42,371 nt of DNA from contig JAUNJF010000018.1 of NCBI GenBank assembly GCA_030533405.1, positions 1 through 42,371 of the forward strand. Reading direction: 5' to 3'. Position 1 is the stretch's first letter, and every line of letters starts with the position of its first letter. This DNA is from Eubacteriales bacterium. GTDB lineage: Bacteria; Bacillota; Clostridia; Lachnospirales; Lachnospiraceae. Under the pieces are notes generated by a model. That model did no database searches. It was not told the DNA's origin and saw nothing but the letters and a program-made list of their open reading frames with translations. Both the position numbers and the translations under genes were made by a program. Below are positions 1-42,371 of this stretch, one piece after another.

Positions 1-1587
1 CATGTTAGCAGTGAATTCTGTATCAACAATGACAGGAAATGCTTTTTCCATAATCTGATTGACTGCTTCACCTAATTCAGTAACATACAAATTTTTGTTT
101 TCTTTTATAACATATCTTCTTGCCAAAATCACAGATATTGTAGGTGCATACGTACTTGGACGGCCAATTCCCAATTCCTCTAATTTTTTTACCAGCGATC
201 CTTCTGTATAATGTGCGGGTGGTTGGGTAAAATGTTGTTTATCAATGAATTCTTCTACAACAACAGATGTATCCACAGTAATATCCTTAAACTGGTTTTT
301 CACATCATCCTTATCATCTTCTATAGTATATACAGACATAAATCCATCAAATAATATTTTTGTTGATGTAGCGCTAAATTCATATCCATTCATACCCATT
401 TTCAATGTATTGCTTTCATAACGAGCATTTTGCATACGACTAGCCAAAAAACGATTGTAAATCAACTGATACAATCGAAATTGATCTCTTGATAATTGTT
501 CCTTTAATTTTATAGGTGACAATGTGACATCAGTTGGACGAATCGCCTCGTGAGCATCTTGGATTTTTTTCTCATTTCCACTCTTTTTTTGTTCTTCACC
601 AATATACTGATTTCCATATTGTTCAACAATATATTCTCTTGCTGCCAAATTTGCCTCATCTGAAATACGAGTAGAATCCGTTCTTAAATACGTAATTAAA
701 CCAATACTTCCCTGTCCTTTAATTTCGACACCTTCATACAATTGTTGAGCTATACGCATTGTTTTTCCTGTCGCAAAATTTAATTTTTTTGCTGCCTCTT
801 GTTGTAACGTTGATGTTGTAAACGGTAGTGGTGCTTTTTTTTCACGTTCACTTTTCTTCACATCCAAAACAGATAATTTTCCGCCTTTTAATTTCTTTAA
901 TACTTCATCCATCTCTGCTTTTGAACGAATGTCAGCTTTTCCATCAGGTGTCTTTGATAATTTTGCAGTAATTGTTTTTTTACTATTCTCCGGTTTCACC
1001 AAAGCTTCTAGTGACCAATACTCTTCCGGAATAAATGCATTCACTTCTTCTTCGCGTTCACAAATCAACTTTAATGCAACAGATTGTACTCTTCCTGCAC
1101 TTAAGCCTCTTTTGATTTTAACCCATAACACAGGACTAATTTTGTATCCCACCAAACGATCCAATACACGTCTTGCCTGCTGTGCATCTACCAAATCCAT
1201 ATCAATATCTCTTGCATTTTTTAATGAATTCTTTACTGCATTTTTCGTAATTTCATTAAATGTAATTCTCTTATAATTCTTATCTTCCAATTTGAGTGCC
1301 TTAGACAAATGCCATGAAATTGCTTCTCCCTCACGATCAGGGTCAGTTGCCAAATATACTTTATCCGCTTTTTTAACAGCTTTACGAAGACTTGCTAATA
1401 ACTCACCCTTACCTCGTATTGTAATATATTTCACATCAAAATCATGTTCTGTATCAATTGCCAATTGAGATTTTGGCAAATCCCTGACATGACCATTTGA
1501 TGCAATCACATCATAACTACTTCCTAAAAATTTTTTTATAGTCTTCGCTTTCGCCGGCGACTCCACAATCACAAGATTCTTTGCCAT
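1..1587 (-). CDS. topA: DNA topoisomerase I (C-terminal part outside window)
   Basis: Type IA topoisomerase that relaxes negatively supercoiled DNA by cutting one strand through a 5'-phosphotyrosine. The first 529 residues are present and the reading frame runs off the left edge without a stop. The TOPRIM domain is at the N-terminus (VESPAKAKTI at residues 8-17, acidic metal motif TDPDREGE at 81-88). The catalytic tyrosine is Y300 in GLITYLRTDS. The C-terminal zinc-ribbon repeats expected in this family lie outside the window. A strong ribosome binding site GGAGGAG sits 6 bases before the ATG. The gene follows dprA by 22 bp and is the last visible gene of the comM-dprA-topA operon, an arrangement common in Firmicutes. 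Identification is very secure. Confidence 0.97.
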   Translation of the reverse strand, partial: MAKNLVIVESPAKAKTIKKFLGSSYDVIASNGHVRDLPKSQLAIDTEHDFDVKYITIRGKGELLASLRKAVKKADKVYLATDPDREGEAISWHLSKALKLEDKNYKRITFNEITKNAVKNSLKNARDIDMDLVDAQQARRVLDRLVGYKISPVLWVKIKRGLSAGRVQSVALKLICEREEEVNAFIPEEYWSLEALVKPENSKKTITAKLSKTPDGKADIRSKAEMDEVLKKLKGGKLSVLDVKKSEREKKAPLPFTTSTLQQEAAKKLNFATGKTMRIAQQLYEGVEIKGQGSIGLITYLRTDSTRISDEANLAAREYIVEQYGNQYIGEEQKKSGNEKKIQDAHEAIRPTDVTLSPIKLKEQLSRDQFRLYQLIYNRFLASRMQNARYESNTLKMGMNGYEFSATSTKILFDGFMSVYTIEDDKDDVKNQFKDITVDTSVVVEEFIDKQHFTQPPAHYTEGSLVKKLEELGIGRPSTYAPTISVILARRYVIKENKNLYVTELGEAVNQIMEKAFPVIVDTEFTANM

Positions 1588-1609
1588 TTTGGGCTCCTCC
1601 AGAAAATCA

Positions 1610-2716
1610 TTATAGTTTTATTGCATAATAATTACGGGTTGTTTCTACAATGATTCCATCTAAAGCCATCTTATTTAACGCTTTGGAAACCTCTTGCGGT
1701 GCAACCTGTACCTTATTTATTATATCATCTAAATATTTTGCTTCAATTCGTAAGCAATCATACACTATTTTTTCCAGAGGTGCAAGCGAGTTTTTTTCTG
1801 TAACAATATCTAGCGGATGATTATACCCTCTATTTAGGGAATCATTTTCTTCTATATGTAATATATCAAGTATGTCCTGTACTTCCGTAACCAAATGCGC
1901 TCCCAACTTAATTAAATGATTACATCCACTACTTTTCCCATCCATAATTCTACCTGGAACTGCAAATATTTCTTTTCCTTGTTCCAACCCCTGATCCACA
2001 GTAATGAAAGTACCACTTTTTTGCATTGCTTCTATTACTAGTATTCCATCACATAATCCTGCAATCAAACGATTTCGTTGTGGAAACAATCCTGCAGCAG
2101 GCATAATTCCAACATTACTTTCTGAAATAATTCCACCCAACTGTTCCATTCGAACAAAAAGTTCATAATTCTCCTTTGGATACACATTGTCTATCCCACC
2201 ACCCAAAACACCAATCGTATATCCATTACCTTCCAAAGCTCCCCGATGTGCCACTCCATCAATCCCTCTTGCCAATCCACTTACAACACCTATCTTTCTT
2301 TTAACCAATTCTCTTCCAAAAAAATGTGCCATTTCTAATCCATAACGTGTGCATTCGCGTGTCCCAATTATTGCTATCATTTTTTGATTTGAATCAGGCA
2401 TTTTTCCTTTTAAATATAAGCCATATGGTGAATCTGGAATCTGTTTCAAGCGAGTAGGATAATCACAATGATCCGGATGAATAAATGCAACATTCTTGTC
2501 ATGTAATATCTGCAACCCCTTTTGAATCTTACATTCACACTTTGATGCGTGAAAAACATTTCTCAATTCCTTTTTTGTAATCACACCACCAATCTCCGCA
2601 TCACTTGCGTTATATATTTCACAAACTGTATCAAATCTGTTTAACAACCGACCAATCGTCTTTCTTCCAATCCCTGGTATATTATTAATCCAATACCAAT
2701 ATTCTTCTATATTCAT
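1610..2716 (-). CDS. dprA: DNA-processing protein DprA
   Basis: Loads RecA onto single-stranded DNA during natural transformation; widely kept even in bacteria not known to be competent. The 368-residue protein has an N-terminal helix-hairpin-helix-like region (NNIPGIGRKTIGRLL near residue 11), the Rossmann core with GTRECTRYG, SGLARGIDGVAHRGAL and PQRNRLIAGL motifs that bind ssDNA, and a C-terminal winged-helix domain (about residues 300-368). The ATG overlaps the comM stop codon as ATGA, which indicates translational coupling; the ribosome binding site GGAGGTGAG lies inside the end of comM. Length and motifs are typical for the family. Confidence 0.95.
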   Translation of the reverse strand: MNIEEYWYWINNIPGIGRKTIGRLLNRFDTVCEIYNASDAEIGGVITKKELRNVFHASKCECKIQKGLQILHDKNVAFIHPDHCDYPTRLKQIPDSPYGLYLKGKMPDSNQKMIAIIGTRECTRYGLEMAHFFGRELVKRKIGVVSGLARGIDGVAHRGALEGNGYTIGVLGGGIDNVYPKENYELFVRMEQLGGIISESNVGIMPAAGLFPQRNRLIAGLCDGILVIEAMQKSGTFITVDQGLEQGKEIFAVPGRIMDGKSSGCNHLIKLGAHLVTEVQDILDILHIEENDSLNRGYNHPLDIVTEKNSLAPLEKIVYDCLRIEAKYLDDIINKVQVAPQEVSKALNKMALDGIIVETTRNYYAIKL

Positions 2717-4242
2717 CGCATCTCACCTCCCACAAAATCTAAACGGTAGGTAAATGCTTCCCATAAGTGATCACATGTAACACGCTCACTTGCATCTAAA
2801 TCAGCAATCGTTCTGGCAACTTTTAATATTTTTAAAATTCCTCTAGCAGATAAATCATATTTTCGAAACAGTTCTTCCTTTAATTGATTTTCCTTCTTTT
2901 CAAATCCACAAAATATATCAATTAAATTCGCCGGAATCTGTGCGTTATATAATAAATGATATGGTCTCAATCGATTGATTTGAATATTATGTGCCCTTAA
3001 AATCCTTTCCCGAATACAAGCGGATGTTTCTTCCAATCTCTCGTCAAACAAATCTTTATGTTCCATTTTTTTTACAGAAATGTTCATATCCATTCTATCT
3101 AACATTGGTCCAGATATTTTTTTCAAATAACGCCGAATCTGTAACTGATTGCATTTACATCTACTCAAATCTGGATAATAGCCACACGGACACGGATTGG
3201 TTGCTGCAATTAACATAAACTCACATGGAAACGTATAACTTCCCTGTAGTCTTGCAATTGTAATCTTACCATCTTCTATCGGTTGTCTCATCATTTCAAT
3301 AATATCTTTTTGAAACTCCAAAAACTCATCTAAAAACAAGACACCTCGATGTGCCAAACTTACCTCTCCCGGTTTTGGAACATTTCCTCCTCCAATTAAC
3401 GCCTGTGCAGTAATAGAATGATGTGGCGTACGAAACGGTCGCCGCTTCATCAATCCTTCCTCTGGTTGTACCAAACCACTTGCACTATATATTTTCGTAA
3501 TTTCAACACTTTCCTCATAAGATAATGCTGGCATAATGGTTGGAATACGCTTTGCAACCATCGACTTACCAGCTCCAGGCGGACCCACAAACAAAATATT
3601 ATGCATTCCAGCAACCGCAATTTCTGTTGCACGTTTTAACATTTGCTGTCCTTTCACATCTGAAAAATCAACATCAAATTCCTCTTCTCTTTCATTATTC
3701 CATTCAATTGGAGATTCTTTTGTCATCTCTTTTTCACCGACCAAATGTTCAAATACCTGCTTTAAATTATCTGCACCATATATTTCTAATCCAGATATAA
3801 AGGATGCCTCTTTTCGATTACTATATGGAACAATTATTTTTTTGATATTATGCTTTTTCGCATAATCGACAATCGGAAGCGTACCTCTAATTGTTCGAAT
3901 ATCTCCATTCAAAGCAAGCTCGCCCAAAAATAGCGTTTCAGCAATTAATTCTTGCGAAATGTAGCCATAGGAAGCCAATACTGCAATAGCAATAGATAAA
4001 TCAAATACGGAACCTTCTTTTCGTACATCAGCCGGAGATAGATTAATGGTAATTTTTTTCGGTGCCAAACAAAAACCCGAATTACGTAAGGCACTTCTAA
4101 CCCGATCACTGGCTTCTCGAACCTCTGAAGCCAAAAATCCTACCATATTAAATACTGGAAGACCATCACTTACATCTGCTTCTACCGTGATAATTCTTCC
4201 TTCCACTCCATGCAATGTTCCACTTAAAACTTTATTATACAT
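2713..4242 (-). CDS. comM: YifB/ComM-family Mg chelatase-like AAA ATPase
   Basis: Member of the YifB/ComM family; ComM is a hexameric AAA+ helicase that promotes branch migration during transformation. The 509-residue protein starts MYNKVLSGTL. The frame is open for 38 further codons upstream, but only the ATG at 4242 has a ribosome binding site (AGGAGAG) and gives the usual family length. The N-terminal S5-like/Lon-type domain spans residues 1-170. The AAA core carries the P-loop GPPGAGKS (220-227), followed by the Mg-chelatase motifs FRTPHHSITAQALIGGG and LAHRGVLFLDEFLEF. A CPCGYY/CKCN cysteine cluster follows, and the C-terminal domain closes the protein. It is the first gene of the comM-dprA-topA operon and has its own promoter just upstream. 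Confidence 0.94.
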   Translation of the reverse strand: MYNKVLSGTLHGVEGRIITVEADVSDGLPVFNMVGFLASEVREASDRVRSALRNSGFCLAPKKITINLSPADVRKEGSVFDLSIAIAVLASYGYISQELIAETLFLGELALNGDIRTIRGTLPIVDYAKKHNIKKIIVPYSNRKEASFISGLEIYGADNLKQVFEHLVGEKEMTKESPIEWNNEREEEFDVDFSDVKGQQMLKRATEIAVAGMHNILFVGPPGAGKSMVAKRIPTIMPALSYEESVEITKIYSASGLVQPEEGLMKRRPFRTPHHSITAQALIGGGNVPKPGEVSLAHRGVLFLDEFLEFQKDIIEMMRQPIEDGKITIARLQGSYTFPCEFMLIAATNPCPCGYYPDLSRCKCNQLQIRRYLKKISGPMLDRMDMNISVKKMEHKDLFDERLEETSACIRERILRAHNIQINRLRPYHLLYNAQIPANLIDIFCGFEKKENQLKEELFRKYDLSARGILKILKVARTIADLDASERVTCDHLWEAFTYRLDFVGGEMR

Positions 4243-4276
4243 ATACTCTCCTGTCTCTCCAAGCAGAAACATATTT

Positions 4277-4305
4277 ATATTAACACACATATTTCCTATT
4301 TTCAA
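4277..4305 (-). promoter_or_regulatory. sigma-A-type promoter for comM-dprA-topA
   Basis: On the minus strand, TTGAAA (4300-4305) is followed after 17 bp by TATT-rich TAATAT (4277-4282), which matches the housekeeping consensus well. It lies about 35 bp upstream of the comM start and downstream of the nrdR terminator, so the operon appears to be transcribed independently. Confidence 0.6.
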
Positions 4306-4317
4306 TATATGTGTTAA
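4280..4317. repeat. inverted repeat covering the comM promoter (possible operator)
   Basis: TTAACACACATAT (4280-4292) and ATATATGTGTTAA (4305-4317) are inverted copies with 11 of 13 positions matching and a 12-bp spacer. The repeat spans the -35 and the spacer of the comM promoter and touches the -10. The position suits an operator; no regulator can be named from the sequence. Confidence 0.45.
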
Positions 4318-4324
4318 TTTAAAT

Positions 4325-4360
4325 AAAAAAACGTTGCATTTGCACAACACAAACACAACG
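4325..4360 (-). terminator. intrinsic terminator after nrdR
   Basis: Read on the minus strand, an 11-bp stem CGTTGTGTTTG / CAAATGCAACG with two G-U wobble pairs and a 7-base loop (stem 4332-4342 with 4350-4360) is followed by seven T residues (4325-4331). It starts 15 bases beyond the nrdR stop codon. Confidence 0.8.
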
Positions 4361-4375
4361 CATTTTATGTATCAT

Positions 4376-4825
4376 TTAATTCAATAACTTTTTTAGTTCG
4401 TCCATAAAAATATTGGCATCCTTAAACTCACGATAAACCGATGCAAAACGTACATAAGCAACCTGATCCAGATTTTTGATTTCATCCATAACAATCTCGC
4501 CTATCACGGTACTTTCAACTTCTTTTTGCTCCAAATTAAAAATCGAAGTTTCAATTCGATCGATACATTTTTCAATATCCTCAACTGAAATAGGACGCTT
4601 ATGACAGGATTTAATAACACCTGACTCAATTTTAGAGCGATCAAAAGCTTCTCTTGTCTTATCTTTTTTAATGATAATAAGGGGAATCGTCTCCACCTTT
4701 TCATAAGTTGTAAATCGTTTGCTACAATCATCACATTCTCGTCTTCTTCTGATAGAACTATTGTCATCTGCAGGACGCGAATCAATTACTCTCGTATTAT
4801 CCTCTCCACAAAACGGGCATTTCAT
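4376..4825 (-). CDS. nrdR: transcriptional repressor NrdR
   Basis: ATP/dATP-sensing repressor of ribonucleotide reductase genes. The 149-residue protein has the N-terminal zinc ribbon (CPFCG at 3-7 and CDDC further on, with the [17 protein letters not shown] signature) and the ATP-cone domain that follows (about residues 46-136, [16 protein letters not shown]). Length is exactly typical. The ribosome binding site AAGGAGGAA lies 6 bases upstream of the ATG. It follows ylmC by 22 bp, so the two are probably cotranscribed, and it ends in the terminator at 4325-4360. Confidence 0.97.
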
Positions 4826-4847
4826 CTGTATTTCCTCCTTATTTCAT

Positions 4848-5105
4848 TCATTTATCCTTCATGATTGCATTTTCCAAATTAACATCTACCAAAATGATTT
4901 CTGGTCCAATTCGAACAACATCACAAAATTTTATGTAATAATGCACACATTTACCAAAACAGGATAGAAATCGAATCGGAGCAGGAACAATCAACGCACA
5001 AATCTGACCGTTACAGCTATCAAATTCTACATCAGCCACACACCCTATTCTCTTACAATCCTTACAATTAATTACTTCCTTACACTTTAGTTCCAAAAAT
5101 GTCAT
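4848..5105 (-). CDS. YlmC/YmxH-family PRC-barrel sporulation protein
   Basis: 85-residue protein of the YlmC/YmxH group, a small PRC-barrel family that is widespread in spore-forming Firmicutes and of uncertain biochemical role. Visible features are the opening MTFLELKCKEVINC, the segment RIGCVADVEFDSCNGQI that forms the barrel strands, and APIRFLSCFGK...IKFCDVVRIGPEIILVD, typical of the family. It contains eight cysteines, more than most relatives, which may bind metal or simply reflect an anaerobic cytoplasm. The ribosome binding site GAGGGTG precedes the ATG. The gene lies 22 bp ahead of nrdR. The family call is fairly sure; the function is not established. Confidence 0.8.
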   Translation of the reverse strand: MTFLELKCKEVINCKDCKRIGCVADVEFDSCNGQICALIVPAPIRFLSCFGKCVHYYIKFCDVVRIGPEIILVDVNLENAIMKDK

Positions 5106-5179
5106 AAAACACCCTCGGAGCGTCTTTAATTAAACATATGACATCTACTACAAATAAAGAAGTATTTTTCTCACTTTAC

Positions 5180-5202
5180 ATAATGTGTTTACAAAACATT
5201 AT
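5180..5202. repeat. short palindrome between rnfB and ylmC
   Basis: ATAATGT (5180-5186) and ACATTAT (5196-5202) are perfect inverted copies around TTTGTAAAC (as read on the minus strand). It lies in the 143-bp gap between the end of rnf and the start of ylmC, about 75 bp upstream of ylmC. No convincing rnf terminator or ylmC promoter was found in this gap, so this could be an operator or a weak hairpin. Confidence 0.3.
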
Positions 5203-5248
5203 TATACATGATGAAAAACAAAAAATCTACCATATTTTACAATAATCT

Positions 5249-6034
5249 TTACATAATAACCTTTACAGGACATTTTTCTTTGCACACACCACAACGCGTA
5301 CATTTCTCCTGATCAATATGTGCAACATTATTTTCAACAACAATTGCTTCCACAGGACAATTTCTTGCGCATAAGCCACAGCCAATACAACCTGTTTGAC
5401 ATGCTTTTTTCACTTCAATTCCTTTATCCTTAGAACTACATCTAACATGACAAACAGCATCTGCAGGAACCAATTCAATCAAATGTTTCGGACACTCTTG
5501 AATACATTTTCCGCATGCTTTACATTTGTCAGCATCCACAACAGCGACGCCATCCACAATTTCAATCGCTCCAAACGGACAGACTTTTTTACAATTCCCA
5601 AATCCTGTACATCCATAGGTACACGCCTTTGCTCCTCCACCTGGATTATTCATAGCTAATTTACAGTCTTCTGAACCAACATATTCATAGTGATTCTTTG
5701 CCACCTCACAAGTACCTGCACATTTAACATATGCCGTCATTTTTGTAGATGTATCTGCCGATACACCCATAATTTCTCCAATTGCCTGTGCACACGAAGA
5801 ACCTCCAACAGGACAGGCATTCACAGGTGCATCCCCCTTCACAATCGCTGATGCCAAACCATCACAGCCAGGATATCCACAACCACCACAGTTATTTCCT
5901 GGTAAACATTCTCTAACTGCAACTTCTCTCTCATCTACCTCGACAGAAAATTTTTCACCTGCAATTCCCAAAAGAATACCAATTAATGCTCCTGTTCCTC
6001 CTACAATTACCATAGCAAGTAATATCGAATTCAT
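5249..6034 (-). CDS. rnfB: Rnf complex Fe-S subunit RnfB
   Basis: Ferredoxin-interacting iron-sulfur subunit of the Rnf complex, which couples electron flow between ferredoxin and NAD to Na+ or H+ transport. The 261-residue protein has one N-terminal membrane helix (residues 4-26), then the RnfB-specific cluster motif CLPGNNCGGCGYPGC, then four CxxCxxCxxxCP-type ferredoxin motifs (CTGFGNCKKVCP, CKACGKCIQECP, CIGCGLCARNCP, CTRCGVCKEKCP). The last cluster ends six residues before the C-terminus. It lies 13 bp after rnfA and is the last gene of the rnf operon. Confidence 0.97.
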   Translation of the reverse strand: MNSILLAMVIVGGTGALIGILLGIAGEKFSVEVDEREVAVRECLPGNNCGGCGYPGCDGLASAIVKGDAPVNACPVGGSSCAQAIGEIMGVSADTSTKMTAYVKCAGTCEVAKNHYEYVGSEDCKLAMNNPGGGAKACTYGCTGFGNCKKVCPFGAIEIVDGVAVVDADKCKACGKCIQECPKHLIELVPADAVCHVRCSSKDKGIEVKKACQTGCIGCGLCARNCPVEAIVVENNVAHIDQEKCTRCGVCKEKCPVKVIM

Positions 6035-6047
6035 ACCTTTTTACCTC

Positions 6048-6623
6048 CTACTTAATCAAACCAGAAAAGCCAAAAAATGCCATCGCCATCAACCCTGCTG
6101 TAATCAAAACAATTGGCGTTCCTTTAAACGATTCAGGCACATCATTATACTCAATTTTCTCTCTAATACCAGCCATTATGACAATTGCAACTGTAAAACC
6201 AACCGCTGTTCCAAATCCATTTACAACGGATGTCACAAAACCATAATCTTTTTGTACATTAATCAGTGCAACACCTAACACCGCACAGTTTGTCGTAATC
6301 AAAGGAAGAAATACACCCAATGCCGAATATAATGTTGGCATCATTTTCTTCAAAAACATTTCAACAAACTGAACAAGTGCAGCTATTACCAAAATAAAAA
6401 CAATTGTCTGCAAATAAGTAATATTCAATTTCACCAAAATAAATTTGTAAATAATATTGGTTACAGCAGAAGCAATTGTAATAACAAAAATGACTGCACC
6501 GCCCATACCTGCCGCCGTATCAACTTTTTTTGAAACACCAATGAATGGACACAATCCCAAAAACTGACTCAGTACAACATTATTAACCAATGCCGCACCT
6601 AAAGCAATCAAAAATAAATTCAT
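6048..6623 (-). CDS. rnfA: Rnf complex membrane subunit RnfA
   Basis: Integral membrane subunit of the Rnf complex, homologous to NqrE. 191 residues with six predicted membrane helices, starting MNLFLIALGAALVNNVVLSQFLGLCPFIGVSK, with the conserved cysteine in GLCPF (residue 25) and a second one in TTNCAVLG (near residue 112). These cysteines are known in this family to hold a membrane-embedded [2Fe-2S] cluster together with RnfE. The ATG lies 1 base after the rnfE stop; its ribosome binding site GGGGAGG is within the end of rnfE, which suggests translational coupling. Confidence 0.97.
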   Translation of the reverse strand: MNLFLIALGAALVNNVVLSQFLGLCPFIGVSKKVDTAAGMGGAVIFVITIASAVTNIIYKFILVKLNITYLQTIVFILVIAALVQFVEMFLKKMMPTLYSALGVFLPLITTNCAVLGVALINVQKDYGFVTSVVNGFGTAVGFTVAIVIMAGIREKIEYNDVPESFKGTPIVLITAGLMAMAFFGFSGLIK

Positions 6624-6624
6624 A

Positions 6625-7338
6625 TTATGCTTCCTCCCCTTCTGCTGTATTTTTTAACTCTTGATTTTTCCCACTACAAAGTGTATTTGCACAATTTAAA
6701 CATCCACCATCCTTGCTACATGCATCGATGTCAGCTGTACCCTTGCTATTACGAAGTTTCACCTTGTTTTGTACTGCAATTAAGCAGGCAAGCACAAAAA
6801 ACGCCCCAGGTGCCAAAATAAGAATCGTAACAGGTTCATATTGCGCTGGCATAATTCTAATATTAAAAATCGTACCATTTCCAAACAATTCTCTAAATAT
6901 TCCAATCGAAGTCAATCCCACAGTAAAACCTAGTCCCATGCCAATGCCATCAAACATAGAAAGCCAAACATTATTTTTAGAGGCATAGCTTTCCGCTCTA
7001 CCAAGAATAATACAATTTACAACAATTAACGGAATATAAATTCCCAACGTATCATATAATGACGGAATAAATCCTTCCAGTAAAAACTGCACAATTGTTA
7101 CAAACGAAGCAATGATTACAATAAATGCCGGAATTCTAACCTTGTCTGGAATAACCTTTCTCAACGCCGAAATCATCATGTTACTCAATATCAAAACAAT
7201 TGTTGTTGTTAATCCCATTCCCAATCCACCGATTGCCGTTGTCGTAACTGCCATCGTTGGGCACATTCCAAGCATTTGTACAAAAGTAGGATTTTCTTTG
7301 ATTATACCGCTATATAAGCGCTCTATTGATTTATTCAT
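6625..7338 (-). CDS. rnfE: Rnf complex membrane subunit RnfE with cysteine-rich tail
   Basis: Integral membrane subunit homologous to NqrD and partner of RnfA. 237 residues with six membrane helices up to about residue 195; conserved cysteines occur in LGMCPTMAV (residue 26) and VVNCIILGR. The protein then continues for about 40 residues with a tail holding CSKDGGCLNCANTLC (residues 207-221, C-x5-C-x2-C-x4-C) before an acidic end. The core family length is nearer 195-205 residues, so the tail is an extension that could bind a metal or Fe-S cluster. It lies 14 bp after rnfG and 1 bp before rnfA. Confidence 0.95.
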   Translation of the reverse strand: MNKSIERLYSGIIKENPTFVQMLGMCPTMAVTTTAIGGLGMGLTTTIVLILSNMMISALRKVIPDKVRIPAFIVIIASFVTIVQFLLEGFIPSLYDTLGIYIPLIVVNCIILGRAESYASKNNVWLSMFDGIGMGLGFTVGLTSIGIFRELFGNGTIFNIRIMPAQYEPVTILILAPGAFFVLACLIAVQNKVKLRNSKGTADIDACSKDGGCLNCANTLCSGKNQELKNTAEGEEA

Positions 7339-7352
7339 TTTTCCACCTCCTA

Positions 7353-7943
7353 CTATTTTATAGTTCGAACATAACGCAATCCAGCATTTACACCATTGGT
7401 TACTGCATTGGTCGTAATCGTTGCACCAGAAATTGCATCAATCTCATTTTCTGCACTCGCTCCATTTTTGGTATACACAAACGAATCAACATTTTTATCA
7501 GAAAACTGATTTTTAAAAGTATCTTCTTTTGCTTTCATACCTAGTCCTGCAGTTTCACTAATACTCAAAAATGAAATTGCATTTAATGTACCATCTTCCT
7601 TCACACCCATAGCAAACTGTACATCTCCACCATATCCTTCATGATCTGTTACGGTTAAAACATATCCAATAACATTGTTTGATTGATCTACAGCCTCCAT
7701 AATTTCATCTATATCAGCATCCATACCTTCCTGCTTAATGTCTTTCACAATCTGATCACTGATTTCTAATTCATGAAATGTGTCTGCATCCTGAAATACT
7801 TCTTTATATGCATTTTCCTTCGTTTTCTTTCTTTCGGCAGCAATTGGATTCTTGGTAATTTCATATACACCACCAAGTAACAAGCCCGCCAACAACGTAA
7901 TTACAAACAAAATAATAGTGTTTTTCACCGCCTCATTACTCAT
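7353..7943 (-). CDS. rnfG: Rnf complex FMN-carrying subunit RnfG
   Basis: Subunit with one N-terminal membrane anchor (about residues 8-29) and an outward-facing FMN-binding domain. 196 residues. The FMN-transfer motif SGATITT occurs near residue 170 (DAISGATITTNAV); the threonine of SGAT is the residue that ApbE-type enzymes modify with FMN. The upstream motif GYVLTVTDHEGYGGDVQFAMG is also typical. The ATG lies within the last codons of rnfD (8-bp overlap). ApbE, the likely flavin transferase, is encoded about 3 kb upstream. Confidence 0.96.
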   Translation of the reverse strand: MSNEAVKNTIILFVITLLAGLLLGGVYEITKNPIAAERKKTKENAYKEVFQDADTFHELEISDQIVKDIKQEGMDADIDEIMEAVDQSNNVIGYVLTVTDHEGYGGDVQFAMGVKEDGTLNAISFLSISETAGLGMKAKEDTFKNQFSDKNVDSFVYTKNGASAENEIDAISGATITTNAVTNGVNAGLRYVRTIK

Positions 7944-8880
7944 GTTTCACTGCCCCCTTTCCAAATGCCTTTGGAACTGTTATACGCTCAATCAATGGCA
8001 CAATTAGATTACCAATAATAATAGCATATGACACACCTTCTGCCGACCCGCCATAAATACGGAATAAAAATGTTAATAATCCAAGAAAAATTCCAAATAT
8101 AATTTTTCCATTCGGTGTAATTGGAGATGTTACATAATCTGTAGCCATAAAAAATGCACCTAACATCAATCCTCCACCACACAGATGTGCCAAAAGATAC
8201 GAACAGTCTACACCTCTTCCAGATACAATTGCATATATCATAATAAATACAGTAAAAGATCCAATATAAAATGCTGGAATTCTAAAGTTAATCACTCTTC
8301 TAACAATTAAAAACAAACCACCTATCATCAATGCAAGTGCAGATGTTTCACCAATTGTTCCTGCTGTTGCACCAAAAAACATAGCAAACACATCAACAGA
8401 TTCACCAGCTTTTAAATTTGCAAGTGGTGTTGCAGTTGTAACCGCATCATATGTAAATGTTGTCATTCTTCCTGTGAATGAAATCAACAAAAAGCATCTG
8501 GCTCCCAGTGCTGGATTCATAAAATTCTGACCCAATCCTCCAAACAACTGCTTTACAACTATTATCGCAAAAAAACTACCAATAACTGGTATCCAAAATG
8601 GTACTTCCGGCGGCAAATTTAAAGCAAGTAGTAATCCTGTCAAAACAGCTGACAAATCCTTCACTGTATTCTTCAAACCTAACATTTTCTCATATGCAGC
8701 CTCAAATATTACACAACAGGCAATCGTCAAGCAAATAACAAATGCCGCATGTAAGCCAAAATTATATACACCATAAATCGTAGCAGGCATCAGTGCAACA
8801 ATAACCGTGCCCATAATATTCGTTGTTGTCTCCTTATCTCGAATATGCGGAGACGATGATATTTTCATTGTATAATTCAC
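7936..8880 (-). CDS. rnfD: Rnf complex membrane FMN subunit RnfD
   Basis: Integral membrane subunit homologous to NqrB. 314 residues with many membrane helices; begins MNYTMKISSSPHIRDKETT, the usual start of the family. The FMN attachment site is in TTATPLANLKAG (near residue 152), where the threonine before PLA is modified. FMNPALGARCFLLISF and the C-terminal YVTSPITPNGKIIFGI are family motifs. Gap to rnfC is 12 bp; the 3' end overlaps rnfG by 8 bp. Confidence 0.97.
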   Translation of the reverse strand: MNYTMKISSSPHIRDKETTTNIMGTVIVALMPATIYGVYNFGLHAAFVICLTIACCVIFEAAYEKMLGLKNTVKDLSAVLTGLLLALNLPPEVPFWIPVIGSFFAIIVVKQLFGGLGQNFMNPALGARCFLLISFTGRMTTFTYDAVTTATPLANLKAGESVDVFAMFFGATAGTIGETSALALMIGGLFLIVRRVINFRIPAFYIGSFTVFIMIYAIVSGRGVDCSYLLAHLCGGGLMLGAFFMATDYVTSPITPNGKIIFGIFLGLLTFLFRIYGGSAEGVSYAIIIGNLIVPLIERITVPKAFGKGAVKHE

Positions 8881-8892
8881 GCTAACACCTCC

Positions 8893-10215
8893 CTATTTTT
8901 TACGACTTGCTAATATTTGTTTACGTGTACCAGCAATAATCTGTGTCAAATGTCTCTTTGCTGGACATACATAAGAACAACAACCACATTCACAGCATTC
9001 CATACCATCACACTTCACAAATGCGTCCAAATCACCATGACTTGCCATATCCGCTAATTTATTTGGCATTACCCTACCCGGACATACTTCAACACATCTT
9101 CCACAGCGTATGCAATTGGATGGCGTCACTTCTGACACTATATCCTCACGAAAACAAAGTAATGCAGAAGAACCCTTAACAATTGGAACATCCAAACTAA
9201 ATAAAGCTTTACCCATCATCGGACCACCCGAAATAATTTTCGCAGGATCTTCTATATTAAATCCACCAACTGCATCAATTAATTCCCTTGCATTTGTACC
9301 AATTCGAACTCTAAAATTAGCAGTATCATTCACTGCATCACCAGTCACAGTTACAATACGTTCAAATAGCGGTCTTCCCTCTATTACAGCATTATAAATT
9401 GCAACAATCGTATCAATATTGTGTACAATACAGCCTGCATCAGCTGGTAACATAGACGAATTAATTTCACGACCTGTATTCGCTTTAATCAATTGACGCT
9501 CTGCTCCTTGTGGATATTTTGTTTTAACAGCGTTTACTGTTATATTATCCATATCCTTTGTCAAATCTGAAAGAATTCGAATTGCATCTGGTTTATTATC
9601 CTCAATAGCAATAATACCCTTTGCATGATCAAATAAATTAATGACAATCTGCAATCCTGTTACTATTTTTTGTGGTACCTCTAACATCCTTCTATAATCA
9701 GATGTCAAATATGGTTCACATTCTGCGCCATTTACGATAATCGTATCAATTGCATCTTCGTTTTTCGGAGACAGCTTTACATGTGTCGGAAATCCTGCAC
9801 CACCCATTCCAACAATTCCTGCCTCTTTTATAATTTCTTTTACATCTTCCCGATATAATTGATCCAATGGTTTTATATTCGCCGAAAAATCCACTTCTTC
9901 AAACAAACCATCATTTTCAATAATGATAGACTCAACCTTTGTTCCACCCACTGTCATTCTGGATTCTATCGTCTTTACCGTACCCGATATACCAGAATGA
10001 ATATTTGCTGACACAAATCCTCCTGCTTCAGCAATCTTTTGTCCCACTAAAACGCGATCCCCTTTTTTTACCAATGGTTTTGCTGGTGCACCTATATGCT
10101 GCGCTAACGGATACACACCATCACCAACTGGGAAATAATCACATATTGCCTTATCTTTGGATAAATCTTTTCCATCATAAGGATGAATACCACCCGAAAA
10201 TGTCAATAAACCCAT
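8893..10215 (-). CDS. rnfC: Rnf complex NADH/ferredoxin subunit RnfC
   Basis: Peripheral subunit that binds NADH and FMN and carries two [4Fe-4S] clusters. The 440-residue protein starts MGLLTFSGGIHPYDGKD at 10215; sixteen further open codons upstream lack a ribosome binding site, while GGAGAG sits 7 bases before this ATG. The nucleotide-binding glycine-rich loop GIVGMGGAGFPTHVKL is present, as are the SLBB-type segment and two ferredoxin motifs near the C-terminus (CIRCGRCVEVCP and CCECGCCSYVCP). It is the first gene of the operon rnfCDGEAB, preceded by a promoter and a leader hairpin. Confidence 0.97.
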   Translation of the reverse strand: MGLLTFSGGIHPYDGKDLSKDKAICDYFPVGDGVYPLAQHIGAPAKPLVKKGDRVLVGQKIAEAGGFVSANIHSGISGTVKTIESRMTVGGTKVESIIIENDGLFEEVDFSANIKPLDQLYREDVKEIIKEAGIVGMGGAGFPTHVKLSPKNEDAIDTIIVNGAECEPYLTSDYRRMLEVPQKIVTGLQIVINLFDHAKGIIAIEDNKPDAIRILSDLTKDMDNITVNAVKTKYPQGAERQLIKANTGREINSSMLPADAGCIVHNIDTIVAIYNAVIEGRPLFERIVTVTGDAVNDTANFRVRIGTNARELIDAVGGFNIEDPAKIISGGPMMGKALFSLDVPIVKGSSALLCFREDIVSEVTPSNCIRCGRCVEVCPGRVMPNKLADMASHGDLDAFVKCDGMECCECGCCSYVCPAKRHLTQIIAGTRKQILASRKK

Positions 10216-10241
10216 GAACTTTCTCTCCTTTTTTATAAAAT

Positions 10242-10274
10242 CACAAAACCATCTAAATACCACTTGATTTTGTG
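10242..10274 (-). other. hairpin in the rnf leader
   Basis: Minus-strand CACAAAATCA (10265-10274) pairs with TGGTTTTGTG (10242-10251), a 10-bp stem with one wobble pair and a 13-base loop. It lies between the rnf promoter and the rnfC ribosome binding site. No T-run follows, so it does not look like a terminator; it may affect mRNA stability or regulation. Confidence 0.4.
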
Positions 10275-10290
10275 TAAAAATCCAATAAAT

Positions 10291-10319
10291 ATTATACTAT
10301 AAAAACCAAATGATTTCTA
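10291..10319 (-). promoter_or_regulatory. probable promoter of the rnf operon
   Basis: A perfect TATAAT (10291-10296 on the minus strand) is preceded after 17 bp by TAGAAA (10314-10319), four of six matches to the -35 consensus. It sits 75-105 bp upstream of rnfC, beyond the apbE terminator. Confidence 0.55.
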
Positions 10320-10377
10320 GGTAAAAAGATTGTTTTCGAGAACAAATCGTTCGAAGTACTTTGGGTAAAAAACAAAG

Positions 10378-10407
10378 AAAAAGCGATTCAAAACAGAATC
10401 GCTTTTT
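10378..10407 (-). terminator. terminator after apbE
   Basis: AAAAAGCGATTC (10378-10389) and GAATCGCTTTTT (10396-10407) form a perfect 12-bp stem with a 6-base loop, 7 bases beyond the apbE stop codon. It separates the fab-apbE transcript from the rnf operon. The stem has T-runs in both directions. Confidence 0.85.
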
Positions 10408-10414
10408 ACACCTA

Positions 10415-11491
10415 TTAATTTGCTAAAATATACTGATTATCTTTTATACGAAATTCTTTTTTGATTCCTTTCGTAATGTATACTTCCTTATCTTTGGTAA
10501 TAAAAATACCTTCTACGCCCTTCTTTTGTGCGTACTCCATACCTGATTTTAATCCCAAAACAAAACATGTTGTTGATAATACATCAGACATAAAACCATT
10601 ATCACCTATTATCGTAACAGACATTAATTCATTATCAACAGGATATCCTGTTCTAGGATCAAATATATGATGATAACGTTTAAAGTTCTCTTCAAAGTAT
10701 TTTTCGTAATCCCCTGAAGTAGACACAAATGTATGATCTGCACAATCTACAACACCCATAACATCGTCTTCTCCCCCACGTGGATCACGAATTCCGATAT
10801 GCCATGGTTTTCCGTCACCTTTTGAACCAAATATCGCAACGCTTCCCCCTATCGAAACAACAGCACCCTCCACTTTTGATTCTTCTATTGTTTTCATAAC
10901 TTCATCACATGCAATTCCTTTTCCAGCTGCACCTAAATCAATCGCCATATTATCTAATTTAAAAATAATTCCATCATCAGACACTGCAATTTTAGAATAT
11001 GAGGCATATTTTACCTTTTCCTCGATTCTTTGCTGATCCGGAACAACATTTTTTCCATCTTCTATCCCCCACAAAACAGAAAGAGGACGAACACAAGGAG
11101 AAAATGCGCCCTTTGTTTCCTGTGCGACTTTCATTTCTTCTTGCAAATAAAATACAATATTTTCAGGTAAACGATATGTTCCATTCTTCACATAGCTACG
11201 ATTACATTTCGCGATCTCCGAATCCGAAATACGCACAGAAATTTGCTTTTCCAAAGTTCTCAAACAATCATCTATCGCCGTATTTACTGCATCTCTTTCT
11301 TTTTTCTTTTCGGAATAAATTGTTTTCTTGATAGCCGTTCCCATTGCTTTTCCTGAGTAAACGTCTTCGTTAATAACGGCTTTTTTTATACTTGTTGTCT
11401 TCACACCAATCACAACCAATAACATTAAAACAATCGCAAGTAAAACGCCCCAAATTACATGTTTATATCTTCGTACATAATACAACCACAT
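10415..11491 (-). CDS. apbE: ApbE-type FAD:protein FMN transferase
   Basis: Transfers FMN from FAD onto a threonine of target proteins, here most likely RnfG and RnfD, whose SGAT and TATPL sites are in this window. 358 residues. One N-terminal hydrophobic segment (about 12-30) anchors it or acts as signal peptide; there is no clear lipobox cysteine. Family motifs are AIDLGAAGKGIACDEV, SIGGSVAIFG, STSGDYEKYF, HHIFDPRTGYPV and the metal/FAD-binding stretch MSDVLSTTCFVLG. It lies 12 bp after fabZ with AGAAGG as ribosome binding site, so it is cotranscribed with fabZ rather than with rnf, whose promoter is beyond a terminator. Confidence 0.93.
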   Translation of the reverse strand: MWLYYVRRYKHVIWGVLLAIVLMLLVVIGVKTTSIKKAVINEDVYSGKAMGTAIKKTIYSEKKKERDAVNTAIDDCLRTLEKQISVRISDSEIAKCNRSYVKNGTYRLPENIVFYLQEEMKVAQETKGAFSPCVRPLSVLWGIEDGKNVVPDQQRIEEKVKYASYSKIAVSDDGIIFKLDNMAIDLGAAGKGIACDEVMKTIEESKVEGAVVSIGGSVAIFGSKGDGKPWHIGIRDPRGGEDDVMGVVDCADHTFVSTSGDYEKYFEENFKRYHHIFDPRTGYPVDNELMSVTIIGDNGFMSDVLSTTCFVLGLKSGMEYAQKKGVEGIFITKDKEVYITKGIKKEFRIKDNQYILAN

Positions 11492-11503
11492 ATCATTACC
11501 TTC

Positions 11504-11929
11504 TTAACCAATCATAAAAGAAATCTCGGCTTTACACGCCACCTTACCATTCACTGATGCAGTAACTGCTCCAATTCCTAATGGTCCCTTGATTTTAATA
11601 ATTTCACACTCTAAATCCAATCGATCACCCGGCACAACCTTTTGCTTAAACTTTGCACTATTAATACCTGCAAAATAAGCTGTTTTTCCTTTGTATGCAT
11701 CCTGTGATAACACAGCAACCGCTCCAAGCTGCGCCAATGCCTCAATCTGTAACACACCTGGCATAACCGGCTCACCTGGGAAATGACCTGCAAAAAACGG
11801 CTCATTATAAGTTAAATTCTTATATCCTTTTATATACTTTCCTGGCTCCATCTCTGTCACACGATCAATTAATAGAAATGGTTGACGATGTGGAATAATC
11901 TCCATAATCTGTTTGATATCTAATTCCAT
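11504..11929 (-). CDS. fabZ: 3-hydroxyacyl-ACP dehydratase FabZ
   Basis: Dehydrates beta-hydroxyacyl-ACP in fatty-acid elongation. 141 residues, typical length. Motifs are IPHRQPFLLIDRV at 12-24 and FAGHFPGEPVMPGVLQIEALAQ around the catalytic H49 and E63. The ribosome binding site AAGGAGGAG precedes the start. It is separated from fabF by 115 bp that hold a large palindrome and a possible promoter, and is followed directly by apbE. Confidence 0.97.
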   Translation of the reverse strand: MELDIKQIMEIIPHRQPFLLIDRVTEMEPGKYIKGYKNLTYNEPFFAGHFPGEPVMPGVLQIEALAQLGAVAVLSQDAYKGKTAYFAGINSAKFKQKVVPGDRLDLECEIIKIKGPLGIGAVTASVNGKVACKAEISFMIG

Positions 11930-11959
11930 ATTATCTCCTCCTTAAACATACAAAATTCC

Positions 11960-11998
11960 AAAAAATATGTTGTGTATATTATACACAACATATTTTTT
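11960..11998. repeat. perfect 18-bp palindrome between fabF and fabZ
   Basis: Two arms (11960-11977 and 11981-11998) are exact inverted copies around a 3-base centre. The minus-strand core reads ATGTTGTGTAT-AAT-ATACACAACAT, flanked by A6 and T6. It can act as an AT-rich terminator for fabF in either direction. It also covers the -10 of a possible fabZ promoter, so an operator role is equally possible. Confidence 0.75.
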
Positions 11999-12006
11999 AG
12001 AATCAA
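11978..12006 (-). promoter_or_regulatory. possible promoter for fabZ-apbE
   Basis: TTGATT (12001-12006 on the minus strand), 17 bp, then TATAAT (11978-11983). The -10 lies at the centre of the 18-bp palindrome. This would let fabZ and apbE be transcribed apart from fabHDGF. Confidence 0.45.
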
Positions 12007-12037
12007 TTCAGAATTCCATATTTTACATATGAATTGA
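12003..12037. repeat. second inverted repeat between fabF and fabZ
   Basis: TCAATTCA (12003-12010) and TGAATTGA (12030-12037) are perfect 8-bp inverted copies with a 19-base spacer, lying just after the fabF stop codon and upstream of the larger palindrome. Role unknown. Confidence 0.4.
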
Positions 12038-12044
12038 AATACCT

Positions 12045-13289
12045 TTATGCCTCAACATATTTTTTCACAACGATTGTTGCATTATGACCACCAAATCCCA
12101 ATGAATTTGACATACATACATTTACATCCTTCGAAATACCATGATCCTTTACATAGTTCAATGTAAAATCTTCGCCCTCTTCAACTTCCTGTAATCCAAC
12201 ATTCTCATGAATGTAGCCATCCTCAATCGACTTCACACAAGTAATAAACTCAATACCACCTGCAGCACCAAGCAAATGACCAACCATAGACTTTGTAGAA
12301 CTAATCAAAACATCATTTTGTGCTTCTTTAAACGCAGCCTTAATTGCTCTTGTTTCAAACAAATCATTATGATGTGTTGAAGTACCATGAGCATTAATAT
12401 AGTCTACCTCCTCTGGTTTGATTCCAGCATCCTGCATTGCAAATATCATGGCATTTGCTGCACCCATACCATCCTCAGCCGGTGAAGTGATATGATATGC
12501 GTCAGATGTTGCACCATATCCAACCACTTCTGCTAAAATCTTTGCACCACGTGCTTTTGCATGCTCTAATTCCTCTAAAACAACTACGCCAGCTCCCTCA
12601 CCAAGAACAAATCCTGCACGATCCTTATCAAAAGGAATAGACGCCTTACTTGGATCATCTGTTGTGTTAAGCGCTGTTAATGCTGTAAATCCGCCGACAC
12701 CAATTGGACATACACAAGCTTCTGTACCACCAGCAATCATAACATCAGCATCGCCGTACTGGATCGTTCTAAACGCTTCACCAATATTATGTGTTCCCGT
12801 TGCACAAGCAGTTACAACATTAATTGACTTACCCTTCAATCCAAAATAAATAGAAACATTACCACATGCCATATTCGAAATCATCGAAGGTACCAATAAT
12901 GGCTCAATTCTTCCTGGTCCTTTTTCAGTGATTCTCTTATAGTTTCTCTCAATAGACTGAATGCTACCTGTTCCCGAACCAACTGCTGTTCCAACACGAT
13001 ACGGATCCTCTTTCGTCATATCAAGACCAGCCTGTTCCATTGCCTCTTTTGTTGCAACAACAGCATATTGTGAAAACTCCTCCATACGCTTTGCTGTTTT
13101 TGCATCTATATAATCTTTTGCATTAAAATCCTTTACTTCTGCTGCAAGCTTTGCTTTATACTCTGTTGCATCAAACTTTGTGATTGGACCAATTCCAACT
13201 TTACTTTCTTTTACACCTTTCCAAAATTCCTCTACAGATAAACCAATCGGTGTAATAGCACCCATTCCTGTTACAACAACTCGTCTCAT
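12045..13289 (-). CDS. fabF: beta-ketoacyl-ACP synthase II FabF
   Basis: Condensing enzyme that elongates acyl-ACP with malonyl-ACP. 414 residues, typical length. The Cys-His-His triad is visible: C162 in VVTACATGTHNIG, H301 in INAHGTSTHHND and H338 in STKSMVGHLLGAAGG, with the conserved lysine K333. Start MRRVVVTGMGAITP is standard. It follows fabG by 35 bp. Confidence 0.98.
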   Translation of the reverse strand: MRRVVVTGMGAITPIGLSVEEFWKGVKESKVGIGPITKFDATEYKAKLAAEVKDFNAKDYIDAKTAKRMEEFSQYAVVATKEAMEQAGLDMTKEDPYRVGTAVGSGTGSIQSIERNYKRITEKGPGRIEPLLVPSMISNMACGNVSIYFGLKGKSINVVTACATGTHNIGEAFRTIQYGDADVMIAGGTEACVCPIGVGGFTALTALNTTDDPSKASIPFDKDRAGFVLGEGAGVVVLEELEHAKARGAKILAEVVGYGATSDAYHITSPAEDGMGAANAMIFAMQDAGIKPEEVDYINAHGTSTHHNDLFETRAIKAAFKEAQNDVLISSTKSMVGHLLGAAGGIEFITCVKSIEDGYIHENVGLQEVEEGEDFTLNYVKDHGISKDVNVCMSNSLGFGGHNATIVVKKYVEA

Positions 13290-13324
13290 AATACACTCCT
13301 TTATCGCATCATATTATAATATAC

Positions 13325-14065
13325 TTATACACTCATTCCACCATCAACACAGATAACCTGTCCTGTAATATATGCCGCTTTATCAGATGCTAAAAATGCA
13401 ACCAACTCTGCAACATCATTTACATCTCCAAGCTTCTTCATTGCAATTCGATCAGCAACTGCTGCTTTTGCATCTTCCGGCATCGCATCTGTCATTTCAG
13501 TCACAATAAAACCAGGAGCCACCGCATTCACTGTAATTCCTCGAGACCCCAACTCCTTAGCAACAGATTTTGTAATACCAATAATTCCAGCTTTTGAAGC
13601 CGAATAATTCACCTGACCACCATTTCCATAAACACCAACAACACTAGAAAGATTAATAATCCTTCCTCCTTTTTGTTTTAACATCTGTCTTGAAATATGT
13701 TTGATACAGTTAAACGCACCCTTTAGATTGATATCTAATACTGCATCATAATCTTCCTCTGACATTTTCATCAAAAGTCCATCTTTTGTAATACCAGCAT
13801 TATTCACAAGAATATCCAAAGAGCCGTACTCTTTTACAATATCCTTCATCATAGTTTCTACTTCATCATACTTTGCTACGTTACAACAATATACAGCAGC
13901 ATTACCACCTTTTTGTTTTATCAACTCTACCACTTCTAATGCTTTATCTTTACTTCCGTTATAATTAACAATTACTGTTGCACCATAAGAAGCCAATGTA
14001 ATCGCTGTCTGTCTACCAATTCCTCTACTTGCACCAGTTACTAAAGCAATTTTTCCTGATAACAT
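13325..14065 (-). CDS. fabG: 3-oxoacyl-ACP reductase FabG
   Basis: NADPH-dependent short-chain dehydrogenase that reduces beta-ketoacyl-ACP. 246 residues. The cofactor motif TGASRGIG lies at 10-17, NNAG at 88-91, and the catalytic residues are S141 (NLSSVVG), Y154 and K158 (YSASK). The C-terminal CVDGGMSV is typical. It lies 8 bp after fabD and upstream of fabF. Confidence 0.97.
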
Positions 14066-14073
14066 ATTTCCTC

Positions 14074-15000
14074 CTATAAGCCCAATGCCTCTTTCACTTT
14101 ATTTAAATCTTCATACTTATCAACATTTAAGATAGTTACTTCTTTGTTAATTTTTTTCACAAATGAGGAAAGTGTCTTACCCGGTCCAATTTCAATAAAT
14201 GTATCCACACCATCCGCAAGCATTGCTTCTACACACTGAATCCACTTCACAGACGAATATACCTGTTTTGCAAGAAGATTTTTTACTTCATTATGATCTT
14301 TTACAAAATCACCTGTTACGTTTGTAACATATGGTGTCTCAATTTCATTTACAGATACAGCCTCTAACTCTTTCGCCAACTTGTCACCAGCACCTTTTAA
14401 CATCGGAGAATGAAATGGTCCACTAACATTTAATGGAATACATCTCTTCGCGCCAGCTTCTTTCAACAATTCACATGCTTGATCCACTGCTGCCTTTTCA
14501 CCTGAAATTGCAATTTGTCCTGGACAATTATAATTTGCAATACCTACAATTCCATCTACCTTTTCTAACACTTCTAAAATTTTATCTGCATCCATAGCAA
14601 TAATGGCTGCCATTCCACCCTGTCCTACTGGGACCTCATCCTGCATATAAATTCCACGTTTACGAACAACCTTTGCACATTCCTCAAAGCTCATAACACC
14701 AGATGCAACCAAAGCAGAATACTCTCCTAACGACAAACCACCTGTCACATCAGGTTTGATACCCAAATCAAGAACAGCCTGCATCATAGCAACCTCAGTT
14801 GTTAACATGGCAATCTGTGTATATTCTGTTATATTAATATCCTCATTTTCTTCAAAACATAAAGCTTTTAAATCCAATCCAACTGCATCAGATGCAATTT
14901 CATAAATCTCCTTGCTTTTTGCATTATTATCATAAAATTCTTTTCCCATTCCCACATACTGAGCTCCTTGACCCGGGAACATAAATGCAATTTTACTCAT
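14074..15000 (-). CDS. fabD: malonyl-CoA:ACP transacylase FabD
   Basis: Transfers malonyl from CoA to ACP. The start was set at 15000 ([15 protein letters not shown]) because GGAGG lies 8 bases before it; the frame extends six codons further upstream across that ribosome binding site. 308 residues. The nucleophile is S90 in [11 protein letters not shown]. Here the residue before the serine is leucine instead of the textbook histidine of GHSLGE, a variant I believe is frequent in clostridia. The catalytic histidine is in GPFHSPML. It follows fabH by 24 bp. Confidence 0.96.
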
Positions 15001-15024
15001 ATTTTTATCCTCCTGCATAATCTA

Positions 15025-15987
15025 TTACCACTCAATTAAATGCGCACCCCATGTGAGGCCTCCGCCAAATCCACAAAGAACAATCTTATCGCCCTTCTTT
15101 AACATGCCATTACGATTCATTTCATCTAACAAAATTGGAATTGACGCACTTGATGTATTACCACAATGCTCCACATTCATTGGGAATTTCTCAATTGGAA
15201 CTTCCATTTTCTTTGAAACAGAAGCAACAATTCTAGCATTTGCCTGGTGTAAAACAAAATATGTAACATCCTCTTTTGTTACATTCGCACGTTCTAATAA
15301 CAAATCAATACATGCAGGAACCTTACGAACAGCAAATTTAAAAATGTCTGGTCCAATCATCTGAATATAATGCTTATCTTCCTGCTTTTTAACAAGGAAG
15401 TTTCGTGTAGAACGTTCCTTACATTTCAAAGACATTCCTTTAGAACCATCACTATGACACACTGTGCTAATAATACCCTGTTCCTTTTCCGTAACAATTG
15501 CTGCACCCGCACCATCTGCAAACAAAATACAAGTAGAACGATCTTTCCAGTCTACCATTTTAGAAAGTGTTTCTCCACCAATAATTAATGCGGTCTTTGC
15601 CATACCTGATTTAATATATGCATCTGCAACCTGCAATGCATAAACAAAGCCGGAACACGCTGCATTTAAATCGAAACAAGTTGCATTTACCGCCCCAATC
15701 TTGTCCTGTACAATACAAGACATGCTTGGTGTTGCTCTTTCTGCTGAAAGAGTAGCAAATACAATCAAATCAATGTCTTTTGGTTCAATTCCAGCATCCT
15801 CAATTGCAAGTCTAGATGCTTCTGCACCCATAAATGAAGTTGTTTCTTCCATAGCGATATGTCGCTCTGCAATTCCAGTATGCTCGCGAATCCATTCATC
15901 ATCTGTTTTCACAAGTTTTGCCAATTCATTATTGTCAATAATTGTCGGAGGTAAATAACTTCCTGTTCCAATAATTCCAGTAGCCAT
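15025..15987 (-). CDS. fabH: beta-ketoacyl-ACP synthase III FabH
   Basis: Starts fatty-acid synthesis by condensing acetyl-CoA or a branched acyl-CoA with malonyl-ACP. 320 residues. Catalytic triad C111 (LNAACSGFVYAL), H246 (LHQANARI) and N276 (EHCGNTSSAS). Start MATGIIGTGSYLPP is standard. It is the first gene of the fabHDGF cluster and is preceded by a strong promoter overlapped by a palindrome. No acpP, fabK or acc gene is present between the fab genes. Confidence 0.97.
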   Translation of the reverse strand: MATGIIGTGSYLPPTIIDNNELAKLVKTDDEWIREHTGIAERHIAMEETTSFMGAEASRLAIEDAGIEPKDIDLIVFATLSAERATPSMSCIVQDKIGAVNATCFDLNAACSGFVYALQVADAYIKSGMAKTALIIGGETLSKMVDWKDRSTCILFADGAGAAIVTEKEQGIISTVCHSDGSKGMSLKCKERSTRNFLVKKQEDKHYIQMIGPDIFKFAVRKVPACIDLLLERANVTKEDVTYFVLHQANARIVASVSKKMEVPIEKFPMNVEHCGNTSSASIPILLDEMNRNGMLKKGDKIVLCGFGGGLTWGAHLIEW

Positions 15988-16043
15988 AATGCTTTCATCC
16001 TCATCTTTCTCATTGTAATATATTCCAAATTATATACATCATA

Positions 16044-16065
16044 AGTAGCTCAACACCTAGCTACT
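16044..16065 (-). other. hairpin at the 5' end of the fabH leader
   Basis: AGTAGCT (16059-16065 on the minus strand) pairs with AGCTACT (16044-16050) around an 8-base loop. It begins a few bases after the -10 of the fabH promoter, so it would form at or near the very 5' end of the mRNA. No T-run follows. Confidence 0.4.
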
Positions 16066-16073
16066 CATTAAAA

Positions 16074-16102
16074 ATAATATCGAAAATTTGTTGTTTTGTC
16101 AA
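16074..16102 (-). promoter_or_regulatory. strong sigma-A promoter of the fab operon
   Basis: TTGACA (16097-16102 on the minus strand), exactly 17 bp, then TATTAT (16074-16079). The -35 is a perfect consensus match. It drives fabH and the downstream genes with a leader of about 80 bases. Confidence 0.75.
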
Positions 16103-16106
16103 CAAA
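16087..16106. promoter_or_regulatory. palindromic operator candidate on the fab promoter (Rex-like)
   Basis: TTTGTTG (16087-16093) and CAACAAA (16100-16106) are perfect inverted copies around six bases and overlap the -35. The pattern TTGTTGA-N4-ACAACAA resembles the clostridial Rex site TTGTTAA-N4-TTAACAA at the outer five positions of each half but not the inner two. Rex senses the NADH/NAD ratio. The assignment is tentative. Confidence 0.4.
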
Positions 16107-16150
16107 AAACAGGATTATCAACGCTTATAAACAAACGCTTGATAATCCTG
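16104..16150 (-). terminator. terminator of the cysK operon
   Basis: A 12-bp perfect stem CAGGATTATCAA / TTGATAATCCTG (16110-16121 with 16139-16150), extended by two further G-C pairs past a bulge, is followed on the minus strand by six T residues (16104-16109). It begins 6 bases after the stop codon of the coiled-coil hypothetical gene and lies just upstream of the fab promoter. Confidence 0.85.
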
Positions 16151-16156
16151 TCTTTA

Positions 16157-16495
16157 TTACATTATTTCATATTTTTCTTCTTGCTCCGCAACCACTTCAC
16201 TCTCATCTGCGTCAATCAGAGCAAGTTTTTCCTTCAAATCCTTAATTCGAACATTGATTGTGTCAATTTGTGAAACAAATGCATCCATCTTCTCATCAAT
16301 ATTTTGATTTTGTTTCTTCGCTAAATATACATCCATTCCCATTTGTGTAAATAACTTATTCTTGTCATTATTATATCCACGAATTTTACTTTTCAATTCA
16401 TTAATGGTTGCCAAACGCTTTGTTGCATCTTTTGCCTTATCCATTGCATTTGCAGATGTTTCAAATACTTTATCCAAAAAATCATTTAACGCCAT
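16157..16495 (-). CDS. hypothetical coiled-coil protein
   Basis: 112 residues, not recognised as any named family. The start at 16495 (MALNDFLDKV) has GGAGG 7 bases upstream; other in-frame ATGs lie too near or before that site. There are no membrane segments. Residues 15-95 are strongly helical and rich in Lys, Asp and Glu (KAKDATKRLATINELKSK, then QIDTINVRIKDLKEKLALI), consistent with a coiled coil. The C-terminus is acidic (DADESEVVAEQEEKYEIM). It is the last gene of the operon cysK, two COG0523 GTPases, this gene, and ends in a strong terminator. Context suggests a link to the GTPases but gives no function. Confidence 0.75.
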   Translation of the reverse strand: MALNDFLDKVFETSANAMDKAKDATKRLATINELKSKIRGYNNDKNKLFTQMGMDVYLAKKQNQNIDEKMDAFVSQIDTINVRIKDLKEKLALIDADESEVVAEQEEKYEIM

Positions 16496-16528
16496 ATTCA
16501 TACCTCCCAACATCTTATTTTATTCTAT

Positions 16529-17482
16529 TTAGAAGTATACAACCTCGTCCTCTGGTTTTTCCGTTTTTTCTATTTTTTGCGCATACAGAACCGGTCCATC
16601 TCCCTCAAACTCTGGATAATACTCACACTTTATTTTGGCAGTAACCGTTACCCACTCTCTATCCTTTAAATTTGGAGTTTCCAAAGAAACACATTTAAAA
16701 CCAAGAAATGTAATGTCCTCTGCACAACATGTCATTGCAAAACGGCCTGGAACAAACGCCTTTCCTTTATACTGTGGTGGACAATATACCTGTCCCTTAA
16801 ATTTTACCACTTTATCTTCATAATTTTCCGGATGATCTGATGCATCAATATAAAAGATTCCGAAATCTTCATCTCCAATTTCAACAACATCCGCATCCAT
16901 ATCATATGGAATTTCAATATCTCCGCTATCTACCTGTGCCTGACCATTCACATTTTCAAACACAATTTGTGCTCTACGATTTACTGTCTTTACAGCCATA
17001 CGCATCGTATTAATATCTGATTCATCTGTACAGCGATTAAACACAACCATATCAGCACTTTGAATATGCTCCGCCATCAATGACTTCATGTTATTATTAT
17101 ACACCGTAAATGTAGTAGCATCAATCAATGTAATCACCTGAACAATTGTCCAACCTTTTGGTACGCGAATGCCAAATAATTTTTCCAATTGCCACATTCC
17201 ATTGTATTCAATCATTACCTGTTTCGGATTATATTCATCTTGCAAATCTAATAATCGGTCTGTATTAATATCCTCTTCTTCTAAATAAACAACGCTAACA
17301 TTTCGCTTTGCAAGAGCCTCTTCATCATACTCTTCCATTCCTTCTTCTGTAACAATCAATAAAGTTGGTTCACCTTCTGTAAAGTCACGATCGATTAATG
17401 TTTCACTACAAAACTGCGTCTTTCCACTTTCTAAAAAACCCATAAATACAAATACTGGGATTTCTTTTTCCTGTTTTCTCAT
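16529..17482 (-). CDS. COG0523 (CobW-like) GTPase fused to a YcgQ/DUF1980-type domain
   Basis: 317-residue protein in two parts. Residues 1-200 are a CobW/COG0523-like G domain with P-loop GFLESGKT (residues 15-22), a divergent Walker B region (MIEYNG instead of IIEPSG) and FNRCTD in place of NKxD; the metal-binding CxCC motif of the family is absent. Residues about 212-317 resemble the C-terminal domain of YcgQ/TIGR03943 (DUF1980): FKGQVY, then PGRFAMTCCAEDITFLGF, then EWVTVTAKI and a final EVVYF. YcgQ and its permease partner YcgR are associated with zinc-regulated COG0523 proteins, so the fusion points to metal handling. It lies 12 bp after the His-rich GTPase gene. The domain call is from remembered family patterns. 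Confidence 0.8.
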   Translation of the reverse strand: MRKQEKEIPVFVFMGFLESGKTQFCSETLIDRDFTEGEPTLLIVTEEGMEEYDEEALAKRNVSVVYLEEEDINTDRLLDLQDEYNPKQVMIEYNGMWQLEKLFGIRVPKGWTIVQVITLIDATTFTVYNNNMKSLMAEHIQSADMVVFNRCTDESDINTMRMAVKTVNRRAQIVFENVNGQAQVDSGDIEIPYDMDADVVEIGDEDFGIFYIDASDHPENYEDKVVKFKGQVYCPPQYKGKAFVPGRFAMTCCAEDITFLGFKCVSLETPNLKDREWVTVTAKIKCEYYPEFEGDGPVLYAQKIEKTEKPEDEVVYF

Positions 17483-17494
17483 ATTCTATCCTTT

Positions 17495-18553
17495 CTATTT
17501 GTGAACATGAAATAATTCTGCTATTTTATCTTCTTTTAGTTCACTACCAATCACACAAAGCTTTCCTGTGATTTCTGGCTGTCCTACACGTATTTCATAT
17601 TCTTCTGGTGTTAAATCAAAATAAATCCATTCTCCATCCTCACCTGGTACAATTCCCTTGGCACGCAAAATAATACCATACTCTGGATGTTCTGCATCTG
17701 CTAATACCTTTAGTATATTCTCCATATCCTCTTTTGTGTATTTACGAGGTGTTTCTACTCCCCAGCTTGTGAAGACTTCATCCGCATGATGGTGGTGATG
17801 ATCGTGACCACAACAACATTCTCCATCATGATGATGATGTTCCTCATGACAGCACTCTTCGTCATGGTGATGATGATGTTCCTCCTCGTGATGATGCTCA
17901 TGTACATGACCACATGTTGGACAAACCTTTGCTTCTTCCATCAATTCCTCAACCAGTGACTTTTCATGCTCCATTGCATTCACAATCTGTTTTCCATCAA
18001 TATCATCCCATGGAGTCGTAATAATTGTAGCCTTGTCATTTTTTTCCTTAATCATATCCACAACAGCCTGCAATTTGTCATCATTTAATTTTTGACTACG
18101 GCTTAAAATAATCGTTCCAGCGCTTTCGATCTGATTATTAAAAAATTCCCCAAAATTCTTCATGTACATCTTACACTTTGTTGCATCTACAACAGCAGAT
18201 GCTGAATGAATCGAAATATCCGTTTCTTCCATATCAGATACTGCCTTCATAACATCTGATAACTTACCAACACCAGATGGTTCAATAATGATTCTATCAG
18301 GTGTATACTCGTCAAGCACCTGTTTTAATGCCTTTCCAAAATCACCTACTAACGAACAACAAATACATCCCGAATTCATTTCATTAATCTGTACTCCAGC
18401 GTCTTTTAAAAAGCCACCATCAATACCAATTTCACCAAATTCATTTTCAATTAAAACTAGTTTCTCACCTTGAAATCCTTCAGCAATTAATTTTTTAATT
18501 AAAGTCGTTTTTCCAGCACCTAAAAAGCCTGAAATAATATCAATCTTTGTCAT
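17495..18553 (-). CDS. COG0523 (CobW-like) GTPase with His/Cys-rich metal-binding insert
   Basis: Putative metallochaperone or metal-insertase GTPase. 352 residues. The start at 18553 was chosen because GAGG lies 8 bases before it; a GTG three codons upstream abuts that site. The P-loop GFLGAGKTT is at 9-17, the metal-binding motif GCICCSL gives C63, C65 and C66, and IIIEPSG is the Walker B region. A linker at residues 211-256 opens with CPTC and contains 21 histidines and five further cysteines in about 40 residues (bases 17786-17923). The CobW C-terminal domain follows (about 258-352). Zinc, cobalt or nickel are possible substrates; the sequence does not decide. It lies between cysK and the fused GTPase. 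Confidence 0.92.
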   Translation of the reverse strand: MTKIDIISGFLGAGKTTLIKKLIAEGFQGEKLVLIENEFGEIGIDGGFLKDAGVQINEMNSGCICCSLVGDFGKALKQVLDEYTPDRIIIEPSGVGKLSDVMKAVSDMEETDISIHSASAVVDATKCKMYMKNFGEFFNNQIESAGTIILSRSQKLNDDKLQAVVDMIKEKNDKATIITTPWDDIDGKQIVNAMEHEKSLVEELMEEAKVCPTCGHVHEHHHEEEHHHHHDEECCHEEHHHHDGECCCGHDHHHHHADEVFTSWGVETPRKYTKEDMENILKVLADAEHPEYGIILRAKGIVPGEDGEWIYFDLTPEEYEIRVGQPEITGKLCVIGSELKEDKIAELFHVHK

Positions 18554-18572
18554 CCTATTCACCTCATTTTAT

Positions 18573-19475
18573 TTATAACAAACTTGTACTAAAATATCTT
18601 TCTGCACGATCAGCTAAAATCGTAGCTATAACTTTATCTTCACCGTACTTCTTAGCCATCTGCTTTGCTGCCCAAACATTTGCGCCTGATGAAGTACCAA
18701 CTAGTAACCCCTGTACAGAAGCCAACTCTCTTGCTGTGCCTATTGCATCCTCATCACTGACTTCCACAATATCATCAATCATCGAAACATCTAATACATC
18801 CGGAACAAAACCATCTCCAATTCCTTGAATCTGATGCAAACCAGGTTCATGACCAAGTAAAGCAGAAACATTCTTTGGTTCAACTGCAACAATTTTACAA
18901 TTCGGATTTTGCTCTCTTAAATATTTGCCAACACCCTGTAGTGTACCACCACTACCAATACCAGATACATAAATATCCACTTTTTTTCCAAGCTGATTCA
19001 CAATCTCTGGTCCAGTTGTACGATAATGAATATCTGGATTTGCCGGATTAATAAACTGCTGTGGCATAAAATAATCATCTGACTGAGCAGCAATCTCTTC
19101 TGCTTTTTCAACAGAGCCACCAATAGATAATTCTGCAGGTGTAAGAACCAATTCTGCTCCAAGCGCCTTAATAATCTTCTTTCTTTCTTCACTCATATTT
19201 TCCGGCATAACAATAATAACACGATATCCTTTTCTTACTCCACAAAACGCAAGTCCAATACCAGTATTACCTGATGTCGGTTCTATAATTGTCATGCCTG
19301 GTTTTAATTTTCCTTCAGCCTCCGCAACCTCGACCATGTTCTTTGCAATTCGGTCTTTGATAGACCCACCCGGATTTAAGAATTCTGCCTTTGCAAAAAT
19401 ATTCAATCCTGTCGTTTGCTTCAAACTCAACAATGGAGTATTTCCAATTAAATCTAAAATATTTTCGTAATACAT
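18573..19475 (-). CDS. cysK: cysteine synthase (O-acetylserine sulfhydrylase)
   Basis: PLP enzyme that makes cysteine from O-acetylserine and sulfide. 300 residues, typical length. The PLP lysine is in NPGGSIKDR (near residue 40), the substrate loop is PTSGNTGIG, and the phosphate-binding glycines are GIGSGGTLQG. The C-terminal end DRAERYFSTSLL is characteristic. The ribosome binding site AGAGG lies 7 bases upstream. First gene of an operon with two COG0523 GTPases and a hypothetical gene (19, 12 and 33 bp gaps). CysK versus CysM cannot be settled from sequence alone, but the C-terminus favours CysK. Confidence 0.95.
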   Translation of the reverse strand: MYYENILDLIGNTPLLSLKQTTGLNIFAKAEFLNPGGSIKDRIAKNMVEVAEAEGKLKPGMTIIEPTSGNTGIGLAFCGVRKGYRVIIVMPENMSEERKKIIKALGAELVLTPAELSIGGSVEKAEEIAAQSDDYFMPQQFINPANPDIHYRTTGPEIVNQLGKKVDIYVSGIGSGGTLQGVGKYLREQNPNCKIVAVEPKNVSALLGHEPGLHQIQGIGDGFVPDVLDVSMIDDIVEVSDEDAIGTARELASVQGLLVGTSSGANVWAAKQMAKKYGEDKVIATILADRAERYFSTSLL

Positions 19476-19503
19476 CTCGATACCTCTTTTTACCTGCTAA
19501 TAT

Positions 19504-19541
19504 ATTATATGCACTATTTCAAGAACGCTCTCAGCGTTCTT
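19504..19541 (-). promoter_or_regulatory. cysK promoter region with inverted repeat
   Basis: A perfect TATAAT lies on the minus strand at 19504-19509, about 30 bp upstream of cysK, without a good -35. Immediately upstream is a perfect 9-bp inverted repeat AAGAACGCT-CTC-AGCGTTCTT (19521-19541) that covers the -35 region. The repeat could bind a regulator of cysteine synthesis or compensate for the poor -35; no T-box or riboswitch motif is seen. Confidence 0.45.
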
Positions 19542-19599
19542 ACACACACTTGTATCAAATTATAGCACCTTTTTTTCGATTATAACAGATTTATTTTAC

Positions 19600-19628
19600 T
19601 TGAATTATCAATCGAGTAAAAATATAAT
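19600..19628 (+). promoter_or_regulatory. promoter for the hypothetical gene at 19661
   Basis: TTGAAT (19600-19605), 17 bp, TATAAT (19623-19628), a good sigma-A match 33 bp upstream of the start codon. Confidence 0.65.
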
Positions 19629-19660
19629 ATAGCTAAAATCATAGGAAAGGATCTTTCATT

Positions 19661-20056
19661 ATGAAAAACGATTATGTAATTTACGATGCCAGAAAGCTGG
19701 CAGCTTACAATCTTGGTCTTGATTTAAGTTTATCCAAAGGATTTGATGAACAATTCTTTTCACAGCTATGGGAAGGATTATTAACAAACCCCTTATTATA
19801 TGATGAATTTGTCTATTACCTTCAAACAGAAGAACTCACTGGTCATTTCACATGCGAAGGGTATTCTATGTTTGATTTGTATTTTTTTCACTTAGGAGAA
19901 TACAATTTCACACATGACCTTGGAAAAAATCCCATTGGATGCGATAAAGCCACAATTACATTACAAGCCTTTCATACAATGGGACAACTTGTCAAAGATC
20001 CTCAAACCTACAAAAAATATCTTTCTAAAAATCTTGGCATGGATTTTGGGTTGTGA
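19661..20056 (+). CDS. hypothetical protein, overlaps the 3' end of mnmA
   Basis: 131 residues; no family recognised. Acidic and aromatic-rich, with no membrane segment or signal peptide: [20 protein letters not shown] at the start, then many Phe, Tyr and Leu ([27 protein letters not shown]). It looks like a small, folded, mostly helical cytoplasmic protein. It has its own promoter and a ribosome binding site GGAAAGGA, somewhat far (9 bases) from the ATG. The last 32 bp overlap the end of mnmA on the other strand, with no terminator in between. The presence of promoter, ribosome binding site and a protein-like composition argues it is real. Confidence 0.75.
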
Positions 20057-21131
20057 TAATGGTTGCACCTCCAACCACATATTCATTGTCATAAAAAACA
20101 ACTGCCTGTCCTGGTGTGATTGCTCGAACAGGTTCTAAAAATCTGCATTCCACACGCGTATCATCCAACATCTTCACATTACATCGTGCACCTTGATGAG
20201 AGTATCGAATTTTAGCGGTTACAAGCAATTCATCGCCTTTTTTCAAATCCGGAATAGACATCCAATTCACCTGATTTGCTATCAAATAATCATGAAATGT
20301 ATCTTCATTTGTCCCGATTACAACCTCATTTTTTTCTGGACATATATCAACCACAAATGCTGGTTTTCCAAGCGACAATCCAAGTCCTTTCCGTTGACCA
20401 ATTGTATAATGAATAATTCCTTTATGCTTTCCTATTATATTTCCTTGTAAATCAACGAAATTACCTGGTTCAAATGTTTTTCCAGTCTCTCTTTCTATAT
20501 AAGAAGCATAATCATGATCTGGTATAAAACAAATCTCCTGACTATCTGGTTTATGTGCTACCGGCAAACCAGCCTTCAATGCCATTTCTCGAATAGAATC
20601 CTTTTCATAATCTCCTACTGGCATCAACGTTCTTGATAATTGTTCCTGTGTTAAATTATAAAGAGCATATGTCTGATCTTTTTTTGTTGTTTTTGATTTC
20701 ATCAACGAAAATCTTCCATTCTCCAGCTGAGCGATTCTCGCATAATGTCCAGTTGCAATATAATCACACCCTAATTCCATTGCACGTTTCAACAATGCTT
20801 CCCATTTTACATATCGATTACACGCAATACAAGGATTTGGCGTTCTTGCATGCATATATTCATCCATAAAATAGTCAATTACATTTTCCTTAAATTCTCG
20901 TTTAAAATTCAAAACATAATATGGAATTCCCAATACACTGGCCACTCTTCTTGCATCATCCACCGCAGACAAACCGCAACAACCTCCGTTTTCAGCTTGT
21001 TCTAACGGGTCCTCATCCTGCCAAATTTGCATTGTAACACCAATCACGTCATATCCTTGTTCTTTTAACAAATATGCGGCAACCGAAGAATCTACTCCAC
21101 CCGACATTCCAACTGCAACCTTTTTTTTCAT
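20025..21131 (-). CDS. mnmA: tRNA-specific 2-thiouridylase MnmA
   Basis: Adds sulfur to U34 of tRNA for Lys, Glu and Gln, using sulfur from the cysteine desulfurase. 368 residues from [16 protein letters not shown]; a second ATG two codons earlier (21137) is nearer the ribosome binding site AAGGA and cannot be excluded. The PP-loop is SGGVDSS at 10-16. The catalytic cysteines are C101 (PNPCIACN) and C201 ([10 protein letters not shown]). The C-terminal barrel ends [12 protein letters not shown]. It is the last gene of the iscR-iscS-iscU-mnmA operon. Its final 32 bp overlap the convergent hypothetical gene. Confidence 0.96.
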
Positions 21132-21159
21132 AAACATCCATTCCTTTTTTATATGAACA

Positions 21160-21188
21160 GGACTGCTACATATCTACTGTAACAGTCC
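21160..21188. other. hairpin between iscU and mnmA
   Basis: An 11-bp stem (21160-21170 with 21178-21188; arms GGACTGCTACA and TGTAACAGTCC, one wobble) with a 7-base loop occupies the gap between iscU and mnmA. On the minus strand no T-run follows, so operon transcription should continue; it may separate or stabilise mRNA parts. On the plus strand it is followed by seven T residues but no plus-strand gene precedes it. Confidence 0.5.
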
Positions 21189-21195
21189 CATTTTT

Positions 21196-21633
21196 TTAAT
21201 ATTCCTCTTCAACCTCTTCTTCTCCGATATCAGACTTTGGTTTTGATAATCCTTCAATCGTTATTCCATTCTTCTCACAATAATCCCATAACGCAGCATG
21301 TATTGCTTCTTCAGCCAACAAAGAACAATGTACTTTCACTGGTGGCAAACCGTCTAATGCTTCCATTACCGCCTTATTCGTTACCTGAAGTGCCTCATAT
21401 ATTGTTTTTCCTTTTACAAGTTCTGTCGCCATAGAACTTGTTGCAACAGCTGCTCCACAACCAAATGTTTTAAACTTAACATCTCTAATCACTTGATTTT
21501 CATCAATATCAAAATAAATACGCATAATATCACCACATTTTGCATTTCCAACAGTGCCGACACCACTTGCATTTTCTATTTCTCCAACATTTCTTGGATT
21601 AGTAAAATGATCCATTACTTTCTCGCTATACAT
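21196..21633 (-). CDS. iscU: Fe-S cluster scaffold protein IscU
   Basis: Scaffold on which Fe-S clusters are assembled. The start at 21633 (MYSEKVMDHF) follows AGGAGG; an upstream TTG in frame precedes that site and is rejected. 145 residues. The three ligand cysteines are C33 (NAKCGD), C59 (FGCGAA) and C103 (VHCSLLAEEAI). The C-terminus has a short acidic extension (DIGEEEVEEEY). It follows iscS by 27 bp. Confidence 0.96.
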   Translation of the reverse strand: MYSEKVMDHFTNPRNVGEIENASGVGTVGNAKCGDIMRIYFDIDENQVIRDVKFKTFGCGAAVATSSMATELVKGKTIYEALQVTNKAVMEALDGLPPVKVHCSLLAEEAIHAALWDYCEKNGITIEGLSKPKSDIGEEEVEEEY

Positions 21634-21660
21634 ACCTTTTTCCTCCTGTAATCTCAAACA

Positions 21661-22854
21661 TTATTGATTTGCATTTCTTTTTACGAAATCCTCATATAAC
21701 GGAGACATACTTCTAAGCTTTTCAACAATTTCCTTAATTTTATCTACAACAAAATCCATCTCCTCCATGGTATTTTCATCTCCCAATGTCATACGCAAAG
21801 ATCCATGTGCAATCTCATGTGGCAACCCAATTGCCAGCAATACATGAGAAGGATCAAGAGAACCAGACGTACATGCAGAACCTGACGATGCACAAATTCC
21901 TGCCATATCCAACATGATTAACATAGATTCTCCCTCTATAAACTGAAAACTAATATTCACATTATTCGGTAAGCGATCTACCCTGTGACCATTCAATCTA
22001 GCATAAGGAACTTCTGCTAAAATTCGGTCAATCATATAATCTCTTAACTTGCATTCTTTTTGTGTACGTTGTTCCATTGTATCAAATGCAATTTCAACTG
22101 CTTTTGCAAGTCCAACAATACCAGTCACATTTTCTGTTCCTGCACGACGCGAACGCTCCTGTGCACCTCCATGAACAAAGCTTCGAAGCTTTAATCCTGT
22201 TCGAATATATAAAAATCCGATTCCCTTTGGACCATTTAATTTGTGACCGCTTGCACTGAGCATATCAATATTGTATGCATCCACATCAATTGGTACCTGA
22301 CCATACGCCTGAACAGCATCTGTGTGGAAAATAATGCCGTGTTCTTTCGCAATTGCACCAATTTCTTTAATCGGCTGAATCGTACCAATTTCATTATTTG
22401 CAAACATAACAGATATCAAAATTGTATCAGGACGAATTGCATTTTTTAAATCCTCTATTTTCACAATACCATTTTCATCAACATCCAAATAAGTCACTTC
22501 ATAACCATTATTTTCTAAATACTGCGCAGTATGAAGAATGGCATGATGTTCTATTTTTGTTGTAATAATATGTTTTCCTTTTGTTGCATATGCTTCTGCA
22601 GTTGCTTTGAGCGCCCAGTTATCCGATTCCGATCCACCAGCTGTAAAATAAATTTCGTTACTTTTTGCTCCCAGCGAATTAGCAATCAACTCTCTACAAT
22701 CTGTAATGACAGCTTTATTTTGTTGTGAAAAAGTATACACACTGGATGGATTACCAAACTTCTCTGTAAAATAAGGCAGCATAGCATCCACAACTTCTGG
22801 TCTGGCTGGTGTTGTAGCCGCATGATCTAAATAAATAAAACGCTTATTTTCCAT
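21661..22854 (-). CDS. iscS: cysteine desulfurase IscS/NifS
   Basis: PLP enzyme that takes sulfur from cysteine for Fe-S clusters and tRNA thiolation. 397 residues. The PLP lysine is K205 in SASGHKLNGPKG, and the mobile-loop catalytic cysteine is C328 in SSGSACTSG (group I/NifS-like loop). Start region YLDHAATTPARPEV is typical. It lies between iscR (19 bp) and iscU. It would supply both IscU and MnmA. Confidence 0.97.
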   Translation of the reverse strand: MENKRFIYLDHAATTPARPEVVDAMLPYFTEKFGNPSSVYTFSQQNKAVITDCRELIANSLGAKSNEIYFTAGGSESDNWALKATAEAYATKGKHIITTKIEHHAILHTAQYLENNGYEVTYLDVDENGIVKIEDLKNAIRPDTILISVMFANNEIGTIQPIKEIGAIAKEHGIIFHTDAVQAYGQVPIDVDAYNIDMLSASGHKLNGPKGIGFLYIRTGLKLRSFVHGGAQERSRRAGTENVTGIVGLAKAVEIAFDTMEQRTQKECKLRDYMIDRILAEVPYARLNGHRVDRLPNNVNISFQFIEGESMLIMLDMAGICASSGSACTSGSLDPSHVLLAIGLPHEIAHGSLRMTLGDENTMEEMDFVVDKIKEIVEKLRSMSPLYEDFVKRNANQ

Positions 22855-22873
22855 AATTCTTCCTTCTTTCTAT

Positions 22874-23332
22874 TTAAATATCACAAGATACATTTTGTTC
22901 ATTGTTTAACATTCTGGCGTTTCTACTATCCTCAACAAGTTCACTTAAAAAAATAGAATCAACCGCATTTTGAATACTGTCATCAATTCGCTTCCATACG
23001 TGTTTCGTCACACAAAAGTCACTTCCCGCACAATCTGATTCTCCACTGATCCCTGCACATTTCACTGGTGATAAATCGCCTTCTAACGCACGTAAAACAT
23101 CCCCTACTCGAATCTCTTTGGATGGTTTTGCCAGGACATATCCTCCCTGTGAACCACGTATGCTTTCTATTAAACCAGCTTTTTTCAACTTTGCCATAAG
23201 TTGTTCTAAGTAGCTATCAGAAATGGATTGTCGTTCTGCTATATTCGCAATGGATTGCGGCATTTCTTCTGAATAGTCCGCCAAATCAATCATAGCACGT
23301 AATCCATATCTTCCTTTTGTGGATAATTTCAT
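22874..23332 (-). CDS. iscR: Rrf2-family regulator IscR
   Basis: Fe-S-sensing transcription factor that controls the operon it heads. 152 residues. The winged-helix domain is at the N-terminus (MKLSTKGRYGLRAMIDLA, recognition region SISDSYLEQLMAKL, wing RGSQGGYVL). Cluster ligands are C92, C101 and C107 (C-x8-C-x5-C) with H111 as a possible fourth. The first spacing is longer than the x5 of E. coli IscR. A strong promoter and a palindrome lie directly upstream. Confidence 0.93.
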   Translation of the reverse strand: MKLSTKGRYGLRAMIDLADYSEEMPQSIANIAERQSISDSYLEQLMAKLKKAGLIESIRGSQGGYVLAKPSKEIRVGDVLRALEGDLSPVKCAGISGESDCAGSDFCVTKHVWKRIDDSIQNAVDSIFLSELVEDSRNARMLNNEQNVSCDI

Positions 23333-23346
23333 ATAATCACCTCAAT

Positions 23347-23365
23347 TCCGACTAAAACGCTCGGA
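23347..23365. promoter_or_regulatory. putative IscR operator
   Basis: TCCGA (23347-23351) and TCGGA (23361-23365) are inverted around nine bases, between the -10 and the iscR start. Its site in the early leader of iscR suits autorepression. Assignment to IscR is inferred from position. Confidence 0.4.
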
Positions 23366-23378
23366 TATCATCATGGTT

Positions 23379-23407
23379 AATATAACAATCTTTTCTTTTA
23401 CTGTCAA
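23379..23407 (-). promoter_or_regulatory. promoter of the isc operon
   Basis: TTGACA (23402-23407 on the minus strand), 17 bp, TATATT (23379-23384): a strong sigma-A promoter about 50 bp upstream of iscR. Confidence 0.75.
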
Positions 23408-23484
23408 GAAAAAACACAAAGTTCTTTATTTTTGTGACTTATCATAAACTAATTAGTAATTGAATGCACTATAAGGAATATCAT

Positions 23485-25050
23485 ATGCAAATAAAACATT
23501 CCGGCAGACAGCTGCAAAAAAAAGCAACCAGTAATCTTGTCATTCGTGGAACACTTATTCTTACAATCACAGGACTATCCACTCGTGCAATCGGATTTTA
23601 TAATAGAATATTCTTAAGCAATTTAATTGGTGCAAAAGAACTAGGTATTTACCAGCTTATTTTTCCTCTTTATATGGTTGCCTTTTCGCTTACCACATTT
23701 GGAAACGAGCTAGCACTGACAAAGCTGGTTTCCGAATACAAAAGTCGTAACAACATGAAAACTGCAAACCTTTTTTTTCGCATCTGCCTGTGCATCAACC
23801 TGACCCTGGGAATTATCACTGCTGTAATGATGTACCTGTTTGCTGACTTCCTATGTGCACGCATTTTAAAAGCGCCCGAGTGTGTCCCATGCCTTCGTGT
23901 CATTTGTATCGGGATTCCTTTTCTTTCTGTTAAAGGTGCCATTCACGGATACTTTTTAGGACAAGAGAAATCTGGCGTTCATGGCATTTCTGATTTTCTC
24001 GAACAAATTGCAAAAGTATTAGGCCTATATATGTTATCTACTTATTATTGCCAGCAAAAACATTATCCCGCATCTTTTGCAGTCTGGGGTATTGTTATTG
24101 GTGAAATCATATCTTTCCTTTATTCCGTCATCGCTCTTTTGATCAACAAACAAAAAACAAAAAAGGAAGGGATTGATGCATCCTCTCACATATTCTATCG
24201 CAAAGCCATTACTATTTTTTTCAAAAACGCACTGCCTCTTACCACAAATCGTTTAGCGCTTACCATATTACAAAGCATAGAAGCTATTATTATTCCTACT
24301 GTTCTTCAATTATATTACAGGAATTCCACCATAAGCCTGTCAATCTATGGCGTATTCACTGGTATGGCGTTTCCTTTTATTATGTTTCCATCCACTATCA
24401 CCAATTCACTATCCACTATGCTTCTCCCTGCTGTTTCCTCAGCAAAGAACGCAATTCAGGTTCCTTATTTACAAAATCTTTGTAACAAAAGTTTACATTT
24501 TTGTACTCTAATCGGATTATTTTCTATGAATGTATTCTACATATTTGGTCCAAGGATTGGCGAACTCATTTTTCACAATCAAGATGCGGGCCAATACTTG
24601 TTTTTGTTATCCTTTCTCTGCCCATTTATTTACCTATCCACCACTCTTGCCAGTATATTAAATGGACTGGGATATGCTACACATAATTTGGTGCTAACCC
24701 TCTTAGCAACCTTAATCCGAATTAGTTTTATTATTATTTCCATTCCAAAAATCGGAATGATTGGCTATATCATCGGTCTGTTTGTTAGCTATATTTTCCT
24801 TACTGTTGTATGTTTAAAAAAACTACAAAAAACAGTTGAAATAGAATTCCCTTTTTTACAAAGTATCTTCTACCCAACTGTTTTTTTTATCTTTGGAGGA
24901 GTAATCTCTAATTTCTTATACGAAAAACAAATTATATGTATTCATACATCCCCATTTCTTTCTCTTTTATTAGTTTTAACGTTGTATGCTACACTTTCAC
25001 TATTACCATTTCTCATCCAGTTATTAAAAAAACAAACTCACGAATCATAA
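23485..25050 (+). CDS. SpoVB-like MOP-superfamily flippase
   Basis: Polytopic membrane protein of the polysaccharide transporter/SpoVB branch of the MOP flippase superfamily, which includes lipid II and wall-polymer flippases. 521 residues from the ATG at 23485, which has AAGGA 7 bases upstream; an ATG seven codons earlier lies before that site. About 12-14 membrane helices. The N-terminal SNLVIRGTLILTITGLSTRAIGFYNRIFLS is the classic SpoVB start. Other visible segments are LSVKGAIHGYFLGQEKSGVHGISDFLEQ and ILNGLGYATHNL. SpoVB itself is needed for spore cortex in Bacillus. It converges on a small membrane gene with a 13-bp overlap. Which polymer it moves cannot be told. Confidence 0.85.
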   Translation: MQIKHSGRQLQKKATSNLVIRGTLILTITGLSTRAIGFYNRIFLSNLIGAKELGIYQLIFPLYMVAFSLTTFGNELALTKLVSEYKSRNNMKTANLFFRICLCINLTLGIITAVMMYLFADFLCARILKAPECVPCLRVICIGIPFLSVKGAIHGYFLGQEKSGVHGISDFLEQIAKVLGLYMLSTYYCQQKHYPASFAVWGIVIGEIISFLYSVIALLINKQKTKKEGIDASSHIFYRKAITIFFKNALPLTTNRLALTILQSIEAIIIPTVLQLYYRNSTISLSIYGVFTGMAFPFIMFPSTITNSLSTMLLPAVSSAKNAIQVPYLQNLCNKSLHFCTLIGLFSMNVFYIFGPRIGELIFHNQDAGQYLFLLSFLCPFIYLSTTLASILNGLGYATHNLVLTLLATLIRISFIIISIPKIGMIGYIIGLFVSYIFLTVVCLKKLQKTVEIEFPFLQSIFYPTVFFIFGGVISNFLYEKQIICIHTSPFLSLLLVLTLYATLSLLPFLIQLLKKQTHES

Positions 25051-25268
25051 AGTAATATTGCAAAAATAAATATAAGAGGAATCAGTATATAAAATTGCAT
25101 ACCCAATACAAAGCTAACAATCCCTGTTACAATCAACATAATTTCTAATATCAATAGTAACAATCGAAACAATGCATATGTTTTTCTCTTTTTTGTAATT
25201 ACTGCCACGAAATAAGCAAGGAGCATACATGCAGCAATAATCATTAATCCTATAATTAAGTATTTCAT
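25038..25268 (-). CDS. small membrane protein, unknown
   Basis: 76 residues, starting MKYLIIGLMIIAACMLLAYF at 25268 with AGGTGG 5 bases upstream. Three hydrophobic stretches: residues 3-23, about 34-52 and about 54-75; the basic segment ITKKRKTYALFR lies between the first two, so the membrane protein probably has two or three helices. No family recognised. It has its own promoter, and its 3' end overlaps the flippase gene by 13 bp. Confidence 0.65.
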   Translation of the reverse strand: MKYLIIGLMIIAACMLLAYFVAVITKKRKTYALFRLLLLILEIMLIVTGIVSFVLGMQFYILIPLIFIFAILLYDS

Positions 25269-25291
25269 ATGTCCACCTCGCATATACCAAT

Positions 25292-25300
25292 ATTATAGCA
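25292..25300 (-). promoter_or_regulatory. extended -10 promoter for the small membrane gene
   Basis: TGCTATAAT on the minus strand (TATAAT at 25292-25297, TG extension to 25300), about 25 bp upstream of the start codon. The -35 region is weak. Confidence 0.5.
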
Positions 25301-25337
25301 CATATTCTTTATTTTCTCCACACACTAAAAGAAAACC

Positions 25338-25365
25338 TTGCACATTTTCTTATATATGCTATTAT
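25338..25365 (+). promoter_or_regulatory. promoter of pilT
   Basis: TTGCAC (25338-25343), 16 bp, TATTAT (25360-25365), with a TG extension one base before the -10. It lies 27 bp upstream of pilT, diverging from the promoter of the small membrane gene. Confidence 0.65.
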
Positions 25366-25392
25366 GATAGAAAAAATCAAAAGGAGTTACAC

Positions 25393-26448
25393 ATGAGAAA
25401 AATAGATACAATTATTAACTTTTCAAAAGAGCATGATTGTTCAGATATACATATCACTGTAGGAACTGGTATTTCAGGTCGTAGATATGGTACACTTCAC
25501 CGCTTTGATAATAACTATTCTGATGCGGATATTATAGAAACCATTCTTTCCATGATTGATGATGAAGCAGATTTGAATGCTTATACAAACGGAAAGGACC
25601 TCGACTTTGCTTACGAATCTGAATCTGGTATTCGTTGCCGTGTTAACTTATATCATCAAAAAGGAAAATATGCAGCATGTCTTCGTATTATGGGAAGTTC
25701 TATTCCGAAATTAGAGGATATGGTTATGCCTCAGAAAACTTTAATTTCTCTTGCATCGCAACCTCGTGGTTTGGTTTTAGTAACTGGTCCAACAGGATCT
25801 GGTAAATCAACAACCTTAGCTGCCATGATAGATTATGTCAACCGAACTCGAGCAGAACATATTCTTACTGTTGAAGATCCAATCGAGTTTGTCTACAAAG
25901 AAGAAAAATCTATTATACATCAGAGAGAAATTGGAACAGATGTAACCAGCTTTGCTGATGCTTTGCGTTCTGCTTTGCGTGAAGATCCGGACATCATTCT
26001 TTTAGGTGAAATGCGTGATTACGAGACAATTTCTTCTGCTATCACTGCTGCCGAAACTGGACACTTGGTATTTGGAACACTTCATACCATATCCGCGGCA
26101 GAATCCATCAGCCGTATTATTGATGTATTCCCACCACACTCACAAAGCCAGATTCGAACACAGCTTTCAAGTGTATTACGTGGTGTTATTTCCCAACAGC
26201 TTCTTCCAAAAGCAGACGGAAATGGACGTGTAGCCGCAACAGAAATATTAATTGGTAATGATGCTGTTGCTAACTTAATCCGACAGGATAAGGCTCACCA
26301 AATGGAATCAACCATGCAATCTGGACAAGCCATCGGAATGCATACCTTAAATATGGATTTGGCAAGGCTTGCTAATGAAGGATTAATCACACAGGAAACT
26401 GCCCTGAAATGTAGTAGTTCTCCTACTTCTCTTAAGTTTGAAAACTAA
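25393..26448 (+). CDS. pilT: PilT-family twitching/retraction ATPase
   Basis: Hexameric secretion ATPase family; PilT disassembles type IV pili and powers retraction. 351 residues, typical length. The N-terminal PAS-like region opens SKEHDCSDIHITVG. The Walker A motif is GPTGSGKST (132-140), the Asp box follows in VEDPIEFVYK, Walker B in DPDIILLGEMRD, and the His box in AAETGHLVFGTLHT. The C-terminal AIRNLIR motif of PilT is replaced by AVANLIRQDK. The gene stands alone between its own promoter and terminator, with no pilin, PilB or PilC gene in the window. The match to PilT over PilB rests on length and motif details. Confidence 0.9.
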   Translation: MRKIDTIINFSKEHDCSDIHITVGTGISGRRYGTLHRFDNNYSDADIIETILSMIDDEADLNAYTNGKDLDFAYESESGIRCRVNLYHQKGKYAACLRIMGSSIPKLEDMVMPQKTLISLASQPRGLVLVTGPTGSGKSTTLAAMIDYVNRTRAEHILTVEDPIEFVYKEEKSIIHQREIGTDVTSFADALRSALREDPDIILLGEMRDYETISSAITAAETGHLVFGTLHTISAAESISRIIDVFPPHSQSQIRTQLSSVLRGVISQQLLPKADGNGRVAATEILIGNDAVANLIRQDKAHQMESTMQSGQAIGMHTLNMDLARLANEGLITQETALKCSSSPTSLKFEN

Positions 26449-26476
26449 GATAAAGAACTTATATACAACAAACTGT

Positions 26477-26515
26477 AAAAAGGATATTCCGAATACGTTT
26501 CGGAATATCCTTTTT
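26477..26515. terminator. bidirectional terminator between pilT and metA
   Basis: A perfect 17-bp stem (26477-26493 with 26499-26515; core GGATATTCCGAA) with a 5-base loop and T5/A5 on each side. It lies 28 bp after pilT and 25 bp after the metA stop and serves both. Confidence 0.9.
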
Positions 26516-26540
26516 ATTGGTTTCATAATTCGATATTACT

Positions 26541-27446
26541 TTATAATTCATATGGTGTAATCTGATACACATAATAATTTAACCAGTTAAAATATAATGT
26601 ATTTGCATGACATCTCCATGATTTGATAGGCTTATTATTCGGATTATCATCTGGATAATAATTACAAGGAATCTCTGGAGAAATTCCTTTCTCCAAATCA
26701 CGTTTATACTCCTGATCAAGCGTCAATGTGTCATACTCCGGATGCCCCGTTACAAAAATATTTTTTCCTTCTTCCGCTATAATCAAATATGGACCAGTAA
26801 TTTCGCTCTCTGCTACAATTTCAAGCAATGGATTTGCAACAATTTCTTCCTTTGATACACCAGTATAACGAGACTGTGGCACCAAAAACGAGTCATCAAA
26901 TCCTCGAACAAGTGGCGTACGCTTATGAAATGTATAATGCTTGTATACACCCGAAAACTTCTTTGGTAAATCATATTTGTGGACACCATAACGATAATAC
27001 AACCCAGCCTGTGCACCCCAACAAATATGAAGTGTGGATGTTACATTTGTCTTTGACCAATCCATAATCTGTGTCAACTCGTCCCAATATTCAACCTCTT
27101 CAAATTCCATTTTTTCAACAGGCGCTCCCGTTATAATTAATCCATCATAACGACGTTTTTTAATCTCTGCAAACGTGCTATAAAAACGCTCCAAATGCTT
27201 TCTTGCAACATTTTTAGATTCATAAGTTCCTGTTCGAATAAATGTTATATTAACCTGTAATGGTGTATTAGAAAGACTTCTTAATAATTGAAGTTCCGTA
27301 TCCTCTTTTAAAGGCATTAAATTTAATATCACAACCTCTAGCGGACGAATGTCCTGACGCATCGCACGATCTGCATCCATCACAAATATATTTTCATCCT
27401 CTAATATTTTCTTTACAGGTAAATCATTATCTATTTTGATTGGCAT
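26541..27446 (-). CDS. metA: homoserine O-acetyltransferase, MetA type
   Basis: First committed step of methionine synthesis: acylates homoserine. 301 residues from MPIKIDNDLP at 27446, preceded by two GAGG motifs; 15 further open codons upstream are rejected. Catalytic residues fall at the textbook positions: C142 (LHICWGAQAG), H235 and E237 (TGHPEYD). Residue 111 is glutamate (GAPVEKMEF), the residue known to select acetyl-CoA; succinyl-CoA enzymes such as that of E. coli have glycine there. The gene should therefore be annotated as an acetyltransferase. It is the last gene of the rluF-ligA-metA operon. No S-box or T-box element is seen upstream. Confidence 0.95.
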   Translation of the reverse strand: MPIKIDNDLPVKKILEDENIFVMDADRAMRQDIRPLEVVILNLMPLKEDTELQLLRSLSNTPLQVNITFIRTGTYESKNVARKHLERFYSTFAEIKKRRYDGLIITGAPVEKMEFEEVEYWDELTQIMDWSKTNVTSTLHICWGAQAGLYYRYGVHKYDLPKKFSGVYKHYTFHKRTPLVRGFDDSFLVPQSRYTGVSKEEIVANPLLEIVAESEITGPYLIIAEEGKNIFVTGHPEYDTLTLDQEYKRDLEKGISPEIPCNYYPDDNPNNKPIKSWRCHANTLYFNWLNYYVYQITPYEL

Positions 27447-27494
27447 AGCCTCTACCTCTTTTCCTTTTTTGCATCCTCTATTATGCACCAAATA

Positions 27495-29468
27495 TTATGC
27501 ATTTGCAAGCACCATAAAGTCTGCCTCTGATAAAATCGGAATTCCCAATTCTTTTGCCTTTTTATTTTTTGATGAATTCGACTCCGTGTCATTATTGATA
27601 AGATAATTTGTATTTTTTGTAACAGAACCCGTTACCTTTCCCCCTCGTTTTTCAATAAAATCTTTTAATTCATTTCGATTTGCAAACTGCTCTACACTTC
27701 CTGTAATCACAAATACCTTTCCATCTAAGCCTGCAACCTCTATCTTCTCTTCCTGCTCAAACTCAATTTCAGATAACAACTGGTTCACAATCTCCATTTT
27801 TTCCGAATCTTTAAAATACTCACAAAAAGCATTCGCAAGCACTTCTCCAATTCCATCAATCGCTACAAGTTCCTCCTGTGTTGCCTGACGGATTTTCGAA
27901 ATATCATAACCAAAATATGCAACAATTACTTTTGCATTTGCAAGTCCAATTCCTGTAATACCAAGACTATAAATAAATTTAGCCATAGACACCTTTCTGG
28001 AAACTTCAATCGACTGCATCATGTTTTTATATGATTTCTCACCAAATCCATCCATGGCAATAATTTCTTCCTTATATTGTTCCAAATGATAGATATCTGG
28101 CAACTGTTTTAAATATCCTTTTTCTATAAACTTTTCTAATGTCGCCTCAGATAATCCTTCAATATTCATTGCATTTCTTGAAACATAATGTGAAAAACCC
28201 TTTGTCTGCTTTGCACTACAAGAATCATTCAAACAATAAAGGGACTGCACACCATTCATATCCTTAATTGAAGTTGCTTGCCCACACGCAGGACAAATAT
28301 TCGGAATACATAAATGATTACTTCTTGTTAAATTGTCAGCCACCTGCGGAATAATCATATTTGCCTTATAAACCGTTATAGTATCACCTATTCCCAATCC
28401 AAGTGCTCTTACAATGCTTACATTATGTAAACTTGCACGTGAAACCGTAGTTCCTTCTAACTCAACAGGTTCAAAAATGGCTACTGGATTAATCAATCCT
28501 GTTCGAGATGGTGACCATTCTACATCCAACAAAGTTGTCTGTGCCTGTTCATCTGCCCATTTAAAAGCAATTGCATCTCGTGGAAACTTCGCTGTTCTGC
28601 CTAAACTCTTTCCGTATGCAATATCATTAAATGCCAAAACCAACCCATCTGATGGCACATCATGATCAACAATTTTCGTTGCAAAATCCATAACACAATC
28701 CGTAATGCTATCCTGAGTAACCAAATAATGCTCAACAACATCAAACCCCTGATTCTTAAGCCACGCAAATCGACTCATAAACGTATTATCAAATCCTATT
28801 TCATTTATTGTCGCATCATCTAACACATCTTCTACCATAGAAAACGCAAAAAAATGAACTTGACGTTTTGCAGTTATTTCATTATTTAGCTGTCTTACAG
28901 AACCAGAACACAAATTTCTTGGATTCTTGTACTTATCCTCTACAGCCTCAATGGAATCATTTATTTTATTAAAGTCTGAATATCGAATCACCGCTTCTCC
29001 ACGAATAACCAAATGCCCTTTATACGGAATGGCGTTTGGTAAATTCATAAAGGTTCTTGCATTATTTGTAATTACCTCACCGACCTCTCCGTTTCCTCTT
29101 GTAACAGCATTGGAAAGTACTCCATTTTCATATGTTAATACAACAGTGAGTCCATCTAATTTCCAGGATAAAACACCCTCATGACCACCAAGCCATGTTT
29201 TTAATGTTTCTACCTCTTTTGTTTTATCAAGAGATAACATAGGTGATGGATGCGCCTGTTTTTCCAATTCACTTAGCACCTCATAACCTACATTAACCGT
29301 TGGACTATTTGCAAGTACAATTCCCGTTTCCTGCTCCAACTGAACCAATTCATCATATAAACGATCATATTCTAAATTCGACATTACTTCGGTATCTTTT
29401 TGATAATAAGCCTCCGATGCCTCATTTAATATACCAACTAATTCCTTTAAACGTTCCTGTTTATTCAT
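27495..29468 (-). CDS. ligA: NAD-dependent DNA ligase LigA
   Basis: Seals nicks in DNA using NAD. 657 residues from MNKQERLKEL at 29468; AGGAGG lies 12 bases before the ATG, rather far, but an upstream GTG precedes that site. The adenylated lysine is K103 in SWKLDG. The following loop reads TRGNGEVGEVITNNARTF, where most LigA proteins have TRGDGxxGEDVTxN; this divergence seems shared by Lachnospiraceae. The zinc finger (CPACGQ...CLNDSCSAK), the helix-hairpin-helix repeats (about 480-570) and the BRCT domain (about 585-657) are present. It lies between the pseudouridine synthase gene and metA. Confidence 0.95.
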   Translation of the reverse strand: MNKQERLKELVGILNEASEAYYQKDTEVMSNLEYDRLYDELVQLEQETGIVLANSPTVNVGYEVLSELEKQAHPSPMLSLDKTKEVETLKTWLGGHEGVLSWKLDGLTVVLTYENGVLSNAVTRGNGEVGEVITNNARTFMNLPNAIPYKGHLVIRGEAVIRYSDFNKINDSIEAVEDKYKNPRNLCSGSVRQLNNEITAKRQVHFFAFSMVEDVLDDATINEIGFDNTFMSRFAWLKNQGFDVVEHYLVTQDSITDCVMDFATKIVDHDVPSDGLVLAFNDIAYGKSLGRTAKFPRDAIAFKWADEQAQTTLLDVEWSPSRTGLINPVAIFEPVELEGTTVSRASLHNVSIVRALGLGIGDTITVYKANMIIPQVADNLTRSNHLCIPNICPACGQATSIKDMNGVQSLYCLNDSCSAKQTKGFSHYVSRNAMNIEGLSEATLEKFIEKGYLKQLPDIYHLEQYKEEIIAMDGFGEKSYKNMMQSIEVSRKVSMAKFIYSLGITGIGLANAKVIVAYFGYDISKIRQATQEELVAIDGIGEVLANAFCEYFKDSEKMEIVNQLLSEIEFEQEEKIEVAGLDGKVFVITGSVEQFANRNELKDFIEKRGGKVTGSVTKNTNYLINNDTESNSSKNKKAKELGIPILSEADFMVLANA

Positions 29469-29511
29469 ACCAAACACAAACCTCCTGATTCCAGCCACTT
29501 ACAAAATAATT

Positions 29512-30246
29512 TTATTCGTTGTCTTTCTTTAATGCTTTCCGAAATTCCTGCATAACATCATAATCAATTTCCCATAGTTCTCCAGCTTCATGCTCACCTA
29601 GCGTGATATTCATAACACGTATTCTTTTCAGCTTTGTTACACGATATCCAAACACCTCACACATTCTGCGGATCTGTCGATTCATTCCCTGCGTCAATAT
29701 GATTGAAAAACACCGTTCACTTATCTTTTTCACTTTACATGGATTCGTCTTTCTTTCACATTCCTTGTTTTTATCATAAATAAGTACACCCTCTGACATA
29801 CCTTTTACAAAATTAGCATCTACCGTTTTATTCACCCATACAATATATTCTTTTTCGTGTTGATTTCTTGCCTTTGCTACTTTATTACACAAATCTCCAT
29901 CATTTGTAAGCAATAGCAATCCCTCTGAATCTTTATCCAATCTTCCAACATACTTTAACTCATGCGGAATATCAAAATGACGATAAATACTACTACTGTC
30001 TCCCCTGTGTGCTGTACAGGCATATCCCTTTGGTTTATAAAATGCCACCATCTTTTTTTCACAAACTGGTTTTATCATCGTTCCATTCACCATGACAACA
30101 TCGGCATCACTAACTTTCATGCCATTTTCTGCCACCACACCATTGACCGTAACTTTTCCTTCTAAAATCCATTCATCCGCACGTCTTCTGGAACAAAATC
30201 CAGAATTACTAATATATTTATTTAATCGAATTAACTCCTGATTCAT
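29512..30246 (-). CDS. rluF: RluF/RluB-family 23S rRNA pseudouridine synthase
   Basis: Converts a uridine of 23S rRNA (family targets near U2604/2605) to pseudouridine. 244 residues from MNQELIRLNKYIS at 30246, with GGAG 7 bases upstream; the frame is open for 24 codons more but without a ribosome binding site. The S4 RNA-binding domain covers residues 5-60 (FCSRRRADEWI). The catalytic aspartate is D104 in GRLDKDSEGLLLLT. The C-terminal motif QGMNRQIRRMCEVFGYRVTK fits the RluB/E/F group and MNRQIRRM is nearest RluF. First gene of the operon with ligA and metA. Confidence 0.9.
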   Translation of the reverse strand: MNQELIRLNKYISNSGFCSRRRADEWILEGKVTVNGVVAENGMKVSDADVVMVNGTMIKPVCEKKMVAFYKPKGYACTAHRGDSSSIYRHFDIPHELKYVGRLDKDSEGLLLLTNDGDLCNKVAKARNQHEKEYIVWVNKTVDANFVKGMSEGVLIYDKNKECERKTNPCKVKKISERCFSIILTQGMNRQIRRMCEVFGYRVTKLKRIRVMNITLGEHEAGELWEIDYDVMQEFRKALKKDNE

Positions 30247-30289
30247 ATTACATCTCCACCTGTTATTATATCCTAAAATAATTTCATTT

Positions 30290-30318
30290 ATCATATCATG
30301 ATACTTCATACATTTCAA
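30290..30318 (-). promoter_or_regulatory. promoter of rluF-ligA-metA
   Basis: TTGAAA (30313-30318 on the minus strand), 17 bp, TATGAT (30290-30295), 44 bp upstream of the rluF start. Confidence 0.6.
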
Positions 30319-30369
30319 ATTGAACCCAGAAATTCTGTCAAAAAAAATTTAAGTTTTTTCAAATTATTC

Positions 30370-30398
30370 TTGATATAATTAGGCAAAACCCTTATAAT
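30370..30398 (+). promoter_or_regulatory. promoter upstream of the Lrp-family gene
   Basis: TTGATA (30370-30375), 17 bp, TATAAT (30393-30398). Transcription should begin near 30405, about 100 bp upstream of the Lrp gene and only about 11 bases before a terminator hairpin. Confidence 0.65.
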
Positions 30399-30415
30399 AA
30401 CTTATGGATACAACG

Positions 30416-30449
30416 AGGTGTTCTTACTTTATTAAGGGCACCTTTTTTT
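30416..30449 (+). terminator. promoter-proximal terminator in the Lrp leader (attenuator or end of a tiny RNA)
   Basis: AGGTGTTCTT (30416-30425) pairs with AAGGGCACCT (30434-30443), 10 bp with two wobble pairs and an 8-base loop, followed by seven T residues (30443-30449). It lies 17 bp after the -10 and 54 bp before the Lrp start codon. Most transcripts should stop here unless the hairpin is prevented. Confidence 0.7.
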
Positions 30450-30502
30450 CATTTATAATTTCTGTAAAATGATTTTGTTAACAATAGAAGGGATGTGTAT
30501 AT

Positions 30503-30964
30503 ATGGATAGTATTGATAAGAAAATATTACATCTGTTGCAAGAAAATGCCAGACTTCCATTAAAATATTTAGCAAACAAGGTGTTTTTGTCTTCACCTGC
30601 CGTTTCAGCCAGAATTGAACGATTAGAAAATGCCAAAATTATCACAGGTTATCATGCAGCTGTAGATCCAATCATGCTCGGATATCATGTGACTGCATTC
30701 ATCAATATGTCGTTAGATCCAAAGCAAAAACCTGTCTTTTATCCCTACATTGAATCCTGTAAAAACGTATTGGAATGTAATTGCGTGACAGGTGCGTATT
30801 CCATGTTAATCAAAGTAGCATTTGAGAGCACGATGGAATTAGACGCTTTTATTGGTCAACTACAAAAATATGGAAAAACCGAAACGCAAATTGTTTTTTC
30901 CACCCCAGTAAAACCTCGGGGAATTGATGTATATTCGCCAGACGAAGAAGATACAGAACAGTAA
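30503..30964 (+). CDS. Lrp/AsnC-family transcriptional regulator
   Basis: 153-residue regulator of the feast/famine family, which senses amino acids. The N-terminal helix-turn-helix is clear (MDSIDKKILHLLQENARLP, then LSSPAVSARIERLENAKIITGY). The RAM/effector-binding domain covers about residues 65-145 (VTAFINMSL, VLECNCVTGAYSMLIKV). AAGGG, rather far at 9 bases, precedes the ATG. The gene is monocistronic, with an attenuator-like leader and a strong terminator. The effector and targets cannot be told. Confidence 0.93.
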   Translation: MDSIDKKILHLLQENARLPLKYLANKVFLSSPAVSARIERLENAKIITGYHAAVDPIMLGYHVTAFINMSLDPKQKPVFYPYIESCKNVLECNCVTGAYSMLIKVAFESTMELDAFIGQLQKYGKTETQIVFSTPVKPRGIDVYSPDEEDTEQ

Positions 30965-30965
30965 A

Positions 30966-31007
30966 AAAAGGTAACACACTGTTAACTTTAACAATGTGTT
31001 ACCTTTT
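30966..31007. terminator. bidirectional terminator after the Lrp gene
   Basis: Arms 30966-30984 and 30989-31007: 13 bp AAAAGGTAACACA / TGTGTTACCTTTT, one C/A mismatch, then TGTTA/TAACA, loop of 4. It lies directly after the Lrp stop and 34 bp beyond the stop of the convergent hypothetical gene. Confidence 0.9.
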
Positions 31008-31040
31008 CTATGCACCTGCTATCTATAAATCTTGCTTACA

Positions 31041-31880
31041 TTATTCATTACTTTGTTCATCCGCGTCTTCTGGTGTAATTTGCTCCTCTTCAGATTCTGT
31101 CATGTTATCAGCACCTGACTGCGTTTGCACATCTCTTCTACTAATAATGTCATAAAAATCACGAAGTGTCTGATCTTTTTCTTTTAATTCTTCATTTTTA
31201 TCCTCTACAGATTTGTAAACTTTCTGAATATCAGCATCACCTTTAATTTTTACAATATAGTCCTGCACTTCTTGTGAAAGAGTTCCGTTATTCACCAAAT
31301 AGCCTCTGGAACCATTTACAACACATAATGTCATAATATCATATGGAGAGGAATTCACGCCCGTAATTGTCACATTTGCAACAACAAATACAATATAACT
31401 TCCCTCATCTAATCCTTCTTTTGTGTATACCGTAATATTATCATATGCTGTGATAAATTCTGCTTTTCGTTTCAAATCCTCATCATCTTTATATGGTGCC
31501 GGATTTGTTACCATATCCTGCAATCTCAAATTATCACAACTTGTAATCGCACTAAAATACTTCTGTATAAATGCATTTAATTCTTCATCAGCATCTTTTT
31601 CATAAGGAATAATGGTGTCATGTTCTTCATTCACATTTACCTTCTCATCCAAAACCGCCTCTTTTTTTTCCTGTGGAACCTCTTTTTTAGGTTTTTGTTG
31701 TGTAGGTATTCCAACAAATATATATGTTAAAACACAACACAATACAAAAAGACTCCATCCAAACACAAGTTTTAATTTGGGACTAATCGAAATCGTATCA
31801 TTCCCCTTCCCAATTTGGGAATCCTTAAAATGAAATTGTTCATACGAATCTGACAGTCGATCAAATGTATTCTTTTTCAT
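31041..31880 (-). CDS. hypothetical membrane-anchored protein with extracellular domain
   Basis: 279 residues from MKKNTFDRLSDSYEQFH at 31880 (GGAG 6 bases upstream). A cytoplasmic N-terminus of about 37 residues precedes one membrane helix (about 38-57, LVFGWSLFVLCCVLTYIFV). A Lys/Glu-rich linker follows (about 60-90). The predicted external domain (about 95-215: DEELNAFIQKYFSAITSCDNL, then YIVFVVANVTITG) recalls NTF2/SnoaL-like folds by its helix-then-strands pattern, but this is a guess. A coiled segment (about 215-245) and an acidic C-terminus end the protein. No family is recognised with confidence. It has its own promoter and terminator. Confidence 0.8.
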   Translation of the reverse strand: MKKNTFDRLSDSYEQFHFKDSQIGKGNDTISISPKLKLVFGWSLFVLCCVLTYIFVGIPTQQKPKKEVPQEKKEAVLDEKVNVNEEHDTIIPYEKDADEELNAFIQKYFSAITSCDNLRLQDMVTNPAPYKDDEDLKRKAEFITAYDNITVYTKEGLDEGSYIVFVVANVTITGVNSSPYDIMTLCVVNGSRGYLVNNGTLSQEVQDYIVKIKGDADIQKVYKSVEDKNEELKEKDQTLRDFYDIISRRDVQTQSGADNMTESEEEQITPEDADEQSNE

Positions 31881-31944
31881 GATGTTCTCCATTCTATTTA
31901 TCTATCAAATCAATTTTTATACTCTCATAATGTCATACTGATTT

Positions 31945-31973
31945 ATTGTAACAAATGAAATATTAAATTGCAA
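31945..31973 (-). promoter_or_regulatory. promoter of the membrane-anchored hypothetical gene
   Basis: TTGCAA (31968-31973 on the minus strand), 17 bp, TACAAT (31945-31950), about 65 bp upstream of the start. Confidence 0.6.
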
Positions 31974-31980
31974 CATTCGT

Positions 31981-32009
31981 TTGCCAATTTCAATATTTTG
32001 TAGTATGAT
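31981..32009 (+). promoter_or_regulatory. promoter of the tRNA-Arg gene
   Basis: TTGCCA (31981-31986), 17 bp, TATGAT (32004-32009), ten bases before the mature tRNA 5' end. Confidence 0.65.
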
Positions 32010-32019
32010 AGCAAAGTAC

Positions 32020-32091
32020 GCACCAGTAGCTCAGTGGATAGAGCAATGGCCTCCGGAGCCATGTGCGGAGGTTCGATTCCTCTCTGGTGCA
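32020..32091 (+). tRNA. tRNA-Arg (anticodon CCG)
   Basis: Full cloverleaf: acceptor GCACCAG/CTGGTGC (32020-32026 with 32084-32090), D stem GCTC/GAGC, anticodon stem ATGGC/GCCAT with loop CTCCGGA and anticodon CCG at 32053-32055, a four-base variable loop, and T stem GGAGG/CCTCT with loop TTCGATT. The discriminator is A32091. CCA is not encoded. It reads the rare codon CGG. Its 3' end is six bases from the stop codon of the convergent amidase gene, with no obvious terminator. Confidence 0.96.
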
Positions 32092-32097
32092 TTATTA

Positions 32098-32769
32098 CTA
32101 TACAATAATACAATCAAAACCTAATTTCTTCAATTTATCTGCCATAGCCTGTGCATTTTCTTTCTTCGAATATGCCCCCACCTGCACATGATATACCTTC
32201 TTTATATCCGTTTTTTCTTTCGCAGGCGCATTCTTTCCTGTTATTCCCTTAACAATTGCATTTGCCATTTTCTTTGCATTATAGATTTCACAGTCATCTT
32301 TATCATCTACAAAACAACATTCGATTAACATTCCAGGCGCTTTTGTATGCTTTAATACATACAATCCCGTACTATTCTTAATTCCACGATTTGTAAATCC
32401 TAATTTTTCGATTTCCTCTATCACTTTTTTTGCATAGGATTTTGCTTTACTTTCATTATTATATATCCATATTTCTGTTCCACATGTTTTTCCATTTCCT
32501 TTTTTATCCTTTGCACCTGCATTAAAATGAATCGATACATCAAGATCCACTGCGTTGACATTACATTTCCTTACTATTTCTGATAAATTTGACGCCTCAT
32601 CAATAGCATTGTCTACTGTACAATCATATACTGTATTTCCCAATGCTTTCAACTGCCTAATTACTTCCTCTTTTACCTTTCTCGCTTCTGTCGATTCCTT
32701 AATCACTCCAACTGCACCACATGCAACGTTACCATCAGCATTGTGTCCTGCATGAATATTGATTTTCAT
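32098..32769 (-). CDS. N-acetylmuramoyl-L-alanine amidase (Amidase_3) with short SPOR-like C-terminus
   Basis: Cleaves the bond between MurNAc and the stem peptide. 223 residues from MKINIHAGHNADG at 32769, with GGAGAG 8 bases upstream. Zinc ligands and catalytic residues of the Amidase_3 fold are visible: H9 (HAGHNA), a glutamate in KESTEAR (25 or 28), H81 (VSIHFNAG) and E150 (GMLIECCFVDDKDD). Residues 194-223 (VYHVQVGAYSKKENAQAMAD...) match the first half of a SPOR domain and then stop. There is no signal peptide, as in CwlC-type mother-cell amidases and phage endolysins. It stands alone next to a tRNA gene, which could hint at a phage origin, but no other phage gene is near. Confidence 0.9.
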   Translation of the reverse strand: MKINIHAGHNADGNVACGAVGVIKESTEARKVKEEVIRQLKALGNTVYDCTVDNAIDEASNLSEIVRKCNVNAVDLDVSIHFNAGAKDKKGNGKTCGTEIWIYNNESKAKSYAKKVIEEIEKLGFTNRGIKNSTGLYVLKHTKAPGMLIECCFVDDKDDCEIYNAKKMANAIVKGITGKNAPAKEKTDIKKVYHVQVGAYSKKENAQAMADKLKKLGFDCIIV

Positions 32770-32878
32770 ATAAAATACTCTCCACAATATCTTCTACTAT
32801 ATGAATACGCAGCATATTCCATTCTTGTACCACATTTTACAATTCATCTCAAAAACATATCACACAAACTATATTATA

Positions 32879-32887
32879 TGATATAAT
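32879..32887 (+). promoter_or_regulatory. extended -10 promoter for the RlmH-like gene
   Basis: TGATATAAT (32879-32887) is a perfect extended -10; the -35 is weak. It would give a leader of about 65 bases containing a 6-bp hairpin TGTCTG/CAGACA (32897-32902 with 32922-32927). Confidence 0.5.
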
Positions 32888-32958
32888 CCTATTACATGTC
32901 TGTTCCGCATATCTACTAAAGCAGACAAATTTTATAATCTTACAACAGGAGTTTTATT

Positions 32959-33390
32959 ATGCGTTATATTATATATTGCAATCAAAAAAACATTTCAGAC
33001 AATCACCAACAAGCTATTCTTGAATTCAAAAAACGTCTATCAGCCTATTGCGAGACAGATTTGATTCTTTCTTCTACATTACACTTAGATAAAAATATAT
33101 CAAAAAGCAATCATCAAATACTCTTTGTCTCAAATGGTCCATCCAAATTTTCATCAGAAGAATTTGCTTCCTATATTCATAATATTCAACTAACAGGTAA
33201 ATCAAATTTGCATATCTTGATTGGTTATGATTTAACAGATTTATACACAAATACGCCATCCGATTTGCTACCTCCAGACAGTTTATCCATAACCAAATTT
33301 GATCTTTCTCACGAAACCGTTACTCTATTATTTTATGAACAACTATACAGAGCCTATACGATTTTACAAGGCAAGACCTATCACAAATAG
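32959..33390 (+). CDS. RlmH-family SPOUT protein lacking the SAM-binding loop
   Basis: 143 residues. Homology to RlmH (23S rRNA pseudouridine-1915 N3-methyltransferase) is seen along the whole chain: FKKRLSAYCETDLI near the N-terminus (family YxKRLSRYCKLEII), FSSEEFASYI...LTGKSNLHILIG in the middle, and the C-terminal tail FYEQLYRAYTILQGKTYHK (family LLEQIYRAFKIxxGEPYHK). The glycine loop IGGSLG that holds SAM is replaced by IGYDLT (88-93), and the SKMTFPHQLMR segment by TKFDLSHETVT. It therefore probably cannot bind SAM but keeps the tail known to be catalytic. AGGAG lies 7 bases upstream of the ATG. Its stop is 3 bp from that of the convergent RlmH gene. Confidence 0.85.
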   Translation: MRYIIYCNQKNISDNHQQAILEFKKRLSAYCETDLILSSTLHLDKNISKSNHQILFVSNGPSKFSSEEFASYIHNIQLTGKSNLHILIGYDLTDLYTNTPSDLLPPDSLSITKFDLSHETVTLLFYEQLYRAYTILQGKTYHK

Positions 33391-33393
33391 TGT

Positions 33394-33846
33394 CTACGAA
33401 ACGGCGTCTATTTCTTCGCACAATACCACCCGCATCAATTGATGTGGAAATGTCATTTTTGAAAAACTTATTTTTTTGTTTGCTCTTTCTTTTAATCGTT
33501 CATCCAATCCCAAAGAACCTCCAATCAAATAAACAACCCGATTATATCCATCATACCTTGCATTCTCAATCAACTGTTTGTGTTGTTTTGTTGTAATTTC
33601 TTTCCCCTCAATACATAACGCAATCACATAGTCCCTTCCATTTATTTGATCTGCGATTTTCTTTCCTTCCTTTTCAAGAATAGTACACTTCTCTTTTTCA
33701 CTTAAATGATTTGGAATCTTTTCATCAGGAAATTCCATAATGTTTATCTGATTTTGTTTTTTTGTAATTTGTTTACAACAAGTTTCAATTTGTTTTCTGT
33801 AATAGGAATCTTTAATTTTACCAACGCATAATATCAAATACTGCAT
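33394..33846 (-). CDS. rlmH: RlmH-family methyltransferase lacking the conserved C-terminal tail
   Basis: 150 residues. Clear RlmH: MQYLILCVGKIKDSYY at the start, RDYVIALCIEGKEITT in the middle, the SAM-binding trefoil knot motif VVYLIGGSLGLDERL (IGGSLG at 108-113) and ISFSKMTFPHQLMRVVL (126-142). The family normally continues EQIYRAxxIxxGxPYHK, but here the protein ends EEIDAVS right after the knot. No other frame downstream encodes the missing tail, so this is not a simple frameshift. The missing tail is present in the convergent plus-strand paralogue. GAGGAAG precedes the ATG. If this is the only copy in the genome, activity would need a tail donated by another protein. Confidence 0.9.
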   Translation of the reverse strand: MQYLILCVGKIKDSYYRKQIETCCKQITKKQNQINIMEFPDEKIPNHLSEKEKCTILEKEGKKIADQINGRDYVIALCIEGKEITTKQHKQLIENARYDGYNRVVYLIGGSLGLDERLKERANKKISFSKMTFPHQLMRVVLCEEIDAVS

Positions 33847-33994
33847 TTTTTACTTCCTCACCTTCTCAAATATACAAATCTTCTATATTTTGTTTTCAAA
33901 TTGTTTTTTTCAATGTCATACTTTGTTCATATTTATATTATAGTATAATTACAAGAAAAAGATTTTTTCATATATTTCTCCCTTATACTATAAT

Positions 33995-34024
33995 AAAGAG
34001 GCCATTCGGTATGGTCTCTTTTTT
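33995..34024 (+). terminator. plus-strand terminator with no nearby plus-strand gene
   Basis: AAAGAGGCCAT (33995-34005) pairs with ATGGTCTCTTT (34011-34021), 11 bp with one wobble and a 5-base loop, followed by more T residues to 34024. The nearest plus-strand gene is the RlmH-like gene ending at 33390, so this may end a transcript that runs antisense across rlmH. A TATAAT immediately before the hairpin (33989-33994) may be a chance match. Confidence 0.65.
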
Positions 34025-34032
34025 GTTGTCAA

Positions 34033-34071
34033 AAAACATAAGAAAGCCGTCATATACATGACAGCTTTCTT
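34033..34071 (-). terminator. terminator after putP
   Basis: Minus strand: AAGAAAGC-x-GTCAT pairs with its inverse (34040-34053 with 34058-34071, one mismatch, 4-base loop), then ATG and six T residues (34033-34039 region). It lies about 60 bp after the putP stop. Confidence 0.75.
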
Positions 34072-34132
34072 ATATATCTCATCATTCTTACAATTGAATG
34101 TTCAAACACTCACATGATTTCAATGCCTAATT

Positions 34133-35716
34133 TTATAAATTATCATTTTTCATATCAGCATATTCCTGTAACATTTCTTCACTTGGAGCCTTTGTTGTAA
34201 GTGAAAAAATAACAATCATGGCTAAACTAATAAAAAATCCAATTGCCAATGAATAAAGACCTGTATGTGTTCCAAGTGTCTCCATAATTTCCTTTCCTGC
34301 TTCATCCATAACTCCTGTATGGAAACATGGTATGTAATCCCACACAATAACTGTCGCAGCACCAGAAACAATTCCCGCAATCGCACCAGCTAAATTGGTT
34401 CTCTTCCAATATAGTGACAAAATAACAATCGGTCCAAATGCAGCACCAAAACCTGCCCACGCATTTGACACCAATCCCATAACCGAGCTATCCGGATTTA
34501 ATGCAATGATATATGCGATTAAAGCAACAACTACAATCGTAGCACGACTAACATTTAAAACGGTTTTATCGCTTGCATTCTTCTTAAATACACCCTTAAA
34601 CAAATCTTCTGCAACCGAAGATGCTGTTACCAAAAGCTGAGAATCTGCTGTCGACATAATGGCAGCTAAAATACCACATAAGAACAAACCACCAATAAAT
34701 GTCAATTGGAAATCTTCCATAAATATTTTCTTAATCATCTCAATAAAAACATTTTCAGCAGAAATACCTGCAGCATCCCCCTGTCCTAATACAGTTGGAT
34801 ATAAATAAGCACGTCCTATGATACCAATTACAACAGCAAATCCTAATGACAGTGCAACCCAAACAATCGCGATAACCTTCGATTTCTTTAATTCTTTTTC
34901 ATTTGACACTGCCATAAAACGAACCAAAATATGTGGCATACCCATATATCCAAGTCCCCATGCTAACTGAGAAATAATATATATCGCAGAAACACGCGAG
35001 CCATCATTATGCATAACATTTAAAAATGAACTTGGTCCACCCGCAACACCTGACTCGGCAAGCATAGCCGTTACATTGGCATCACCAACTAAAACATAAG
35101 CAATAATAGGAACCACCATAATTCCAATCAGCATTAATGTTCCCTGAATAAAATCTGTAGTACAAACAGCCATGAAACCACCCAAAAATGTGTAGATTAA
35201 TACAACCGCAGCACCAATTGTCAAAGCAAGTTTATAATCAATTCCAAAAACAGATGTAAACAACTTACCGCCTGCAGTTAATGCAGATGCTGTATACACC
35301 AAGAAAAATATAACAAATACCAAAGAAGATGTTATCAATAAAATTCTCTTTTTATCATGGAAACGATTCTCTAAATAAGATGGAAGTGTTAATGAGTTGT
35401 TCGCACGAATTGTATAACGACGAAGTCTCTGTGCAATAAACAACCAGTTACACACTGTACCGATAAATAAACCAACAGCAATCCAAGCCTGACCAGTACC
35501 AAATGCGTAGATACTTCCTGGCAATCCCATCAATAACCAACCACTCATATCAGATGCCTGTGCAGAAAGCGCTGCCACCCATCCATTTAACTTACGTCCT
35601 CCCAAGAAATAATCCTCGGAATTCTTGGTTTTTCCAGCATACACTGCACCAACAACAATCATTAAAATCATGTATGCTGCAAATGCAAGTAATACCCATA
35701 CAATTGAACTATTCAT
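34133..35716 (-). CDS. putP: sodium/proline symporter PutP
   Basis: Na+-coupled proline importer of the SSS family, in the cytoplasmic membrane. 527 residues with about 13 membrane helices. Motifs near the N-terminus, KNSEDYFLGGRKLNGWVAALSAQASDMSGWLLMGLPG, are diagnostic for PutP. The helix-8 Na+ site lies in MSTADSQLLVTASSVAEDLF. Start MNSSIVWVLLAFAAYM with GAGGAG 8 bases upstream. Monocistronic; it diverges from the Na/Pi transporter gene. The promoter is not clear in the 156-bp gap. Confidence 0.96.
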   Translation of the reverse strand: MNSSIVWVLLAFAAYMILMIVVGAVYAGKTKNSEDYFLGGRKLNGWVAALSAQASDMSGWLLMGLPGSIYAFGTGQAWIAVGLFIGTVCNWLFIAQRLRRYTIRANNSLTLPSYLENRFHDKKRILLITSSLVFVIFFLVYTASALTAGGKLFTSVFGIDYKLALTIGAAVVLIYTFLGGFMAVCTTDFIQGTLMLIGIMVVPIIAYVLVGDANVTAMLAESGVAGGPSSFLNVMHNDGSRVSAIYIISQLAWGLGYMGMPHILVRFMAVSNEKELKKSKVIAIVWVALSLGFAVVIGIIGRAYLYPTVLGQGDAAGISAENVFIEMIKKIFMEDFQLTFIGGLFLCGILAAIMSTADSQLLVTASSVAEDLFKGVFKKNASDKTVLNVSRATIVVVALIAYIIALNPDSSVMGLVSNAWAGFGAAFGPIVILSLYWKRTNLAGAIAGIVSGAATVIVWDYIPCFHTGVMDEAGKEIMETLGTHTGLYSLAIGFFISLAMIVIFSLTTKAPSEEMLQEYADMKNDNL

Positions 35717-35787
35717 TTTATTATCTCCTCGTTAAAAAAATTTCTTTTTTATTCTATCATATGTCAATAAAAAAATCTATATTTATA

Positions 35788-35816
35788 GTGACAAACCCTA
35801 AAAAACAGAATATAAT
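35788..35816 (+). promoter_or_regulatory. promoter of the Na/Pi cotransporter gene
   Basis: GTGACA (35788-35793), 17 bp, TATAAT (35811-35816). A small inverted repeat ATATGG/CCATAT (35825-35844) begins just after the expected start of transcription. Confidence 0.65.
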
Positions 35817-35872
35817 GAGGTGGAATATGGCTTTATTACCATATATTATTATGAATATTCTCGGAGGATAAA

Positions 35873-37855
35873 ATGATGGACACAGAAACAGTTTTATCTA
35901 TATTAAAATTACTTGGTGGAGTCGGTTTATTCCTGTATGGAATGAGTCTAATGGGTTCCTCATTAGAAAAACTTGCTGGCGGAGGACTACAAAGAATTCT
36001 CGAAAAACTGACAACTAGTAAAAAGAAAGGCGTCGGTGCCATTAAGGGATGGGGACTTGGTGCAGGTGTAACTGGTATCATTCAAAGCTCAGCTGCAACC
36101 ACTATCATGTTAATTGGTTTTGTCAATGCAGGTATTATGACTTTAATCCAGGCAATTCCTGTAGTATTTGGTGCGAATGTAGGTAGTACGGTAACTGCTC
36201 AGATTTTACGACTGGGTGACTTATCTTCTAGTAATAATATTGTACTAGCTTTACTAAAGCCATCCTCTTTTGCTCCAATGCTAGTTGGAATCGGTGCATT
36301 TATATTATTGTTTACCAAAAGCAAGAAGGCAAAGGATACCGCTGGTATCTTAGTGGGACTCGGTATTCTCTTTTATGGTATGACAACCATGGAGGCAGTA
36401 TTTGAACCATTACGCGAATCAGAAACCTTCAAGAATGCCATGTCTTCTTTTAGTAATCCGCTTTACGGTATTATGATTGGTTTGATTATCACAGCCATTA
36501 TTCAGAGTTCATCGGCATCTGTTGGTATTTTACAGGGATTAACTGCAACAGGTAGTGTAACCTACGCAACCGCAGTACCAATCGTTATCGGTGCAAACAT
36601 TGGTAAATGTATGACAATTATCTTAGGTGGTATCGGTGCAAACAAAAAAGCAAAACGAGTATCACTTAGTTATTTGCTATTTAACATTTTAGGTGCATTG
36701 GTATTTACCGCTGTGATTTATGCAGTCTACTACACAGTTGGTATTCGTTTTTGGGAAAATGCAGTTAACCGTGGTGATATTGCAAATATCCACTTCTTAT
36801 TTAACTTTTTAACAAGTATGGCACTATTGCCATTCAGTCAAAAACTTGCTGACCTTACAGGTAAAATCATTGGCGAAGATGAGGTTTCAGATAAAGATGC
36901 TGAGCTCGCAACATTGGATGATATGCTTTTAAATACGCCTACGATTGCTTTGGAACAATGTAAACATGTTATTACTTCCATGGCAAAAGCAATCTATACC
37001 AATTACAAAATCGCCACGGATATGATTTATAATTATGATCCTACGAAAGAAGCAGAATTAGAAGAAAATGAATCCTTCATTGATAAATGTGAAAGTGTTC
37101 TTTCTGCATATATTGTAAAGGTTAATTCAAAAAGACTTTCCAAAGATGATCGCCTTGTCGTTTCAGAAATTCTGAATTCCATCAGTGATCTCGAAAGAAT
37201 TGGTGACCACTGTATGAATATTGGATATGTTGCCAAAGACAAAAATGACCAAGACATTCATTTTTCAGCAAATGGTCATAAAGAAGTTGACACAATTATT
37301 GAAGCTGTTGACACAACATTAAAAACAACCTTTGATGCATTCCAAAACGACAATGCAAATGCAGCAATTCGAATCGAGCCGCTTGCTGAAACGATTGACA
37401 AATTAAAAGAAATTATCAAATCACATCATGTGGAACGTTTACAAACAGGTGATTGTGGTATCCCTGGTGGAATCGCTTTAGTAGATTTGGTAACTAGCTT
37501 TGAGCGTATTGCTTCTCACTGTGCAAATGTTTCTCTACACATTATCAAACGTGTAGAAAACAAATCTGATTTTGATGAAATGCATGGACATGCTTCAGAT
37601 AGCTTTAGCGAAGAATATAAAGCACTTTATCATTATTATGAATCACAATATCTTTCTCCAATATTAACAGGCGATACGACTGTTGTGATTGATCCTACAA
37701 GTATCGAAAAGAAAGATACAGTGAAAAAAGAGCATACTAAGAAAAATACAGAAAAGAAGTCCTCTTCTAAAAAGACAACATCTAAAAAAGAAAACAATAA
37801 AAAGAACACAGACAAAAAAGGGGATTCTAAAAAATCTGACAAGAAAAACAAATAA
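35873..37855 (+). CDS. Na/Pi-cotransporter family protein with PhoU-like domain and Lys-rich tail
   Basis: 660-residue NptA/YjbB-type transporter. The N-terminal half has about eight to nine membrane helices with the two inverted QSS repeats (GIIQSSAATTIMLIGFV and AIIQSSSASVGILQGL) that form the substrate site. Residues about 350-570 form a PhoU-like helical domain (ISDLERIGDHCMNIG, SFERIASHCANVSLHI). The last 48 residues (613-660) are almost only Lys, Ser, Thr, Asn, Asp and Glu (KKDTVKKEHTKKNTEKK and on), a disordered basic tail not usual in the family. GGAGG lies 5 bases before the first ATG and 8 before a second ATG (35876); either may be used. Confidence 0.93.
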   Translation: MMDTETVLSILKLLGGVGLFLYGMSLMGSSLEKLAGGGLQRILEKLTTSKKKGVGAIKGWGLGAGVTGIIQSSAATTIMLIGFVNAGIMTLIQAIPVVFGANVGSTVTAQILRLGDLSSSNNIVLALLKPSSFAPMLVGIGAFILLFTKSKKAKDTAGILVGLGILFYGMTTMEAVFEPLRESETFKNAMSSFSNPLYGIMIGLIITAIIQSSSASVGILQGLTATGSVTYATAVPIVIGANIGKCMTIILGGIGANKKAKRVSLSYLLFNILGALVFTAVIYAVYYTVGIRFWENAVNRGDIANIHFLFNFLTSMALLPFSQKLADLTGKIIGEDEVSDKDAELATLDDMLLNTPTIALEQCKHVITSMAKAIYTNYKIATDMIYNYDPTKEAELEENESFIDKCESVLSAYIVKVNSKRLSKDDRLVVSEILNSISDLERIGDHCMNIGYVAKDKNDQDIHFSANGHKEVDTIIEAVDTTLKTTFDAFQNDNANAAIRIEPLAETIDKLKEIIKSHHVERLQTGDCGIPGGIALVDLVTSFERIASHCANVSLHIIKRVENKSDFDEMHGHASDSFSEEYKALYHYYESQYLSPILTGDTTVVIDPTSIEKKDTVKKEHTKKNTEKKSSSKKTTSKKENNKKNTDKKGDSKKSDKKNK

Positions 37856-37896
37856 ACAATTACGTAACACTAAAAACATACTTTTCAGTATAACAA

Positions 37897-37920
37897 AAGC
37901 AGAGACTTTAGTCTCTGCTT
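37897..37920. terminator. terminator that contains the thiN stop codon
   Basis: AAGCAGAGAC (37897-37906) pairs with GTCTCTGCTT (37911-37920), 10 bp with tetraloop. On the minus strand the last three codons of thiN (Ser-Arg-Asp) form one arm and the TAA stop (37908-37910) lies in the loop; TTTTGTTAT follows. On the plus strand it lies 41 bp after the Na/Pi transporter gene and is followed by a weak T-run. Confidence 0.8.
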
Positions 37921-38582
37921 TCTATTATCCACACATTTCCCTCTTTTACAGTGATTTTTCCATATTCATCTTCTATTTCATTACTAACTGTCAATGAACT
38001 TCCCTGTGAAATGATTGCATCATCTAATGGATATGCCATCCCTTCCAATGTGAATCCCTTCACCTGTTCCGACATCGCTATAAACGAAACATATTTCCCC
38101 CACTGCGTTTCTTTTGATATTTTACAATTCTGCCTTCCCTGACTAGACAATAACTGAATTCGATTATTGGAATCCACCAACTGGCACAAAATAGATTCTT
38201 TTTCAGCCAACCATAAAACATTTAAATTCGCAAAAACATGATCTAATCGACTTCCCGTCCCTGCCAAAATCGTAATATGTGTAGCTCCACACTTTACCGC
38301 TTTTTCTACAGCAAGCTCTGTATCGGAAGCATCCTTTCTAGCAGGATGCCTGTCAATAACAGCAGCCAATTTATGATTCTCAATCATTTCTTCATATTTT
38401 TTTAATATTGTTTGATTCACAGTATCAAAATCACCTATAATCCATTCTGGCTGTAAATTTAACTGATCCACATATTCTAATCCCCTATCAACAGCAAAGA
38501 CCTTATCAATCGATAAGGTCTTTATATATTGTTTCGAAAACGTGTAATCAAACTTTCCACCAGTCACAATTAAAACATGCAT
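37908..38582 (-). CDS. thiN: thiamine pyrophosphokinase
   Basis: Makes thiamine diphosphate from thiamine and ATP. 224 residues. Family motifs are IIGDFDT (near residue 48), RKDASDTELAVEKA (family KDxTDxxxA) and AGTGSRLDHVFANL. The C-terminal beta domain has SLTVSNEI, usual for the family. It follows rpe by 12 bp and is the last gene of the prpC-prkC-rsgA-rpe-thiN operon, a typical Firmicutes order. The terminator stem is built from its last codons. Confidence 0.95.
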   Translation of the reverse strand: MHVLIVTGGKFDYTFSKQYIKTLSIDKVFAVDRGLEYVDQLNLQPEWIIGDFDTVNQTILKKYEEMIENHKLAAVIDRHPARKDASDTELAVEKAVKCGATHITILAGTGSRLDHVFANLNVLWLAEKESILCQLVDSNNRIQLLSSQGRQNCKISKETQWGKYVSFIAMSEQVKGFTLEGMAYPLDDAIISQGSSLTVSNEIEDEYGKITVKEGNVWIIESRD

Positions 38583-38594
38583 CTATCTCTCTCC

Positions 38595-39248
38595 TTATGC
38601 TTTAATCATACCTAATAATTTCTTAACATTTTCCGCAGAATCACCATGGAAAACAGATGAACCTGCAACAAAAACATTCGCTCCGACAGCCTCTATTGCC
38701 TTAATATTGTGTTCATCTACACCGCCATCCACTTCAATCCACAAACCCGGTTTTACCTCATTTGCCTTTTCACGAATCATACGAATTCGTTCATAAGTTT
38801 TCTCCATAAATGTTTGTCCACCAAATCCCGGATACACACTCATCACCAATACCATATCAAGCAAATCCATATACTCATAGACAGCCTCTACTGGTGTATC
38901 TGGCGAAATTGCAATTCCTGCTTTCATACCCAGACTAATAATTGTCTGCAATGTTTTTCCCATATCCTCACATGCCTCATAATGAATGGTAACAATATCT
39001 GCTCCAGCTTTTTTAAAACGCTCCATATAACGAATTGGTTCTTTTACCATAAGATGCACATCAAATAATGCATCTGTATACCCTCTTAATGATTCAATTA
39101 CAGATGGACCAAACGAAATATTTTGAACAAAATGTCCATCCATAACATCTAAATGAATAAAATCTGCCCCAGCTAAACTAACAGTTTTTACTTCTTCTCC
39201 TAACTTTGAAAAATCTGATGCTAATACTGAAGGTGCTAAATAATTCAT
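38595..39248 (-). CDS. rpe: ribulose-phosphate 3-epimerase
   Basis: Interconverts ribulose 5-phosphate and xylulose 5-phosphate. 217 residues, typical. TIM-barrel motifs: LAPSVLASDF (4-13), FIHLDVMDGHFV with metal-binding His and catalytic Asp, FDVHLMV, VMSVYPGFGGQTF and EVDGGV. It lies between rsgA (10 bp) and thiN (12 bp). Confidence 0.97.
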   Translation of the reverse strand: MNYLAPSVLASDFSKLGEEVKTVSLAGADFIHLDVMDGHFVQNISFGPSVIESLRGYTDALFDVHLMVKEPIRYMERFKKAGADIVTIHYEACEDMGKTLQTIISLGMKAGIAISPDTPVEAVYEYMDLLDMVLVMSVYPGFGGQTFMEKTYERIRMIREKANEVKPGLWIEVDGGVDEHNIKAIEAVGANVFVAGSSVFHGDSAENVKKLLGMIKA

Positions 39249-39258
39249 ACCCCATCTC

Positions 39259-40137
39259 CTAACTATACTTTTTTTTATCTTTCAGTTCCTCAAAAAATGA
39301 AACATAATTTTCATATCTTGTACGACTGATTTCCCCATTTGCTACAGCTTCTTTTACTCCACAATCACGTTCCCCAATATGATTGCAACCCCGAAATCTA
39401 CATTCCGGCTCAAACTGTATAAATTCTTTATAATATTCCTTTAATTCCTCTGCTTCCATATCAAAGAAATAAATGGAACTAAAGCCTGGCGTATCAAACA
39501 AATATGTATCTTCTGCAATTGGAATAATCTCAGAATGCCTTGTTGTATGCTTTCCTCTTTCAATCTTTTGACTAATTGCTCCAGTATCCATATTTGCAGC
39601 CGGATTCAGCATATTCATAATGGATGATTTTCCCACACCTGATGGTCCTGCCAAAGTTGTCGTTTTACCCTGCAACACTTGCAACAATGCATCCATTCCA
39701 TGTTCTTCATACGTACTTGCCGAAATCACATGATATCCACTCATTTCATAAACATCTCGATATTGTTGATAACAACTATCATCAACCAAATCTAATTTAT
39801 TAAAACAAATTGTAACAGGTACATTTTGTTTTTCCATCATAACCAAAAAACGGTCTAATAGATTAAAATTCGGTTCTGGCGAAGCTAATGCAAAGACTAA
39901 TAATGCTTGATCAATATTCGCCACAGCTGGCCGAATCAGCTCAGATGTTCTAGCATATACCTGTTCAATATTTCCAATTCCTTTCTCTTCATCGAGAATA
40001 GAAATCTCAACGTTATCTCCAACAAGTGGCTTTAATTTTTTGTTACGAAAAACACCCTTTGCTTTACATTCATATATCCTTTTTTCAGAATAAACATAAT
40101 AAAAACCTGCTATTCCTTTTATTATTTTACCTTGCAT
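39259..40137 (-). CDS. rsgA: small ribosomal subunit GTPase RsgA
   Basis: Circularly permuted GTPase that helps mature the 30S subunit. 292 residues. The OB domain comes first (1-70); the permuted G motifs are NKLD (113-116), then GPSGVGKSS (164-172), then DTPGF (215-219). The C-terminal zinc finger has C246, C251, H253 and C259 (ECRFRGCNHIGERDC). The ATG follows the prkC stop codon without a gap (TAAATG), with GTGGAG as ribosome binding site inside prkC. Confidence 0.97.
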   Translation of the reverse strand: MQGKIIKGIAGFYYVYSEKRIYECKAKGVFRNKKLKPLVGDNVEISILDEEKGIGNIEQVYARTSELIRPAVANIDQALLVFALASPEPNFNLLDRFLVMMEKQNVPVTICFNKLDLVDDSCYQQYRDVYEMSGYHVISASTYEEHGMDALLQVLQGKTTTLAGPSGVGKSSIMNMLNPAANMDTGAISQKIERGKHTTRHSEIIPIAEDTYLFDTPGFSSIYFFDMEAEELKEYYKEFIQFEPECRFRGCNHIGERDCGVKEAVANGEISRTRYENYVSFFEELKDKKKYS

Positions 40138-42294
40138 TTATTGCTCCACTTTCTTAAGAGATGCCTGCCCAGAACATGAAAAGCTACCTGTGATATCATC
40201 TCCATTTTCATCCTTTACACTATACAATAAAGAAGCATCTTTTGTCGTTAACCCTTCTATATTTGCAATATCTGAAAGTGAAATTGGGAACGAACCCTCA
40301 GAATAATAATCATTAATCAATGTATATTCTGCGCCTCCAACCTTAAGAACCAATGTTACACGAACCGTTTCTCCTTCTTCAAAGCTATAGCTTCGATTAG
40401 AAATAGAACCTGAAAAACTTGCTGTATATGTAACTGTCTTAGGCTTTTCTCCCTTACTAATTGTAATATCAATTGCGGTTTCTTCCTTCACCTCTGTACC
40501 ATAAGCAATACTTTGTGTAATAACCTTTCCTTCTTCCACTGTATCACTGTATTCCTGTGAAACATTACCTAACTTTAAATTTACGCTAGTAAGTGCATTT
40601 TCAGCCTCAGTTACAGTCTTTTTCGAAAGATCTGGAACAACCGCCACCTTAACCTCTTTTCCTTTACTTACAACAACAGTAACGGAACTACCCTTAGCGG
40701 CTTCCTCCTCTGCATTTGGAGTCTGACTAATAATATAATCCTTTTCCACTTCTTCATCATTTTTATAATCTTCAATTACTTTAAATCCAGCAGCAGATAA
40801 TATCGTCGTTGCCTCATCAAGAGATTTTCCTACAACACTTGGTACCTTAAACATCTCTTTTCCCTTGCTGATAATAATTTTTACCTTATCACCTTCATTT
40901 AAAGTAACACCTTCCAAAATACTTTGGCTCATTACAATACCTTCTTCAAAAGTATCATCATAAGCACGCTCTATTTCATAAGGGATTTTGGCTTCATTCA
41001 ATGCGTCTATTGCTCTTTGTTCTGTATAACCAACAACCTCAATCATTTTTAACACCTGCTCCTGCGTAGTTGTTAATTCCGTGGTTGGCTCTACTTTTTT
41101 AAATTTACTTGCAATGGAAACAATTGCCACAATTAATACAATCGCAATCAATACAGTAGCTACAATTGCTCCAATTGTTAATAATTTTTCTGTTTTCTCA
41201 TCAATAGCCTCACGACGTTCAATTTCTTCCTCTTCTTCATCATCGTCGTAGTACCCATCTTCCTCTTCATACTCTTCATATTCATCAGCATACAAACTTT
41301 CAAGCGCAGAATTTGCCTGTGTTAACTCTATCTCACTTGTATAAGAAGAAGGATATCTTTGTTGTGGTGTTGGCATTGCTGCTGCACTCTTAATCGCCAT
41401 TAATTCCTCATCGGATATCTGAATAGTTGGAGAATTATCCGACATTACAGTTCCAATCAGCCCTACCTCAGCATTCGGATTCTCTACGACACTTTTTAAA
41501 TCTGCTAACATAGCGTTTGTAGTTAAATATCTACGTTCTGGTTTCTTCTGAGTCGCCTTTAAAACAATCTTTTCTAATCCGACTGGGATATCTGGATAAT
41601 ATTCTCTAGGTGGAATAATTTCACTTTGAATATGCATTAGTGCTACTGTAACGTTATTTTCACCCTCAAAAGGAACGCGTCCTACCAACATCTCATACAA
41701 TGTGATACCCAAAGAATAAATATCAGAACGTTCATCCGAATAACCGCCTCTTGCCTGTTCTGGTGATATGTAATGTACACTTCCCATTGCGCTAGACGCA
41801 ACAGTATTCGATGTAGCTGCTTTTGCAATACCAAAATCAGTTACCTTTAATGTTCCATTAGACGAAACAATAATGTTTTGCGGTTTGATATCTCGATGAA
41901 TGGTGTGATGTTCATGAGCTACCTGAATACCAGCAGTAATTTGCATAATAAAATCTAGCGCAGTCTGATATGGCAATCTGCCATTTTGCTGAATATATTC
42001 CTTTAATGTGATACCTTCCACAAGTTCCATCACAATATAATGATATCCATTTTCTTCCCCTACATCATAAACATTTACAATATTAGGATGTGATAATCCA
42101 GCCGCAGATTGTGCCTCTACTCGAAATTTTTTAACAAAACTTTTATCATCTGCAAATTCCGGTTTCAAAACCTTCATAGCGACAAAACGATTTAACACAT
42201 GACATTTTGCCTTATAGACAATGGACATTCCTCCAGAGCCAACTTCTTCTATAATTTCATATCTATTTTGAATTATTGTACCGCTCTCAAACAT
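40138..42294 (-). CDS. prkC: PASTA-domain Ser/Thr protein kinase PrkC
   Basis: Membrane kinase that senses muropeptides or wall precursors. 718 residues from MFESGTIIQNRYEI at 42294, with GAGGTG 7 bases upstream; five earlier codons overlap that site. The kinase domain covers about 11-275, with GSGGMS (19-24), K41, HRDIKPQN with D135, DFG (153-155) and an activation loop rich in Thr and Ser. An acidic linker (337-363) precedes the membrane helix (about 372-396). Three PASTA repeats follow (about 412-480, 481-548, 549-617), then a further 100-residue beta-rich domain of unknown type. It is cotranscribed with the preceding phosphatase and with rsgA. Confidence 0.96.
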   Translation of the reverse strand: MFESGTIIQNRYEIIEEVGSGGMSIVYKAKCHVLNRFVAMKVLKPEFADDKSFVKKFRVEAQSAAGLSHPNIVNVYDVGEENGYHYIVMELVEGITLKEYIQQNGRLPYQTALDFIMQITAGIQVAHEHHTIHRDIKPQNIIVSSNGTLKVTDFGIAKAATSNTVASSAMGSVHYISPEQARGGYSDERSDIYSLGITLYEMLVGRVPFEGENNVTVALMHIQSEIIPPREYYPDIPVGLEKIVLKATQKKPERRYLTTNAMLADLKSVVENPNAEVGLIGTVMSDNSPTIQISDEELMAIKSAAAMPTPQQRYPSSYTSEIELTQANSALESLYADEYEEYEEEDGYYDDDEEEEEIERREAIDEKTEKLLTIGAIVATVLIAIVLIVAIVSIASKFKKVEPTTELTTTQEQVLKMIEVVGYTEQRAIDALNEAKIPYEIERAYDDTFEEGIVMSQSILEGVTLNEGDKVKIIISKGKEMFKVPSVVGKSLDEATTILSAAGFKVIEDYKNDEEVEKDYIISQTPNAEEEAAKGSSVTVVVSKGKEVKVAVVPDLSKKTVTEAENALTSVNLKLGNVSQEYSDTVEEGKVITQSIAYGTEVKEETAIDITISKGEKPKTVTYTASFSGSISNRSYSFEEGETVRVTLVLKVGGAEYTLINDYYSEGSFPISLSDIANIEGLTTKDASLLYSVKDENGDDITGSFSCSGQASLKKVEQ

Positions 42295-42298
42295 ATTT

Positions 42299-42371
42299 TC
42301 ACACCTCATTCAATATTTGCTCAATAACAACTACGCCAATATTATATTTACATACGTAATAATTTTCTCTA
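42299..42371 (-). CDS. 3' end of a PP2C-type phosphatase gene (partial)
   Basis: The last 23 codons of an open frame enter from the right edge and end with TGA at 42299-42301, four bases before prkC. The fragment contains YNIGVVVIEQ, which resembles the final DNITVVVIE strand of PrpC/Stp phosphatases. A phosphatase directly before a PASTA kinase is the usual order in Firmicutes. The call rests on this short match and on position. Confidence 0.6.
   Translation of the reverse strand, partial: RENYYVCKYNIGVVVIEQILNEV

Follow-up and report, generated by a model that had tools for sequence, protein, structure and literature searches.

Two open reading frames that converge at positions 32959–33846 of a 42,371-nucleotide stretch of Lachnospiraceae DNA, which we refer to as the window, both fall within the RlmH family, and the question they raise is whether two incomplete proteins could together form one rRNA methyltransferase. 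RlmH (also YbeA or OrfX; PF02590, COG1576) is the homodimeric 23S rRNA pseudouridine-1915 N3-methyltransferase. It is encoded by one gene and forms a homodimer with two SAM sites, whereas the pair described here comprises two genes with one SAM pocket and one tail. RlmH is reported to be one of the smallest SPOUT enzymes and to occur in most bacteria, as a nearly universal protein (PMC4119055).

Two RlmH paralogues at one locus

The two genes, which we call A and B (table 1), are encoded tail to tail with 3 bp between their stop codons, an arrangement noted in a first-pass annotation of this DNA and confirmed by the coordinates. That annotation had described the minus-strand copy as carrying IGGSLG and SKMTFPHQLMR and lacking the C-terminal tail, in agreement with both the sequence and a PF02590 alignment that covers positions 1–141 of 154 (129.7 bits); the A protein carries SKMTFPHQLMR and terminates with ...EEIDAVS ahead of the YR...YHK region. 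The plus-strand copy, described as tail-bearing with IGYDLT where the SAM loop would be, indeed aligns with the whole profile (positions 1–154) at a weak score of 62.3 bits. Both proteins exceed the curated PF02590 cut-off of 27 bits and neither reaches the NCBIfam RlmH equivalog cut-off, the best model (NF000985) scoring 162.3 bits for A and 58.9 bits for B against 172 bits. Given that family models place both genes under RlmH, annotation may overlook that either one alone would be only half of the enzyme. The first-pass reading left no place for a complete RlmH elsewhere in the genome, and a PF02590 search of its 94 contigs (95.8% complete) found no third RlmH beyond A and B.

Table 1. Features of the window at and near the A/B gene pair (residue numbers follow E. 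coli RlmH)
Feature	Position	Strand	Description
tRNA-Arg(CCG)	32020..32091	+	surroundings of the pair, no part of the enzyme
Subunit B gene	32959..33390	+	143 aa; RlmH paralogue, catalytic/RNA tail present, SAM pocket ablated
B K25-R26	33031..33036	+	RNA-facing pair; in 30/30 B vs 11/30 and 3/30 A
B IGYDLT, at the SAM-loop position	33220..33237	+	second G (104) and G107 in 0/30 B
B catalytic tail EQLYRAYTILQGKTYHK	33337..33387	+	E138, R142, Y152, H153 and K154, each in 30/30 B
Subunit A gene	33394..33846	-	150 aa; RlmH paralogue, SAM pocket intact, without catalytic tail
A reading-frame end, DAVS + stop	33394..33408	-	RlmH would continue here with Y141-R142...YHK
A FPHQLMR	33430..33450	-	E. coli 127-133; P128, H129, M132 and R133 in 30/30 A
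A SAM loop IGGSLG	33508..33525	-	E. coli 102-107 region; I102, G103, G104 and G107 in 30/30 A

The tRNA-Arg(CCG) gene beside the pair recurs in 14 of 21 split-rlmH loci examined (L001, L003, L004, L005, L010, L016, L017, L018, L023, L071, L075, L076, L081, and L089) vs none of 34 single-copy rlmH loci. A minus-strand gene at 31041–31892, flanked by an Lrp/AsnC regulator and this tRNA, encodes a protein of 283 aa that matches no Pfam family. About 2.6 kb from the pair, also on the minus strand, lies a gene for an S4-containing pseudouridine synthase (29512–30318; PseudoU_synth_2 and S4), presumably of the RsuA/RluB type, which is at most a candidate for the enzyme that makes pseudouridine 1915.

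Division of conserved residues between A and B

In the E. coli RlmH dimer the SAM pocket has been assigned to one protomer and E138, R142, Y152, H153, and R154, together with the RNA-facing R25 and R26, to the other; the mutants Y152F, H153F, R154A, and the two at E138 remained dimeric and had no activity (Koh et al. 2017; PMC5430550). The site occupied by K25-R26 in B is thus RNA-facing and on the protomer that gives the tail (PMC5430550). We aligned 61 single-copy RlmH proteins with 30 A and 30 B proteins from Lachnospiraceae pairs of nine genera. At 12 positions of the SAM side, A matches the single-copy residue in 351 of 360 cases (97%) and B in 58 of 360 (16%); at seven positions of the partner side, A matches in 49 of 210 (23%, 30 of these being E138) and B in 210 of 210 (100%). 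The glycine-rich SAM pocket is found in A only, with G103, G104, and G107 in 30 of 30 A proteins and in 27, 0, and 0 of 30 B proteins, and the essential C-terminal Y152, H153, and R/K154 are found in B only (30 of 30 each), a YHK end occurring in none of the 30 A proteins. The "degraded knot segment" that the first-pass annotation had ascribed to B is apparent at the sequence level, G104, G107, and R133 being present in none of the 30 B proteins and H129 in three.

When all pairs are considered, the YHK end is absent from the 39 A proteins read and present in 40 of 40 B proteins read, and in none of the 39 pairs does either A or B hold both active-site halves in one polypeptide. Given that the complementary pattern recurs in 30 pairs from nine Lachnospiraceae genera and in nine pairs outside the family, it is not a product of chance. 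The residues kept by each protein follow the protomer roles of the E. coli structure (PMC5430550) and support the earlier reading of the pair as two roles split into two proteins.

Among 42 columns near-invariant in single RlmH, the cut-offs used assign 14 to A only, seven to B only, two to both, and 19 to an intermediate class; twelve columns are invariant among the 30 B proteins. B is also shortened by about 20 residues between R26 and L72, an interval of 28–37 residues in all 24 B proteins examined that has a median of 50 or 51 in single-copy and A proteins (range in single-copy proteins 38 to 55). In E. coli this interval includes K42 and R43, both assigned to the SAM-binding protomer (PMC5430550). 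Neither this shortening nor the retention of K25-R26 in B had figured in the first-pass argument. Interface positions 122 and 127 are hydrophobic in all 30 A and all 30 B proteins; position 74 is hydrophobic in only four of 30 B proteins and position 125 in 21 of 30. One B protein (G507_B; L254/L269) has a lysine at the catalytic E138, a residue found in the other 39 B proteins examined.

We posit, with a probability of roughly 0.85, that A and B form a putative obligate heterodimeric RlmH with one active site that methylates pseudouridine 1915 of 23S rRNA. This reading rests on residue complementarity, co-occurrence, a genome search that gave no third copy, purifying selection, and the predicted monomer folds, from which we infer dimer formation, the inactivity of each protein alone, the substrate, and the order of events. 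A would bind SAM in its deep pocket, and B, predicted to be unable to bind SAM, would lay its C-terminal tail (E138-R142-Y152-H153-K154) across that pocket. K25-R26 and K154 of B would grip helix 69 (H69) of 23S rRNA, B thereby contributing the base, the tail, and half of the RNA grip, and the single composite A/B site would methylate N3 of pseudouridine 1915. The second SAM site of the ordinary homodimer seems to do almost nothing, its KD2 being about 1 mM for OrfX (taken as quoted in PMC5430550); given such a site, each copy could after duplication lose one half until neither works alone. A first search pattern for H69 matched in none of the 26 genomes of the genus, and a second, allowing up to three mismatches, matched in six of 21, including a single split genome. 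Among 14 split genomes searched, that 23S stretch was found in G227 alone, where H69 is intact; the other 13, including that of the window, gave no 23S match.

E138 is retained in 30 of 30 A proteins though it is assigned to the opposite protomer, and A may therefore use it structurally or retain some activity. This retention and the nearly whole SAM side of A speak for a reading that we consider quite unlikely, in which A has become active by itself, as a homodimer that needs no tail and draws its base from a different residue, while B serves some other purpose, such as that of a regulator or RNA binder; B also evolves faster than A (mean p-distance 0.61 vs 0.52), and one genome (G528) has a cut-back RlmH with no B match. 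However, changes at each of Y152, H153, and R154 abolished the activity of E. coli RlmH (PMC5430550), the YHK end lost from A is kept in every B protein read, for which a mere regulator would have no need, and tail-less A is accompanied by tail-bearing B in 39 pairs, tails of single-copy proteins having been seen only among the matches listed.

Distribution, gene arrangement, and descent

Within the genus of the window, 22 of 26 genomes contain exactly two PF02590 matches, one strong and lacking the profile end and one weak and tail-bearing, and the remaining four contain no match; an assembly gap is likely in one of these (G004) given that it is very close in AlaRS to the pair-bearing G003. 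In a sample of 250 Lachnospiraceae genomes from 249 genera, 12 have two matches, 228 one, and 10 none. True pairs are present in 10 of the 250 (that of the window, G010, G056, G081, G114, G136, G163, G179, G227, and G240), and the pair occurs in eight Lachnospiraceae genera besides that of the window; two further candidates (G103 and G236) were rejected as contig-edge fragments. A very diverged single-copy RlmH (L069 in G248; IAGSLG, FTHLMTR) has an intact YHK tail, and no B was found with it.

A sweep of the class covered 293 genomes, 20 of them, including that of the window, with two or more matches; we followed 17 of the 20, leaving out G392 and G492, and added G344, G401, G412, G516, and G528. 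Nine of the 17 contain A/B pairs, which represent eight families of Clostridia outside Lachnospiraceae (G297, G333, G343, G365, G394, G460, G469, G507, and G555). The others were rejected as pairs: G362, G389, G456, and G493 have small C-terminal pieces beside a full copy (the G493 piece below the cut-off), G373, G393, and G477 have second matches that do not reach the cut-off, and G384 has one gene in two frames. This G384 gene (G384:C29:97868-98342; L253) is the only RlmH found in its genome and is interrupted, with tail and body in different frames. The decayed C-terminal piece in G389 (G389:C10:7347-7542) contains stops, lies about 2.5 kb from the full-length RlmH, and is perhaps a lost B. 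As to the added genomes, the only copy in G412 is a B at the edge of a contig, G516 has one diverged RlmH gene, and G344 and G401 have matches below the cut-off only; the single RlmH of G528 (G528:C16:744-1109; L255) ends at profile position 118, away from the contig end, with no second match, and represents a shortened RlmH unaccompanied by B, perhaps a gene that has been broken. A sweep of 219 genomes across the phylum, read as match counts only, gave more than one match in the genome of the window, G588, G617, G632, and G745.

In total we read 39 pairs (30 and nine) in 39 genomes, and a PF02590 search of these genomes found no full-length RlmH with a YHK tail; in the family, class, and phylum sweeps, tails of single-copy proteins are known only among the matches listed. 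High-completeness genomes with no PF02590 match at the E-values used number 10 of 250 in Lachnospiraceae, 28 of 293 in Clostridia, and 30 of 219 phylum-wide.

The first-pass annotation had asked whether close relatives have the same pair; the pair itself holds across relatives and extends beyond Lachnospiraceae, but the convergent layout is one of several. In the genus of the window, A and B are convergent in 22 of 22 genomes, from 133 bp apart to an overlap of 10 bp; the overlap is exactly 10 bp in nine genomes (L016, L023, L017, L005, L020, L013, L012, L019, and L076) and sets the A stop codon antisense to the Tyr-His codons of the B catalytic end. Elsewhere in Lachnospiraceae the genes are convergent and adjacent (G056, G081, and G114), convergent and 2.5 kb apart (G136), codirectional and 0.2–4.2 kb apart (G179, G227, and G240), or on different contigs (G163, as also in G365 outside the family). 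In four of the nine genomes outside Lachnospiraceae (G333, G507, G394, and G460), A lies directly upstream of B on the same strand, in an operon-like layout, from 141 bp apart to a 23-bp overlap (23 bp in G394, 4 bp in G460); A and B are convergent in G555 and 14–46 kb apart in G297, G343, and G469. Given that layouts vary while the pair and its residue division persist, the 3-bp tail-to-tail layout is not essential.

Our phylogenetic analyses place the Lachnospiraceae A proteins in one clade of the RlmH tree (99/99) and the B proteins in another (100/100). The AlaRS tree alone scatters the split genera (four changes), which by itself would suggest several origins or transfer. A tree of AlaRS and RpoB from 30 genomes, picked after the AlaRS tree was known, includes 12 split genomes (four of the 22 of the genus and eight from other genera), and all 12 fall within one clade of 14 (100/100). 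G026 and G176, with one full-length RlmH each, lie inside this clade, and strict monophyly of the 12 is rejected for this reason (p-AU 4e-107). In the RlmH tree these two genes do not group with A, that of G176 grouping with G031 (99/87) and that of G026 being weakly placed. The simplest reading is one origin in the split clade with the pair later replaced by a whole gene in G026 and G176, retention being possible; under replacement or retention, the pair and single RlmH appear exchangeable.

For the origin of B we analysed 24 B proteins, 14 of the 30 from Lachnospiraceae and 10 others. All 24 lie on one side of a 91/99 branch, for which the bootstrap has not settled, and all share the shortening of about 20 residues; B is also cohesive once the tail columns and the longest genomes are removed (21 B, SH-aLRT 99). 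An independent duplication giving rise to B in Lachnospiraceae is not rejected (p-AU 0.10, with long branches involved), and a single origin of B across Clostridia is not proven. Two A proteins (G343_A and G469_A) keep E138 and Y141-R142, end immediately ahead of YHK, and are accompanied by a B whose SAM loop is dead; on their sequences they look like an early stage or intermediate of the split; G365_A still has R142. We give an even chance to the view that split RlmH is widespread in Clostridia, perhaps repeatedly evolved, with living lineages preserving a series from homodimer to split and a probable return. The series would run from the full-length homodimer to an A lacking YHK only beside a SAM-dead B (G343 and G469), then to an A cut further that still has R142 (G365) and an A cut before R142, and would end in the probable return to one full-length gene inside the split clade (G026 and G176). 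B would in this series be a SPOUT protein with an RNA-binding and catalytic-tail role only, its knot region degraded and possibly unknotted.

The occurrence of G026 and G176 inside the split clade suggests equivalence of pair and single gene, and it bears on a second alternative, namely that the A/B heterodimer has come to act on a different nucleotide or RNA. Its RNA surface is altered, given that B has lost the K42-R43 stretch and A has largely lost K25-R26, but each dimer would still have one set of the RNA-facing K25-R26 and K154, and a search of the genome of the window found no further RlmH to do the old job. We therefore consider a change of substrate very unlikely.

Selection, predicted structures, and significance

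All 30 A genes and all 30 B genes, from nine genera, have open reading frames. For A, dN/dS is 0.08 and 0.12 in the two of nine comparisons with finite dS, and for B it is 0.11–0.21 in the four of nine with finite dS, the other comparisons being saturated. Both A and B are under purifying selection, and the signs of decay that would have spoken against the first-pass reading are not seen in these 30 pairs. The A and B distance matrices of the genus are correlated (Mantel r 0.73, with none of 2000 permutations as high), common descent contributing part of this. That one or both copies are decaying pseudogenes has very little to recommend it: B is much diverged and A is without an end essential in E. 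coli, but open frames, dN/dS well below 1 where dS is finite, and the columns invariant in 30 B proteins contradict decay. Nor can an assembly or annotation artefact (frameshift or chimera) be seriously entertained, for although many of the genomes are drafts in many contigs, the pair is present in 39 genomes, including the one-contig, 99% complete G460.

AlphaFold gave confident models of A and B, with mean pLDDT values of 93.3 and 91.6. The RlmH fold is clear in the A model, which matches RlmH crystal structures in Foldseek with TM scores up to 0.94 (1vh0) and rmsd of 1.0–1.9 Å. It is present with deviation in the B model, for which all 15 hits with E ≤ 0.001 are RlmH chains, at TM scores of 0.70–0.79 and rmsd of 4.5–6.9 Å. 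The modelled deviation would fit the degraded knot segment of B, and given this deviation the putative heterodimer may differ in geometry from the E. coli dimer.

The pair shares with RlmH its family and the predicted fold of A, and the SAM-pocket and tail residues of RlmH are present once per A/B pair. We found no description of a split RlmH pair in the open-licence PMC literature, a body of text that leaves most subscription papers and bioRxiv preprints outside. The nearest parallel is animal mitochondrial SerRS2-alpha/SLIMP, which unlike A/B is an animal tRNA synthetase and no methyltransferase (PMC10570016). METTL3-METTL14, DNMT3A-DNMT3L, and the PRMT7 pseudodimer combine a working methyltransferase with a paralogue or domain that is inactive, having lost SAM binding or catalytic residues; they have other folds, and the accessible part of the source describes no reciprocal loss of catalytic parts (PMC10908127). 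Yeast Upa1-Upa2 is a SPOUT paralogue pair with a link to the large ribosomal subunit, which the authors of that study assume forms a heterodimer; these are other SPOUT proteins, derived from the yeast genome duplication, and complementary active-site loss is not described in the accessible part of that paper (PMC8994135).

If A and B form the heterodimer that we propose, a natural two-gene division of a composite site would reveal which residues each protomer really contributes and would support the one-active-site model of RlmH. The pair would be a bacterial case of the evolution of a homodimer into an obligate heterodimer, with apparent intermediates, and the series of living lineages, if true, would make the one-site working of the RlmH homodimer directly testable.
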